A stretch of 64,000 bases of DNA. Source: Bacteroidia bacterium. GTDB taxonomy: Bacteria > Bacteroidota > Bacteroidia > B-17B0 > Aurantibacillaceae. Positions 1 through 64,000 of this stretch are shown piece after piece; the first letter of the stretch is position 1, and the number at the start of each line of letters is the position of its first letter. Position numbers and translations under genes: made by a program. The stretch is from positions 44,721 through 108,720 of the forward strand of contig JACMNO010000013.1 in assembly GCA_014378485.1 (NCBI GenBank), given 5' to 3'. Below the pieces are notes generated by a model. The model was not told where the DNA came from, did no database searches, and worked only from the letters and a program-made list of their open reading frames with translations.

Positions 1-701
1 TCGCCACTGGCAATAGCTGATCCCATGATCGCTACACCGCTATCCTGCATCACTGTTTTCACATCATTGAAATCCACATTTACATGCATGTGTAAACTAA
101 TAATCTCTGCAATAGATTTTGCTGCACTGGTCAATACATTGTCTGCATGAGCGAATGCTTCTGTCATTTTTAAACTGCCGTAGATCTCACGTAATTTATC
201 GTTACCGATTACAATTAATGTATCTACGTATTTTTTCATTTCTTCCAAACCTTTTTCAGCTTGTTCTCTTCTCTTTTTTCCTTCGAAAGAAAATGGAATC
301 GTTACAATACCAACAGTCAGGATCCCTAATTCTTTTGCAATAGAAGCAATTACTGGTGCTGCACCTGTTCCTGTACCACCACCTAAACCGGCTGTAATAA
401 ATACCATTTCAGTATTATCTTTCAACAGGTTTTTTATTTCATCAATGCTCTCTAAAGCAGAGTCACGGCCAATTTCAGGCTTAGCGCCCGCGCCTAATCC
501 TCTTGTTAAAGAATTACCTAATTGTATTTTATGAGGCACCGGACTTTTTCCTAATGCTTGTTTATCGGTATTGCATACAATGAAATCAACACCTTTAATT
601 CCTAAACGGAACATATGATTTACAGCGTTGCTTCCGCCGCCGCCAACGCCAATTACTTTTATAATTGAGCTTTCCTCCTGTGGTAATTCAAATTGCATCA
701 T
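1..701 (-). CDS. ftsZ: Cell division protein FtsZ (N-terminal part; gene continues past the left edge)
   Basis: Reverse-strand translation from ATG at 701: MMQFELPQEESSIIKVIGVGGGGSNAVNHMF...CNTDKQAL...GLGGGTGTGAAPVIA, which contains the tubulin/FtsZ GGGTGTG signature. It is followed by ftsA in dcw order. It is missing from the ORF track because it is truncated. Confidence 0.97.
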   Translation of the reverse strand, partial: MMQFELPQEESSIIKVIGVGGGGSNAVNHMFRLGIKGVDFIVCNTDKQALGKSPVPHKIQLGNSLTRGLGAGAKPEIGRDSALESIDEIKNLLKDNTEMVFITAGLGGGTGTGAAPVIASIAKELGILTVGIVTIPFSFEGKKRREQAEKGLEEMKKYVDTLIVIGNDKLREIYGSLKMTEAFAHADNVLTSAAKSIAEIISLHMHVNVDFNDVKTVMQDSGVAIMGSAIASG

Positions 702-718
702 GGTATGTGGTTTTAAGA

Positions 719-758
719 GCCCCTCCCAACCTCCCCGAAGGGGGAGGAGTTTGGGAGC
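719..758. repeat. GC-rich dispersed hairpin (CCTCCCCGAAGGGGGAGG type), copy A
   Basis: CTCCCAACCTCCCCGAAGGGGGAGGAGTTTGGGAG is a nested inverted repeat. Related copies lie at about 13622 and 13710. Confidence 0.75.
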
Positions 759-846
759 TATGTTAATTTATAAGTTTTATTCTATTTATGTTTATGTTCT
801 TAATTTTCCTCTCTCTGCCAACTAGCGGAAGACTTGGTTGGGCAGC

Positions 847-2211
847 TTATTCTACATCATCACTCATCCAGTCTTTTGCCCGACTGATCAACGAATCAAA
901 GAAATTTCCTACTTTTTGTTTAGAATGGCCTGTTACTTTTTTCTCTGCTTTTTGTTTTGCTTCAACAGTTTCAATTAATACTTTTTCTTCTACTGCTTTT
1001 GTAGAATTGTTTCCGCGTTTTGCTTCACGTTCGTATTTTTCAATTCCTTTCATAACCAAACCAATACCAGTTGCATACATTGGATTTTTTAATTCATCAT
1101 CTGCGCCACCTAAATGTTCGTTCGGGGTGCCAATGCGGCAATCCATCCCTGTATTTTTCATCACCAGATGAGTCAAGTGTTTCAGTTGCGAACCACCACC
1201 GGTAATCACAATACCACCTGCTAATTTGCGTTCAAACCCCGACGACTTAATTTCAAATAACACGAATTCTAAAATTTCTTCCATTCGCGCTTCAATAATC
1301 TGAGCCAGTGTATTAACTGAAATTTCTTTATGCGGACGACCTCTTAGTCCCGGGATTGAGATTACTTCGTTTAATTGATTTTCCTGCGCCAAGGCTGACC
1401 CAAAACGCATTTTTAATTGTTCGGCCTGAGTTTTAATGATACCACATCCTTCTTTAATATCATCGGTAATGATGTTACCACCAAAAGGAATTACCGCTGT
1501 GTGACGGATAATACTATCATAAAAAATAGCAACATCTGTTGTTCCACCACCAATATCAACTAATACAACACCTGCTTCTTTTTCTTCATCGGTTAATACC
1601 GCATCAGCGCTTGCCAATGGTTCTAAATGTAAATCAACTGTTTTTAATTTAGCTCTGTCAACACATTTGAAAATATTTTTTACGGCAGAAACCTGGCCGG
1701 TGATGATATGAAAGTTTCCTTCCAAACGGATTCCAGAATGCCCTATTGGGTTACGGATACCGCTTTCGTTATCTATGATATATTCCTGTGGAATCACGTG
1801 AATAATTTCTTCACCCGGGCTCATCACTAAACGGTGCATGTTATCGATCAATTGATCCACATCGTTTTGAGATACTTCTTCGTCCAAAGATTTACGGGTA
1901 ACCATTCCACGGTGCTGCATACTTTTGATATGTTGCCCGGCAATGCCCACAATTACTTCTTCGATATCTATGTTTGCTTTATCGCCTGCAATTTTAATAG
2001 CCGCTTTAATAGACTCAATAGTTTGCTCAATATTAGCGACAACACCACGGTGTACACCCAAAGATTCGGATTTGCCGACGCTTAATATTTCTACTTTACC
2101 ATGTTCGTTTTTATAACCAACGATCGCGGCAATTTTAGTTGTTCCGATATCTAGTCCTACAACTAGTTCAGCGTTATCTGGCATTTTTTTTACTGTTTGT
2201 TTATTGTCCAT
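847..2211 (-). CDS. ftsA: Cell division protein FtsA
   Basis: Actin-like ATPase motifs (VVGLDIGTTKIAAIVG, GVVLVDIGGGTTDVAIF, GGIVITGGGSQLKHL); adjacent to ftsZ. Confidence 0.97.
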   Translation of the reverse strand: MDNKQTVKKMPDNAELVVGLDIGTTKIAAIVGYKNEHGKVEILSVGKSESLGVHRGVVANIEQTIESIKAAIKIAGDKANIDIEEVIVGIAGQHIKSMQHRGMVTRKSLDEEVSQNDVDQLIDNMHRLVMSPGEEIIHVIPQEYIIDNESGIRNPIGHSGIRLEGNFHIITGQVSAVKNIFKCVDRAKLKTVDLHLEPLASADAVLTDEEKEAGVVLVDIGGGTTDVAIFYDSIIRHTAVIPFGGNIITDDIKEGCGIIKTQAEQLKMRFGSALAQENQLNEVISIPGLRGRPHKEISVNTLAQIIEARMEEILEFVLFEIKSSGFERKLAGGIVITGGGSQLKHLTHLVMKNTGMDCRIGTPNEHLGGADDELKNPMYATGIGLVMKGIEKYEREAKRGNNSTKAVEEKVLIETVEAKQKAEKKVTGHSKQKVGNFFDSLISRAKDWMSDDVE

Positions 2212-2215
2212 AAAC

Positions 2216-3028
2216 TTATTTTTTAGTGCAAACCACTTGGTTCTTATATTTTATATTGATAGTGGAATATTTATTCCATCCATCTGTTTTATTTAATCCT
2301 TCGGTGTAAAATAATTTGAGTTTATCAAACTTTTCCTGGAAGTCTTTTGCTTCCCCGAAAATTATTTTATGATTCCCGATCGAAGGATACAATTCCAACT
2401 CTTGATCATTCGTTATATTAATTTGATGTATCAGGCTTGCTAAAACAGAGTCTTTGGTAATAAATACCGAAATATTATAAATGTCATCCAGTACACTTAC
2501 TTTACTAAACAATTCATTTTTTGCAATGGCGCTTACAGGAAACTGGTAGCGTGTTGCAAACGCTTCGTTAATATTTCCTGTTGCTATCAATACCCGTGCT
2601 GTGTACTTGTCACTTAGGGGCATTAACTTTGATTGGTTGTCGATGTAATAACTTTCGCCATCTAAGTTCATTACGCGAACCAATGGTGTACGTTGTCTCA
2701 CATCAATTGTTACATCTCCGTTCACATCCACAGCAATATCTGCATTTTCAACTGCCGGGTGAGAGTTTAGTGCTTTTTCCAAACTGTTCACATCTATATT
2801 TTTTAGAGAAGTGTGTAAGATGGAATCGTTTCTTTCTTTAAAAAATTCTTTAACATCTTCTTCATCAATAAATGTGTTGATCTCTGTATTGTTTACAGTT
2901 ACCAGCAGGTTTTCAACTGTCACATTTTTCCCTTTTCCATTGGTAATGGCTAATGACGCAAACAGGCCTGATAATCCAATAATCCAAAGAACGATGATAA
3001 ATATTTTTCTTAAATTAATTTTTTTCAT
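2216..3028 (-). CDS. ftsQ: Cell division protein FtsQ-like
   Basis: Single N-terminal TM, POTRA/FtsQ-like region (LEKALNSHPAVENADIAVDVNGDVTIDVRQRTPLVRV); position between murC and ftsA. Confidence 0.9.
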   Translation of the reverse strand: MKKINLRKIFIIVLWIIGLSGLFASLAITNGKGKNVTVENLLVTVNNTEINTFIDEEDVKEFFKERNDSILHTSLKNIDVNSLEKALNSHPAVENADIAVDVNGDVTIDVRQRTPLVRVMNLDGESYYIDNQSKLMPLSDKYTARVLIATGNINEAFATRYQFPVSAIAKNELFSKVSVLDDIYNISVFITKDSVLASLIHQINITNDQELELYPSIGNHKIIFGEAKDFQEKFDKLKLFYTEGLNKTDGWNKYSTINIKYKNQVVCTKK

Positions 3029-3105
3029 TTTTACTTTTCGCTTCTCAACTTCGCTCCTAGTGACAATGTCTTTATCCCTGCTTTCACTTTAGTCTTTTCA
3101 CTCCC

Positions 3106-4494
3106 TCAAATTTCTCCCATTAATAATACCTCAATCGGTTCAATCAATGTATCAATGTCTCCCGCTCCTAATGTCATTAACACCTGTGAAGGGTGTGTTC
3201 TTAAAAATTCAACAACATTTTCTTTCTTCACCAAAAACTTTTCCCTGCATTTCATTTTATTTAGCAGCATTTGTGAATTGATTCCTTCAATTGGTTTTTC
3301 CCTTGCGGGATAAATCTCCAGTAACACACATACATCCAATAGGTCAAGGCTTTCTGCAAAACCATCTGCGAAATCACGAGTACGTGAAAACAAATGCGGT
3401 TGAAAAATTCCTGTCACTTTTTTATCCGGGTATAATTGTTTTGCTGCGGTAATGGCAGCTCTCAACTCTTCCGGGTGATGCGCATAATCATCGATGTACA
3501 CCATCGATTTTAATTTCACACGGTAATCAAACCTTCGTTTTACACCTTTAAAAGAACGGAGAGCTTTGTTAATCACATCACCCTTAATGCCTAATTGTTG
3601 CGCAACAGCTATTGCTGCAATTGAATTCTCTACATTGTGCAAACCTGGTAACCCAATGGCTACTTGACTTACAGGCTCTATCGGACTCTTGATGTTGTAA
3701 CAAAATTCGCCATCAATAATTTCAATAGAATCGGCAGAATATTCAGTATCTAAATTTAGTGAGTAGATCAGGCGTTTGACATTGAGGTTCAAATCGTTAT
3801 CAACATTTTTTTTAACAATCAAAAAACCATCCTTTTGAACCTGTTTCGCAAACTGTGTATAGGTTTGATGCATAGCATCTTGGTCACCGTAAATATCCAA
3901 ATGATCTGCGTCAACACTGGTGATAACAGTGATGTAAGGATGAAGCGTTAAAAAGGATCGATCGTATTCATCGGCCTCAACTACTACATAAGCATTTTTA
4001 TCTTTAGCGTTACCAAGCAATAAATTAGTGTGATAGTTTTGAGAAATGCCACCTAAAAAAGCAAAACAATCAATACCTGCTGTTTTTAAAATATGTGCTA
4101 CAAGAGTGGTGGTAGTTGTTTTTCCATGCGTGCCTGCAATTGCGATTGTTTTGAATTGTTTGGTGATTTCTCCCAATACCCAGGCACGCTTTTGTAAAAC
4201 GTAGCCTTTATTTTGAAGATAAATAAACTCTTGGTGATCTCGTGGAACTGCCGGTGTATATATAATAAGTATCTCTTCTTTTTTATAGACGGCGAATAAA
4301 TTTTCAACCAGTGTTTCATCTTCATGAAAATGAATTTGAATTCCTTCCGCCTGTAATTGTGCAGTTAAAGCTGTTTCTGTTTTATCGTAGCCATAAACTT
4401 CTTTTCCATAATGATTAAAATATCTTGCCAAAGCACTCATGCCAATGCCACCAACACCGAGGAAATAATATAGTTTATAATCAAGTATGTTCAT
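3106..4494 (-). CDS. murC: UDP-N-acetylmuramate--L-alanine ligase
   Basis: Mur ligase motifs (YFLGVGGIGMSALARYF, AIAGTHGKTTTTTLVAHIL); dcw order. Confidence 0.97.
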   Translation of the reverse strand: MNILDYKLYYFLGVGGIGMSALARYFNHYGKEVYGYDKTETALTAQLQAEGIQIHFHEDETLVENLFAVYKKEEILIIYTPAVPRDHQEFIYLQNKGYVLQKRAWVLGEITKQFKTIAIAGTHGKTTTTTLVAHILKTAGIDCFAFLGGISQNYHTNLLLGNAKDKNAYVVVEADEYDRSFLTLHPYITVITSVDADHLDIYGDQDAMHQTYTQFAKQVQKDGFLIVKKNVDNDLNLNVKRLIYSLNLDTEYSADSIEIIDGEFCYNIKSPIEPVSQVAIGLPGLHNVENSIAAIAVAQQLGIKGDVINKALRSFKGVKRRFDYRVKLKSMVYIDDYAHHPEELRAAITAAKQLYPDKKVTGIFQPHLFSRTRDFADGFAESLDLLDVCVLLEIYPAREKPIEGINSQMLLNKMKCREKFLVKKENVVEFLRTHPSQVLMTLGAGDIDTLIEPIEVLLMGEI

Positions 4495-4499
4495 GAGGA

Positions 4500-5609
4500 C
4501 TATAGAGTGTAGTTGGCTAATTTTAAAACTTCAAGGGCAATCACGTTGGCTGAATTATGAAATGCCATTTGACTGATGTTATTTGTTAAGGTTACCTGTT
4601 GTTGCGTATTATTGATCAGAGCAATGGCGGTTGGTATTAAGGTGCTTTGCGCTACATCATCTCTTATTAATATGGCGGCCTGCTTATCCACTAATGCCAT
4701 GGCGTTTTTTGTCTGATGATCTTCTGCGACATTTGGCGAAGGCACCAAAATACTTGGCATACCGATATTGCATAATTCAGATACTGAACTGGCACCTGCT
4801 CTTGAGATCACGATATCGGCAGGGGCGTATGCAAAATCCATACGTGAAATAAATTCCATTGCGTATATATTATTGTCTGGGAATTTTTCCACCTGTTCCG
4901 TGGCTGTGGTATAATAGTTCTTACCTGTTTGCCATATTAATTGAATATTATTGTCGACTAGTTTTTGTAAGCTAACACCAATGGATAAGTTTATCGTTCT
5001 GGCTCCAAGACTTCCGCCAATGACCAAAATGACTTTTTTGTTAGGGCTTAATTTAAAAAAGTTTATGGCTTCATCCTTATGTTGTTTTACATCCGCCAAA
5101 TCCTGCCGAACAGGGTTGCCTGTTAATAAAATCTTTTCTTTTGGAAAAAATTTTTCCATGCCTTCATAGGCTACACAAATTTTACTCGCTTTTCTGGAAA
5201 GAAGTTTATTGGTGATGCCCGCGTAAGAATTTTGCTCCTGTAGTAACGCAGGAATATCAAAGTGAACTGCTGCTTTTAATAATGGCCCGGAAGCATATCC
5301 TCCTGTTCCAACTACCACATCAGGTTTGTATTCTTTAATAATCTTTCTTGTTTTTAAGAGCGATTGTAAAATTAAGAATGGAAGTTTTAAATTGGAAAGT
5401 GTAAACCGTCTTTGCAGCCCTGCAATTGGCAACCCTATAATCTTGTAACCGGCATTAGGAATTTTTTCCATTTCCATTTTGCCCAAAGCTCCAACAAATA
5501 AAATATCAGCCTGAGGTACTAATTTTTTTATTTCATTAGCGATAGCTATCGCCGGGAAAATATGTCCTCCGGTTCCACCACCACTTAATATGACTTTTAG
5601 TACTTTCAT
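4500..5609 (-). CDS. murG: UDP-GlcNAc--lipid I GlcNAc transferase MurG
   Basis: LSGGGTGGHIFPAIAIA and VILVIGGSLGARTIN motifs. Confidence 0.97.
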   Translation of the reverse strand: MKVLKVILSGGGTGGHIFPAIAIANEIKKLVPQADILFVGALGKMEMEKIPNAGYKIIGLPIAGLQRRFTLSNLKLPFLILQSLLKTRKIIKEYKPDVVVGTGGYASGPLLKAAVHFDIPALLQEQNSYAGITNKLLSRKASKICVAYEGMEKFFPKEKILLTGNPVRQDLADVKQHKDEAINFFKLSPNKKVILVIGGSLGARTINLSIGVSLQKLVDNNIQLIWQTGKNYYTTATEQVEKFPDNNIYAMEFISRMDFAYAPADIVISRAGASSVSELCNIGMPSILVPSPNVAEDHQTKNAMALVDKQAAILIRDDVAQSTLIPTAIALINNTQQQVTLTNNISQMAFHNSANVIALEVLKLANYTL

Positions 5610-5670
5610 GTTTTTATATTACTTCTTTTGTTCTTCATGTTACAGCGTAACTCGAAATGAAACTAATGCG

Positions 5671-6822
5671 TTATTCTGTAATCATTTCTTTTTCTTTTAT
5701 TCCGTCTTCATTTGATTTACTAACGCTTAGGATTATGCCTATTGAGATACAGGTAAACCAAATTGAGGTGCCTCCCATGCTTACCAAGGGTAACGGTTGC
5801 CCTGTTACGGGAAATAAATTAACGGCAACTGCCATATTAATGAGTGCCTGAAACACTAAACTGAAACTCAAACCAACGGCCATTAAACCTCCAAATGTTT
5901 TTTCTGAATCACGAAGAATCCGAATACCTCTGAATAATAAGACCATATATAAGAAAATCATAAAGAATCCTGTGAATAAACCGTATTCTTCAATAATGAT
6001 TGCGTAAATAAAATCATTATGAGCTTGTGGTAGAAACGCTCGTTGTGTGCTATTACCGGGGCCTTTGCCGATGATGCCGCCTGTAGCGATCGCAATCTTC
6101 GCCTGTTCACTTTGGTAATTACTATCTGAGTCTCCTTTGCTAAAATTCTCAATCCGTGCTTTCCATGTGCCCCCTCGCCTTAACAGGTCAGGAAACTGGT
6201 ATATGATAACACCTAATAATAAAGCAAATCCTATGCAACCGCTTAAAATGTAAAGTATAAATTTTATTTTTATACGTCCTACAAACATCAAAAAAAGACA
6301 ATTCATGAACAATAGTGCTGCAGTAGAAAAATTTGCCGGTAGTATTAGTGCGCAAATTACCCCTATTGGAATCAATAAATATTTTATAACTGTTTTGAAT
6401 TCCTCTAACTGCCCCTGCCGGATTGTTAATGTTCTCGCAACAAATATGAGTAAGATGATTTTTGCCAAATCCGATGATTGAAATGATAACCCTAACCCTG
6501 GTATTTCAATCCATCGACTTGCTTCACCGGCGCTAACACCTTTTAATAATGTAAACAGTAATATTGGAATTACTAAAAATATACCAATTTGTGCCGCGCG
6601 CGAAAACAATGTGTATTTTAATTTATGTATAAAATACATAATAACAAGCCCACACATAATCAGGAAAGCATGCTTAATTAAAAACACTTCCGCATTTCCT
6701 TGTTTAAATTTATTGGCTAATGTCACAACTGAACTATACACTACTAAAATCGAAAGTAATGATAAAAGAAAAACGATCGCCCAGATCACTCTATCTCCTT
6801 TTAAGTATGCGAATTGTTTCAT
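5671..6822 (-). CDS. ftsW: FtsW/RodA/SpoVE lipid II polymerase
   Basis: Multi-TM SEDS protein (GKGPGNSTQRAFLPQAHNDFIYAIIIEEYG); lies between murG and the murD region. Confidence 0.95.
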   Translation of the reverse strand: MKQFAYLKGDRVIWAIVFLLSLLSILVVYSSVVTLANKFKQGNAEVFLIKHAFLIMCGLVIMYFIHKLKYTLFSRAAQIGIFLVIPILLFTLLKGVSAGEASRWIEIPGLGLSFQSSDLAKIILLIFVARTLTIRQGQLEEFKTVIKYLLIPIGVICALILPANFSTAALLFMNCLFLMFVGRIKIKFILYILSGCIGFALLLGVIIYQFPDLLRRGGTWKARIENFSKGDSDSNYQSEQAKIAIATGGIIGKGPGNSTQRAFLPQAHNDFIYAIIIEEYGLFTGFFMIFLYMVLLFRGIRILRDSEKTFGGLMAVGLSFSLVFQALINMAVAVNLFPVTGQPLPLVSMGGTSIWFTCISIGIILSVSKSNEDGIKEKEMITE

Positions 6823-6848
6823 TAGTTTATTATTTGTTTTGATGTATA

Positions 6849-6906
6849 GTCACCCTGAACTTGTTTCAGGGCATAATGAGATGCTGAATCAAGTTCAGCA
6901 TGACAA
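6849..6906. repeat. Dispersed double-hairpin intergenic repeat (PELVSG/LNQVQHD type)
   Basis: GTCACCCTGAACTTGTTTCAGGGCATAATGAGATGCTGAATCAAGTTCAGCATGACAATAC: two adjacent inverted repeats, CCCTGAA..TTCAGGG and GCTGAA..TTCAGC. The sequence class recurs widely in bacterial genomes. Confidence 0.8.
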
Positions 6907-6908
6907 TA

Positions 6909-7379
6909 CTATTCAGTCTTGATCAATACCAGCTCTTTAAATTTATTACCTCTGTTCTTGTAATTATCAAAAGGATCAAAACTTGGACAGGCCGGTGAAA
7001 ATAAGACCGCCTGATTTTTAATGGCTTTTGCTTTTGAGAGAGCTACTGCACTTTCTAAGTTCTCAGCTACAATCACCATAACATGTTTATTAAAAATATT
7101 TTTTATTTCAGAGAAACGTCTTCCAAAATAAATCACTGTTTTAATGTTGTAATAATTGATATTTGCGAACCAGGAATAATCAGTTTTCAGGTCATCTCCT
7201 CCCAAAATAAGTACAATTTCTGTGTCCACAGAATTAATACTTTCAACGGCAAGTTTAGCGTTTGTTGCTTTGGAATCATTAATGAAAGTGACCTCATTAA
7301 TATTCGCAACAAATTCAAAGCTATGATCTGTTTCCCTACTTATTGAAAACGTTTTCTGGCCAAGTGCAGTCTCTTTCAT
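6909..7379 (-). CDS. Orphan MurD-like C-terminal (glutamate ligase) domain protein, 156 aa
   Basis: FEFVANINEVTFINDSKATN, LILGGDD and LFSPACPSFDPFDNYKNRGNKF align with the C-terminal third of the adjacent MurD (LEFVASINGIEFINDTKATN, LILGGQD, LLSPACASFDLFQNYEDRGVQF). It lacks the N-terminal and ATP-binding central domains. Confidence 0.88.
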   Translation of the reverse strand: MKETALGQKTFSISRETDHSFEFVANINEVTFINDSKATNAKLAVESINSVDTEIVLILGGDDLKTDYSWFANINYYNIKTVIYFGRRFSEIKNIFNKHVMVIVAENLESAVALSKAKAIKNQAVLFSPACPSFDPFDNYKNRGNKFKELVLIKTE

Positions 7380-7381
7380 TT

Positions 7382-8728
7382 TTATAGCCCTCTTACAGCT
7401 GATTTAAATTGAACACCTCTGTCTTCGTAGTTTTGGAATAAATCAAAACTTGCACAAGCAGGAGATAATAAAACGGCATCTCCTTTTGTTGCTAACTTAT
7501 AGCACATTGCTACTGCTTCTGCTGCAGAACCGGCCTCCATGATAGTTTCCACAGAACCTTTGAAAGCTTTGATGATTTTTTTATTATCAACACCTAAACA
7601 AACGATTGCTTTTACTTTTTCTTTTACAAGATCAACTAATTCATCGTAATTGTTTCCTTTGTCTTGTCCGCCTAATATTAAGACAGTTGGTTTTTGCATA
7701 CTTTCCAGAGCATACCAGGTTGAGTTGATGTTGGTTGCTTTTGTATCGTTAATGAATTCAATGCCATTGATTGAGGCAACAAATTCTAAACGGTGTTCAA
7801 CATTTACGAAATCTTCAAGGCTTTCACGGATAATGTCTTTACGTATGTCTACGATACGCGCTGCTAATGAAGCAGCCATTGAATTGTAAACATTATGTTT
7901 ACCAGCAAGAGCCAATTGTTCTATTGTCATGATTAAGGGTTTAGGGTTATTATTATAATTAAGGGTTATTTCATTTTTTTGTAAGAAGGCGCCATTTCCT
8001 TCAATTGTTTTTTTAATACTGAATGGAATTTTTGTAGCATAAACCTGCGAATGCTTCATAAAATCTTCCATCACTACATCATCGGCGCAATAGATAAAGG
8101 CATCGTCCTTTGTTTGGTTTTGAGTAATACGGAATTTTGAAGCCACGTAATTCTCAAATTTGTAATCGTACCTGTCTAAATGATCCGGTGTAATGTTTAA
8201 CAACACTGCTATATCTGCTTTAAAATCAAACATTCCATCTAACTGGAAGCTGCTTAATTCCAAAACGTAGTAATCAAAATTCTCTTTCGCTACCTGATAG
8301 GCAAAACTCTTTCCAACGTTACCACCTAAACCTACGTTGTATCCTGCTTTTTGAAGAATGTGATATGTTAGTAGGGTAGTAGTAGTTTTTCCGTTACTGC
8401 CTGTAATGCAAATTGTTTTAGCGTTTGTATATCTTCCTGCAAATTCTATTTCTGAAATGATAGGAATGTTTTTTTCTTTCGCTTTTTGGATCAATACTAT
8501 TTTATCAGGAATACCCGGACTCTTAATGATCTCGCTTGCATTTAAAATTAAATCTTCAGTATGCATTCCTTCTTCAAATGGAATATTATTGCTGATCAAT
8601 TCTGTTTTATATTTTTCTTGAATCAAACCCTTGTCAGATACAAACACGCTAAAGCCTTTTGACTGTGCTAAAATTGCACTGCCAACTCCGCTTTCGCCGC
8701 TACCTAATATCACAATTCGTTTGTTCAA
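7382..8728 (-). CDS. murD: UDP-N-acetylmuramoylalanine--D-glutamate ligase
   Basis: Full-length Mur ligase (ICITGSNGKTTTTLLTYHIL, INDTKATNINSTWYAL). Confidence 0.96.
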   Translation of the reverse strand: MNKRIVILGSGESGVGSAILAQSKGFSVFVSDKGLIQEKYKTELISNNIPFEEGMHTEDLILNASEIIKSPGIPDKIVLIQKAKEKNIPIISEIEFAGRYTNAKTICITGSNGKTTTTLLTYHILQKAGYNVGLGGNVGKSFAYQVAKENFDYYVLELSSFQLDGMFDFKADIAVLLNITPDHLDRYDYKFENYVASKFRITQNQTKDDAFIYCADDVVMEDFMKHSQVYATKIPFSIKKTIEGNGAFLQKNEITLNYNNNPKPLIMTIEQLALAGKHNVYNSMAASLAARIVDIRKDIIRESLEDFVNVEHRLEFVASINGIEFINDTKATNINSTWYALESMQKPTVLILGGQDKGNNYDELVDLVKEKVKAIVCLGVDNKKIIKAFKGSVETIMEAGSAAEAVAMCYKLATKGDAVLLSPACASFDLFQNYEDRGVQFKSAVRGL

Positions 8729-8734
8729 TTTTGT

Positions 8735-10012
8735 TTATCTTAATTTTAATGTTACAATAGTGAGTGCTGCCAGCGTGATTCCAATAATGAAAAAACGCAT
8801 AACAATTTTTGATTCATGAAATCCAACCTTTTGATAATGATGGTGTAAAGGAGCCATTTTAAATAGGCGGTTGGCTTTAGCAAATTCGAGTCCGTGTTTT
8901 TTCTTTTGGTATTTAAAATAATACACTTGTAAGATCACGGAAACATTTTCTACTAAGAAAATACCACACAAAATAGGGATCAATAATTCTTTACGGATAG
9001 CAATGGCAAATACTGCAATGATCCCGCCGATTGCAAGGCTTCCGGTATCACCCATAAAAACCTGAGCCGGGTAAGCGTTGTACCATAAAAAACCAACACA
9101 CGCTCCAACAAAGGCTGCCATAAACACCACGAGTTCGCCCGTATTAGGAATGTACATAATATTTAAATAATCCGCAAAAACTGTATTGCCGCTTACATAC
9201 GCTAAAATTCCAAGAGTTGCACCAATGATCGCGCTTGTTCCTGCTGCCAACCCATCAATGCCATCGGTGATATTTGCTCCATTTGATACCGCAGTTACAA
9301 TCAGGATCACAATGGGAATAAATATTAACCAACCATAATCAACTGCTTTATCTCCCATAAAGGACAAGATTCGCGTATAATCAAATTCATTATTTTTTAC
9401 GAAAGGAATGGTGGTCTTAAGTGTTTTTGTTGCTGTTGAAGCATACTTTGGAATTGTTAAGTTTTTTTGGACTCCAGTTAATTCATCAAAATTATTGTTT
9501 TCATAGTAGCTGGGACTGTTTGCTGTAACACGTTCTTTGATCACCACATCGGGATGAAAATAAAATACAGCACCAACCAATAATCCAATACCAATTTGTC
9601 CAACAACTTTGAATTTTCCTTTCAATCCTTCTTTGTTTTTCTTGAAAACTTTAATGTAATCGTCCATAAAACCAATACTTCCCAGCCAAACAGTGGAGAT
9701 CAGCATTAAAACAATATAAATGTTGTGGACCTTAGCAAATAATAGTGTAGGAATAATGATAGCCGCCAGAATAATTAAACCACCCATGGTTGGTGTTCCT
9801 GCTTTTTCTTTTTGTCCTTCCAAACCTAATTCCCTTATGGTTTCGCCAATTTGTTTTTTGCGGATGAAATTGATGATGCGTTTACCAAATACCATCGTAA
9901 TGATAAGAGAAGTCAATAACGCCAAAGCCGCCCTAAATGAGATGTATTGAAACACTCCGGCTCCCGGAAAGTTAAAGTGTTGATCTAAGTATTGGAATAA
10001 GTAGTAAAACAT
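8735..10012 (-). CDS. mraY: Phospho-N-acetylmuramoyl-pentapeptide transferase
   Basis: Multi-[50 protein letters not shown] motifs. Carries an internal insertion between TM segments. Confidence 0.97.
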
Positions 10013-10014
10013 GT

Positions 10015-11469
10015 TTAGTTATTAAATATTTCTTTTACAATTTCAAAATCATCAAATGGGTGCTTCACTCCGTTTATCTCCTGGTATTTTTCGTGCCCTT
10101 TTCCGGCAATCAGAATAATATCGCCTTCTTTTGCAAAAGCAACTGCTGTTCTGATTGCTTCTTTACGATCACTGATACGTAATGTTTTTTTTGCATCCAC
10201 AGGATTAATGCCGGCCTGCATTTGGTTTAAAATATCTTCCGGATTTTCGCTGCGTGGATTGTCACTTGTTAAGATCACTTTGTTACTGTATTCGCAAGCG
10301 ATTTGTGCCATGATTGGTCTTTTCGCTGCATCCCTATCGCCACCGCAACCAGCCAAAGTAATGACCTGTTCATTTCCTGTTCTGATATCTTTGATCGTTT
10401 CCAAAACATTTTTTAAAGCATCAGGAGTATGCGCATAATCAATAATCGCTACAATGCCATTTTTGGATTTAATATATTGAAAACGACCTTCTACTGAATT
10501 TAAATTACTTAAGGTGGTTAGTACTTGTACCTTATCTTGTTTTAATAATTGTGAAACTGCGTAAACCACCAAAACGTTATAGGCATTGAAAGACCCAATC
10601 AGCTTTACCCATACTTCCTGATTGTCGATACTCAGAAGTAAACCGTTCAAATGATTCTCAACAACGCGGCATTTAAAGTCTGCAATGGATTTCAAACCAT
10701 AGCTGTATTTTTTCGCTTTGGTATTTTGTAGCATCACCATGCCATTTCTGTCATCCTTATTAGTCAAGGCAAAAGCTTCATCTTGTAAGTTATCAAAGAA
10801 TAGTTTTTTTGCCCGGATATACTCCTCAAATGTTTTATGATAATCCAAATGATCATGAGTGATGTTTGAAAATGCTGCGCCAATGAATTTAACTCCCGTA
10901 ATTCTGTGTTGAACAATAGCATGAGAACTTACTTCCATAAACGCATACTGACAACCTTCCTCTACCATTTTGGAAAGCAGTTCGTTTAATGCCAAGGCAT
11001 CCGGTGTTGTATGGGTTGAAGGAATAATAGTATTGTTGATCTTATTTTCAACTGTGGATAATAGACCAACGTTATAACCTAATCCCCTGAATAAATTAAA
11101 TAATAAAGTAACAGTAGTTGTTTTACCATTGGTGCCGGTAATACCAATTAATTTTAATTTTTCAGATGGATTATCATAAAAATTACAGGCAATATATCCT
11201 AATGAAGCGGATGAATCCAATACCTTCACGTAAGTGATATTATCTTTTTGAACTTCCGGTAATTCTTCGCAAACTATAGCAACAGCACCACTTTCAATAG
11301 CTGTTTCAATATAATGGTGACCATCGGAAGCTGTCCCCCTAGTTGCAATAAATAAAGAGTCTTTTTTTACTTTGCGTGAATCAAAAGTAACTGAAGAGAT
11401 AGCCACGTTGGTAGAACCAACGATCTCTTCCATTCTTGTTTTATATAATATGTCGCTTAATAATTTCAC
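10015..11469 (-). CDS. murE: UDP-N-acetylmuramoyl-tripeptide synthetase MurE
   Basis: [48 protein letters not shown]. Confidence 0.96.
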
Positions 11470-11471
11470 TC

Positions 11472-13619
11472 TTAACTAAGTATCAATGTTATTTTATCTC
11501 CTCTATTAAATTTTTGGCCTGCCTCAATGGATTGTTTTTTGACAGAACCCATTCCATATAACTTTACATGAAATCCTGAGTTTTCCAATAAAAACAAAGC
11601 GTCTTTAGCAGACAGTCCATTTAGGTTCGGAACAATGCCTTTCTTCAATTGGCTTTCTAAATTGTTTGACTGTAATGAAATACGGGTTGTATCAGAAGGG
11701 TTTCTTGATACATAGCCATCTTCGGTAGCGTTTGATTTCATTGGTAATTTCAAAGCTTTTGAAGCAATGATCATTTCATCATTTTTAGATTTGATGCTTC
11801 CCGGTGCTTTTGTCAAAAGAATATGTTTGCTATTAATTGGATCTAAAAAGTCTAAACTGCTTGAATATACTTTTTCTGCGATCTCTTTAAATACAGGGCC
11901 TGCTACCAAACCTCCATAATAAATACCATTGCTTGGTGAATTAATAATTACGATGCAGGTATATAATGGTTTGTCAGCAGGAAAATAACCGACAAATGAT
12001 GCCTGGTAATTTCTATCACCAACATCACCGTAAGCTGTTTTACCGCTTCCTCTTTTAACTCCTGTTTTTGCGATTTGTGCTGTTCCTGTTTTACCGCCCA
12101 CTTTAAATGCGGTAATGTTTAATCCTTTTCCGCTTCCGTTCTCTACAACACCTTCAAGCATTTCTTTTGCTTTTTTAACTGTGGATGGTTTTACGATTTG
12201 TTGGGCGATTACCTCGGTTGTAAATGTTTTAACGGTTTTTCCATTATGCTTAATTTCTCTTTCAAAACGAGGTTTTACCATTTTACCGTCATTGGCAATG
12301 GCATTATAAAGCGTTAATGTTTGTAAGGGTGTAATTAAACTTTCATAACCATAACTGATCTGTGGAAGCGTTAAACCTGACCAATCTTTACTTTTCGTTT
12401 CTTTAATTAAAGGATTTGCTTCGCCAGGAATGGCTAAACCTAATTTTTGATTTAAGTGAAAAGACTTTAATTTATCAACGTATTGTTGAGGATTTTTCGA
12501 ATAATATTTTACGATTGTTTTGGCAGCCGCCACATTGGAAGATACTTCAAAAGCGCGCTTTAAAGTCAAAACAGGGCTCTCCGGTGGATGTGCATCTTTG
12601 ATCGTTTTGTTATAGTAAGTCACTTCACCGTTACCAACCTGTATTTTTTCATCCAGGCTCAAATTGTAATCATCTATAACGGCCAAGTAAGAGGCCAGTT
12701 TAAATGTTGAGCCCGGCTCAGTGGCATAACCTATGGCATAATTTAAACTTTCAGAATAGGAACTGGAATCTTTACTATCTCTGGTTAAATTAGCAATGGC
12801 TTTGATCTCTCCGGTTTTAACTTCCATTAAAATGGCGCAACCGTGTGATGCTTTATTTTTGATTAGTGTATTCATTAATGCATTTTCTGCTACATCCTGG
12901 ATATTGATATCAATGGTGGTGTAAAGATCACTGCCATCCTTTGGTTCTACTTCATTCTCATCATTAATAGGGCGCCACACATCTCCTGCAATTTTCTGCA
13001 TTAAGCGTTGTCCGCTGATACCTTTTAGTAAAGTATCATAAGCACCTTCGAGTCCAACAGGTTTTACACCTTCTCTGGCCATACCAATAGTACGTGCCGC
13101 CAGCATTTTAAATGGGCGTTCGCGTTTGTTGGTTTGAAGGGTTACCAAACCACCGCGTTTTCCTTTTTTAAAAATTGGGAAGGTTTTTAATGTTTGAAGA
13201 TCTTTGTAGGGAACATTGCGTTTCAATACCACATAACGGTCTCCGCTTTTACGTGCTTTACGCAATAATTTTGTGTAAAGCTTCGCAGATTTATCTTTAA
13301 ACAGATCCGCCAGCATAAATCCTAAAGAATCCACCTTTGATTCAAATAATTTTTTATCAATGGATGGCGCATTGATGTCAACCGCTACTTCATAGTAGGG
13401 TAGGGAAGTAGCCAACAAGTTCCCATTGATATCAAAAATATTGCCCCGCACTGCCTGTATCTCATGAACCTGTGTGTTAAAGGCTTCTGCTTTCGCTTTC
13501 CATTCTGCGCCCTCTTTGAACTGGATAACGCACATTTTATAAAAAATAGATAAAGCGAACACACATAAAAATATGTACACTAAATACGTTCTTGATAATA
13601 TGTCTTTTTTGTTTTCCAT
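11472..13619 (-). CDS. ftsI: Penicillin-binding protein (FtsI/Spv-like transpeptidase) with C-terminal PASTA domain
   Basis: PBP dimerisation and transpeptidase domains (EPGSTFKLASY, SSNVAAAKT, GKTGTAQ) and a PASTA-like tail (IVPNLNGLSAKDALFLLENSGFHVKLYGMGSV). Confidence 0.95.
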   Translation of the reverse strand: MENKKDILSRTYLVYIFLCVFALSIFYKMCVIQFKEGAEWKAKAEAFNTQVHEIQAVRGNIFDINGNLLATSLPYYEVAVDINAPSIDKKLFESKVDSLGFMLADLFKDKSAKLYTKLLRKARKSGDRYVVLKRNVPYKDLQTLKTFPIFKKGKRGGLVTLQTNKRERPFKMLAARTIGMAREGVKPVGLEGAYDTLLKGISGQRLMQKIAGDVWRPINDENEVEPKDGSDLYTTIDINIQDVAENALMNTLIKNKASHGCAILMEVKTGEIKAIANLTRDSKDSSSYSESLNYAIGYATEPGSTFKLASYLAVIDDYNLSLDEKIQVGNGEVTYYNKTIKDAHPPESPVLTLKRAFEVSSNVAAAKTIVKYYSKNPQQYVDKLKSFHLNQKLGLAIPGEANPLIKETKSKDWSGLTLPQISYGYESLITPLQTLTLYNAIANDGKMVKPRFEREIKHNGKTVKTFTTEVIAQQIVKPSTVKKAKEMLEGVVENGSGKGLNITAFKVGGKTGTAQIAKTGVKRGSGKTAYGDVGDRNYQASFVGYFPADKPLYTCIVIINSPSNGIYYGGLVAGPVFKEIAEKVYSSSLDFLDPINSKHILLTKAPGSIKSKNDEMIIASKALKLPMKSNATEDGYVSRNPSDTTRISLQSNNLESQLKKGIVPNLNGLSAKDALFLLENSGFHVKLYGMGSVKKQSIEAGQKFNRGDKITLILS

Positions 13620-13621
13620 AA

Positions 13622-13652
13622 CAGCCTCCCCAACCCCTCCGAAGGAGGGGCT
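13622..13652. repeat. GC-rich dispersed hairpin, copy B
   Basis: CAGCCTCCCCAACCCCTCCGAAGGAGGGGCTTTTGAG; same layout as copy A. Confidence 0.7.
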
Positions 13653-13690
13653 TTTGAGTGTTTATTTATATTTAAGATTCTTGTTCATTT

Positions 13691-14164
13691 TTATTTTTTT
13701 GAGTCTTTATCCTCCTCCCCTTCGGGGAGGTCGGGTGGGGCTACTTCAATTTTCATTGGCGCAACAACCGGCTCTTTTAATCCTAATGGTGCTACTGCTT
13801 TTGCCACTTCACTTTGTTTACTCACAAACATCAGGTCAGATTTTGATGAAATGAACTCTGTATGTAATTCTTTGATTTGGTTACTCACTTTATTAACTTC
13901 CCTTATTTTATCATCAGCATAATATCCGTTAGCGATGTATAAAATGGCAATCAATCCTAAAAACAAAATGAACGGAATATGTTGCACCGCTCTATCATCA
14001 CTTAAAAATGAACCGCCAAAAATTTTGGAAAGTCCTTTCGCTAAAACGCCTTTCTTTCCCGGTTTAGAAGGCTTTGAAATAACGGGTGGCTCTTCCTGTT
14101 CCACCAGTTCTTCTAACTCTTCCAGTTCTTCCTGTTTGGATATGTCTCTGAATTTATTTGCCAC
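13691..14164 (-). CDS. FtsL-like cell division protein
   Basis: Single TM followed by coiled coil (FILFLGLIAILYIANGYYADDKIREVNKVSNQIKELHTEFIS), located between rsmH and the PBP gene. Confidence 0.8.
   Translation of the reverse strand: MANKFRDISKQEELEELEELVEQEEPPVISKPSKPGKKGVLAKGLSKIFGGSFLSDDRAVQHIPFILFLGLIAILYIANGYYADDKIREVNKVSNQIKELHTEFISSKSDLMFVSKQSEVAKAVAPLGLKEPVVAPMKIEVAPPDLPEGEEDKDSKK
13710..13743. repeat. GC-rich dispersed hairpin, copy C, inside the 3' end of the ftsL-like CDS
   Basis: CCTCCTCCCCTTCGGGGAGGTCGGGTGGGGCT is the reverse complement of the copy A/B layout. On the minus strand it reads in frame as APPDLPEGEED. Confidence 0.75.
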
Positions 14165-14172
14165 TTAAGGTG

Positions 14173-15081
14173 TTATAATTTTATTGCTATTCTTAATTTT
14201 GCGCTTCTTGCTCTGGAGTTCCGTTCTATTTCTTCTGCATCCGGCACGATAGGTTTTGATGTGAGAGATTTGAAATATTTTGTAATTATTCCAAAAACCT
14301 GATCTTTCTCTTCAATACCTTCTATATTCCCGGATCGTATTAAATTCTTTACCAAGCGGTCTTCTAAACTATGGTAACTCATTACTACTAATCTGCCTTT
14401 CGGTTTTAATAAGCTTAAGCACTGAGTTAAACATTCTTTTAAGGCCTCCATTTCCTGGTTCACTTCAATTCGGATCGCCTGGTAAACTTTTGCTAAATAT
14501 TTTCCTTCTTCAAATTTCGGCGTGCATGGTTTAATTAATTCTTTGAATTGTGCGGTTGTTTCGATGCTTCCGTTTACTCGGGCTTCAAAAATGATGTTTG
14601 AAAGCCTGAAGGCGTTGTCAACTTCACCGTACTCTCGGAACATAGCTGTCAGTTTTTTGACATCGTATTTATTCAATACTTTCTTGGCGGTGAGATCAGA
14701 TTTCTGATTCATACGCATATCAAGGTCTGCATCAAAACGAATAGAGAAACCGCGTTCACCTTTGTCAAACTGATGAGATGAAACACCGAGGTCGCCAAGG
14801 ATGCCGTCAACCTGCGTAATGCCGTATAGTTTAAGGTAGTTGGAGATGTGTCGGAAATTATGGGGAATAAAAGTCAGGCGTTTATCATCCGGAATATTTG
14901 CTTTTGCATCTTCATCCTGGTCAAACGAAAATAATTTTCCTTTGGATGAAAGATGTTTTAATATTTCTTTTGAATGCCCGCCTCCACCAAATGTCAGGTC
15001 CACATACACACCGTCGGGGTTTATATCAAGGCCATCAATGCAAGGTTGTAAAAGAACGGGGATGTGATAAGGATTACTCAT
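14173..15081 (-). CDS. rsmH: 16S rRNA (cytosine1402-N4)-methyltransferase
   Basis: MSNPYHIPVLLQPCIDGLDINPDGVYVDLTFGGGGHSKEIL; NDLRMNQK-type RsmH motifs. The ORF track starts at 15093; ATG at 15081 is the preferred start. Confidence 0.95.
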   Translation of the reverse strand: MSNPYHIPVLLQPCIDGLDINPDGVYVDLTFGGGGHSKEILKHLSSKGKLFSFDQDEDAKANIPDDKRLTFIPHNFRHISNYLKLYGITQVDGILGDLGVSSHQFDKGERGFSIRFDADLDMRMNQKSDLTAKKVLNKYDVKKLTAMFREYGEVDNAFRLSNIIFEARVNGSIETTAQFKELIKPCTPKFEEGKYLAKVYQAIRIEVNQEMEALKECLTQCLSLLKPKGRLVVMSYHSLEDRLVKNLIRSGNIEGIEEKDQVFGIITKYFKSLTSKPIVPDAEEIERNSRARSAKLRIAIKL

Positions 15082-15544
15082 CATCACCATCATTAAAATT
15101 TAAATTCCCTAAAACGTCTTCTGCTAATTTTTCAATGTCTACATCCTGAGATAAGAAATGATCGTACAGTTTTTTATCCCAGATCTCAATCACGTTATTG
15201 CTTCCCAATACTTTAATGTCAGTTTTGATATCTGCGTATTCCACTAAAGGCTTAGGCAATAAAACACGTCCGGTATTGTCAGCATCAGCGGCAGTTGCCC
15301 CACCGGTAAATTTTCTAACAAATACGTCGTTTGCTTTTATTAAACGGTTAAGCTTGCTTAATTTTTTATTGAGTTTATTCCATTCATTAATCGGGTACAA
15401 CACCAAACATTTTTGATGTAGGTTTCTGTTAATCACAAATCCATTTTCAAACACTTCTTCCAGTTGCTTCCTGAGATTAACAGGAAACATGAAACGCCCT
15501 TTCGCATCAACTTTACAATCAAATTCTCCTATAAGGCTTGTCAT
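15074..15544 (-). CDS. mraZ: Transcriptional regulator MraZ
   Basis: MTSLIGEFDCKVDAKGRFMFPVNLRKQL; first gene of the dcw cluster. ATG at 15544 is preferred over the TTG at 15571 in the ORF track. Confidence 0.95.
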   Translation of the reverse strand: MTSLIGEFDCKVDAKGRFMFPVNLRKQLEEVFENGFVINRNLHQKCLVLYPINEWNKLNKKLSKLNRLIKANDVFVRKFTGGATAADADNTGRVLLPKPLVEYADIKTDIKVLGSNNVIEIWDKKLYDHFLSQDVDIEKLAEDVLGNLNFNDGDDE

Positions 15545-15586
15545 TAGTGGCTTTGCTTTGAATAACGTCAAAAATAATTAAAATTT

Positions 15587-15622
15587 TACCACTTTCTACC
15601 ACTTTTAGCCATTATTTACCAT
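15587..15622 (-). promoter_or_regulatory. Putative MraZ box: four direct repeats at 10-bp spacing
   Basis: Plus strand TACCAC (15587), TACCAC (15597), AGCCAT (15607), TACCAT (15617). On the minus strand this reads ATGGTaaataATGGCtaaaaGTGGTagaaaGTGGTa, about 43 nt upstream of the mraZ ATG. Confidence 0.75.
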
Positions 15623-15771
15623 TTTTGTTGATAAATCAAATTTTGTTAATAGTTAGGTAACGAAATAATCAGTATCACTTTTTAAATTGCTATTTTGTAT
15701 TTAGTTGATTTCATTATGCTTTTTGAAGATTTTAGAAATTCCAGAAATCGTGAAAAGATGAAATTGAATGG

Positions 15772-15800
15772 TTGAGATATTAACAATTGTTTTACCTTTG
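15772..15800 (+). promoter_or_regulatory. Bacteroidetes-type promoter (TTG-N18-TACCTTTG)
   Basis: TTG at 15772-15774 and TACCTTTG at 15793-15800, just upstream of the ATG at 15812. Confidence 0.6.
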
Positions 15801-15811
15801 TAATCCCTTGT

Positions 15812-16666
15812 ATGGAAAATAAAAAGTTTATAGATATTGAGAGTATTTTAAAAGAAAAAGCTTTTAAGCTTCATAAATGGCTGCCACGTTTTGCCATTAA
15901 TTGGCTAAAGAAAAAACTTCATGAGGATGATATTAACGGGGCCATGGAGTATTTGAAAGACGATGTTGGCCTTGAATTTAATAGTCGCGGCCTTGTGAAA
16001 CTTGGGGCTAAGGTTGAGTCACTGCATTCGGAGTTTGTGCCCAGGACAGGAAGTATTGTTATCGTTTCAAATCATCCTTTAGGTGGTTTAGATGGCATGG
16101 CTTTAATAAAAGCGGTGGGAGATATCAGACCTGATGTTCATTTTTTAGTGAATGATGTATTAAAGAACATAAAAAATTACGGTGATATTTATGTAGCAGT
16201 AAACAAATTAGGATCTTCCTCTCCCAAGTACCTCAGGGTTATTGAAGAAGTGTTCAGAACGGAATCTGCTTTATTATTATTTCCGGCAGGCTTGGTTTCC
16301 AGAAAGCAGGAAGGTGTTGTAAGGGATCTTGAATGGAAAAAAACATTTGTTACTCAGGCCATTGATCATAAACGAATGATTCAACCCGTTTTTATAGAAG
16401 GGAAAAATTCAAATTTCTTCTATAATTTTGCAATGTGGCGAAAACGTTTAGGAATTAAGGCCAACCTTGAAATGTTGTTTTTGCCTGACGAAATGTTTAA
16501 AGCCAGAAAAGAAACAATCAAAGTTCATTTCAGCAAGCCGTTTGATTCTGCTTTATTGAATGAAAGTAAAACGCATAAACAATGGTCGGCTTTAGTTTAT
16601 CAATACATTTACTCTCCTGAATTTATGAAGGGGATACCCTTTGAAGAATATATGAAAGGAAAATAG
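15812..16666 (+). CDS. 1-acyl-sn-glycerol-3-phosphate acyltransferase-like protein
   Basis: IVIVSNHPLGGLDGMALI (NHxxxxD acyltransferase motif), LLLFPAGLVSRKQEG. Confidence 0.8.
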   Translation: MENKKFIDIESILKEKAFKLHKWLPRFAINWLKKKLHEDDINGAMEYLKDDVGLEFNSRGLVKLGAKVESLHSEFVPRTGSIVIVSNHPLGGLDGMALIKAVGDIRPDVHFLVNDVLKNIKNYGDIYVAVNKLGSSSPKYLRVIEEVFRTESALLLFPAGLVSRKQEGVVRDLEWKKTFVTQAIDHKRMIQPVFIEGKNSNFFYNFAMWRKRLGIKANLEMLFLPDEMFKARKETIKVHFSKPFDSALLNESKTHKQWSALVYQYIYSPEFMKGIPFEEYMKGK

Positions 16667-16682
16667 AATAGAAGAATTTGAT

Positions 16683-16712
16683 GTTGTCTTCGACGGCGCT
16701 TAGACTGACATC
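16683..16712. repeat. Dispersed repeat of the 'GTCTTCGACtGCGCTcAGACTGAC' class
   Basis: TTGTCTTCGACGGCGCTTAGACTGACA in the intergenic gap. It resembles the TCCTGAGCGCAGTCGAAGG sequence at the right edge of the window. Confidence 0.55.
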
Positions 16713-16733
16713 TATAATTTAAACTCAAAAATT

Positions 16734-17216
16734 ATGGTAAATATTAGAGTAGGTTTTGGTTACGATGTACATCCTTTAGGAGAAGGCAGAGAGTTGTGGT
16801 TAGGCGGCATTAAACTAGAATTTGATAAAGGTTGTGTGGGGCACAGTGATGCGGATGTATTACTTCATGCTATTTGCGATGCCTTATTAGGAGCTGCCAA
16901 CTTGCGTGATATTGGTTTTCATTTTCCAAATACAAATCCAAAATATAAAGGTGCCGATAGTAAATTACTATTGAAAGAAGTAGTTGACTTGCTTGATAAA
17001 AATGGATACGGTATTGGAAATGTAGATGCAACCTTGAGTTTAGAAGCTCCGATGGTGAATCCGCATATTACTTCGATGCAAAATGTATTAGCGCCAATTA
17101 TGAATATTACTCCTAATGATGTTTCTATTAAAGCAACAACAAATGAACGTTTGGGTTACGTTGGCAGAGGAGAGGGCGTAAATGCCTATGCTGTGGCCCT
17201 GATCTATAAAAAATAA
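16734..17216 (+). CDS. ispF: 2-C-methyl-D-erythritol 2,4-cyclodiphosphate synthase
   Basis: RVGFGYDVHPLGEGRELWLGGI, GHSDADVLLHAICDALLGAANLRDIGFHFP. Confidence 0.97.
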   Translation: MVNIRVGFGYDVHPLGEGRELWLGGIKLEFDKGCVGHSDADVLLHAICDALLGAANLRDIGFHFPNTNPKYKGADSKLLLKEVVDLLDKNGYGIGNVDATLSLEAPMVNPHITSMQNVLAPIMNITPNDVSIKATTNERLGYVGRGEGVNAYAVALIYKK

Positions 17217-17221
17217 TTGTC

Positions 17222-18250
17222 ATGCGAATATGGAGCTGCTTCATATTGTTTCATATCATTTTTTCTTCTTGTAAAACTAGCCAACTTTACATTAATGCAA
17301 CAGATCCTGCACCGGTTGTAATTTCGGATTCAATAAAAAAAGTTGGCGTAGTAAGCCGGACAAATTATTCTCTCAATTATTCACCTTCAGTTATTTTTCG
17401 CCAGGAACTTTCAGAAGAACTATTAAAACTGACGCAGGAATCCAGTGCAGAATCTGTAAAAGGGTTAACAGATGCATTACTGGAAAATCGGCGTTTTGAA
17501 ATCATCAGGCCATTCACTGACACTATACTCAAAGCTCCGGATCCTGGTTTGTTTTCTTCGCCATTGTCCTGGACTTTAGTAGACAGTATTTGTAAAACGC
17601 AGGATGTTGATCTGTTATTTGTACTTGAAGAATTTAGCAGCGATTTAAGAGTGGTGCCTTTAAATGTTCCTCCGCCAGGTATTAATCCCATCGTGGATCT
17701 ATTAAATACTGCTATGCAGGCAAGGGTCAATATTATTACAACGGTTAGAAATGGTTGGAGAATTTATGATCCCAGTCATCAATTAATTTTAGATGAATTT
17801 CCAATGATGGATGAACTGATTGTAACAGCCGGCTGGGTTAATATTGTTAACCTTCAGGAAGCCATGTTAACCAGGAAGGATGCTATTAAGAAGAGTTCCT
17901 ATAAGATGGCGCATTCCTATGCTTACCGGACAATTCCACGGACACGAACTTTAACTAGAGAATATTACGTGAGGGGAACTGATAATTTTAAGATGGCCAC
18001 CCGAAAGGTAAAAACAGGGAACTGGAGTGGCGCTGGTGAATTATGGTTAATGGAAACTAAAAGTTCGAAGAAAATGATCGCAGGGAGAGCGGCCTATAAT
18101 ATGGCTATTTTAAGTGAGATCAATGGCGATATTGAAAATGCGATCTCATGGGCTAAGAAAGCTTATGAAGATTATAATAATAACCTGGCTTTAATTTATG
18201 TGAGTATATTGAAGAAACGACTGGAACAAAACGGCCAAAGAAATCAATAA
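17222..18250 (+). CDS. Putative lipoprotein with TPR-like C-terminus (DUF6340-like)
   Basis: Lipobox-like FHIIFSSCKTSQLYI; C-terminal AAYNMAILSEINGDIENAISWAKKAYEDY. Confidence 0.65.
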   Translation: MRIWSCFILFHIIFSSCKTSQLYINATDPAPVVISDSIKKVGVVSRTNYSLNYSPSVIFRQELSEELLKLTQESSAESVKGLTDALLENRRFEIIRPFTDTILKAPDPGLFSSPLSWTLVDSICKTQDVDLLFVLEEFSSDLRVVPLNVPPPGINPIVDLLNTAMQARVNIITTVRNGWRIYDPSHQLILDEFPMMDELIVTAGWVNIVNLQEAMLTRKDAIKKSSYKMAHSYAYRTIPRTRTLTREYYVRGTDNFKMATRKVKTGNWSGAGELWLMETKSSKKMIAGRAAYNMAILSEINGDIENAISWAKKAYEDYNNNLALIYVSILKKRLEQNGQRNQ

Positions 18251-18255
18251 AAATA

Positions 18256-18663
18256 TTAGTCCTTTCTTTCCTGGCACAATTCTACCAAAACACCATTGGT
18301 GCTTTTAGGATGTAGAAAAAAGATCAGTTTATTATCAGCCCCCTGTTTTGGTTCTTTATTCAGGACTTCAAAACCTTCCAATTTTAAACGCTCCATTTCC
18401 TGGTAAATATCATCTACTTCGTAAGCAATATGATGGATTCCTTCCCCTTTTTTATCAATAAATTTCGCGATCGCACTTTCCGGATTCGTTGCTTCAAGCA
18501 GTTCAATTTTGGTCTCTCCTAATTGAAAAAAAGAGGTATTTACTCCTTCGCTTTCTACTCCCTCTACTTTGTAATGATCTTTTCCGAAGAGTTTTTTGAA
18601 TAATTCGTTGGAGTTATTGAGGCTTTTAACGGCAATTCCTATATGTTCGATTTTCTTAATCAT
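18256..18663 (-). CDS. mce: Methylmalonyl-CoA epimerase
   Basis: IEHIGIAVKSLNNSNELFKKLFG, EGIHHIAYEVDDI; VOC fold. Confidence 0.9.
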   Translation of the reverse strand: MIKKIEHIGIAVKSLNNSNELFKKLFGKDHYKVEGVESEGVNTSFFQLGETKIELLEATNPESAIAKFIDKKGEGIHHIAYEVDDIYQEMERLKLEGFEVLNKEPKQGADNKLIFFLHPKSTNGVLVELCQERKD

Positions 18664-18701
18664 AGCGCTATTTTCCCCAAAAATAACAGATTTTCTTGAA
18701 T

Positions 18702-18731
18702 TTGTTTAAAACTAATAAATCCGTATATTTG
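18702..18731 (+). promoter_or_regulatory. Bacteroidetes-type promoter for tatA (TTG-N19-TATATTTG)
   Basis: TTG at 18702-18704 and TATATTTG at 18724-18731; tatA ATG at 18750. Confidence 0.65.
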
Positions 18732-18749
18732 TAGCCTAAATTTATTACA

Positions 18750-18944
18750 ATGACACAAGCATTAATCTTAGGTATGTTAGGCGGACTTGGAGCTCCTGAA
18801 ATCATCATTATATTGGTAATCGTTTTATTATTATTCGGAGGAAAAAAAATCCCTGAATTAATGAAAGGATTGGGCAGAGGAATGAAAGAATTTAAGGATG
18901 CCAAAGACGGCGCTTCTGAATCAACTGACTTAGAAAAAAAATAA
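18750..18944 (+). CDS. tatA: Sec-independent protein translocase TatA/E
   Basis: [38 protein letters not shown]. Confidence 0.92.
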
Positions 18945-18963
18945 AATTATTTGATCACATTTT

Positions 18964-18994
18964 TAAAAGCGTCATTCTGTTCGATTGACGCTTT
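18964..18994 (+). terminator. Rho-independent terminator after tatA
   Basis: AAAAGCGTCA-loop-TGACGCTTTT followed by T/A-rich sequence. Confidence 0.75.
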
Positions 18995-19014
18995 TATTAT
19001 TTAATACATAAACT

Positions 19015-20427
19015 GTGTATACATTTACAACCATTAATAATCTGGAAGCTGATCTATCAGCAGGTAAAACCACCTGCGTTCAGTTAGTAGAAGAATCCAT
19101 TAAAGCAATTGAATTAAAAAAACATTTGAATGCTTTTTTAGAAGTGTTTAATGACTCTGCTTTGGCACAGGCTAAACTAGTAGATGAAAAAATAAAATCT
19201 AAAACTGCCGGAAAATTAGCAGGAGTTATTCTTGGCTTAAAAGACAACATATGTTACAAGGGACATAAGGTTTCCTGTTCATCAAAAATATTGGAAGGAT
19301 TTGAATCCTTGTATTCATCCACGGTTGTTGAGCGTTTATTAGCAGAAGACGCGATTATCATTGGGCGTTTGAACTGTGATGAATTTGCCATGGGAAGCAG
19401 CAATGAAAATTCTGCCTATGGAAAAGTATTAAATCCTATCAATGAAAAAATGGTTCCTGGTGGTTCTTCAGGAGGTTCTGCGGTTGCTGTTGCTGCGAAT
19501 CTGTGTCATGTTGCTTTGGGTTCTGATACGGGCGGTTCTATTCGTCAACCTGCATCCTTTACAGGAACCGTTGGTTTAAAGCCAACATACGGAAGAGTTT
19601 CCCGTTGGGGATTAGTAGCATATGCCTCATCATTTGATCAGGTTGGTCCTATTACTAAAACTGTTGAAGATGCTGCATTATTACTGGAGATCATGGCAGG
19701 TAAAGATGAGTATGATACAACAGCTTCTCAAAAGGCCGTAGGAAATTATGTGAAGGATTTGTCAGAAAAAAAATCATACAAAATTGCTTACTTAAAAGAA
19801 TGTATGGAATCTAACGGTTTGGATCCTGAAGTAAAAAAACAGACCCTTGATTCTCTGGATAAATTAAAACAAACAGGTCATATTGTTGAAGGAGTTGATT
19901 TTGCTTATCTTGATTTCTTGGTGCCAACTTATTATGTATTAACCACTGCGGAAGCTTCTTCTAATTTATCCCGCTTTGATGGCGTACATTTTGGTTATAG
20001 AAGTCCGAATGCAACTGACCTAGAAAGTACCTATAAAAAAACACGCAGTGAAGGTTTCGGTAAAGAAGTGAAACGCAGGATTATGTTAGGGACATTCGTA
20101 CTAAGTGCCGGTTATTATGATGCGTATTACAGTAAGGCGCAAAAAGTAAGAAATAAAATTCGTCAGAAAACGCGAGAGATTTTATCGCAGTACGATTTCA
20201 TCATTACACCTTCAACTCCGGGAACAGCTTTTGAATTCGGAAAAAATAGCGAGGATCCAATTAAAATGTACCTGGAAGATATTTTTACGGTTCAGGCGAA
20301 CATCGTTGGCTGTCCTGCAATATCAGTACCTAACGGTATGCATAGTAACGGCTTGCCCATAGGTTTGCAAATTATGGGACGTGATTTTGAAGAAGGAAAT
20401 TTGTTGAACTTAGCGGCGCAAATATAG
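19015..20427 (+). CDS. gatA: Asp-tRNA(Asn)/Glu-tRNA(Gln) amidotransferase subunit GatA (GTG start)
   Basis: Amidase signature VPGGSSGGSAVAVAANLCHVALGSDTGGSIRQPASFTG. Confidence 0.95.
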   Translation: MYTFTTINNLEADLSAGKTTCVQLVEESIKAIELKKHLNAFLEVFNDSALAQAKLVDEKIKSKTAGKLAGVILGLKDNICYKGHKVSCSSKILEGFESLYSSTVVERLLAEDAIIIGRLNCDEFAMGSSNENSAYGKVLNPINEKMVPGGSSGGSAVAVAANLCHVALGSDTGGSIRQPASFTGTVGLKPTYGRVSRWGLVAYASSFDQVGPITKTVEDAALLLEIMAGKDEYDTTASQKAVGNYVKDLSEKKSYKIAYLKECMESNGLDPEVKKQTLDSLDKLKQTGHIVEGVDFAYLDFLVPTYYVLTTAEASSNLSRFDGVHFGYRSPNATDLESTYKKTRSEGFGKEVKRRIMLGTFVLSAGYYDAYYSKAQKVRNKIRQKTREILSQYDFIITPSTPGTAFEFGKNSEDPIKMYLEDIFTVQANIVGCPAISVPNGMHSNGLPIGLQIMGRDFEEGNLLNLAAQI

Positions 20428-20430
20428 TTT

Positions 20431-20640
20431 GCACCACAGAGACGCTAAGAACAAAGAGAAACGCGTGCGAGGTGTGAATAGAAAGAATTAAAATAAAACT
20501 TCAGGGGCCTCTGTGCCTCAGTGGTGAGCAAATAGAATCATCGAGACTCAGCGGAATAATCTGCGGAGCTCTATGAGAAAACAAAATAAATAAAAACTCT
20601 GCGATCTCTGCAAAAAACGTTGCGGACTTTGCGGTTAAAA
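20431..20640. repeat. Mosaic of dispersed intergenic repeats between gatA and mrp
   Basis: CACCACAGAGACGCTAAGAACAAAGAG, CCTCTGTGCCTCAGTGGTGA and CTCTGCGATCTCTGCAAAAAACGTTGCGGACTTTGCGGTTAAAA, all characteristic of repeat-derived intergenic DNA. Confidence 0.6.
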
Positions 20641-20651
20641 CTAAAAACAAC

Positions 20652-21746
20652 ATGACAATTACTGTAGACAGCGTTATAGACGCATTAAAATATGTAGACG
20701 ATCCGGATCTTAAAAAAGATTTAGTGACTCTAGGAATGATCAAAGATGTTGTAGTAGATGGAAAGAATGTGGCCTTTACGGTTGTTCTTACAACACCGGC
20801 TTGCCCTATGAAAGATATGATTCACAATGCCTGCATTAATGCGATTAAACATTATGTGGATAAAGAAGCTATAGTGAATGTAAACATGACGGCTAATGTT
20901 ACATCTACAAGAGATAAAGATCTGGGAACACTTTCAAAAGTTAGAAATATCATTGCGGTGGCTTCCGGTAAAGGCGGAGTAGGGAAGTCTACTATATCTG
21001 CAAACCTCGCAGTTGCTTTAGCAAAACAAGGCGCAAAGGTTGGATTAGTAGATGCTGATATTTATGGTCCTTCTCAAACTATTATGTTTGATGTACAGAA
21101 TGATATGCCTGGCAAAGGCGAGCATGACGGCAAACCAAAAATGAAACCCGTTGAAAGTTATGGTGTGAAATTAAACTCCGTTGGTTTTTTAGCAGGGCCA
21201 GATCAGGTAATTGCATTGCGCGGACCAATGGCATCCAAAGCATTGACCCAATTATTTACAGATACGGCTTGGGGCGAATTGGATTATTTAATTGTTGATC
21301 TTCCTCCGGGAACGGGTGATATACAAATCACATTGTGCAGCACTATTCCTATCACAGGAGCGGTAATTGTAAGTACACCACAAACAGTGGCATTAGCTGA
21401 TGCACGAAAAGGAATTGCATTGTTTAAACTTCCTGCCTTGAATGTTCCGGTATTAGGCATTGTAGAAAACATGGCTTATTTCACGCCCGAAGAATTGCCG
21501 GAAAACAAATATTATATTTTTGGAAAAGATGGTGCTAAAAATTTGGCTGAAGAAATGAAACTCCCTTTACTGGGACAAATTCCTTTGGTGCAAAGCATTC
21601 GTGAATCTGGTGATGCCGGCCGTCCTGCTGTATTACAGGAAACAACACCACAAGCATTAGCCTTTCGGGAAATGGCACAAAATGTGGCGCAACAGGTTGC
21701 TATCCTTAATGCTAACAAAATGAAAGAGAAACCGGCGAGTGTTTAA
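20652..21746 (+). CDS. mrp: Mrp/NBP35 family Fe-S carrier ATPase (DUF59 + P-loop)
   Basis: IIAVASGKGGVGKSTISANLAVALA with N-terminal DUF59 (VIDALKYVDDPDLKKDLVTLGMI). Confidence 0.95.
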   Translation: MTITVDSVIDALKYVDDPDLKKDLVTLGMIKDVVVDGKNVAFTVVLTTPACPMKDMIHNACINAIKHYVDKEAIVNVNMTANVTSTRDKDLGTLSKVRNIIAVASGKGGVGKSTISANLAVALAKQGAKVGLVDADIYGPSQTIMFDVQNDMPGKGEHDGKPKMKPVESYGVKLNSVGFLAGPDQVIALRGPMASKALTQLFTDTAWGELDYLIVDLPPGTGDIQITLCSTIPITGAVIVSTPQTVALADARKGIALFKLPALNVPVLGIVENMAYFTPEELPENKYYIFGKDGAKNLAEEMKLPLLGQIPLVQSIRESGDAGRPAVLQETTPQALAFREMAQNVAQQVAILNANKMKEKPASV

Positions 21747-21770
21747 GTTTAGTTTTTTTAAATTTTAAAA

Positions 21771-21803
21771 CCCTCCTTCTGAATTTCAGAAGGAGGGTTT
21801 TTG
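21771..21803. terminator. Bidirectional terminator between mrp and the collagen-like ORF
   Basis: CCCTCCTTCTGAA-T-TTCAGAAGGAGGG with A-run on the left and T-run on the right. Confidence 0.9.
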
Positions 21804-22460
21804 TTTTATGATTGAAGGGCTTGTTAAACCAATTGGACCTTGTGGGCCAGTTGCACCAGTAGCACCAACCGAACCAGTTGCTCCTGTTAAACCAATTGGG
21901 CCTTGAGGGCCAGTTACACCAGTACCTCCAACCGAACCAGTTGCGCCTGTTAAACCATTTGAACCTTGTGGGCCAGTTGCACCAGTAGCTCCAACAGAAC
22001 CAGTAGCTCCTGTTAATCCTATTGGGCCTTGTGGACCTGTTGCTCCAGTAGCTCCAGGTGTTCCATTTGCACTAAACAAGGCGTACGGCACACTCATTAA
22101 TTCGTTTGTACCAGATATAGTGTAAACTGTGCCGCCTGTAGGGTCAGTTTCTGTTTTTATAAAATAAGGGCCGCTTGCCCAGTTGATGGCAGCAAATGTA
22201 CCTGTTACTGGAGTTCCACTACCTATTTCTAAACTTACCAAACCGTTGGCGTTTGTACTTACTGTTTGAATTTCGCTATAGGCAACAGTACCTGTTGGCG
22301 TGCCTTGCAAAATACTTATTTGCATACCAACTGGTGTTGATGTTAGTAATGCATTACTGCTGTTACGAATTACAGCTTGATAACTCATTTTTTTTGGCGC
22401 TTGCGCCCAAACGCTTGCCGATAATAATAAACCAGCTACTAGTGAATAGATTTTTTTCAT
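21786..22460 (-). CDS. Secreted collagen-like (GXY repeat) protein, apparently 3'-truncated
   Basis: Signal peptide [45 protein letters not shown] repeats; the stop codon lies inside the terminator stem. Confidence 0.85.
21826..22064. repeat. 63-bp tandem repeat (21-aa collagen unit)
   Basis: Unit starts at 21826, 21889, 21952 and 22015, exactly 63 bp apart. Confidence 0.9.
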
Positions 22461-22480
22461 ATTGTATTGTTTTTTCTCGT

Positions 22481-22963
22481 TTAGTTTTTAATGATTTTAA
22501 ATGTTTTTACCGTTTGGTTGCTTTCCAGGACGTTTAAAAAATAAATAGCTTCGGCTTGCGCATTCATATTTATTTGTGTGCTGCTTTCGGTAATCTTATT
22601 TTCAATAATCAATTTACCTAAGGCATCTGTTAATTGATAGGTTAATTGTTCTGTTTTTAAATCAGCAATTTGCAAGTTTAATAAACTAGTGGTTGGGTTT
22701 GGAAATACAACCAGCGACATATTAATTTTTGTTTCGTTTTTAATGCCTGTTACTACTGATATTTCGTAAGCTTGTTGCACGCCTTGTGCTATCGAACCTG
22801 TGGTTCCTGTGTTGGTGGTATAAACAATTTGCCCTACAGAATAAGCAACGGCACCTCCGCTACCCGAAGCATTACCGCCTGTGGCAGTAGTTGCTTGTTG
22901 TGCTTGTGCTGTTAGCCCGAGGCCTAACAACAAAGCACTCAATTTTACTTTTTTTTGCTTCAT
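22481..22963 (-). CDS. Small secreted protein with T9SS type A sorting domain
   Basis: Signal peptide, then [35 protein letters not shown]...[20 protein letters not shown]. Confidence 0.85.
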
Positions 22964-23171
22964 TTTTTTTAATTGTTAATTTGCATTAATACTCTTTTTT
23001 ACTGTCTGTCGGTTTATATTTACGCTGCCTGTCGTCTATACAATGAGGCATAACTAACTTATATTCGCAACTTTAGTTCGCTTATCTACATCTAGTATGT
23101 GTATAAGCGAACCTTTGGTGATCTTAACATAATTATAAATTTAATTAAAATAATCAAACGAGGAAATTATA

Positions 23172-23202
23172 AAAGTCTCCTTCTGACTAAGAAGGAGACT
23201 TT
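23172..23202. terminator. Terminator downstream of gldM
   Basis: AAAGTCTCCTTCT-GACTA-AGAAGGAGACTTT followed by a T-run. Confidence 0.85.
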
Positions 23203-23208
23203 TTGTTT

Positions 23209-24873
23209 TTATGCTTTTATTTTAATTTTAGCTAAGGGTATAGTTACAATATCCCCATTTGGTTTTCTGACTTTAATATTGTCGATATACGCTATTTGTC
23301 CAACGCTCATATTGCCTAATGCAGTTTTAGCTGCCTGTGATAAGTTATTTCCCTGGCATGGGATATCACCCCTGCCTTGTACAGTAAGGTCAAAGCTTTT
23401 TACAATATAATTTACGGGGAACATAAAGCCTACCGCTTCCGCACCAACACCTCCCAGCATTTTGACTTCATTCCTCGTAAACTCTAAGGTGGAAGTGGCC
23501 AGTTTCCCTCCTAATCTTAAGTAGGGAGGAGGAATATCTTTTACCCTGAATGTTTTCACCGAACCCTGTTGTTGATATACACCGTTTATTTTAGCAGCAA
23601 CTGCTACAGAACAAGTTCCGGCAGATTTGACCGTAATAACGTATTTGCCGGCAGATGTTTGTGTGGCAATAGCACCGCATCCTGTGATGGTCACTTTTAA
23701 ATCGGCAGGAGAAAAACCGGCACAAGTTGCACTGACAGGATTATCAACGCCAGCATAAAAAATATTCATATTATCCGCTGCAACAGCAGAGAAAGGAGGA
23801 GCCACCATATAAGAATATTCAAAAGGATAATATTCAAATTCGCCTCTTGAGTTTTTATATTTGATAACGCCTTTCAATTCTTTTTCACCGGTTGAGCTAG
23901 TGAGTGCTTCATAATTCCCCATACCGTCTTTGATCGCTATTGGCGTTCCCGCTTTAATTAATTTTTTTGATGTGGTATCGTAAATGCCGCCAACCAATAC
24001 TTCAATACGGTCAGGAGTAAATTCACTGCTTGAAGCACCCAAAACAATATTTGCTTTGAATGGTTGTCCGGATAAAACATAAGCGCTTGGAGCTACCACA
24101 TCGGCATGTAATTTATCCGCCTTAAAAACAAATTTACTTGATGCTGCGGCGAACGTATGTAAAAATTCAGACTCTAAATTTTTCATGTCTGCCTGAATTT
24201 TATCTAAATTCGTAATCACGGCAGCCATTGGCATGTGGTAAAAATTTTCTGCTTCCCAGTTTAATTTCACACCTTCAATCACCAGATTTCGGTCAACCGG
24301 TTTGATGTTAGATAGCTTTTGTTTTAAAGTGCTGATACTTTCCTGATCCAGTTTTGTTTTACTGTCTTTTTGCATATTATCAATCAGCGTTAATAGTTCA
24401 TCGTGTAGTTTTGTAAGTTGTTGACGTAGGTCTTTGGCAGAATATTTTGAATCGATCGGATTAGAAGCATCCGAACCTATCAGTAAATGAGTTGGTGTAT
24501 CAAAGTCGTCCAGTTTTTCCATGAACCGTAATTGTGATGTATCCTGTTTGGTTAAGTCTTCCGTTTTTCTTACAATAAGAAGTTTCATACTATCAAGATA
24601 AGCATCTACAAGGCGGATACTTTTTTGTGTTTCTACGGATTTCAGAAGATAAGGAGCTGCTTCAAAATTTCCATCTTTCACATAGTCTTCAAATGCCTTC
24701 TGAACTCTTGTGTTATTTTCGTCCAGGATCGCTTTTGATTTTCCAATACTTTCGTCCACCATCACAAATCCCTTGAGGACCTCTTTTGAAACGTTAAGTG
24801 CTAATAACGCAGTTAGTACAAGGTACATCATGCCGATCATCTTTTGCCGGGGAGTTTCTTTGCCTGAGCTCAT
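23209..24873 (-). CDS. gldM: Gliding motility/T9SS protein GldM (solitary copy)
   Basis: N-terminus MSSGKETPRQKMIGMMYLVLTALLALNVSKEVLKGFVMVDESI and GldM-like C-terminal domains. No gldK, gldL or gldN adjacent. Confidence 0.9.
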   Translation of the reverse strand: MSSGKETPRQKMIGMMYLVLTALLALNVSKEVLKGFVMVDESIGKSKAILDENNTRVQKAFEDYVKDGNFEAAPYLLKSVETQKSIRLVDAYLDSMKLLIVRKTEDLTKQDTSQLRFMEKLDDFDTPTHLLIGSDASNPIDSKYSAKDLRQQLTKLHDELLTLIDNMQKDSKTKLDQESISTLKQKLSNIKPVDRNLVIEGVKLNWEAENFYHMPMAAVITNLDKIQADMKNLESEFLHTFAAASSKFVFKADKLHADVVAPSAYVLSGQPFKANIVLGASSSEFTPDRIEVLVGGIYDTTSKKLIKAGTPIAIKDGMGNYEALTSSTGEKELKGVIKYKNSRGEFEYYPFEYSYMVAPPFSAVAADNMNIFYAGVDNPVSATCAGFSPADLKVTITGCGAIATQTSAGKYVITVKSAGTCSVAVAAKINGVYQQQGSVKTFRVKDIPPPYLRLGGKLATSTLEFTRNEVKMLGGVGAEAVGFMFPVNYIVKSFDLTVQGRGDIPCQGNNLSQAAKTALGNMSVGQIAYIDNIKVRKPNGDIVTIPLAKIKIKA

Positions 24874-25016
24874 AGTAGTAGTTTTTTAATAGTGAAATAG
24901 ATTAGTGTTTGATGATATAACAGGTAGATTGAAAAAAAGTAACAATGGTTTATAAAATATAGTTTTTCACCTTTATTATTTTATTGACATCCTTATCTTT
25001 GTTTAAAGAATTAATT

Positions 25017-26291
25017 ATGGCGGTATTTAAGTTTGGTGGTGCTTCTGTAAAAGATGCAGATGGTGTAAGGAACGTGGCGTATGTTTTAAAACAATTTTCT
25101 AATGTGAAAATCTGTGTAGTTATTTCTGCCATGGGAAAAACAACTAATTCTTTGGAGCATTTAGCCAATGCTTATTTCTATAAAACTGAGGCCGCTGAGC
25201 CCATTTTAGAGGAAATAAAAACTTACCATTTTGATATTTGCAAACAGTTATTTCCAGATTTTACACATTCCATTTACACAGAACTTGAAAATACTTTTGT
25301 TGAATTGTACTGGGCCATTGAAGATGAACCAACTCAGGGATTTGACTTTGAGTATGATCAGATCGTGAGTATTGGAGAAATTATATCTACACGAATTGTT
25401 TCAGCTTATCTGAATGAAGCCGGACTTAAAAATAAATGGATGGATGTCAGAAGCTTGATTCAAACTGATAATACTTACAGGGAAGGGAAAGTGGACTTTG
25501 AATTAACTGAAGCATTAGTCAATAAAGAATTGATTCCTGCTTTTAAAGCATATGAGATCGTTGTCACTCAGGGATTCATCGGAGGAACTTCTGAAAACTT
25601 TACAACCACATTGGGCCGCGAAGGTTCTGATTACACTGCCTCTATTTTAGCCTACTGTTTAAATGCGGAAAATGTAACGATCTGGAAAGATGTTCCAGGT
25701 GTATTGAACGCTGATCCGAAATGGTTTGGGAAAACAAAAAAAATAGATGAACTTTCTTATCATGATGCCATCGAATTAACCTATTATGGAGCAACAGTCA
25801 TTCATCCTAAAACCATTAAACCGCTTCAGAACAAAAACATCCCCTTATATGTCAAATCTTTTTTAAACCCAACGGAAGAGGGCACTGTGATCAGGGATGG
25901 TGAAAAAAGATTGAACATCCCTTCTTATATATTTAAAGTAGACCAGGTTTTATTATCTATTCAGCCAAAGGATTTTTCTTTTATTGCCGAAAATAACCTG
26001 AGTTATATTTTTGAATTATTTTCCAGGCATGGTGTCAAAATAAATTTAATGCAATTATCAGCGATCAGTTTTTCAGTTTGCTGCGACGGTGACGCGGAAA
26101 AAATTAAGGCACTGGTAGAAGAATTGCAAAGTCAGTTTAAAGTATTATTTAATGCAGGACTGGAGTTAATGACTGTGCGTTATTACACGCAGGATACGAT
26201 AGATACATTGACTGCTAATAAAATAATATTATTGGAGCAGCGGAGCCGGTTTACGGTGCAGATGGTGATGAAGAATGAGATTGGCACTTAA
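25017..26291 (+). CDS. Aspartate kinase
   Basis: MAVFKFGGASVKDADGVRNVAYVL, FTTTLGREGSDYTASILA; C-terminal ACT-like region. The ORF track starts at 24984; ATG at 25017 fits the family. Confidence 0.93.
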   Translation: MAVFKFGGASVKDADGVRNVAYVLKQFSNVKICVVISAMGKTTNSLEHLANAYFYKTEAAEPILEEIKTYHFDICKQLFPDFTHSIYTELENTFVELYWAIEDEPTQGFDFEYDQIVSIGEIISTRIVSAYLNEAGLKNKWMDVRSLIQTDNTYREGKVDFELTEALVNKELIPAFKAYEIVVTQGFIGGTSENFTTTLGREGSDYTASILAYCLNAENVTIWKDVPGVLNADPKWFGKTKKIDELSYHDAIELTYYGATVIHPKTIKPLQNKNIPLYVKSFLNPTEEGTVIRDGEKRLNIPSYIFKVDQVLLSIQPKDFSFIAENNLSYIFELFSRHGVKINLMQLSAISFSVCCDGDAEKIKALVEELQSQFKVLFNAGLELMTVRYYTQDTIDTLTANKIILLEQRSRFTVQMVMKNEIGT

Positions 26292-26364
26292 TTTATTTCT
26301 TGTTGGAACTTAGCGAATATTTATTTGTAAGAAATTTTAGTTTTTTTTCTTAAATTTATCATTC

Positions 26365-27411
26365 ATGGCATCAGTAGCAGAAAACATAGGCGCTCCTCCA
26401 GGCACGTTATTTTATAACGGTGAAGAAAGAACAGATAGAATTAAAATTACTTTAATCGAGTATAATGAATCTGATTTTTTTGAACAGGAGTTTTATGACC
26501 TCTCGGATTGTCTCTCGCATGTGAAACCAAATATGATAAAATGGATCAATGTGGAGGGACTTCATAAGCCAGAATTGGTCGAGAAAATAGGGAAAATTTA
26601 CAATATTCATCCATTAACCATGGAGGATATAGTACATGTTGATCAACGCCCGAAATTCGAAGATTATGAGCATTATGTTGTAGCGATTATGAAGATGATT
26701 AGTTATGACAACAAGGTTAATGCAGAACAATTGGCCGTTATATTATGTGAAAACACTGTTATCTCTTTTCAGGAACCTGATGGCGGAGATGCGTTTGATA
26801 TTATACGGACTCGCCTTCGTCAAAGTAAAGGAAGGGTAAGGAAATTAGGTGCCGATTATTTAGCTTATGCCTTAATGGATGCCGTTGTGGATTGTTATTT
26901 TACTGCAATTGAAAAAATAGGCGATAAGATTGAAGAAATTGAAGAAGATATCATTGATGGTTCCGATAAAAAATCATTATTAGAATTATACCATCTGAAA
27001 CGGGAAATGATTTATTTACGCAAACAGGTTTGGCCAATGCGCGATATGATCAATAACATGGTTCGGTCTGAAACCATTTTAATTAATCCAACAAGTGATA
27101 TTTATTTAAGGGATTTAAGTGATCACGTGACACGTATTATTGATACTGTTGAAACCTACCGCGATTTATTATCCGGTATCATGGATATTTATTTGAGTAC
27201 TAATGCCAATAAAATGAATGAGGTCATGAAGGTATTAACCATTATGTCGTCGATATTTATACCTGTTACTTTTATTGCCGGCGTTTACGGAATGAATTTC
27301 GACAACATGCCTGAACTTCGCACACAAAATGGTTATTTCATTACCTGGGGCATCATGCTTGCAATTATCATAGGGTTGCTTATTTATTTCAAACGAAAAA
27401 AATGGATGTAA
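26365..27411 (+). CDS. corA: Magnesium/cobalt transporter CorA
   Basis: C-terminal YGMNFDNMPE and two TMs (IFIPVTFIAGVYGMNF). Confidence 0.95.
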   Translation: MASVAENIGAPPGTLFYNGEERTDRIKITLIEYNESDFFEQEFYDLSDCLSHVKPNMIKWINVEGLHKPELVEKIGKIYNIHPLTMEDIVHVDQRPKFEDYEHYVVAIMKMISYDNKVNAEQLAVILCENTVISFQEPDGGDAFDIIRTRLRQSKGRVRKLGADYLAYALMDAVVDCYFTAIEKIGDKIEEIEEDIIDGSDKKSLLELYHLKREMIYLRKQVWPMRDMINNMVRSETILINPTSDIYLRDLSDHVTRIIDTVETYRDLLSGIMDIYLSTNANKMNEVMKVLTIMSSIFIPVTFIAGVYGMNFDNMPELRTQNGYFITWGIMLAIIIGLLIYFKRKKWM

Positions 27412-27511
27412 TATTTTGGTATAATGTGAAGTAAGAATGATAGAAGTAATTTTTTTATTTTAATAATATCACGACCAAAAGAGCGTTTTCTTAAATGAAG
27501 GCCTTTTTTGT

Positions 27512-28477
27512 TTATATGCGGCTCATATTATAATAGATCCTTAGCCCAACACCATGCTGAAGTTTAAATTCCGGATTATATCCCAAACTTATTCGGTCAT
27601 AAGATGGATTGTATAATAACTGAACGGTATACCTTGGGTTAATGGTTAAATGAAGGCCAAATCCGGCAACTGCTCCAATGCCAGCGCCAATTAAATATTT
27701 TTTGCTGTAAAAGTTATAAGGCGGCTGATTATAAACATTCATTAAGTCAATAGTAAAATTGTTTGAACCCCCATTTTGATCGCTGCTTAAAATTGCTTGA
27801 TTTTTTTGCGCCTTTGATAATATAATATTGAGACCCCCTTCCACCATGAATTTTAATTTTTCATTTTTCCCGATAATTCTTTGGTACCCGAGTTGAAACA
27901 TTAATCTTTGTTCAGCGCCTACAATTGTAAATTCATTAACCTTTGCCTGGTTCAGTAAGCCGTTGGTTTTGGTGGCCGAACTAATTGTAAATTTTCCGTT
28001 TACCAATAATTTGGAACCATTTATATTTAAAGTGATGTTTGCTTTTTTGTTGATCTGATACCTTGTATTCAAACCAACCATGTATGTTGTTGTGTACCTT
28101 AAATTGATTGGCATATTCTGCTGATTAAAATACCAGTCCCCATGATTGACATTTAGAAGCTGTGCGATATAATCTATCCCGCCATTAGCGCCTCCATAAA
28201 TATTTACTAGTTGATTATAAAGAATGCTGTTAGCAAAGGTATTTCTTTGGCCGTTTTCATCAAAGCCGTAACCATCATAAATGTAAGCTGTGTTTTGGTT
28301 GGCCCAGAGAGCACCGATGTACAGGCCCGCGTGAAAGCCTTTACTTGAATAAATAAAATTATTAGCACTCGTGTCATTTGTTTCTGATCCCTCTTCCTGT
28401 GCTTTAATGCTGAGGGAAGCAATAAATAGCATGGTTATTAGAAGTAAGGAAGCCCTTAACTGAAATTTCATATTCAA
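27512..28477 (-). CDS. Outer-membrane beta-barrel protein
   Basis: Signal peptide, alternating strand pattern, ending YNPEFKLQHGVGLRIYYNMSRI. Confidence 0.6.
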   Translation of the reverse strand: MNMKFQLRASLLLITMLFIASLSIKAQEEGSETNDTSANNFIYSSKGFHAGLYIGALWANQNTAYIYDGYGFDENGQRNTFANSILYNQLVNIYGGANGGIDYIAQLLNVNHGDWYFNQQNMPINLRYTTTYMVGLNTRYQINKKANITLNINGSKLLVNGKFTISSATKTNGLLNQAKVNEFTIVGAEQRLMFQLGYQRIIGKNEKLKFMVEGGLNIILSKAQKNQAILSSDQNGGSNNFTIDLMNVYNQPPYNFYSKKYLIGAGIGAVAGFGLHLTINPRYTVQLLYNPSYDRISLGYNPEFKLQHGVGLRIYYNMSRI

Positions 28478-28519
28478 AAATAGGCTTATTTATTTATTTT
28501 TCTATATGAAAGAAATATT

Positions 28520-29017
28520 TTAACGGTTGATGGCTAACATCAGTTGTTTACGTGCTAAAAAAATTCGGCTTTTTATTGTTCCTAACGGCAATTGCATTTC
28601 CTGTGCGATCTCATCATATCTGTAACCGGTGTAGTATCTTGTAAAAGGAATTTTGTATTGATCCTCAAGATTTTCTATTTTTTTTAGAATATCCTTTGCT
28701 GCTAATCTCGACTCGGTAATATCCTGATAGTTATTTTTAAACGCTCGGGCCATTGCCATATCAGCATTGGTTTGTATAATCTGTCGTGTTTTTACTGCAC
28801 GTCGGTATGAATTGATAAATGTGTTTTTCATGATCGTAAACAACCATGCCTTTAAATTAGTGCTATCCTCAAATTTTTCACGATAAGTAATAGCTTTCAC
28901 ATAAGTATCTTGCGTCAAGTCTAACGCATCTTCTTTGTTCCTTGTCAAACTTAAAGCAAAATTTTTTAAAGATTGCTTTTCATTTAAAATACGAGTATTA
29001 AATTCAATTGCTGTCAT
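28520..29017 (-). CDS. RNA polymerase ECF sigma factor
   Basis: KEDALDLTQDTYVKAI, LKAWLFTIMKNTFINSYRR, and region 4 YRYDEIAQEMQLPLGTIKSRIFLARKQL. Confidence 0.93.
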   Translation of the reverse strand: MTAIEFNTRILNEKQSLKNFALSLTRNKEDALDLTQDTYVKAITYREKFEDSTNLKAWLFTIMKNTFINSYRRAVKTRQIIQTNADMAMARAFKNNYQDITESRLAAKDILKKIENLEDQYKIPFTRYYTGYRYDEIAQEMQLPLGTIKSRIFLARKQLMLAINR

Positions 29018-29326
29018 AATAATTTGTTTTGTTTAATGAAAACCTATAATGGCTAAACAAAATTAGTTAATGTTTAACGAAAACAAGTATTTATTAAACA
29101 AAATATTTTAAAAATTCGTAACGTATTGATTTATAGTATATTGAATTTTATACCTCTGTGGTTATTTTCCGTTAACTCTCAACTTTTTATATGAATTTAG
29201 ATATTACAATATTTCTTATTTAAGTGGTAAAACGATTTGATATTTAATAAATTGTGAATAGATAGGTTTGATATCGCTACCAACATAGATTAGGATTTAG
29301 TTAACTTCGGGCAAAAATAATCAAAC

Positions 29327-30865
29327 ATGTTTCAAGAACTAAGTGAGCAAGAAGAACTAAGAAGAGAGAAATTAACTGAGCTAAAAAAATTAGGAATTAA
29401 CCCTTATCCTGCTGAAGAATTTAAAATCAATGTAACCGCTCAGGATATAAAAGATAATTATGAGCGCGATAAATTAAATTATAAAGACATTACACTTGCA
29501 GGCCGTGTGATGAGTGTTCGAGATATGGGTAAAGCTGCTTTTGCAGTAATACAGGATAGTACAGAGCGTATCCAAATCTATGTTCGTCGTGATGATATCT
29601 GCCCGGGTGAAGACAAAACCATGTACGATATTGTTTGGAAAAAATTAATTGACTTAGGCGATATCATTGGTATTGAAGGATATGTGTTTACAACCAAAAC
29701 CGGTGAAACATCCATTCATGTGACTACATTTAAATTATTAACTAAATCTTTAAAGCCATTGCCTGTTGTAAAAACTGATGCGGATGGAAAAGCCTTTGAT
29801 GAAGTTACGGATCCTGAGTTTCGTTACCGTCAGCGTTATGTTGATTTAATAATTAATCCAAGCGTTAAAAAAACGTTTGAACAACGCACAAAAATTATTT
29901 CTTCCATTCGTAATTTCTTAAACGACCACGGAGCTTTAGAAGTAGATACCCCTGTATTGCAATCTATACCTGGTGGTGCGGCAGCACGTCCTTTCTTAAC
30001 ACATCACAATGCCCTGGATATGCCATTGTATTTGCGCATTGCCAATGAGTTATATTTAAAGCGTTTAATAGTAGGCGGTTTTGATTGGGTGTATGAATTC
30101 AGTCGTAACTTCAGAAACGAAGGTATGGATAGAACTCATAATCCTGAATTTACCGTATTAGAATTTTACGCAGCTTACCGCGATTATTTTTGGATGATGA
30201 ATACCACGGAAAAATTATTAGAAAAAATTGCGATGGATTTGCATGGTACTACTGAATTAACTGTTGGTGACAAATCTATTAGTTTTGCCCCACCATTTAA
30301 ACGCATCACCATTATGGATGCCATTAAAGAAAATACCGGCATTGATGTCAGTAAAATGGATGAAGCGGGTTTAAGGGCAGTGTGCAAACAGTTACACATA
30401 GAAATTGATGAATCGATGGGTAAAGCTAAATTGATCGACACGCTTTTTGGAGAAAAATGTGAAGGGAATTATATTCAACCAACTTTTATTACAGATTACC
30501 CGGTGGAAATGAGCCCTTTAACTAAGAAACACAGAACAGAAGAAGGTTTAGTGGAGCGTTTTGAATTAATGATCAATGGGAAAGAAATTGCAAATGCATA
30601 TTCTGAATTAAATGATCCGATCGATCAGCGTGAGCGTTTTGAAGAGCAGGTGAAATTAATGGAACGCGGTGATGATGAGGCCATGTTTATTGATTACGAT
30701 TTTTTGCGCGCTCTTGAATATGGAATGCCACCAACGGCCGGTATTGGTTTCGGTATCGATCGTTTATGCATGCTACTTACCAATCAACCATCTATACAGG
30801 ATGTTCTATTGTTTCCTCAAATGCGACCTGAGCGTAAGCCGGAGGAAGTTGAGACACAGCCATAG
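29327..30865 (+). CDS. lysS: Lysyl-tRNA synthetase (class II)
   Basis: RYVDLI, FRNEGMDRTHNPEFTVLEFYAAY, GIGFGIDRLCML. Confidence 0.97.
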   Translation: MFQELSEQEELRREKLTELKKLGINPYPAEEFKINVTAQDIKDNYERDKLNYKDITLAGRVMSVRDMGKAAFAVIQDSTERIQIYVRRDDICPGEDKTMYDIVWKKLIDLGDIIGIEGYVFTTKTGETSIHVTTFKLLTKSLKPLPVVKTDADGKAFDEVTDPEFRYRQRYVDLIINPSVKKTFEQRTKIISSIRNFLNDHGALEVDTPVLQSIPGGAAARPFLTHHNALDMPLYLRIANELYLKRLIVGGFDWVYEFSRNFRNEGMDRTHNPEFTVLEFYAAYRDYFWMMNTTEKLLEKIAMDLHGTTELTVGDKSISFAPPFKRITIMDAIKENTGIDVSKMDEAGLRAVCKQLHIEIDESMGKAKLIDTLFGEKCEGNYIQPTFITDYPVEMSPLTKKHRTEEGLVERFELMINGKEIANAYSELNDPIDQRERFEEQVKLMERGDDEAMFIDYDFLRALEYGMPPTAGIGFGIDRLCMLLTNQPSIQDVLLFPQMRPERKPEEVETQP

Positions 30866-30938
30866 GCGCTAAACTGAGTAAAGGTAAACTAAAGCGATCT
30901 GATTTTAAAATTTAACGGAAGAAATAGAAAAATAATTT

Positions 30939-31475
30939 ATGAATAAAACAATATTTTATAGTTTGCTTATAGTGGCTTTGGGAATTTTTTCCTGTAGGGA
31001 AACGCCTAAAGTAGAAGAGAAGAAAAAACCTCGTATTTTTCCTGAGTACAGTGAAGCCCTTGATGAGATCATTCGTTCTAAAGAGGGTGTGATCAGGGGA
31101 ATTGATTTAAACAGTGCGGCTTCCGTCATCACTAAAGCTGAAACAAAACAACCATCAGAAGTGGATCACGATTACCTTTATTTTGAATACGAGATTGATA
31201 GCATCACCAGTTATTCTGTGGCTTACAACTTAAAGAATGATAGTCTGGATGAAGTTGATGTGGAAATTGATTGTAATGATCTTGATTTAAGCGCACGTTT
31301 ATTTAACGACTTAAAGACCTATTACGAAAAAAAATTACCTAACCCTACAGAAGATAAAGGCTTTGTGGTTTATAATTGTTTTGAAGGCCAGCGAAAACCC
31401 TTTGTTGTTTCTTTAACAGATAATAGTACTCCAACAAAAGGAATTATTAACCTCGTAATTTACAGGGATAAGTAA
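30939..31475 (+). CDS. Hypothetical lipoprotein
   Basis: Lipobox LIVALGIFSCRETP; no recognised domain. Confidence 0.6.
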   Translation: MNKTIFYSLLIVALGIFSCRETPKVEEKKKPRIFPEYSEALDEIIRSKEGVIRGIDLNSAASVITKAETKQPSEVDHDYLYFEYEIDSITSYSVAYNLKNDSLDEVDVEIDCNDLDLSARLFNDLKTYYEKKLPNPTEDKGFVVYNCFEGQRKPFVVSLTDNSTPTKGIINLVIYRDK

Positions 31476-31477
31476 TT

Positions 31478-32725
31478 TTAGTACCTATAAAACAACTTCA
31501 CAATCCTGATTGTTTTTTCATTTGGATCACGGATGATATAAGAATTTACTTTTTTATTTACGTCTGTAACATAGCTGATCTCTTTCAGAAGTATTCCGTT
31601 TTTAAATTGTTTTTCGGTTAACAAACAATCGTTTGCATCATAATCGTATGTTCTAAGCTGCTCCAGTTCCCCGTTACTATTGCTTTTATAAGTAGCCTTT
31701 GTTAACTGCCCTTTTGCATTGTAAGTAAAAGCGCTGTTTTGTGTAATCCAAGCCACTGTATATTGTTCATTGATGCTGACTGATTTTTTAGAATCATTCA
31801 ACGTATAGATAATTTCTTTGTAGGGCCTTCCTTCATCATTCAGACAGGTTTTTTTATATTGGTTCTTGCTTGTTGTTTGGTATGAGTAACTTTCAGAGCT
31901 AATCAGGTATTGCCCACCTAACCGGAATTCAGATTTATTTTCAGATATATTGGTTTCTTTATAACGTTTTTCTTTTTCTACTTTTTCATCAATGGTGTAA
32001 TCATAATAATAGCTTTCATAGTAAGTTCCATCATTGTAACGCTTTAGTTTTAATAGATAATCGGTATTGTAAAAATAGGTGGTTGAAACAGTATCATACA
32101 CATATTCATTTTTCGTGTAAGTGTACCCATTACTCACTAATTTACGTCGGTTGTATTTCGGTCCTGAATGAAATTCTTTCTGTATCACTTTAATAATAGA
32201 GGTATAATAAAAGCGAGTCAATAAACCAGTAGAATTAAATTCATAATAGTTAAGTAATCCTTTGTCTACAGCAACCTGCATATCTTTTTTATCAATAATA
32301 TCAAAGGTGATAGATTTGATGCCCTGTGATTTAATGTACTCCGTATTAAAAGGTAACTGACTTTCAAACGCAGTTTCGGCTGTTGGGATTAAAGTTTGAG
32401 AATTAAGTTTTGGGTTATAAGTGATGAGATATAAGAGAATTAGGAGAAATAATTTGGTAGTATGTATTAAACAATGAGATTGAACACGTGTGTTGTTTGT
32501 AGAACAATGTTTCGTTAAGGGTTTTTGTTCGACTCCGCCAACTGGCGGATCGAATTGCTTAACAAAATGATAGTGATTGCCTGATAGGAAGTTGAAGCCT
32601 ATTTTTGAATAATTTATATTATGTAGTACGTTCTTCAATTTGTTGAAGCGCCCCCTTAACAGATTCTGTTGGTAATAAGCAGGTGTTGTTTGTACAAACG
32701 TAAATGAGTGTCTGTCCATCAACAT
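31478..32725 (-). CDS. Hypothetical secreted protein; true start unclear
   Basis: Signal-peptide-like [20 protein letters not shown] begins near 32460 with no in-frame ATG/GTG/TTG directly upstream. The ORF 5' part overlaps the upstream gene and a palindrome. Confidence 0.45.
32528..32554. repeat. 27-bp imperfect palindrome
   Basis: TTCGACTCCGCCAACTGGCGGATCGAA; a degenerate relative TCTGCCAACTAGCGGA at 814-829. Confidence 0.7.
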
Positions 32726-34631
32726 ACCTGCTTTTTAGCAAGGGCAAATCGGATGGGGTATCGCTTAAAGCAAATATCACATTTGGAGGGCTTTGTTTGT
32801 AGAACAATGACATTTTTTCATTAACACTTTTACCAACAATCACCACTTCGGTTTGCGATTTTAGTAACTGCAATAAAAGTAACGCCCAATTACTATAACC
32901 TGGTCCATACCCTTCAATTTCCTTAATTACTGATTTTAAAAGACTTTCCGAGATATTTCTGTAATGAGCATCTTCAAAATAAATAGATAATTTATATAAA
33001 TTAATGGCCATTTGAGAACCTGATGATGGGATTACATTATCACTCCATTCCGCTTTTCGCACCACTAATTTTTCTTCAGAGGAGTCAGTGAAGAAAAAAG
33101 TTTGTTGCTTCTCATCATAAAAATAACGAAGCGTGTAATCGGCCAGGGCTTTTGCTTTCTTTAACCATTCTTCATTAGCCGTAATTAAATACACCTCCAT
33201 AAAAGCATCTATGACAAAAGCATAATCTTCCAGAAACCCTGAGATCTGCGTTTTATTATTTATGACCCGAAGTAATTTCGAGTTTTCTTTGCAGTAATTT
33301 TTGAGCAAATAGTTTGCATTAGCTAAAGCTAATTTCTTAAATTTTTCATCATTAAAAACAAGGTAGGCGCCTGCTAAAGCCTTACACAGTAATCCATTCC
33401 AGGATGCAAGAATCTTATTATCCAATCCGGGTTTCACTCTTTTTTCACGAATCTTCAGCAAAACGGCATTACAGTTTTTTATTTTTTCCTGAAGTTCAGT
33501 AACCGATAAATGATGTTTTAAGGCTATTACTTTTTCATCCGTATCACGCATTAAAATATAGTTTTCATCTTCCCAGTATCCAACATCATTCACACAATAG
33601 TAATCAGCAAATAATTCAAAGTCATCTTTCAATAGCTTATGCAATTCTTCTTTTTGCCACACGTAGTATTTTCCTTCAATGCCTTCACTATCAGCATCCA
33701 ATGCCGAATAAAAACCAAATTCAGAATTGGTCAGCTCCCGCTCAATAAATTCAATAGTTTCATAAACTACGTTTTTGTAAAGCTCATTAGGATTTTGTTT
33801 ATATGCCTGTGTATATAACTGCACTAATTGAGCATTGTCATAAAGCATTTTTTCAAAATGCGGCACTTTCCAAAACAGATCTGTGCTGTATCTTGCAAAT
33901 CCTCCTCCTATTTGGTCGTAAATGCCACCCCATGCCATGCGGGTTAATGTAAGATCCAGGTGTTTTTTTATGGCAGAATCATTTTCAAAATAATTGTAAT
34001 TCAATAAGAACAAATAATTATTCGGCAAAGGAAATTTTGGTGCACGATTTGGTCCACCATATTCTGTATCAAAAGATTGCTTCCATTTGGATAAAGAATT
34101 ATTCAGCGTTTGAATTGAGAAATCCAGATCATTTTTTTCTTTAGGGATCTCTAATTGTTCTAAACCATCCGTTAAATGTGTCGCATATTCATATGCTTTA
34201 TCGGGATCCTTTTTATAAAGATCAGCAAGGTTTTCCAATATATTGATCCATTGTTGTTTTGGAAAATAAGTTCCTCCATAAATTGGTCTTCCATCAGGCA
34301 ATGCAAAACAATTTAAAGGCCAGCCTCCTTGCCCTGTCATTAGTTGAACTGCGCCCATGTAAACCATATCAATATCAGGGCGTTCTTCACGGTCTACTTT
34401 TATGTTGATGAAGTTTGAATTCATGATTTCAGCTACCTGCTCATTTTCAAAACTTTCATGTTCCATCACATGGCACCAATGGCATGCACTGTAGCCGATA
34501 CTTATTAATATAAGTTTATTTTCTTTTTTAGCCAGTTCCAGAGTTTCTTCATTCCATGCGTACCAGTTCACAGGATTGTTTGCATGTTGAAGTAAGTAAG
34601 GGCTGCTTTCTTTTATTAAATTATTTGACAT
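32619..34631 (-). CDS. Thioredoxin-domain DUF255 (YyaL/SSP411-like) protein
   Basis: [55 protein letters not shown]. Confidence 0.93.
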
Positions 34632-34648
34632 AGTTCCGTTATGATTAG

Positions 34649-34726
34649 TTACGAATTAAATGCGAATATACTAATCCGAATCGGCCAAGTGTTTGCACCG
34701 ATTCGTATATTCGTGTAGATTCGTAA
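34649..34726. repeat. Inverted repeat (TTACGAAT...CGAATATAC...CGAATCGG)
   Basis: Left arm TTACGAATTAAATGCGAATATACTAATCCGAATCGG (34649-34684). The right arm (34699-34726) reads TTACGAATCTACACGAATATACGAATCGG on the minus strand. Confidence 0.7.
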
Positions 34727-34740
34727 TTATAATATTGTAT

Positions 34741-35379
34741 TTAAACTAAAAAAGGATTATTCAATCGTTCAAAGCCAATAGTAGTGGCCATACCATGACC
34801 GCTATATACTTTCATGTGATCTCCCAAAGGCATTAATTTTTCTTTAATGGATTTGATCAAAGTGTCATGATCACCCATAGGTAAATCAGATCTTCCAATG
34901 CTTCCATAAAACAAAACATCGCCTCCAATAATAAAACCATCTTCTGAATTATAAAAAGAAATACTGCCAGGGGAATGACCGGGTGTGTGTAACGTTTTTA
35001 AAACCGAATTGCCAAATGAAATCAGATCTCCTTCTTTAATAAAAGCCTTGGGCATGGGACTTTGTTCTGCAGGAATGCCATACATATTAGCTGTGTCTAA
35101 ATGTTTTTCTATGAAAGTCACATCGTCTTTATGCACTTCAGGTAATAAACTATATGTATCAAACACATATTTATTTCCATTGATATGATCAATATGAGCG
35201 TGGGTTAAAATTAACCGCTTTGGTATTAATTGATTCTGAGTTATAAAATCACTCAGTTTTTTGTTTTCGCTGGAAGTGCTGTTCCCCGGGTCCATAATAA
35301 TGCATTCTTTTGTTTCATCCCACAAAATATAGGTGTTTTCCTGAAAGGGCCCAAAGGTGAAAAAGTGTAAGTTTATCAT
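34741..35379 (-). CDS. MBL-fold hydrolase (glyoxalase II-like)
   Basis: LTHAHIDHINGN, LHTPGHSPGSISFY, IIGGDVLFYGSIGRSDLP. Confidence 0.92.
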   Translation of the reverse strand: MINLHFFTFGPFQENTYILWDETKECIIMDPGNSTSSENKKLSDFITQNQLIPKRLILTHAHIDHINGNKYVFDTYSLLPEVHKDDVTFIEKHLDTANMYGIPAEQSPMPKAFIKEGDLISFGNSVLKTLHTPGHSPGSISFYNSEDGFIIGGDVLFYGSIGRSDLPMGDHDTLIKSIKEKLMPLGDHMKVYSGHGMATTIGFERLNNPFLV

Positions 35380-35430
35380 AGTGCGATTAATGATTTTTTT
35401 TGTTAAATTTAGGGCTTATTATTCAATTTA

Positions 35431-38400
35431 ATGAAGCGCATACTTCCTTTATTTTTCCTCCTTATATGTATTAAAACTACCTATTCCCAGTTCTATTATG
35501 GGTCACAGTTGGATTTCGGGAAAAACCGTATGCAATATCAGTCTTTTAACTGGACCTATTTTGATTTTGAACGTTTCAGGGTGTATTTATATGAAGGCGG
35601 GCAGGAAATAGCTCGCTATGCAGCTACTTCAGTTGACAGGCAATTACCGATTATGGAAAAGCGCCTCGATTACCAGTTGGATGATAAAATTGATGTGATT
35701 GTTTATAATAACCAAAATGATTTTAAACAAAGCAACATTGGCTTATCAACCGAGGATAATGGAAACATTGGTGGTGTAACCAGGATCATAGGCGATAAGA
35801 TCTTTATTTATTTTACCGGCTCTCATGCCGATCTTGACAAACAGATTCGTGCAGCATTGGCAGAATTAATGATTGATCAGATGATGTATGGTGGCAGAAC
35901 GCGGGATGTTGTTAGGAATTCTACATTATTGACTCTACCTGATTGGTTTAAAAACGGATTGATTGCTTACATTTCTGAAGGATGGAATTCTTCGATCGAT
36001 AACAGGGTTATGGATGCAATTCAGAATGACAGGTTCGCAAAATTTAACCAGCTTACAGGCAAAGAAGCCACGATGGCAGGACATGCCATGTGGTACTACA
36101 TTGCGGAGGAATACGGTGAGGCAATTATTCCGAATTTATTATATATGACCAAAGTGAGCCGTAATCCCAATAACGCTTTTTTATATGTATTAGGTTTGTC
36201 GGTTCAGAATATGACTATCGAGTTTACTAATAAAATGGCCAAGCGTTATTTTGATTATAGAGACAGCACTCGCAGGAATCCTGTGACAGAATCTATAATA
36301 ACAAAACAAAAAAAATCAAGACATTATTATCAATTAAGGGTGAGTCCGGATGGGCAAAAAATAAGTTATGCCACTAATGAGTTAGGACAGTATAAAGTTT
36401 TCGTAAATACCATTGGTGAGAAAAAAACGAAAAGGTTAATCAAATTAAATCCAAAACTTGAAAGGTTGGAAGATAATACTTATCCTTTAATTGCTTGGCA
36501 TCCAAATAATACGATCGTTTCCATGATTTACGAGCGTAAAAATGTTTTAAAACTTTTTACCTATGATACAGAAACAAAGGAAACAAATAAGCGTAATGTA
36601 ACAGGTTTTGAAAAGGTAAACGGATATTCCTTTTCACATGACGGCAAACGCATTGTAATGAGTGCTGTTAAAAAAGGGAAAGGCCAATCCGATATTTTTA
36701 TTTTTACATTAAATTCAGGTGGAATAGAGCAGATTACGAATGACTCCTGGGATGATAACAATCCGGTGTTTGTGGATAATTCAAAAGGAATTTTATTTGA
36801 ATCAAACAGAACTCATGATACCATCAAGGCTAATGAAGATGCAAAGTTGTATTTAAAATTTTCTAAGAACAACGATGTGTTTTTTTACAATGCACTTACT
36901 AAATCAACGGTATTATACAGGGTTACCAATACACCGGATGTGAATGAAACAAATCCCCAGGAATATAATAAAGGAGTAATCTCTTTTTTAAGTGATGCAA
37001 ATGGTGTGTATAACCGCTATGTCGGAGTGCTGGATAGCTCCATCGCTTTTGTAGATACAACCGAGCATTACCGTTATTTCTATAATTCTAAAGCAATTAC
37101 CAATTACCAGAAAAACATTCAAGAGCAACATATCAATGCGCGCTACACAAAATTTGCAGAAATAATTGTCGATAATTTTAAAGAAAAATTAATTGTTTCT
37201 CCTTTGGTATTGCCCGCTGATCTGAAACCAATAGAATTAAAAAATACTTGGTTTAAATCAACGCCGCGTAACAATATAGCAGATCCTGACAGGATCATAA
37301 TTACTAATCCTATAAGAAGGGATGAAGATCTTGGGCCTAAGAAAACAGACACTACTGCTAAAAAAAATGAAGGTATCGACTTTGAAAATTATGATTTAAA
37401 AGGTGAAAAAAAGAAAGACATTCCTGTAGTTACAACCCCTTCGGTTATTAATACAAACCCTAACGGACTGGCTTTAAAGAATCCACAGGAGGCACCGGTT
37501 AATTCAATTATGGAATTAAAATTTCCTATTCAACAGAATTATTACACAAGTTTTAAAACAGACATGGTTGTTTCTCAGTTGGACAACTCTTTCTTAGCTA
37601 CCAGTTATCAGCGCTTTGCAGGAGGTGGAAGCCCGGTGTATTTAAATCCAGGATTAAATGTACTATTCAAGATCGGTTTAAGCGATTTATTCGAAGACAA
37701 AAGAATTGTAGCCGGTTTCCGTATATCAGGAACACTGGATAATGAGTATTTGTTAAGTTGGGAGAACAGGATCAGAAAAGTGGACAGGCAATTAGTGCTT
37801 CACCGCCAGTCTTTTTTAAAGGTTAATGGATCAGAAGGTGTAACTAAAATTCAAACACATGATGCCCGTTATTCCTGGAAAATTCCTTTCAGTGAAGTGT
37901 CCGCCACCAAACTTTCTATCATGTATCGTAATGATAGAATGGTGTATGCTTCAGTGAGTGACGAGAGTTTACCAAAACCACATTTGTATGATAATTATGG
38001 AGGAGCCAAAGTGGAATATATATTCGATAATACTAGAAAAAGAGGATTGAATTTATACAATGGCACACGTTTTAAAATGTGGGCTGAATATTGGAGAATG
38101 GTTAAGAAAGAACAACATGATTTGTTTACATTTGGTTTTGATGTGCGTAACTATAAAAAAATTCACCGCGACTTGATTTGGGCAAACCGTTTTGCAGGTG
38201 CAACTTCATTAGGGACTGACCGTTTGATTTATTATATGGGTGGTGTAGATAACTGGTTAAACCCTCAATTTGACCGGAGTATTAATATAGTGAAACCTGA
38301 TCAATACCAGTTTCAAACGTTAGCAACCAATATGCGTGGATTTAAACAGAATATCCGAAATGGAAATAATTTTGTGGTATGGAACAGTGAAGTTCGTTGG

Positions 38401-38724
38401 CCCATATTCAAATATTTAATTAACCGCCCTATCCGTTCTGATTTTATTCAGAATTTTCAGATCATTGGTTTTGGTGATTTAGGAATGGCCTGGTATGATA
38501 AGAATCCTTACAGCGAAGAAAATGTTTTGAATAAAAATGTGTACGTAGGCAATCCTGTTACGCTGATTATCTATAATCAAAAAGAACCTATTGTTGGTGG
38601 TTATGGCTTTGGTCTGCGTTCCAGATTATTGGGTTATTTTATCCGTGTTGATTTTGCATGGGGTGTCGACGATCGTAAAGTTCAAAAAGGAATGACGTAC
38701 TTGTCCTTAACAACAGATTTCTAA
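35431..38724 (+). CDS. Large outer-membrane protein: peptidase-MA-like N-terminus, PD40/TolB-like propeller, Omp85-like C-terminal barrel
   Basis: Signal peptide; LRVSPDGQKISYATNELGQYKVFV and YSFSHDGKRIVMSAVKKGKGQSDIFIFTL propeller strands; C-terminus GGYGFGLRSRLLGYFIRVDFAWGVDDRK...LSLTTDF. Confidence 0.7.
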   Translation: MKRILPLFFLLICIKTTYSQFYYGSQLDFGKNRMQYQSFNWTYFDFERFRVYLYEGGQEIARYAATSVDRQLPIMEKRLDYQLDDKIDVIVYNNQNDFKQSNIGLSTEDNGNIGGVTRIIGDKIFIYFTGSHADLDKQIRAALAELMIDQMMYGGRTRDVVRNSTLLTLPDWFKNGLIAYISEGWNSSIDNRVMDAIQNDRFAKFNQLTGKEATMAGHAMWYYIAEEYGEAIIPNLLYMTKVSRNPNNAFLYVLGLSVQNMTIEFTNKMAKRYFDYRDSTRRNPVTESIITKQKKSRHYYQLRVSPDGQKISYATNELGQYKVFVNTIGEKKTKRLIKLNPKLERLEDNTYPLIAWHPNNTIVSMIYERKNVLKLFTYDTETKETNKRNVTGFEKVNGYSFSHDGKRIVMSAVKKGKGQSDIFIFTLNSGGIEQITNDSWDDNNPVFVDNSKGILFESNRTHDTIKANEDAKLYLKFSKNNDVFFYNALTKSTVLYRVTNTPDVNETNPQEYNKGVISFLSDANGVYNRYVGVLDSSIAFVDTTEHYRYFYNSKAITNYQKNIQEQHINARYTKFAEIIVDNFKEKLIVSPLVLPADLKPIELKNTWFKSTPRNNIADPDRIIITNPIRRDEDLGPKKTDTTAKKNEGIDFENYDLKGEKKKDIPVVTTPSVINTNPNGLALKNPQEAPVNSIMELKFPIQQNYYTSFKTDMVVSQLDNSFLATSYQRFAGGGSPVYLNPGLNVLFKIGLSDLFEDKRIVAGFRISGTLDNEYLLSWENRIRKVDRQLVLHRQSFLKVNGSEGVTKIQTHDARYSWKIPFSEVSATKLSIMYRNDRMVYASVSDESLPKPHLYDNYGGAKVEYIFDNTRKRGLNLYNGTRFKMWAEYWRMVKKEQHDLFTFGFDVRNYKKIHRDLIWANRFAGATSLGTDRLIYYMGGVDNWLNPQFDRSINIVKPDQYQFQTLATNMRGFKQNIRNGNNFVVWNSEVRWPIFKYLINRPIRSDFIQNFQIIGFGDLGMAWYDKNPYSEENVLNKNVYVGNPVTLIIYNQKEPIVGGYGFGLRSRLLGYFIRVDFAWGVDDRKVQKGMTYLSLTTDF

Positions 38725-38728
38725 TAGG

Positions 38729-39115
38729 ATGCAAACAAAAAAACCAATGACATTAAACATACTTTTTATTTTATTGGCTGTGGGATTAGCAGCAGGTTTT
38801 TTGAGTGGAATGGTTGGGATTGGAGGTGGGATCATTATTGTGCCGGTGTTAGTTTACTTTTTAGGATTTTCGCAGCATCAGGCACAGGGCACCACGTTGT
38901 TCATGTTTTTATTGCCTATAGGAATTTTAGGAGTAATGAATTATCACAAGGCGGGATATGTAGATTTTAAAACCGGTTTAATTATATGCTCCACGTTTGT
39001 TTTCGGAAGTTATTTCGGTAGTAAGCTATCCATTTCTTTGGATCAAAAAACGGTGAAGCAGATCTTTGGCGCCATCATTATTATTTTAGGGGCTAAGATG
39101 TTGTTCTGGAAATAA
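38729..39115 (+). CDS. Half-size sulfite exporter TauE/SafE family protein (128 aa)
   Basis: FLSGMVGIGGGIIIVPVLVYFLGFSQHQAQGTTLFMFLLPIGILGVMNY is a single TauE/SafE half. Confidence 0.85.
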   Translation: MQTKKPMTLNILFILLAVGLAAGFLSGMVGIGGGIIIVPVLVYFLGFSQHQAQGTTLFMFLLPIGILGVMNYHKAGYVDFKTGLIICSTFVFGSYFGSKLSISLDQKTVKQIFGAIIIILGAKMLFWK

Positions 39116-39273
39116 AAATTTGTTAGTCAAAGGTTCTAAATATCGATTAACACATTACAAAGATATGCGGAAAATTTATCAGGTTAAATACAAACGACGC
39201 TTTTAAGTTTTAGCCTAACTAAATATAATTTATGTTATCGATGTAATTTGTCTACTGTTGGATTTAAAACATT

Positions 39274-39888
39274 TCAATAAATCTTATAAATAAGGCCAAT
39301 GCTCGCCAAATTTGTTTTATATCCTAAACACCCTTCAAAATAGACCCCAAAATCTTTGTAAAAATAATAACGGATTGTTGCTGTGATACCAAAGGCAGGT
39401 AGAATTGTTGATCTGTCAGAAACAGGTGTAATATCTTTTCCATTTACGGTTTTGGAATGATAATATTTAATTCTTACCCCAACTAAAATTCCACTACACA
39501 TGTCTAAATTTTTTCTTACAAAGAATGAATTATGATGCGTTGCTCTAATGGCAATAAGTGAGTTCGACCAAACATTTTCTTTACGACTATTTTGTGCATC
39601 TACATATTCTCGATTAGCGACCCAACTTGATAAATAAGGCCCTAGACCCCAGTATGCATTACTTGCATAAGGATAAATGCAGCGATCGACACCTATAGAT
39701 ATGAATGGCAATCGTTTATAATTTGTAGTTTCTTGTTTAAACTTATAGGTATCAAAGTGTCTTGATAAAGCTCCTGAACCAATATATAAAACAGTAACGC
39801 CTTTTCCAAATGACTGATGCGGTAATGTTACTGTTTGCGAATAACAAAAATGAGCAGTAAATAAAATAACACAAATATATTTTTTCAT
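39274..39888 (-). CDS. Small secreted/outer-membrane protein, 204 aa (last gene of exporter operon)
   Basis: Signal peptide MKKYICVILFTAHFCYSQ; beta-rich sequence; 10 bp downstream of the previous gene. Confidence 0.5.
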   Translation of the reverse strand: MKKYICVILFTAHFCYSQTVTLPHQSFGKGVTVLYIGSGALSRHFDTYKFKQETTNYKRLPFISIGVDRCIYPYASNAYWGLGPYLSSWVANREYVDAQNSRKENVWSNSLIAIRATHHNSFFVRKNLDMCSGILVGVRIKYYHSKTVNGKDITPVSDRSTILPAFGITATIRYYFYKDFGVYFEGCLGYKTNLASIGLIYKIY

Positions 39889-39898
39889 TACTTGATTT

Positions 39899-40483
39899 TT
39901 AATTTGTAATCCAATGTTCCAGTCCTACTTTAAATTGATTAATATAACCTCTAAAAATGGAAACTGTTATTTTCTTATTTAAATGATGCTTTTTTTTATC
40001 TATTTTAAACTCTTTAGGGAAAAATCCAAATTGCAAGTTAGCGTTTACTCTATCAAAATAATCCTGTTCATTACTACTATACAACATACCCTCTTTTGAT
40101 ATTTCAAATAAAGTTAACTCTATACTGTGAGCACTGGATATTCCATTAAACAATATTACACCATTAACCATCACTGCCTTTGCATTATGGTGAGTTAAAT
40201 CCAATAGATTAACTGTATTCAAATAGCCTTTAAAAATTAATTTAGTGTCATCCAAGTCGTCTAACCATTCATCTAATGTATCATTCCCGATTTTAAATTT
40301 GACAAAATCAATAACAATAATTAATTCATGGTTTTCAGGATTGTAAAAAATAACAGAGCTACTATTTAATGAAAAGTATTGCTGGTCATGGTAATGTGTA
40401 TTTACATAAGTTTTCGAAAATTGTATATTCTGAGCATCACTCCTATAACAAATCAGAAACAAAAATATTATTAAATATTTCAT
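39899..40483 (-). CDS. Hypothetical secreted protein, 194 aa (exporter operon)
   Basis: Signal peptide MKYLIIFLFLICYRSDAQ; KLIFKGYLN...MVNGVILFNGISSAHSIELTLFEI is weakly reminiscent of YceI-like lipocalins. Confidence 0.5.
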   Translation of the reverse strand: MKYLIIFLFLICYRSDAQNIQFSKTYVNTHYHDQQYFSLNSSSVIFYNPENHELIIVIDFVKFKIGNDTLDEWLDDLDDTKLIFKGYLNTVNLLDLTHHNAKAVMVNGVILFNGISSAHSIELTLFEISKEGMLYSSNEQDYFDRVNANLQFGFFPKEFKIDKKKHHLNKKITVSIFRGYINQFKVGLEHWITN

Positions 40484-40484
40484 T

Positions 40485-40784
40485 TTATATAGCCTTTATA
40501 TTTTTTCTTAGTAATGCGCCAAACTCTTCATTAATATGACTTACCGGTGTGGCATAAATAATCATATTTTTACTAAAAAACTTCTTTTCAATGTCCCTTT
40601 CAATAGTGCTATACAATAAAGCTTTTGTAATAAAGAACAGATGAATCGTTTTCTTTTGACCCGTAATAGTTATGATTTTGTTTGTATCAATATGTGTTTG
40701 TAACGCGTATTTTTGCTTAATAATATAAAGAGATATACTTCCAGCTTTTTTTTCATCATTTAAAATGATGTTAAATATTATCAT
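40485..40784 (-). CDS. Hypothetical 99-aa protein overlapping the end of the TolC-like gene
   Basis: Tight overlap with the upstream CDS and 1 bp from the downstream CDS; no signal peptide. Confidence 0.5.
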   Translation of the reverse strand: MIIFNIILNDEKKAGSISLYIIKQKYALQTHIDTNKIITITGQKKTIHLFFITKALLYSTIERDIEKKFFSKNMIIYATPVSHINEEFGALLRKNIKAI

Positions 40785-42175
40785 AGTTTATAGTTTAGAC
40801 TTCCGTTTAAATAAATAATATTGAGCACTGTTTTTATAAATTTTAATTTATATTCTGTTAGTTTTAATTCAGATTCAAGCCATTTATTTTCTCTCGTGTT
40901 CATCATAAACAAAGAGCTTTCTCCATTCGAAAATTTTAGTTTTTCCGCTTCAACAAGTTGTTTACTATAGTTGGCGGAGCGTTCTGCATTTTGAAGCTGA
41001 GCTGATAAAATACTTATTGTTTGTTTTAAAGTATTAATTTTAAAATTTAAATCGTTTGTTTTATTCGAAAGCTCTAAATTATTATTTTGAGAAATAATTT
41101 TTGACATTTTGTATTCATTAGCAGGGTTTCTCAATAACAGAGGAAAGGTCAAATTTACACCCCATTTATAATTGTTGTTAGAAAACATTGAATTCAATAC
41201 AGAACTGTTGCTAGATAGTACATTGTATTTTACATTTAAAACTGGTTTTATCATTTCTTTTTTTAATCTATTTTCTATTTCTAAAACTTTTTGTAAAGAA
41301 TTATATTTTGAAATTACCGGATTAGTCACAGGGTTTTGATATAAACTTTCAACTAGTATGATTTTAGCTTTATTAAAATAATAATCGAGGCTATCAAGTG
41401 GTTCAAAATTATTAGTAAAACCTGCCGGACCGTTGTTCTGCCAATTAAATGCAGAAAGATCATTTGCGCTTTTTTGATTGTCAATTAAAGCATTCTGTAA
41501 ATCCAATAATCGTGTTTGATAGAAAATGGCGGCTTCAATAGTATCTACCGCAGCTTTTTCTCCAATATTGGCAAGTGCTTCTATACCTGTAAGCCTTTGC
41601 CTGGCCGCTTCCATAAAATAATTATTTAACGCTATTTGTTTTGCATTAAATAACCACTCAAAATAACGTTGTGAAGATTCGAAGAGTAAATTATTGAGTT
41701 GTACTTGTTTTTCAGCATCGTAATAATTAAGATACTCTTTTGACTTTAAGACTTCTGCTCTTCGCTTATCGATTAATAAACCTTGTAAAACGCCAACTTC
41801 TAAACCTAGATATGGCAGCCCATTTTGTGGCGTATAGAGTTCAGGATTAATGTTTGTTCCTGTACCATAATCATAACCAAATTTTAAGTATTGAGAGGTA
41901 AATAGTGGTTGTTTAACTTCAGCATTTAAAGTGGTATAATAGTTATTTCCATAAAACTGTTTTTGATCGTAGTTTCCACTTATTAATGGATCGTAATTTC
42001 CACGGGCTGCTTTATATTGCAGCTTTCCATATTTTTTTTCATTTTCTGCCCTTTGTGCTAAAGGATTATTTTGCAATACGTTATTAATAAAATCATTGTA
42101 GCTTAACTTAATGCCGTTTTGACTTTTGCTTGACAGTGAGAATATGAGAAATATAAAAGCAAACGATAATTTCAT
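40781..42175 (-). CDS. TolC-family outer membrane protein
   Basis: Signal peptide; YNDFINNVLQNNPLAQRAENEKKYGKLQYKAARGNYDPLISG; internal coiled-coil duplication. Confidence 0.85.
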   Translation of the reverse strand: MKLSFAFIFLIFSLSSKSQNGIKLSYNDFINNVLQNNPLAQRAENEKKYGKLQYKAARGNYDPLISGNYDQKQFYGNNYYTTLNAEVKQPLFTSQYLKFGYDYGTGTNINPELYTPQNGLPYLGLEVGVLQGLLIDKRRAEVLKSKEYLNYYDAEKQVQLNNLLFESSQRYFEWLFNAKQIALNNYFMEAARQRLTGIEALANIGEKAAVDTIEAAIFYQTRLLDLQNALIDNQKSANDLSAFNWQNNGPAGFTNNFEPLDSLDYYFNKAKIILVESLYQNPVTNPVISKYNSLQKVLEIENRLKKEMIKPVLNVKYNVLSSNSSVLNSMFSNNNYKWGVNLTFPLLLRNPANEYKMSKIISQNNNLELSNKTNDLNFKINTLKQTISILSAQLQNAERSANYSKQLVEAEKLKFSNGESSLFMMNTRENKWLESELKLTEYKLKFIKTVLNIIYLNGSLNYKL

Positions 42176-42185
42176 AATAATATTA

Positions 42186-44423
42186 TTATTTATTTTTACT
42201 CGAATCTAAATTCACATAAAATTCAGGCGGAAAGCCGTTTGCTTTTCTCCATAGCTCATAAAATAGCGGCACATTTTTTAAAAGAGCAAAGCCTTCAACG
42301 CCACTTCCAATTTGTATTGCTTCCGGCCATGCTTTTCCGCTATTTTTTGCTAAAATCCTAAATTTTCCATTATCAGATAAAACTTTATCAAATGCAACAA
42401 TTTCTGATGTGTAAGTACCGTAACTTATACCTGGCCAACCTGAAAAAACAAAAGCAGGCCAGCCGTCAAATTGAAGTTGAACTTTCTGGCCAACTTGAAT
42501 AAGAGGCAAATCAATAGGATTAATATATAGTTCAACCACCTGTTCGCTATGTAAAGGTACAATGTTGCATAAAGAAGCTCCTTCTTTAATAATTTCTCCG
42601 ATACCCTGAATATTAGTTTTTGTAATGTAACCATTCTGAGGCGCCAAAACATAATAAAAACCTTTTCGTAAAGTATAATTTGCCAGCTGGTTTTGTAATT
42701 TTGTCAGTGCCCCCTCACCCTCATATAATAATGATAAAACAGAAAACTTATCTGATTCAGCCTTCATTAGTTTTTCTTGATATTCCTGTTGTATTGAATT
42801 TAAATCTATTTCCGAATTTAGAAATTCATTCTTTGTAGACATAAATTTGTTGTCAGCGGAAGTTTTTTTGGCAAGCGCTTCCTGAACTTTTATTCTTCGA
42901 TTTTCTAAATCTGTTTTAGATATTACACCTTTACCAAATAATTCTTCGTAACGTTTTAACTGTTCCTCTGCTACTTTAAAATTATTTGATGATGTGTGAG
43001 ATTCAATGCTATCTGTAGAGATTTTAATTTTAGCTTGTACAATTTTATTTCGGGCTTGTTCAATTTTTAAACTCAAGGATTTATTTAAAGCATTGATTTG
43101 CGAATTTACTGCGTTAATTTTATCTTCATAAGACTCTAATGTTGTTTCTTTTGAATCTATTATCTGTTCGGAACGGTTAATCAATTGAGGATCCATATAT
43201 TCATCTTTTATCTCCGAAATAAAAGCGATGGTATCGTTTTTATCTACCAAATCACCATCCATGATATACCACATTTCTATTCTGCCTGCTATTCTAGAAG
43301 TAATTGTTTGTGGTCTATTCTCTGGGTTTAGCGTTGTTACTTTGCCATTTGATTGAATATTTTGTGTCCATGGCAAAAACAAAATTATCACTGCAGTTAA
43401 AATTAAACTATACAAAGAGTATCTTATTACTCTAGAATATCGATGATTATAAGCTTGTGATTGACTTTGTAATTTTTTACTTTGGGTATCAAGTAAAGAA
43501 TATTGTGGTTGGTGGTTAAATACTTCTTCAATTTTGTATAGTGAAGTTATTATATCATAGCAAACACTTAAACTGCCAACTAACTTCTCTATAGAATTAA
43601 TAACCAAAAGTATAATAATCTCCGATGCTATAAATTGTCCAATATTTAAATCACCTCGTAAAACTAAGTAGGCACCAAAAAACAACAAAACACTTATAAA
43701 TAAAACTTTAAAAATAATAATTCCCTTAAATTGAGTCTCTAATACACTATAATGGTGTTTTCGATTATCAAAATATTGACCTAGTCTTTTTTCCGTTCCC
43801 GAATTTAAATCACTCTCGATATCATTTTTCAAAGCATACTTCTGAAACCATTCCAAGAGTTTATATTTTTGGTTGGACGTTTCTATGTTTGTATCAATAC
43901 CCTTTTTGCCGTAATAACTAACTATAAAATAAAATATACCCCCTAATAAAATGACAAATACTAAAAACCATGAACTATATATTGGTAGAATTAATAAACC
44001 AAAAATTATACTGATAACTGAAAACGATAAATCTAATAGTATCTTACTAATTCCCTTTTGCAGTGTTACTACTTCTAAATATTTATTTATTTTAGGTAAG
44101 ATTTCAATTGAAGGTGTTGAATCCAATAAAAAATTATTTATTCTCGAAGTCAAATCGCCAAATATTTTTTGATGGAGTGTTTCATTTATTCGCATTTGCC
44201 ATAACTGAAAAAACCCGATAAACACAGTTATAATTATAACAATACAACTTAATAAAATAAGGGAAGCAGAAAAACTTCCTGCCATTATATAAGTAATAAT
44301 ACCTTGAATCCCCATTGGGATAGAAATATATAGGACTGCTTGTAAAAGAGCTAACACATATATTTTATTGATTATAGCTCTTTCGTTATGAAGCCACCTA
44401 AATAATAATTTTGCTTTGTTCAC
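42186..44423 (-). CDS. Fusion protein: ABC exporter type-1 transmembrane domain (no nucleotide-binding domain) + HlyD/MFP periplasmic adaptor
   Basis: Residues about 1-300 are a multi-TM ABC type-1 TMD (NKIYVLALLQAVLYISIPMGIQGIITYIMAGS...GQFIASEIIILLVINSIEKLVGSLSVCYDIITSLYKIEEVF). Residues about 335-745 are HlyD-like (NGKVTTLNPENRPQTITSRIAGRIEMWYIMDGDLVDKNDTI...coiled coil...VLAPQNGYITKTNIQGIGEIIKEGASLCNIVP). No Walker A, signature or Walker B motif seen. Confidence 0.85.
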   Translation of the reverse strand: MNKAKLLFRWLHNERAIINKIYVLALLQAVLYISIPMGIQGIITYIMAGSFSASLILLSCIVIIITVFIGFFQLWQMRINETLHQKIFGDLTSRINNFLLDSTPSIEILPKINKYLEVVTLQKGISKILLDLSFSVISIIFGLLILPIYSSWFLVFVILLGGIFYFIVSYYGKKGIDTNIETSNQKYKLLEWFQKYALKNDIESDLNSGTEKRLGQYFDNRKHHYSVLETQFKGIIIFKVLFISVLLFFGAYLVLRGDLNIGQFIASEIIILLVINSIEKLVGSLSVCYDIITSLYKIEEVFNHQPQYSLLDTQSKKLQSQSQAYNHRYSRVIRYSLYSLILTAVIILFLPWTQNIQSNGKVTTLNPENRPQTITSRIAGRIEMWYIMDGDLVDKNDTIAFISEIKDEYMDPQLINRSEQIIDSKETTLESYEDKINAVNSQINALNKSLSLKIEQARNKIVQAKIKISTDSIESHTSSNNFKVAEEQLKRYEELFGKGVISKTDLENRRIKVQEALAKKTSADNKFMSTKNEFLNSEIDLNSIQQEYQEKLMKAESDKFSVLSLLYEGEGALTKLQNQLANYTLRKGFYYVLAPQNGYITKTNIQGIGEIIKEGASLCNIVPLHSEQVVELYINPIDLPLIQVGQKVQLQFDGWPAFVFSGWPGISYGTYTSEIVAFDKVLSDNGKFRILAKNSGKAWPEAIQIGSGVEGFALLKNVPLFYELWRKANGFPPEFYVNLDSSKNK

Positions 44424-44437
44424 AGTAATAATTTCCG

Positions 44438-44445
44438 CAAATATA
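44438..44445 (-). promoter_or_regulatory. -7 element TATATTTG for the exporter operon
   Basis: Minus-strand TATATTTG about 15 nt from the ATG at 44423. Confidence 0.6.
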
Positions 44446-44461
44446 GTATATATATATACAG

Positions 44462-44478
44462 TAATAGTATTACTATTA
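44462..44478. promoter_or_regulatory. Putative TetR operator (perfect 8-bp-arm palindrome)
   Basis: TAATAGTA-T-TACTATTA between the divergent promoters. A second palindrome, GTATATATATATAC, lies at 44446-44459. Confidence 0.6.
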
Positions 44479-44486
44479 TATTTAAT

Positions 44487-44494
44487 TACATTTG
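44487..44494 (+). promoter_or_regulatory. -7 element TACATTTG for the TetR gene
   Basis: TACATTTG 21 nt upstream of the ATG at 44515. Confidence 0.5.
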
Positions 44495-44514
44495 CACCAA
44501 GAAATATAGTTTAC

Positions 44515-45192
44515 ATGGAATTGGAAGTAAGAATTAAAATGAATGATAAATTGTTTATTCGTGATCCTGAAGTTACAATTTTAGGACAAACAATTATAAA
44601 GCAAGGTCTCGTTTTAATAAACAAGCTTGGTTTTGAAATATTTACTTTTAAAAAATTAGCTTCCGAAATTAATACGACAGAAGCTAGCATTTATCGCTAC
44701 TTTGAGAATAAACATAGGTTGTTAGTGTACCTGATTACATGGTATTGGAGTTATCTTGAGTATAAAGTTCTTTTCAGCTTAAATAACATGAAAGACCCTG
44801 AAATTAAACTTAAAACAATAATAAAATTAATTGCCGAAGAACCCTTGAATAAAGGTTTAAATTCGGACTTTTTATCAGAATATGAAGCTTATAAATTAGT
44901 AATAAGTGAAGGATCAAAAGCTTATCTAACCCACAACGTAAGCAAAGATAATAAAAATAGGATTTTTAAACCTTACAAGGATTTGTGCGAACGTTTTTCT
45001 TCAATAATTAAAGAATATAATCCAAAGTATGAATTCCCACATTCTTTGGCAAGCTCACTTTTAGAGATTTCATATTCACAAAAATTCTTTAAGGAAAATC
45101 TCCCCTCTTTGACTGATTTTGCAAAAGAACAAGACAATAAGAAAATGATTGTATTTTTAGAATCTTTGCTTTTCAACTCTTTAAAACACTAA
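44515..45192 (+). CDS. TetR/AcrR family transcriptional regulator
   Basis: HTH: GQTIIKQGLVLINKLGFEIFTFKKLASEINTTEASIYRYFENKHRLLVYLITWYWSYLEY. The ORF track starts at 44416; ATG at 44515 is compatible with the promoter. Confidence 0.85.
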   Translation: MELEVRIKMNDKLFIRDPEVTILGQTIIKQGLVLINKLGFEIFTFKKLASEINTTEASIYRYFENKHRLLVYLITWYWSYLEYKVLFSLNNMKDPEIKLKTIIKLIAEEPLNKGLNSDFLSEYEAYKLVISEGSKAYLTHNVSKDNKNRIFKPYKDLCERFSSIIKEYNPKYEFPHSLASSLLEISYSQKFFKENLPSLTDFAKEQDNKKMIVFLESLLFNSLKH

Positions 45193-45321
45193 TAAATGTT
45201 TAGGGTTAAGGTCAGGTCTAAGAAGTATAGGTATAATTCCGTAACATAGAAAAAATCGTAACTTTAGATTTTTAAATAAACTGCAATAATTTGGTTTACA
45301 AAGAATTTTCAAAAAAATATA

Positions 45322-45550
45322 TTGCCTAAAGATTCACTGGATTATTTTGAGATTACTAAAGTAACAATACTTCCAGAGAATAGTAAATTGGAAGATTGTT
45401 GTGTAATGAGAATACTGAGTGGAAAACCACATAAAACATGAGATGAGGGTATTGATTATAAAACGGATCAACCTATATTTCTCTCAGATGATGTTGTAAA
45501 TTTTTTTTGTGGGTTTAAATATATCCTTTTGCGCCCTTCGTGTGCTAAAA
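45322..45550 (+). pseudogene. Possible decayed transposase N-terminal fragment (ISAon1-like)
   Basis: LPKDSLDYFEITKVTILPENSKLEDCCVMRILSGKPHKT*DEGIDYKTDQPIF...: short, interrupted by a stop; N-terminal motif only. Confidence 0.25.
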
Positions 45551-45804
45551 GTTAAAAGATATAATTCAATAAAAACAATCAAATCTGAGAAAAGGAATTC
45601 TCAAGGGGTTTGAAACTACTCATTATAGATCAATTCATTAATAAAGTTGGCCGATGTTCATCCAGATGTCAATTTTTTAAAATTATCTCTGCTATGTTGT
45701 CTTGTGGCTTAATAAGTTCGCTTCTTTCGCGCTAAAGTGATCAGGTAAAAATGCTGAAACATCACGTTAAGATTGGACTGCATGGTTGAACCATAAATTA
45801 AAAT

Positions 45805-47256
45805 TTACTTTTCCAACGCTTCCTTCACTAATTGGTTCGCCATTTTAGGATCGGCTTTGCCTTTGCCAAGCTTCATCACTTCGCCAACAAATAAACCTAA
45901 CAAGTTCACTTTACCGTTTTTGTACTCCGTGATTTTTTCAGGATATTTTGCTAAGGCTTGATTGACCAATTCCTGTAAAGCACCTTTATCATTGCTTTGA
46001 ATAATATCTAAACGCTGCGCAATACTTAATGGAGATTCGGTAGGATTTATCATTAACTCCAGAAATAATTTTTGAGTAGCAGCTGCATTACTTATTTTAC
46101 CTTCATCAATTAATGAAATTAAATCGGCAATGGTTTTTGGTTTTACTTTAAATTTTTCAATCGCAATCGCATTTTCGTTTAAGTAGGATTTAATACTTCC
46201 CATCATCCAGTTAGCCGCTGCTTTGTAGTTTTTAGTAAACGAAACCAATTCATTAAAATATAAAGCCAAACCTTTTAAGTCGGTTAAATTAAGCGCATCG
46301 TATTCTGATAAGCCAAACTCTTTAGTAAATTTCTTCAAGAGATCATTTGGTAATTCAGGCATTTGAGACTTCGCCGAATTGATGTAGTCTTGCGTAATAA
46401 ATATGGGTTGTAAATCGGGCTCTGGAAAATAACGGTAGTCGTTGGCGTTTTCTTTACTACGTAAGGCAAAGGTAGAACCATCCGTGGCATTAAAGCTACG
46501 CGTCTCTCCGGCAATTTCTCCGCTTGCTTCTAATAAATCAATCTGACGTTTAATTTCAAAATCGATAGCACGCTGCACGTTACGGAAAGAGTTCATGTTT
46601 TTTACCTCTACTTTTTTTCCGTATTCTTTAGCGTCTTTCAGCATCACAGAAACGTTGGCATCACAACGTAGCGAACCTTCTTCCATGTTACCGTCACAAA
46701 TGTCTAAATAACGTACTAGTTTTTTTACCTCAGTTAAATAAACATAAGCTTCGTCGCTACAAGTAAAATCAGGCTCTGTCACAATTTCCAATAAAGGTGT
46801 TCCGGCACGGTTCAAATCTATTAAGGATTCAAACGGATCAATGTCGTGCATACTTTTACCGGCATCTTCTTCCATGTGAATACGCGTTAAATTAATGCGT
46901 TTCTCAGTTCCATCTTTTAATTTAATATCAACATGCCCACCGGTGCAAATAGGCGTTTTATCCTGTGTAATCTGGTAGCCTTTTGGTAAATCGGCATAAA
47001 AATAATTTTTACGGGCAAACTGGTTTTCTTCACGAATGTTACAATTCAGTGCAATGCCTAGTTTTACTGCAAATTCAATGGCGCGCTTGTTTACTTTTGG
47101 TAAAGTACCCGGGTGGCCCAATGTTATAACACTGACGTTGGTATTTGGCATAGCACCATATTCAGCCACATCGTTACTATACATTTTTGTTTTGGTAAGT
47201 AACTGAATGTGACATTCCAAACCTATGACTGCTTTATATTTATCGTAAACGGACAT
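45805..47256 (-). CDS. gatB: Asp-tRNA(Asn)/Glu-tRNA(Gln) amidotransferase subunit GatB
   Basis: YKAVIGLECHIQLLTKTKMYSND, HMEEDAGKSMHD, RAGTPLLEIVTEPD. Confidence 0.97.
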   Translation of the reverse strand: MSVYDKYKAVIGLECHIQLLTKTKMYSNDVAEYGAMPNTNVSVITLGHPGTLPKVNKRAIEFAVKLGIALNCNIREENQFARKNYFYADLPKGYQITQDKTPICTGGHVDIKLKDGTEKRINLTRIHMEEDAGKSMHDIDPFESLIDLNRAGTPLLEIVTEPDFTCSDEAYVYLTEVKKLVRYLDICDGNMEEGSLRCDANVSVMLKDAKEYGKKVEVKNMNSFRNVQRAIDFEIKRQIDLLEASGEIAGETRSFNATDGSTFALRSKENANDYRYFPEPDLQPIFITQDYINSAKSQMPELPNDLLKKFTKEFGLSEYDALNLTDLKGLALYFNELVSFTKNYKAAANWMMGSIKSYLNENAIAIEKFKVKPKTIADLISLIDEGKISNAAATQKLFLELMINPTESPLSIAQRLDIIQSNDKGALQELVNQALAKYPEKITEYKNGKVNLLGLFVGEVMKLGKGKADPKMANQLVKEALEK

Positions 47257-47334
47257 TCTATTTTGAATTAAGATTTAAGAATTAAGAAGTATTACTCAGA
47301 AATTCAGAATTTAAAGATAGTAATTATTCGCGTT

Positions 47335-47430
47335 AGGGATTGCAGTGAAAATCCTTTTTTGATTACGCATCGGCGTGAGAAAAAAGATTGAAACGCAAAG
47401 CCCGACCCGTTTTTCACGGGTAACGCCCTA
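47335..47430. repeat. Dispersed intergenic repeat between gatB and dnaG
   Basis: GATTGCAGTGAAAATCCTTTTTTGATTACGC...GATTGAAACGCAAAGCCCGACCCGTTTTTCACGGGTAACGCCCTA; includes hairpin CCCGT-TTTTC-ACGGG. Confidence 0.6.
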
Positions 47431-47474
47431 ATATTAGATTAACTTAGTATATTTACCTTCCGATATTATTTTCC

Positions 47475-49478
47475 TTGATCCCTAAATTTACCATAGATAA
47501 AATTATTGATGCCGCCCGTGTTGAGGACGTGATCGGTGATTTTATTACCCTTAAAAAGCGTGGTGCCAATTTATTGGGATTATGTCCTTTTCACGGCGAA
47601 AAATCACCATCGTTTACGGTATCACCCGCCAAGGGAATTTATAAATGTTTTGGTTGCGGAAAGTCGGGAACAGCGGTAAATTTTATCATGGACCTGGAGA
47701 GTTTATCATACCCGGAAGCTTTAAGGTGGTTGGCCAACAAGTATGGCATTGAGGTGATTGAAAAAGAAATCAGTGTTGAAGAAAAAGCCCAGCAAAACGA
47801 AAAGGAGAGTTTATACATTGTGATGCAATATTCACAAAAGTATTACACGGATCTTTTAATGAATGATGATCTGGGCCGTTCGATAGGGTTAGGTTATTTT
47901 AAAGAAAGAGGATTTACGCAGGCAACAATCGATAAATTTCAATTAGGTTATAGTTCCGAGGAACGTCGTAAATTTTCTGAAACTGCTGTGAAGAATAGTT
48001 ATAAGCCAGAATACCTGGTTAAAACCGGCATGTCTATTCTATCCAATAATCATGTAGAAGGCAATCCTATAACCGTTAGTGATATATTTGATCGTTACAC
48101 GGGTCGAGTGATGTTCCCGATCCTTAATATTTCAGGAAAGGTTATTGGCTTTGGGGGCAGAATCCTGATTACGGATAAAAAACAGGCTAAGTATATTAAT
48201 TCGCCACAGACCGATATTTACGATAAAAGTAAAACGCTGTATGGTTTGTTTCAGGCTAAAAAGCAAATTATACAGGATGATAATTGTTACCTGGTAGAAG
48301 GTTACACTGATGTGATTTCCATGCATCAATCAAACATTGAAAATGTGGTGTCTTCTTCGGGCACATCTTTGACGGTTGAGCAAATCAAATTAATTCATCG
48401 CTTTACAAAGAATATTACGATTTTATATGATGGCGATGTGGCCGGTATTAAAGCTAGTTTCAGAGGAATTGATCTAATCCTGGAGGAAGGAATGAATGTT
48501 CGCGTGCTGTTGTTTCCTGATGGGGATGATCCGGATTCTTACAGTAAAAAAGTTACGAATGATGAGTTCAAAGAGTTTATAAAAACAAACAGTAAAGATT
48601 TTATTTCTTTTAAAACAAGTTTATTATACAAGGAAGTTGAGCATGACCCAATAAGGCGTGCTGAATTAATTAAGGATATTGTTGAGAGTATTTCAGTGAT
48701 CCCGGATGCGATCAATAGATCAGTGTATGTGAAAGAATGTTCAAGGATCATGGATATCAGTGAGCAGATTTTGCAAATTGAAATCAATAAACTAATTCGT
48801 AAAAAAACAGGCAAACAAGGCGCTGTTTCTTATGATGCAAAAGGCGACAAGTATAAAGGCGGGCATCCTGATGACGCATCACATCCTGTAGAAGAATTTG
48901 CAGAGGAAGAAAAACTAGTTGATCCGATTTTAGATTCGGAAGAAAAAGAATTACTTCGAATGATGATGCAGTACGGAAATGTATTGGTGGAAGTAGAAGC
49001 AGAGGATACAGATAACGCGCAACAGTCATTTCAACTAACGGTTTGTGAGTTTGTTATCTTTGAATTGTGGAGAGATAACCTTCAGTTTATTAATCCTGTT
49101 TACCAAATGGTATTGGACGAATTTCAGCATGAACTGGAGAGTGGCGTTATTCCAACAATGCAAACCTTCACGCACCATTCAAATCCGGCAGTTGCACAGG
49201 TAGCCATTAACATAGCTTCTTTTTCTGATATTGTAAGTTATAAGTGGGAAAAATTTGGTGTTTCAGTTCCGCAGGAAATACATCACATCAAAAAAGGAAT
49301 AGAGCACCAATTGTTCAGTTTAAAAGAAAAACGTTTGAACCAGATCATTAAAGAAGCTAAGGAGTTAGTAAAGACGGCTGATCCCTTTGAGCATAAACAT
49401 GTTTACGAGTTTGTAATTTTATTGGAAAACCAGAAAAAGCGTGTCAATAAAATTCTTGGCAGAACTATTATTAGATAA
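47475..49478 (+). CDS. dnaG: DNA primase (TTG start)
   Basis: ANLLGLCPFHGEKSPSFTVSPAKGIYKCFGCGKSG zinc finger; VEGYTDVISMHQ TOPRIM. Confidence 0.97.
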   Translation: MIPKFTIDKIIDAARVEDVIGDFITLKKRGANLLGLCPFHGEKSPSFTVSPAKGIYKCFGCGKSGTAVNFIMDLESLSYPEALRWLANKYGIEVIEKEISVEEKAQQNEKESLYIVMQYSQKYYTDLLMNDDLGRSIGLGYFKERGFTQATIDKFQLGYSSEERRKFSETAVKNSYKPEYLVKTGMSILSNNHVEGNPITVSDIFDRYTGRVMFPILNISGKVIGFGGRILITDKKQAKYINSPQTDIYDKSKTLYGLFQAKKQIIQDDNCYLVEGYTDVISMHQSNIENVVSSSGTSLTVEQIKLIHRFTKNITILYDGDVAGIKASFRGIDLILEEGMNVRVLLFPDGDDPDSYSKKVTNDEFKEFIKTNSKDFISFKTSLLYKEVEHDPIRRAELIKDIVESISVIPDAINRSVYVKECSRIMDISEQILQIEINKLIRKKTGKQGAVSYDAKGDKYKGGHPDDASHPVEEFAEEEKLVDPILDSEEKELLRMMMQYGNVLVEVEAEDTDNAQQSFQLTVCEFVIFELWRDNLQFINPVYQMVLDEFQHELESGVIPTMQTFTHHSNPAVAQVAINIASFSDIVSYKWEKFGVSVPQEIHHIKKGIEHQLFSLKEKRLNQIIKEAKELVKTADPFEHKHVYEFVILLENQKKRVNKILGRTIIR

Positions 49479-49567
49479 ATGAGTAAGCGATTTGCATCCT
49501 GTGTGCTTATAGTTTATATTTATCACTCCTGAAATTAAAAAATTACATACTCGTTTTTATATGTTCC

Positions 49568-51490
49568 TTGGCAATTAAAAGTTACTGCCAAACAAGTATC
49601 GATTACTTGAATGCCTATAATAACCAAATCAGTGACCTTATTGATAATGGTAATTATGAACTGGCTCAGAAAAAAGCGGACAGTTTGTTTATTTTGTCCA
49701 CAGCAATCAATTACACGGAAGGTATTGCAGAGTCTTATAATTTGAAAGGAGTAATCAATCGTGATCAGTCCAACTTGAAGGATGCGTTGGATAATTATAT
49801 GAGCGCTTTAAAGTTATTTGATGGATTAAAAATGCCGGTAAAAGTAGCAGGAATCCAAAATAATATCGGTTTGATCTATGCAGAAATAAAAGAATACAGA
49901 ACCGCCCTCGCCTATTATTTTAAAGCAGAAAAAATCAACCTCTCAAAAAAAGAAAAATCAATATTAGCTATTAACTACAATAACATTGCAACCTGCTACC
50001 AAAAATTAAATCAGTTTTCGTCAGCTGAAACCTATTTAAAAAAATCATTGTTATTGCGCCAGGAAGTTTTTGATACCATAGGCATGGCAATGGCCTATCA
50101 TAATATCGGTATCAATCACCAGTTAACGGATGATAAAGATTCGGCAATGATTTTTTTCAATAAGTCATTAAGTTATTTAGCAAACATGAACGAGAATATT
50201 GGCCATGCTTATAATTATTTGGAAATGGGGAACACCTTGCTTCAATATGGAAAATTAAAAGAGGCCGAAGGTTATTTACTGAGTTCCCTTCGCATTGCGC
50301 AGAACAGTGAACTGGAAGGTGTAAAAGTGGAAGTGTATAAATACCTGAGTAATTTATATGAACAGAAACAGGATTTTAAAAAGGCCTTTCAGTACCAGAA
50401 TTTTTATTTATCATCGAAGGAGAATATTGAAAGTGATGAAAGTAAAAATGAAATATTAAAAAAAGAGCTGGAATATGATTTTAGTAAACGGCAGGAATTG
50501 CAGAAAAAAGATGCAGAGAATAAACAGGCAATTTCTGACGCGAAAATAGAAAGCCAAAAAAAACTGACCACAGGCGCTGCGATTGCACTGATTATTTTAT
50601 CAGGGTTGATCCTGATCGTTTTCAGAAGTTATAATCAAAAACGAAAAGCAAATACGATCATTTCAAAACAAAAAGAAATTGTTGAGCACAAGAATAAAGA
50701 GATCCTGGATTCGATCAATTATGCGAAGTACATTCAGAATGCTTTACTGCCTTCAGAAAAAGCGATCAGTGAGTTGCATATTGATTGTTTCATTTTATTT
50801 AAGCCAAAAGACATTGTCAGCGGCGATTTTTATTGGATCCATAACAATCCTGCTTCCAACGGAAATTTAAATGAAGTATATATTGCCGCAGTGGATTGCA
50901 CAGGTCATGGCGTTCCGGGTGCTTTAGTAAGTGTTGTGGGAAATAACGGGTTGAACCGGTGCGTAAAGGAATATGGAATACACGATACGGGCAACATACT
51001 TGATAAATTATCGGAGCTGGTTGAAGAAACGTTTGAAAAAAGCGAAAATGAACTGAAAGACGGAATGGATATTTCTTTACTGAAGATTATTGATATATCG
51101 GTTAGTGAAGCGAATCAATCAATTGTTAATGTTCAATGGAGTGGCGCCAATAATCCGTTATGGATTATTAGAAACGATTCAACTTTAATAGAAGAAATAA
51201 AAGCAGATAAACAACCAGTTGGAAAATTTGATAATCGAAAGCAATTTGCGTCTCATAACTTTGTTTTGGAAAAAGGAGATCGGTTATACTTATTTACGGA
51301 TGGTTATGCAGATCAATTCGGTGGACCAAAAGGAAAAAAATTCATGTACAGGCACCTGGAAGAGGTACTCCTTTCAACAAAAAATTTACCATTAAATGAG
51401 CAAAAATTAGCTCTTGAACTCTCTTTCTCCAATTGGATCGGATCATTGGAGCAGGCAGATGATGTTTGTATCGTAGGTATTCAACTTTAA
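49568..51490 (+). CDS. TPR-repeat sensor with C-terminal SpoIIE-like PP2C phosphatase
   Basis: TPRs, one TM (LTTGAAIALIILSGLILIVFR), then ALLPSEKAISELHIDCFILFKPKDIVSGDFYW...AAVDCTGHGVPGALVS. The signal peptide probably starts upstream of 49568. Confidence 0.92.
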   Translation: MAIKSYCQTSIDYLNAYNNQISDLIDNGNYELAQKKADSLFILSTAINYTEGIAESYNLKGVINRDQSNLKDALDNYMSALKLFDGLKMPVKVAGIQNNIGLIYAEIKEYRTALAYYFKAEKINLSKKEKSILAINYNNIATCYQKLNQFSSAETYLKKSLLLRQEVFDTIGMAMAYHNIGINHQLTDDKDSAMIFFNKSLSYLANMNENIGHAYNYLEMGNTLLQYGKLKEAEGYLLSSLRIAQNSELEGVKVEVYKYLSNLYEQKQDFKKAFQYQNFYLSSKENIESDESKNEILKKELEYDFSKRQELQKKDAENKQAISDAKIESQKKLTTGAAIALIILSGLILIVFRSYNQKRKANTIISKQKEIVEHKNKEILDSINYAKYIQNALLPSEKAISELHIDCFILFKPKDIVSGDFYWIHNNPASNGNLNEVYIAAVDCTGHGVPGALVSVVGNNGLNRCVKEYGIHDTGNILDKLSELVEETFEKSENELKDGMDISLLKIIDISVSEANQSIVNVQWSGANNPLWIIRNDSTLIEEIKADKQPVGKFDNRKQFASHNFVLEKGDRLYLFTDGYADQFGGPKGKKFMYRHLEEVLLSTKNLPLNEQKLALELSFSNWIGSLEQADDVCIVGIQL

Positions 51491-51500
51491 CCCAACCTAC

Positions 51501-52178
51501 TTGCAAATTTCTTTGGTATTTGCAGATTCAGGTAAATATTCAATCATATTAGTGGTTCAAAACTCGACTACAGGTTGTATGAATACAATGATAAAACCAA
51601 ATTATATAGAAGTTTATCCGCAGCCCATCGCATCCTTCTGCGCAAACCCGCCTTCAGCAAGTATTATTGATCCAAACATTGATTTCGTGAACACTTCGCA
51701 AGGCGCTACAAGTTATATGTGGGATTTTGGAGACCCTGTTGCCACAAACGGATCAAATAATTCAACGGCTGTTAATCCTAGTCATGCGTATAGTTATACA
51801 GGTGAATATGCGGTTAATTTAATAGCGGTTTCACCAAAAGGTTGTAGGGATATTTCCAGAATTTTGGTAGAAATAACTCCCGAGTTTGCCTTGTATATTC
51901 CTAATGCCTTTACCCCGGATGAAAATGGAAGGAATGACATCTTCCAGCCTTTAGGCATTGGTATAGACGAAGAGAATTACCGTATGTATATTTTTGACCG
52001 TTGGGGTGAGAGCATTTTCACAAGTAATAACTTCAGAAAAGGATGGGACGGTCCTTTGAAAGGTGTTTCAAAGAAAGCTCCGCAAGGTGTTTATATTTAT
52101 AAATTGCAAGTTACAGACACACAAGGTGGCAAACATCCTTATGTGGGGCATGTAACGGTGATTAGAAAAAACGAATAA
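51501..52178 (+). pseudogene. 5'-truncated PKD + gliding-type T9SS C-terminal domain fragment
   Basis: Closely matches the last ~190 residues of the 3420-aa protein (e.g. WDFGDPVATNGSNNSTAVNPSHAYSYTGEYAVNLIA, FALYIPNAFTPDENGRNDIF). No signal peptide, TTG start. Confidence 0.75.
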
Positions 52179-52202
52179 AAACTCTTATTAACAAAATAAA
52201 AA

Positions 52203-52232
52203 CCCTCCTAAATTATTTTGGGAGGGTTTTTT
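52203..52232 (+). terminator. Rho-independent terminator
   Basis: CCCTCC-TAAATTATTTTG-GGAGGGTTTTTTG. Confidence 0.85.
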
Positions 52233-52327
52233 GTTTAAATGAGTGAATGTTGACTTTCGATTATTCAATAAATGTTAAAAATGTTTTAAATTCACTTACA
52301 TTTAACAACTATAATTATCTATTTTTT

Positions 52328-52738
52328 ATGAAAACTACCATTCGGACCATCATCACTATTCTTTTTCTATGTTTTGTAAGCATAAACGATGCAACAGCTC
52401 AACAAATAAGCCCTAAAATACAGGAGATTTACGGCGGTAAGATGCAGGAGTTTGCACAAAACGATCCTGAACACCTTGTAAGATTAAAAGACTTGATTGA
52501 TAATAGAATAAAAATTATTGAATCTGCTGCTTTTGCAGAAGAAAAATATGTAAAGCTTTCAACAATAGAATTATTGAACAAGTATAATCCTGATTTAAAA
52601 AGGGATCTGACTTACGATCCTATAACTTTCAATCCATTAAAGTATAATCTTAATTTTTTTTCTACAAAACCGGAGGTTTATCGTATTGATAATACTGACT
52701 ATCTTATTGTTATTACTCCACAATCATTGAATAAATAA
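52328..52738 (+). CDS. Small secreted protein directly upstream of the giant adhesin
   Basis: MKTTIRTIITILFLCFVSINDATAQQISPKIQEIYGGKMQEFAQNDPEHLVRLKDLI. The ORF track starts at 52247; ATG at 52328 gives a clean signal peptide. Confidence 0.65.
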   Translation: MKTTIRTIITILFLCFVSINDATAQQISPKIQEIYGGKMQEFAQNDPEHLVRLKDLIDNRIKIIESAAFAEEKYVKLSTIELLNKYNPDLKRDLTYDPITFNPLKYNLNFFSTKPEVYRIDNTDYLIVITPQSLNK

Positions 52739-52745
52739 ATCCACT

Positions 52746-55700
52746 ATGAAACACTTATTTACACTGTTCTTTTCAATTTTCTCTATTTCTGCTGTAGCTC
52801 AAAACTATAACATGGATAATACTTCTGTGACTACATGCGGAGGAAATTTTTATGATTCTGGTGGAAGTGCCTCGAATTACGGAGCAAGCGAAACATTTAC
52901 AAAAACATTTTGTCCATCAACAGTTGGTGATAAACTTAGTTTTAATTTTACGGCATTTCAAACTGAGTCAGCTACTTATGATTACTTAACCATATATGAT
53001 GGGCCAAACACCAGTTCCCCAACTTTAGGAACCTATGCGACGACCGTTGGACCGGGTATTGTACAGGCCACATCAACCAATACATCTGGTTGTTTAACTT
53101 TTGTTTTTAAATCAGATGCAACTGTTTTTTATTTAGGATGGGCGGCAACTATAACATGCATCACACCCTGCCAAACGATTAATGCTGTATTTAATAGTTC
53201 TTCGCCGGCGCCTGGTGCAGGAAGTATCATAAGAGTTTGTCAGGGACAATCGGTGACATTTAATGGCAGTGGTACATTCTCTGGTGGTGGAGGTGGGGCG
53301 GTTTATAGCTGGAATTTCGATAACGGCTTAACTGGTTCGGGAACTTCAGCATCTACCACTTATACTGCTCCGGGAGTATATGTGGTAAATTTAAATATTA
53401 CCAAAGCTGGTTGTACAAACCAAAATAAAATTAATCAAATTGTTCAGGTATCTACTACTCCTTCTTTTAGTGCCACAACCACGAGTACTACATCAATTTG
53501 TTTAGGACAATCCGCGACATTAATAGGTTCGGTAACACCCACGCCTTTTCAGGCAAACTGTACTCCACCAGTCAGTGGAACTACATTTTTACCAGATGGC
53601 TCGGGATTGTCTTATAGCACAGCTATTACAGTAGATTGTTATGGATCTTCCCAGACAATAACATCTGCTGCTGATATTAATAATATTTGTTTAAATATGG
53701 AGCACTCCTACCAGGGAGATTTATCAATTCAAATTATTTGCCCAAATGGCCAGATATGTAATTTGAAAGATTATCCTGGCGGTGCTTATAATTATTTGGG
53801 AGCACCCTTAGATGATCCCGCAGTTGGACCGGGCGTTGGAGCAAATTATTGCTTCGCTATGTCAGGAACTGTATTGTTGAGTAACGGACCTACTATAGCG
53901 GGACAAGGAACCCCAGCCTATACATCAATTGCGGCAGGCACCTATTCTCCCACTGGCAATTTTAGTAGTTTAATAGGATGCCCATTAAATGGTAACTGGA
54001 CAATTAAAGTAACAGATAATTTAGGTTCTGATAACGGATATATTTTTAGTTGGGATGTGAATTTTAATGCAGCTGTTCCTGCTTCTCAATCATTTACTCC
54101 AACTATTGTTTCTCAAACGTGGTCAGGTCCAAATATTACCTCTACTGCAGGTAATAATGCAGTCATAACACCAACTTCTACAGGAACTAAATGTTACACT
54201 TTAACTGCAGTGGATAATTTTGGATGTTCTTATATTAGTGGCGGGCATTGTATTACGGTTAATCCGGGTCCTTATGCAGGAGTAAGCAATACATTAGCGG
54301 TTTGTAATTCAGCAGCCTCATCAAATTTATTTGGTTTATTAGGAGCTGGAGTTTCCACTATAGGAACCTGGAGCGGGCCTGCTCCTGCATTAACAGGAGG
54401 AAATCTTGGAACATTTAATCCTGCCTCATATACAGCAGGAACTTATAATTACACATACACTGTTCCTGCATCCGGCGGTTGTCCGGCAGTAACAGCGGTG
54501 GTCTCTGTAACGATAAGACCCAATCCCGCAGCAACTTTATCTTTTACAAATCCATCCTGTGGAAACTCGAATGGCATTATAGTGATAAATAATACCTCCA
54601 GTGGAGGACAAACTATTTCAAGTTTTGCTAGTAGTTTAGGCTCAATATCGGGGCAAACCGTTACCGGCTTAAGCGCACCCTCTACACCTGTAATTACACT
54701 AACTAATAATTTTGGTTGCACGTTTACAGTTTCTGCAACTTTAACAATGACTCCCGGGCCAACTAATATTGCTGTAACCCCAACTAATGCAACTTGTGGT
54801 AACAATAATGGTAGTATTACTTTTAATTCACCAACCGGAGGAACCTCGCCATATACATACGCTATTAATGGTGGCGCTTTTACAGCTACTTCACCCACAA
54901 TCAATCTTCCTGTAGGAACCTATTCAGTTACAGTAAAGGATTTTAATGGTTGTGTATACACAGAAACAACCAGTATCACTAATATTCCGGGTCCTACCGC
55001 AATAGCAGGAACAACAACCCAGGCTAGTTGTAATACAAACAATGGAACATTTAATGTAACAGGCGTAACCGGTGGAACAGCGATCTATACATTTAGTGTA
55101 AATGGTGTGGCAACAACTAGTTTAACTTCAGGATTAGCAGCTGGTACGCATACCATATTAGTAAAAGATGGTAATGGATGTACATTCAGTACAACCTTTG
55201 TAATCGGAACAGCCAATGGCCCATCAAGTTTTGTTGTAAATACCACTAATTCAAATTGCGGATTGGCTAATGGAACATCCACTGTATCAGGAGTAGTGGG
55301 CGGAACTCCTACCTATAGTTTTTCTTTTGACGGAGGAGCGTTTGGAACAGGAACAACAGCTTCTGGTTTAACAGCAACTACACATACAGTGATTGTGAAA
55401 GATGTGAACTCCTGTACGATAACAGCAACCTATAGTGTATCCAACAATCCACCTCCAACTGCATCCATAACAAGTTCAGCAAATGTATTATGTAACGGTG
55501 GAATAACAGGAAGTTTAACAGCAGTGCCGATTGGCGGCACTGGCCCTTTTACATACACATTAACTTCTCCAACACAAACAAACTCCACAGGAGCATTCAC
55601 TGGTTTAGCGGCAGGTACTTATAGTGTTACAATTAAAGATATTTTTAGTTGTACAGCAACCGTTAGTGCGGTGATCAGTCAGCCAACTATATTAACAGGA

Positions 55701-58700
55701 ACTACCAGTTCCATACCGGTGAATTGTTTTGGAAATTCAACCGGAACAGTATCAGCGGGAGGAGCAGGAGGAACAGGTCCTTATACTTATTTATGGAGCT
55801 TAGGAAGCAGTACGTTAGCCACTGTAGGTGGAGCAGCAGCAGGAACATATACAGTAACTATCAGGGATGCTAACTTATGCGTTATCACCAGAACTGTAAC
55901 TGTTACCCAACCGGCTTCCTTAACGTTAACTTCCACTTTAACACCTGCAACATGTGGAAACGCCAATGGTTCAGGAACAGTAACCGTCGGAGGTGGCACA
56001 TCGACTTATAATTTTAACTGGAGTAATGGTGGATTAACGAATGTTTTATCTGCAGCATCTGCTGGAACCTATTCGGTAACTGTCACAGATTTTAATGGAT
56101 GTATGTTAACCAGGACAGTGGCATTAACAAATACGCCAGGGCCAACCGCCATAACAGGAACAACTACTTTGGCAGGGTGTAATTTAACTAACGGATCACA
56201 TAATGTAACAGGTGTAACAGGTGGAACAGCCGCATATACATATAGTGTAGATGGTGTTGCTACTCCAAGTTTAACCTCAGGTCTGGCAGCAGGCACTCAT
56301 ACTATTTTAGTTCGAGATTTCAATGGCTGCACATTTAGTTCAACATTCAATATTAATACAGCTAATGGCCCAACTACAGCAACTATTCTTACAACGAATG
56401 CAAGTTGCGGATCAGCCAATGGAACAGCAACATTAACTGGCGTAACCGGTGGAGTAGCTCCTTATCAGTATTCATTTGATGGAAGTGCATTTGCAGCAGG
56501 AACTACTACAACGGGTTTGGCAGCAGGAACTCATACTGTAATAATAAGTGATGTGAATTCATGTACACTTGCAGTGACTTATACTGAGTTTAATAATAGC
56601 GGGCCAACTGCTTCCGTAACAAGTTCATTAAATGTACTTTGTAATGGAGCATCTACAGGAAGTTTAACTGTTGCTCCTTCAGGCGGAACAGCCCCATTTA
56701 CTTATACATTAACAGCACCAACGGTAACCAATACTACAGGGAACTTTACAGGATTACCTGCCGGTACTTATAACATGACGGTAAAAGACTTCTCGGGTTG
56801 TACAGCAACAGCATCGGTTACTTTAATCCAACCAACTCCTGTAACTCTAACGGTTACATCATTGCCAGCTTTATGTTTTGGATCATCAACCGGAACGGTT
56901 TCTGCTTCAGGATCAGGTGGGAGCGGAGCTTATACTTATTTATGGCCAGCTTTAGGATCAAGCGCCAATGCGACAGTTAGTAACGTAGCAGCAGGAACCT
57001 ATTCAGTAACTCAAACAGATGGAAACGGATGTTCAATTACTCAATCTATTACAGTTACACAGCCAACATCTTTAACTTTAACTTCTACTTTAACTCCTGC
57101 TACTTGTGGTAATGCCAATGGTTCAGGAACCGTTACTGTAGCAGGAGGAACACCAGCTTATACATATAATTGGAGTAATAGTGGTATTACTTCTGTATTA
57201 GGCGGAGTATCTGCAGGAACATATACATTAGTTGTAACGGATTTCAAAGGCTGTGTATTAACAAGAACTGTAAACGTTACAAATATTCCAGGGCCAACCG
57301 CTATAACAGGAACAACTACGTTGGCAGGTTGCGGTTTATCCAACGGATCTTATAATGTAACAGGAGTAACTGGCGGAACATCGGCTTACAGCTTTAGTGT
57401 AGATGGTATTGCGACAACAAGTTTAACTTCAGGTCTTTCAGCCGGAACGCACTCCGTTGCGGTAAGTGATTTTAATGGATGTATATTCATTACAACTTTT
57501 AATATTAATACGGCAACTGGTCCCACAACAGCATCTATAGTTAGTACAAATGCCACTTGCGGATCTGCAAATGGAACAGCAACGGTTGTATCCGTAACCG
57601 GTGGCTCATCACCTTACCAATATTCATTTGAGGGTAGTCCATTTGCGTTAGGAACAAATACTATTGGTTTACTAGCCGGCACCCATACTGTTACTATCAA
57701 AGATGCTAACTCTTGTACATTAACTACAACTTACAATGTATTGAATAATGGTATGCCGACAGTTTCTGTTCCTACTACAACCAATACAACCTGTTTTGGA
57801 AGTTCTAACGGAGGATTTGCTGCCTCTGGATCAGGTGGAAGTGGAGCACCATTTACCTATACTTTAACTTCTCCTTTTCAGAATAACGGTACGGGTATCT
57901 TTACTGGTTTACCCGCAGGTACCTATAATGTTATAACAAAGGATATTGCAGGATGTATGGCTTCAACAAGCGTAACGATCACCCAACCCTCAGTGGTAAC
58001 TTTAACTCCGACGTCGGTTCCAGCCAAATGCTTTGGCGCTGCTACAGGTACCATTAATATTGCAGGCGCAGGAGGCACAGGAGCTTATCAATATGCATTG
58101 AACGGAGGAGCCTACCAGGCTTCAGCTACCTATACTGCCGTAGGAGCAGGTATTTATAATATTTCAATTAAGGATGCTAATGGTTGTACCGCCACACAAA
58201 CTGTGCAGGTTGCTCAGCCAACCGCTTTAGCGATTACGGTTTCTTCTCAAAATGCAAACTGTATTGCGGCTAACGGTATAGCTACTACAACAATAACGGG
58301 TGGTACACCAATATATACTTATACCTGGACGGGTGGCGGAGGAGCCGCCTCAACTTCAAATGGCGTTATTACTGGAAATTACACGGTAACTGCCACTGAT
58401 GCAAACGGATGCGTGATATCAAGTCCGGTGGTGATAGGTTTAACTCCTGGTGGAACGGCTACAATCACTTCACTTTCAAATGTAACATGTAATGGCGCAG
58501 GAAATGGAAGTATGACAACGGGCATGATTGGTGGTGCGGCTCCATTTACGTATTCCTGGACTCCTGGAGGACAAACATCCGCTACAGCGGTTAATCTGGT
58601 CCCTGGAACTTATACGTGTCAGGTAACAGACTTTTATGGTTGCAAATCCACAGTAGCAGGCATAATCACTCAACCACCGACATTAACTGCCATCATGAAC

Positions 58701-61700
58701 TCCAATAACGTAAAATGTTATGGAACAGCTACCGGTACGGTATCTGCTGCGGGTACAGGTGGAACAGGTCCTTATACATACTTATGGCCAACGATTCCAA
58801 GTACTTTATCAACGGTATCAAATGTTTTGATCGGTAATTATAATTGCAATATTACAGATGCCAATGGCTGTACAATTACTCAAAGCATTTCAGTTACCCA
58901 GCCAACTTCCATCACGTTAACATCAACAGTAACTACAGCTAACTGTAACCAGGCTAACGGTTCGGCTACTGTAATTGCTTCAGGTGGCGCACCGGGTGCC
59001 TATACTTACACCTGGAGCTCAGGTTCAAACGCAGCAGCTCAATCCGGATTATTAGCAGGAACTTATACTATTCAGGTTCAGGATGCGAACAATTGTATTG
59101 AAATTGTTTCAGCAACGATTCCTAATATGGTTGGTCCTGTGATCAGTATAGCAAGCCAAACTAACGTAAGTTGTTTTGGAGGTTGTAACGGAGTTGCAAC
59201 AACAGCTGTATCCGGAGGAGTTGGCACGTATACTTATTCCTGGAGTAACGGTAACGTTTCATCCATTGCTCCTAATCTATGCGCACAGATCTATACAGTA
59301 TCCGTTACCGATGGGGCAGGATGTGTATCCTCTACTAGCGTAACGATTACACAACCTACTCCTTTAACAGTGGGTATAGTTGCCAATAATCCAAAATGTT
59401 TTGGTGCAATTAATGGATATGGAATTGCAGCCGCCTTAGGCGGAACACCCAATTACACTTATTCATGGTCAGGCGGTGGCGGAAACTCGGCGACTAGCAG
59501 TCCATTGGGCGCAGGAGGTTACAACCTATTAGTAACAGACGGAAACGGTTGTACGGTAACATCCACGATGACCCTTAATAATCCACCGGCCATGGCAGCA
59601 AGTATTACTTCAACTAATGTGAGCTGTTTTGGAACCTGTAACGGAACCGCCATAGCAACCAGCACAAACGGTATTGGAGCCGTTGGTTATTTTTGGGTTG
59701 GAGGATCAAGCCCTATTGCCTCCCAGACTGCAAGCAGCTTATGCGCAGGAACTTATACCATGGTTGCAACGGATCAAAACAGTTGTACAGCCAGCGCAAT
59801 CATTACTATTACTCAACCACCGGTATTAACGGCCAATATTTCTTCAACAGGAAGTGTGACCTGTAACGGAGGTAACAATGGGTTTGCTGTAGTTTCAGCA
59901 GGAGGAGGAACACCAACGTATTCCTATACATGGAGCGGTGCAGCCTCAACCAGCGGAAACAGTGCTAATGCAAACACCTTGCCGGCAGGTGTATATGCGG
60001 TAACCGTTATTGATACCAAAGGCTGTTCAGTAACAACCAATGCCACAATCATTGAACCGGCGCCATTTACTGCGACCTTAACGCCAACCAATGCAAAGTG
60101 TAATGGTGTGTGTGATGGAACAGCAAATATTGCCTTTTCAGGTGGTGCGGGAACAACAACCTTCTTATGGCAACCGGGGTTACAATCAGGAAACTTTGTG
60201 AATAATTTATGTGCAGGAGGTCAGACAGTAACAATCACATCTAACGGATCATGTCCTACGATATTAACCTTTACTTTAACTGAACCTGCCTTATTAACGG
60301 CTGTAGCTTCCGCAACCACTTCAAACTGTGGTCAAGCTAATGGTAAGACCTGTGTAGTGGTATCCGGTGGAACTTCACCCTTTGCCAGTACATTATGGAG
60401 CAATGGTGTCAATACATTATGTAACAATAATATTTCGGCCGGAGCGTATAACTTTGCGGTTACGGATGCCAACGGATGCATTGCCAATGCCAGCGGTCTT
60501 GTAAATGACATTGCTGCCCCGATAGTAGCTGTTACAAGCCAGACAAATGTGAGTTGTTTTGGTGGAAGCAATGGTGGCGCAATAGCTACTGCTAGCGGTG
60601 GTGTTCCAAGTTACACGATCTCATGGTCAGGCGCGCAGTCCTCAGCCAATACCACATTAAACCCTGTGAATTTTGGTGCAGGATTGCACAACATCACTGT
60701 AGTTGATGCCGCCGGTTGTATTGGAACAGCTTCAGTAAATATTACTCAGCCAGCACAACTTGTAAGCGCCATCGGTAGTTTTACTAATGTTACCTGTAAT
60801 GGCTTAAGCAATGGTGGCGCAACTATATTAACAAATGGCGGCACAACACCATATAGTTATACGTGGACACCAAGTGCACAAACATCGTCTGTTTTAGCGA
60901 ACGTTCCTGCCAACACCTACACTGCTTTTGTAAGTGATGGAATGGGCTGTGTAACTTCTTCGCAGGTAGTGATCTCTCAGCCTCAGGCCTTGATTTTAGC
61001 CTCATCCGGTTTCTCAAACATATCCTGTTTTGGAGGCACTAACGGCCAGATCTTTACAACAGTTCAAGGTGGTACTCCGGGTTATACATATGTGTGGAAC
61101 CCGGCTCAGTCTGGTAACAGCGGCGTGATAGGAAGCTTGCCAGCAGGCGGTTATTCATTAACGGTAACAGATTCTAAGACCTGTTCCATCAATGCTAACT
61201 TTACGATCCTAGAACCATCCATACTAACAAGTACGTATACATCTTTACCGGCTAAGTGTGGCCTTACTAACGGATCCTCCACTGTAACAGTAGGTGGTGG
61301 AACACCATCCTATACATTGAATTGGAACACTGCCCCCGCACAACAAGGATCAATAGCCAGTAATATGGCACCTGGCAGTAACTGGCAATGCGTGATCACC
61401 GATCTTAACGGATGTTCAATTACCCAAACCGTTAATGTGAACAACGCTCCAAGCCCTATCTTCTCAAGTCCGGTTGTAACAAAGCCAAGTTGTTTTGGAA
61501 TGTCGAACGGAGATATCACTGTAAATTATACTTCCGGAACTGGCCCTTATACTGTGATCTGGTCAAGTCCTATTTCACAAACCACAACCGCGTCAGTTTT
61601 AACGCAAAGTATAGCAGGTATTGCCCAAGGTGCTTATACAGCTACTTTGACAGACGTGAACGGATGTGCAACCTCACAACTCATTTCTGTTACGCAACCG

Positions 61701-63008
61701 GGTAAGCTGATACTTATGGTAAGTCCTGACGTGACCATCTGTTACGGACAATCCACCCAATTAAGTGTATCAGGGCAAAGCGGTTCACCTGCTTATACTT
61801 ATACGTGGACACCAAATTCATTTACAGGTGGAGGGCCACATACAGTTAATCCAACAACAATGACCAGTTATAATGTCATGGTAGGCGACACTAAGGGTTG
61901 TACAGATGGACCAAAAGTGATCACTATAAATGTAACACCGCTATTAAGTATAGCGGGACGCTCGGTTACTATATGTGATGGAGGTTCAGCCATTTTTACA
62001 CCAACAATTACCAGTCCGGGCAACGGGGGAGCTTATTCTTACACATGGAGTCCTGCGGCAGGTAATGTAAATTCGATCATGCCAACAGGTCAGGCTTTAA
62101 CTGCGGCAACAACAGTTACCTATGCTCTTATCGTGAGTGACGGATGTACATTGCCATATGCTTCAACTGTATTTACTTTAGTAACAAACCCATTGCCTAC
62201 AGTAACTTTTACGGCAAGTACAGTAGAAGCCTGTGCGCCGGCGAATATTGATTTCATGGCAACTCCGGGTTCATCTGGCAATTATAGTTATTCCTGGATC
62301 AGTGACAATAAAGATCAAATGGGAACTACTAATCCATTAACATACAATTATGCATTAGCAGATACTTTCTCGGTTAAACTTGTAATCATGGATCTGGCAA
62401 CAGGGTGTTCCAATACGGAAATAAAAAATAATTATATCCTGATCAATAAACCACCGGTGGCTTCATTCTATGCTGATCCGCCAAAGGCAAGTATTTTGGA
62501 TCCTAATATTAATTTCGTGAATACATCACAGGGAGCAACTAGTTACTTTTGGGATTTTGGAGACCCTGTTGCATTAAACGGATCAAATAATTCAACGGTA
62601 GTTAATCCTAGCCATGGATATAGCAACACAGGTGAATATGCGGTCAATTTAGTGGCTACTTCTATCAAAGGCTGTAAAGATATTGCGAGAATCTTAGTGG
62701 AGATCACCCCAGACTTTGCACTCTATATTCCAAATGCTTTTACGCCGGATGATAATGGTAAAAACGATGTGTTCCTGCCAATGGGTGTGGGCATCGATGA
62801 AGAAAATTTCCGGATGGATATTTTTGACCGATGGGGTGAGAACATATACCATACAAATGAATTCAGAAAAGGATGGAATGGTATGGTGAAAGGTGGTTCT
62901 AAGCTAGCACCACAAGGTGTATACGTTTATAAATTACAGGTTACAGATACACAGGGCGGAAAACATCCCTTTGTTGGCCACGTGACGGTGATCAGGAAAA
63001 GCGAATAA
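52746..63008 (+). CDS. Giant SprB-repeat surface adhesin (3420 aa): CUB-like, PKD, P-domain-like, about 31 SprB-type modules, PKD, gliding-type T9SS C-terminal domain
   Basis: Signal peptide MKHLFTLFFSIFSISAVAQ; repeated C-x-G-x(2-3)-NG ... GGTxxYTYxW ... AGTYxVTVxDxNGC modules; C-terminal IPNAFTPDDNGKNDVFLPMGVGIDEENFRMDIFDRWGENIY...GVYVYKLQVTDTQGGKHPFVGHVTVIRK. Confidence 0.93.
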   Translation: MKHLFTLFFSIFSISAVAQNYNMDNTSVTTCGGNFYDSGGSASNYGASETFTKTFCPSTVGDKLSFNFTAFQTESATYDYLTIYDGPNTSSPTLGTYATTVGPGIVQATSTNTSGCLTFVFKSDATVFYLGWAATITCITPCQTINAVFNSSSPAPGAGSIIRVCQGQSVTFNGSGTFSGGGGGAVYSWNFDNGLTGSGTSASTTYTAPGVYVVNLNITKAGCTNQNKINQIVQVSTTPSFSATTTSTTSICLGQSATLIGSVTPTPFQANCTPPVSGTTFLPDGSGLSYSTAITVDCYGSSQTITSAADINNICLNMEHSYQGDLSIQIICPNGQICNLKDYPGGAYNYLGAPLDDPAVGPGVGANYCFAMSGTVLLSNGPTIAGQGTPAYTSIAAGTYSPTGNFSSLIGCPLNGNWTIKVTDNLGSDNGYIFSWDVNFNAAVPASQSFTPTIVSQTWSGPNITSTAGNNAVITPTSTGTKCYTLTAVDNFGCSYISGGHCITVNPGPYAGVSNTLAVCNSAASSNLFGLLGAGVSTIGTWSGPAPALTGGNLGTFNPASYTAGTYNYTYTVPASGGCPAVTAVVSVTIRPNPAATLSFTNPSCGNSNGIIVINNTSSGGQTISSFASSLGSISGQTVTGLSAPSTPVITLTNNFGCTFTVSATLTMTPGPTNIAVTPTNATCGNNNGSITFNSPTGGTSPYTYAINGGAFTATSPTINLPVGTYSVTVKDFNGCVYTETTSITNIPGPTAIAGTTTQASCNTNNGTFNVTGVTGGTAIYTFSVNGVATTSLTSGLAAGTHTILVKDGNGCTFSTTFVIGTANGPSSFVVNTTNSNCGLANGTSTVSGVVGGTPTYSFSFDGGAFGTGTTASGLTATTHTVIVKDVNSCTITATYSVSNNPPPTASITSSANVLCNGGITGSLTAVPIGGTGPFTYTLTSPTQTNSTGAFTGLAAGTYSVTIKDIFSCTATVSAVISQPTILTGTTSSIPVNCFGNSTGTVSAGGAGGTGPYTYLWSLGSSTLATVGGAAAGTYTVTIRDANLCVITRTVTVTQPASLTLTSTLTPATCGNANGSGTVTVGGGTSTYNFNWSNGGLTNVLSAASAGTYSVTVTDFNGCMLTRTVALTNTPGPTAITGTTTLAGCNLTNGSHNVTGVTGGTAAYTYSVDGVATPSLTSGLAAGTHTILVRDFNGCTFSSTFNINTANGPTTATILTTNASCGSANGTATLTGVTGGVAPYQYSFDGSAFAAGTTTTGLAAGTHTVIISDVNSCTLAVTYTEFNNSGPTASVTSSLNVLCNGASTGSLTVAPSGGTAPFTYTLTAPTVTNTTGNFTGLPAGTYNMTVKDFSGCTATASVTLIQPTPVTLTVTSLPALCFGSSTGTVSASGSGGSGAYTYLWPALGSSANATVSNVAAGTYSVTQTDGNGCSITQSITVTQPTSLTLTSTLTPATCGNANGSGTVTVAGGTPAYTYNWSNSGITSVLGGVSAGTYTLVVTDFKGCVLTRTVNVTNIPGPTAITGTTTLAGCGLSNGSYNVTGVTGGTSAYSFSVDGIATTSLTSGLSAGTHSVAVSDFNGCIFITTFNINTATGPTTASIVSTNATCGSANGTATVVSVTGGSSPYQYSFEGSPFALGTNTIGLLAGTHTVTIKDANSCTLTTTYNVLNNGMPTVSVPTTTNTTCFGSSNGGFAASGSGGSGAPFTYTLTSPFQNNGTGIFTGLPAGTYNVITKDIAGCMASTSVTITQPSVVTLTPTSVPAKCFGAATGTINIAGAGGTGAYQYALNGGAYQASATYTAVGAGIYNISIKDANGCTATQTVQVAQPTALAITVSSQNANCIAANGIATTTITGGTPIYTYTWTGGGGAASTSNGVITGNYTVTATDANGCVISSPVVIGLTPGGTATITSLSNVTCNGAGNGSMTTGMIGGAAPFTYSWTPGGQTSATAVNLVPGTYTCQVTDFYGCKSTVAGIITQPPTLTAIMNSNNVKCYGTATGTVSAAGTGGTGPYTYLWPTIPSTLSTVSNVLIGNYNCNITDANGCTITQSISVTQPTSITLTSTVTTANCNQANGSATVIASGGAPGAYTYTWSSGSNAAAQSGLLAGTYTIQVQDANNCIEIVSATIPNMVGPVISIASQTNVSCFGGCNGVATTAVSGGVGTYTYSWSNGNVSSIAPNLCAQIYTVSVTDGAGCVSSTSVTITQPTPLTVGIVANNPKCFGAINGYGIAAALGGTPNYTYSWSGGGGNSATSSPLGAGGYNLLVTDGNGCTVTSTMTLNNPPAMAASITSTNVSCFGTCNGTAIATSTNGIGAVGYFWVGGSSPIASQTASSLCAGTYTMVATDQNSCTASAIITITQPPVLTANISSTGSVTCNGGNNGFAVVSAGGGTPTYSYTWSGAASTSGNSANANTLPAGVYAVTVIDTKGCSVTTNATIIEPAPFTATLTPTNAKCNGVCDGTANIAFSGGAGTTTFLWQPGLQSGNFVNNLCAGGQTVTITSNGSCPTILTFTLTEPALLTAVASATTSNCGQANGKTCVVVSGGTSPFASTLWSNGVNTLCNNNISAGAYNFAVTDANGCIANASGLVNDIAAPIVAVTSQTNVSCFGGSNGGAIATASGGVPSYTISWSGAQSSANTTLNPVNFGAGLHNITVVDAAGCIGTASVNITQPAQLVSAIGSFTNVTCNGLSNGGATILTNGGTTPYSYTWTPSAQTSSVLANVPANTYTAFVSDGMGCVTSSQVVISQPQALILASSGFSNISCFGGTNGQIFTTVQGGTPGYTYVWNPAQSGNSGVIGSLPAGGYSLTVTDSKTCSINANFTILEPSILTSTYTSLPAKCGLTNGSSTVTVGGGTPSYTLNWNTAPAQQGSIASNMAPGSNWQCVITDLNGCSITQTVNVNNAPSPIFSSPVVTKPSCFGMSNGDITVNYTSGTGPYTVIWSSPISQTTTASVLTQSIAGIAQGAYTATLTDVNGCATSQLISVTQPGKLILMVSPDVTICYGQSTQLSVSGQSGSPAYTYTWTPNSFTGGGPHTVNPTTMTSYNVMVGDTKGCTDGPKVITINVTPLLSIAGRSVTICDGGSAIFTPTITSPGNGGAYSYTWSPAAGNVNSIMPTGQALTAATTVTYALIVSDGCTLPYASTVFTLVTNPLPTVTFTASTVEACAPANIDFMATPGSSGNYSYSWISDNKDQMGTTNPLTYNYALADTFSVKLVIMDLATGCSNTEIKNNYILINKPPVASFYADPPKASILDPNINFVNTSQGATSYFWDFGDPVALNGSNNSTVVNPSHGYSNTGEYAVNLVATSIKGCKDIARILVEITPDFALYIPNAFTPDDNGKNDVFLPMGVGIDEENFRMDIFDRWGENIYHTNEFRKGWNGMVKGGSKLAPQGVYVYKLQVTDTQGGKHPFVGHVTVIRKSE
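54987..57287. repeat. Higher-order tandem repeat (two full units of 1149 and 1152 bp, followed by a diverging third)
   Basis: The PGPTAI(A/T)GTTT boundary recurs at 54987, 56136 and 57288. Each unit carries the same order of five SprB modules. Confidence 0.85.
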
Positions 63009-63030
63009 TTGGATAGAATTAATTTAATTA

Positions 63031-63062
63031 AAACGCCTTCTGAAACCGGAAGGCGTTTTTGT
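63031..63062 (+). terminator. Rho-independent terminator after the giant gene
   Basis: AAACGCCTTC-TGAAACCG-GAAGGCGTTTTTGTTTT. Confidence 0.88.
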
Positions 63063-63113
63063 TTTATAAAAATTGTATTTTCGCAAATCGGTTTGATAAA
63101 GAAAAATTAATTA

Positions 63114-63677
63114 ATGAAAAACGTTGCCATATTTGCTTCAGGAGAAGGAACTAACGCTGAGAACCTGTTTAATTATTTTATGAATGATAAACGGGTGAAA
63201 ATAAAACTTGTCGTTACTAATTCGGATAAGGCGGGCGTGATTGAAAAGGCAGAAAGACATAAAAAAAATGTACAGATCATCAGTAAATCTGCTTTATACG
63301 AATACACTGCAAAAATCATTGAATTTCTGGAAGCAGAAAAAATTGATCTGATCATATTGGCCGGTTTCCTTTTAAAGATGCCTGAACAATTCATCAAAGC
63401 ATTTCCGGATAAAATAGTGAACATCCATCCAGCACTTCTGCCAAAGTACGGTGGTGCAGGGATGTACGGCATGAATGTTCATAAAGCGGTCATTGAAAAT
63501 AAAGAATTGGAAAGTGGGGTGACTGTTCACTTTGTAAACGAAGAGTATGATAAAGGAGAAATTATCTTACAGGCTAAATGCACAGTTGATTTTAATGAAA
63601 CTCCGGAGAGCTTATCTGCAAAAGTTAGAAAACTAGAGTTTGAATATTTTCCGAAAGCAATAGAGAAAATTATTTAG
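63114..63677 (+). CDS. purN: Phosphoribosylglycinamide formyltransferase
   Basis: NVAIFASGEGTNAENLFNYF, LAGFLLKMPEQFIKAFPDKIVNIHPALLPKYGGAGMYG. Confidence 0.95.
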   Translation: MKNVAIFASGEGTNAENLFNYFMNDKRVKIKLVVTNSDKAGVIEKAERHKKNVQIISKSALYEYTAKIIEFLEAEKIDLIILAGFLLKMPEQFIKAFPDKIVNIHPALLPKYGGAGMYGMNVHKAVIENKELESGVTVHFVNEEYDKGEIILQAKCTVDFNETPESLSAKVRKLEFEYFPKAIEKII

Positions 63678-63810
63678 GGTTCACTCAAAACACTGAAATA
63701 GCAATAGATTCAACTCTTTTAAAGAGTTTACTTTCTTTTTTATGCGAGGCTTTTGCGGAAAATATTTGAAAAGGTTTGCATCATTTAGCAGCACATTTAT
63801 CATACGTTAG

Positions 63811-63942
63811 TCACGCCATGGCGTGAGTGCGGCTGTTTTTGGCGAAAGAGAGCGAACTACGATTTTTTAGGCGGCACTGCGGAGACATTTTGTGCGATAA
63901 AAAATGGGAGTTGGTCTTTCGCCTTGTCACGCCGAGGCGTGA
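63811..63942. repeat. Compound palindromic element
   Basis: TCACGCCATGGCGTGA (63811-63826, perfect palindrome) and TCACGCCGAGGCGTGA (63927-63942) flank a nested inverted pair GGCGAAAGA (63841-63849) / TCTTTCGCC (63915-63923). Confidence 0.7.
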
Positions 63943-64000
63943 TTGTTTCTTTGCAGTTTATCCTGAGCGCAGTCGAAGGGCCAAGCAAAAAGAAAGTAAA

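Follow-up and report, generated by a model that had tools for sequence, protein, structure and literature searches.

A conserved gene fusion joining an NBD-less ABC-exporter transmembrane domain to a HlyD-type adaptor in Bacteroidota, a candidate ATP-independent tripartite exporter

The window analysed in this study is a stretch of 64,000 nucleotides from a Bacteroidia bacterium of the Aurantibacillaceae (assembly GCA_014378485.1, contig JACMNO010000013.1, positions 44,721 to 108,720 of the forward strand). On its (-) strand, at 42186..44423, lies a frame of 745 aa with a GTG start and zero internal stops, identified by HMM matches and structure prediction as a fusion of an ABC-exporter transmembrane domain (TMD) with a HlyD-type adaptor, lacking a nucleotide-binding domain (NBD). 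The TMD portion (43518..44423, (-), approximately residues 1-302) has six TM helices and is followed by a linker (approximately residues 303-329) and the adaptor (HlyD/MFP) portion (42186..43436, (-)), which has its own TM helix at residues 330-349 and a coiled-coil hairpin at residues 412-584. The ABC_membrane profile matched residues 22-176 of the window protein at an E value of 2.5e-5, which is under Pfam's cut-off, and was detected in 20 of 21 aligned homologues. The adaptor part matched HlyD_D23, HlyD_3 and type_I_hlyD, and ABC_tran gave zero matches in HMM scans of the fusion. The structure of residues 1-350 was predicted with a pLDDT of 91, and its closest PDB matches were the ABC exporters PCAT1, BmrCD, TmrAB, McjD, HlyB and PrtD; the full-length AlphaFold model, a monomer with a pLDDT of 68, matched the EmrA/MacA/HlyD adaptors. 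The original prediction of one continuous ABC-TMD/HlyD frame without an NBD was therefore borne out by the open frame and the HMM matches, and the structure prediction that it had proposed as a check returned the expected fold for both portions. The fusion has the exporter-type six-helix TMD of type IV/B ABC exporters, and with the NBD it lacks the Walker A, LSGGQ, Walker B and H-loop motifs of ABC transporters. As also predicted, we saw no apparent ABC ATPase among the listed ORFs of at least 90 aa in the window, as judged by reading them.

The fusion gene is followed by four genes on the same (-) strand, in the nearly gapless arrangement originally described. A gene for a TolC-family outer-membrane channel (40781..42175, 464 aa; PF02321 OEP, E 3.8e-24) starts 10 bp after it, and TolC adjoins the fusion in 21/21 flanked fusion loci (L031-L051). 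A gene for a 99-aa CutA1-like protein of PII-like fold (40485..40784) overlaps the TolC gene by 4 bp. Its family profile matched CutA1 structures with an E value of 3e-6 and its relatives matched PF03091 with E values down to 9e-9, these being matches at the family level, since the window protein, taken singly, has diverged too far to give a match. On sequence grounds we identify the window protein as a homologue of CutA1; its gene is present in 13 of the 22 fusion loci and also adjoins some NBD-degenerate relatives. One bp further on lies the gene for an apparently secreted protein of 194 aa (39899..40483), found in 5/22 fusion loci. This protein is weakly YceI-like: three of the five members of its family matched PF04264, with a best E value of 0.004, under the cut-off, so that a YceI identity stays weak, and a PDB search gave no match. 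The last gene, 10 bp further and likewise patchy (8/22 fusion loci), encodes a protein of 204 aa (39274..39888) that appears to have a signal peptide and has an aromatic last residue; it matched NF047659 weakly (E 2.3e-5; 24 bits, where the cut-off is 125). The original prediction offered the small proteins as substrate, chaperone or outer-membrane accessory factors. The 99-aa protein has the regulator-like CutA1 fold and is not evidently a substrate or chaperone, and the 204-aa protein is possibly a small outer-membrane barrel.

Divergent from the fusion is a gene for a TetR/AcrR-family regulator on the (+) strand (44515..45192; PF00440, E 1.6e-7), and a TetR gene is found near the fusion in most fusion loci. 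The divergent orientation was as predicted; the TTG start at 44416 was not retained, as it overlaps the fusion gene and alignment with a homologue backs the ATG at 44515. Between the two genes we found a palindrome, TAATAGTATTACTATTA (44462..44478, no strand assigned), a candidate TetR operator with the core ATAGTAWTACTAT, and most related loci have this core upstream of the fusion gene as well. The exact 15-bp candidate operator occurs once in the window's genome, at the fusion promoter. A wider regulon was considered and rejected, given the single exact copy; the additional copies in genomes G059, G060 and G015 sit within long frames.

Of 61 family genomes examined, 22 contain the complete NBD-less fusion, the window's own among them, at 51-100% identity; three further copies are interrupted by contig ends. 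Additional cases occur in other Bacteroidota. The dN/dS of the fusion TMD, for pairs with estimable dS, was 0.04-0.085, indicating strong purifying selection. The original prediction would have been undermined by close relatives with an intact TMD-NBD gene and a separate hlyD, as the fusion could then be a strain-specific deletion or an assembly error. Other Bacteroidota do carry an ordinary TMD-NBD gene beside a separate hlyD; these intact relatives do not refute the observation, because the fusion is conserved in many genomes, genera and several families. We found nothing in favour of a pseudogene, strain-specific deletion or assembly error, and the uninterrupted frame across many genomes and the low dN/dS leave practically no room for such an origin. 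Apparent triple fusions of TMD, NBD and HlyD, in frames of ~1010 aa, proved to be two adjacent genes in the three loci checked.

The NBD-bearing relatives were themselves found to be degenerate. The LSGGQ signature was absent in all 45 examined, the H-loop His in 44/45 and the aligned catalytic Glu in 34/45; four exporters from the window's own genome showed canonical NBD motifs. Walker A and an acidic Walker B, with Glu and Asp interchanged, persist in many of the decayed NBDs, so that those relatives may still bind some ATP or hydrolyse it slowly. Living relatives form an apparent series running from TMD-NBD proteins with broken catalytic motifs, through NBDs without a P-loop, to TMD-only genes and the TMD-adaptor fusion. 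Decay of the NBD apparently preceded its loss, since the examined relatives that still bear it already lack LSGGQ and, with one exception, the H-loop His. In the tree the NBD was lost at least two times, once together with the fusion and once leaving a TMD-only gene of ~340 aa beside hlyD, and a single origin of all NBD-less forms was rejected (AU p = 2.8e-7). The cultured Fibrella rubiginis has one of the TMD-only homologues. A second fusion type (L146/L147/L150) was separated from the main type in an earlier tree; one origin of the two types is compatible with the data (AU p 0.86). Judged from these comparisons of sequences, the exporter descends from an ABC exporter of the type I secretion kind, which lost its ATPase and had its TMD joined to the adaptor.

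The loops that contact the NBD were also altered. The ICL2 core measures 35-37 aa in 73/73 NBD-bearing relatives, 22-36 aa (median 29) in the main fusions and 23-30 aa in the second fusion type. Identity falls from 0.61 in NBD-bearing relatives to 0.32 in fusions for ICL2 and from 0.64 to 0.36 for the ICL1 loop, while the TM segments hold 0.67-0.83; in fusions the ICL1 coupling-helix segment (LQKG) has stayed conserved. TMD-only genes retain a full-length ICL2, and loop erosion is therefore not tied to every NBD loss. These results bear on one option of the earlier proposal, power in trans, for which a housekeeping NBD, or else another ABC exporter, would have to dock on the TMD. The window's genome contains ~33 NBD matches over the Pfam cut-off, and the conserved ICL1 segment would suit such docking. 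However, fusion ICL2 is shortened and variable, and the NBDs of relatives had already lost their catalytic motifs. A genome-wide search, suggested with the original prediction and run on 18 fusion genomes, found no NBD of the fusion's own family, the top matches being whole exporters or generic NBDs of ~30% identity. Because of the eroded ICL1/ICL2 and the missing family NBD, we disfavour ATP supplied in trans, which we regard as very improbable.

Within the TMD, E81, K123, E268 and K280 are invariant and E279 is nearly so, with E268 and E279/K280 located in TM6. E268 is invariant in 105/105 sequences, and canonical exporters carry hydrophobic residues at that position. E268 and K280 did not originate with the loss of the NBD, being no less invariant in relatives that bear it, and the pair could be a structural salt bridge. 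Proton-driven transport by SbmA/BacA-like (SLiPT) transporters uses a glutamate ladder, and the glutamates to be compared with it in the fusion are E81, E268 and E279.

The loss of the ATPase suggests either another energy source or a passive scaffold. We see about an even chance that the fusion system is an ATP-independent tripartite exporter driven by an ion gradient, like SbmA. In this hypothesis the NBD, which is decayed in the related family of TMD-NBD, HlyD and TolC, would have decayed first and been deleted later. Six fusion chains would provide three TMD dimers and one adaptor hexamer docked on TolC, at the 1:1 TMD:adaptor ratio of HlyB:HlyD. The TMD would still gate or alternate access without ATP, with the ion gradient acting on the conserved charged residues of TM6 (E268, E279/K280), as in SbmA and NBD-deleted MsbA. 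The TetR regulator may repress the cassette through the ATAGTAWTACTAT palindrome. PII-type proteins gate various transporters, and the CutA1-like protein may likewise gate the exporter from the cytosol.

The main rival, which we consider rather unlikely, is a scaffold or passive conduit, in which the TMD dimer would serve solely to anchor and space the adaptor hexamer, with the substrate entering from the periplasm or running down its own gradient; a TMD that had stopped pumping could do without its NBD. Its decay and repeated loss would fit such a role, as would the fixed 1:1 ratio imposed by the fusion. Conservation is higher in the adaptor than in the TMD (for example 81% versus 74% in L031), which counts against the ion-driven view and suits a scaffold too. 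A pure anchor should drift, however, whereas strong purifying selection acts on the TMD interior, which keeps invariant polar and charged residues, and the adaptor already has a TM helix of its own. ABC-type folds with reduced ATPase activity sometimes serve as regulators, and the recurrence of the CutA1-like gene beside fusions and NBD-degenerate relatives would accord with a sensor or signalling complex that, with CutA1-like and TetR proteins, would respond to a signal in the envelope or control another pump instead of exporting. We consider this quite improbable, as the constant adjacency of TolC and the intact adaptor hairpin point to a conduit.

ATP hydrolysis defines ABC exporters. Among proteins with an exporter-type TMD, the natural exception known to us is SbmA, for which the intermediate steps are mostly deduced from sequence. 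In the present family an apparent route of motor loss is visible stage by stage in living relatives, and the change from primary transport to a secondary or passive mode therefore becomes testable in a type I secretion-like tripartite machine. More tentatively, somewhat short of an even chance, these proteins may represent a widespread class of Bacteroidota tripartite exporters that abandoned ATP hydrolysis for ion-driven secondary transport, with the fused form as a one-chain pump-adaptor. Genes annotated in Bacteroidota as 'ABC transporter ATP-binding protein', HlyD and TolC may often cover proteins without ATP hydrolysis. The fusion would also fix the TMD:adaptor stoichiometry, which is useful for structural studies of such assemblies.

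The system resembles type I secretion (HlyB/HlyD/TolC, also PrtD and PCAT-type exporters) in its TMD fold, HlyD-type adaptor, TolC-type channel and operon logic, the adaptor and channel being encoded with the inner-membrane component; in HlyB:HlyD, three HlyB dimers assemble with six HlyD (PMC11026475). It differs in lacking the ATP-driven inner-membrane ABC ATPase and any C39 or C39-like domain, in joining TMD and adaptor in one chain and in its TetR control. Type I systems secrete unfolded protein in a single step, and we saw no recognisable RTX or leader-peptide substrate. In the literature searched, which held few subscription papers, neither such a fusion nor a T1SS-like family with degenerate NBDs was described; a paper on graspetides (PMC8939145) proved unrelated. 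SbmA/BacA-like (SLiPT) transporters, which are proton driven and have lost the NBD and coupling helices, share with the fusion an NBD-less ABC-type TMD fold, a conserved intramembrane Glu and ancestry in full ABC transporters (PMC13316013). The coupling loops give a mixed picture, being reduced in fusions, with ICL2 eroded but the ICL1 coupling segment kept, and TMD-only genes keep ICL2. However, SbmA is an importer with additional TM0 helices, whereas the fusion comes from a separate PF00664/T1SS-like lineage and carries a HlyD adaptor and TolC; when the fusion and 20 of its homologues were scanned with Pfam, SbmA_BacA gave no match, which places the fusion outside that family. That an NBD-less exporter TMD can drive proton-coupled drug transport is known from MsbA-MD and LmrA-MD, MsbA without its NBD performing drug/proton antiport (PMC4979069), although these are artificial laboratory truncations without adaptor or TolC, unlike the natural fusion genes. 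The heterodimers TmrAB, BmrCD and TM287/288 also have partly degenerate NBD motifs but retain one competent ATP site per dimer, whereas the relatives of the fusion lack the signature, the H-loop and a partner gene, and the fusion lacks the NBD altogether. EmrAB-TolC combines a secondary-active inner-membrane pump and TolC with an adaptor like that of the fusion (EmrA/HlyD-type; best PDB match 4tko), but EmrB is an MFS protein encoded by a separate gene, whereas in the fusion the pump part is of the ABC TMD fold and forms one chain with its adaptor.

The fusion gene (42186-44423, minus strand) was found to be one continuous 745-aa frame with no stop which, in agreement with the original prediction, encodes an ABC-exporter transmembrane domain (TMD) followed by a HlyD adaptor. 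The predicted tight cluster is also real: TolC and the 99-, 194- and 204-aa ORFs lie downstream with gaps of 1-10 bp or one 4-bp overlap, and TetR is divergent. The proposed AlphaFold modeling, performed on residues 1-350 with an alignment of 105 TMDs (pLDDT 91, pTM 0.85), yielded an ABC exporter-like structure, the closest solved structures including PCAT1, BmrCD, TmrAB, McjD, HlyB and PrtD. The C-terminal half resembles the EmrA, MacA and HlyD adaptors. A genome-wide search for a stand-alone nucleotide-binding domain (NBD), likewise suggested earlier, detected none of the fusion's family in 18 fusion genomes.

A search of 100 relatives detected the full-length NBD-less fusion in 22 genomes from the same family as the window, its own genome included, and three further copies cut by contig ends; the family fusions were 51-80% identical to the window protein. 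Additional fusions in named genomes all came from Bacteroidota MAGs. Main-type fusions were also present in other families of the class, and for four of five the individual domains shared 56-70% identity with those of the window, suggesting that this type may have spread horizontally among families. A second, more distant type (L146, L147 and L150; 36-37% identical) occurs in Flavobacteriales MAGs. TMD dN/dS was 0.04-0.085 in close pairs with unsaturated dS.

The anticipated synteny held for TolC, directly after the fusion in 21/21 flanked loci, and for TetR, nearby in most loci; the small genes were patchy, with homologues of the 99-, 204- and 194-aa proteins in 13, 8 and 5 of 22 fusion loci, respectively. 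The 99-aa family resembles CutA1; among the NBD-degenerate relatives, L060, L062 and L067 likewise have a CutA1-like ORF directly upstream. The palindrome ATAGTAWTACTAT, which recurs upstream of the fusion in related loci and whose extended 15-bp form has one copy in the window's genome, is a likely candidate for the TetR operator. In G024, a family genome without a fusion match, a 54% identical TetR (L280) with the same AATAGTAWTACTATT operator diverges from bestrophin (PF25539) and carbonic anhydrase, a context that may give a clue to what regulators of this family sense. Elsewhere in the window, a 156-aa ORF (6909-7379, minus strand) between full-length murD and ftsW-like genes of a cell-wall cluster resembles, by eye, the MurD C-terminal domain. 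By eye too, a 3420-aa secreted repeat protein (52746-63008, plus strand) has a gliding-motility/T9SS-like C-terminus, near-identical to that of a short ORF at 51501-52178.

Distant relatives matched the fusion query twice, with the TMD in a ~510-740-aa frame and HlyD in a separate gene. We surveyed NBD motifs in 45 such NBD-bearing sequences, a few of them duplicates. LSGGQ was kept in none, LPKSI or LPRSV being typical replacements; the H-loop histidine was missing in 44, the Walker B Asp was replaced by Glu in 32, the catalytic Glu aligned in just 11, and the P-loop was wholly missing in several. In contrast, four exporters from the window's own genome carried canonical motifs. Pfam ABC_tran scores ranged from 71 bits down to none in the five relatives scanned. 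Three relatives of 511-519 aa from one family, on long branches (L061, L267 and L268), are apparently intermediate stages of NBD decay; the NBD remnant of L061 had no P-loop in the survey. In many NBD-bearing relatives (L058, L059, L060, L062, L066, L067 and L257), an N-terminal extension of ~130-190 aa precedes the TMD, with no peptidase C39 match in L060 and L066, the two scanned.

In exporters, the loop ICL2 contacts the NBD. ICL2 was 35-37 aa long in 73/73 NBD-bearing relatives versus 22-36 aa in the fusions, where its identity was half that of the former, and ICL1 was likewise eroded. Conservation of the transmembrane helices and the ICL1 LQKG segment in the fusions equaled or exceeded that in NBD-bearing relatives. 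E81, K123, E268 and K280 were invariant across 105 TMDs; in canonical exporters, position 268 is hydrophobic. Not every NBD-less form shows loop erosion: a long ICL2 is retained by TMD-only genes (334-361 aa; L241, L243, L246, L148/L237, L250, L258, L259, L260 and L263). These lie beside separate hlyD genes, and tolC where the flank reaches, in some Cytophagales and other families, e.g., Fibrella rubiginis. They represent a second, independent route to ATPase loss: in the tree, they and the fusions fall in separate clades, and the TMD-only clade is sister to a protein from the same family that still carries an NBD. A single NBD loss behind all NBD-less forms was rejected by the AU test (p 2.8e-7), and we conclude from these phylogenies that at least two losses occurred. 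Either one origin or two could account for the two fusion types.

The NBD is missing, its motifs have decayed in relatives, the NBD-contact loops of the fusions are eroded, and the TMD is under selection with adaptor and TolC kept. We infer that export would be independent of ATP, and most likely driven by ions via the conserved transmembrane charges. There are precedents: SbmA-like transporters, which have lost the NBD and coupling helices, are proton-driven through a glutamate ladder (PMC13316013), and MsbA without its NBD performs drug/proton antiport (PMC4979069). The main alternative, somewhat less likely, is that the TMD-adaptor fusion acts as a scaffold. One fused chain per adaptor subunit fits the HlyB:HlyD stoichiometry of three dimers to six adaptors (PMC11026475).

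A description of such an NBD-less TMD-HlyD system was not found in the literature searched. Because the fusion lacks the NBD that ABC/T1SS membership calls for, and Pfam scans of the fusion and its homologues found no SbmA-family profile match, we place it in neither class. It perhaps works similarly to SbmA, yet stands outside that family, and its predicted conduit mode of action resembles that of T1SS and EmrAB.
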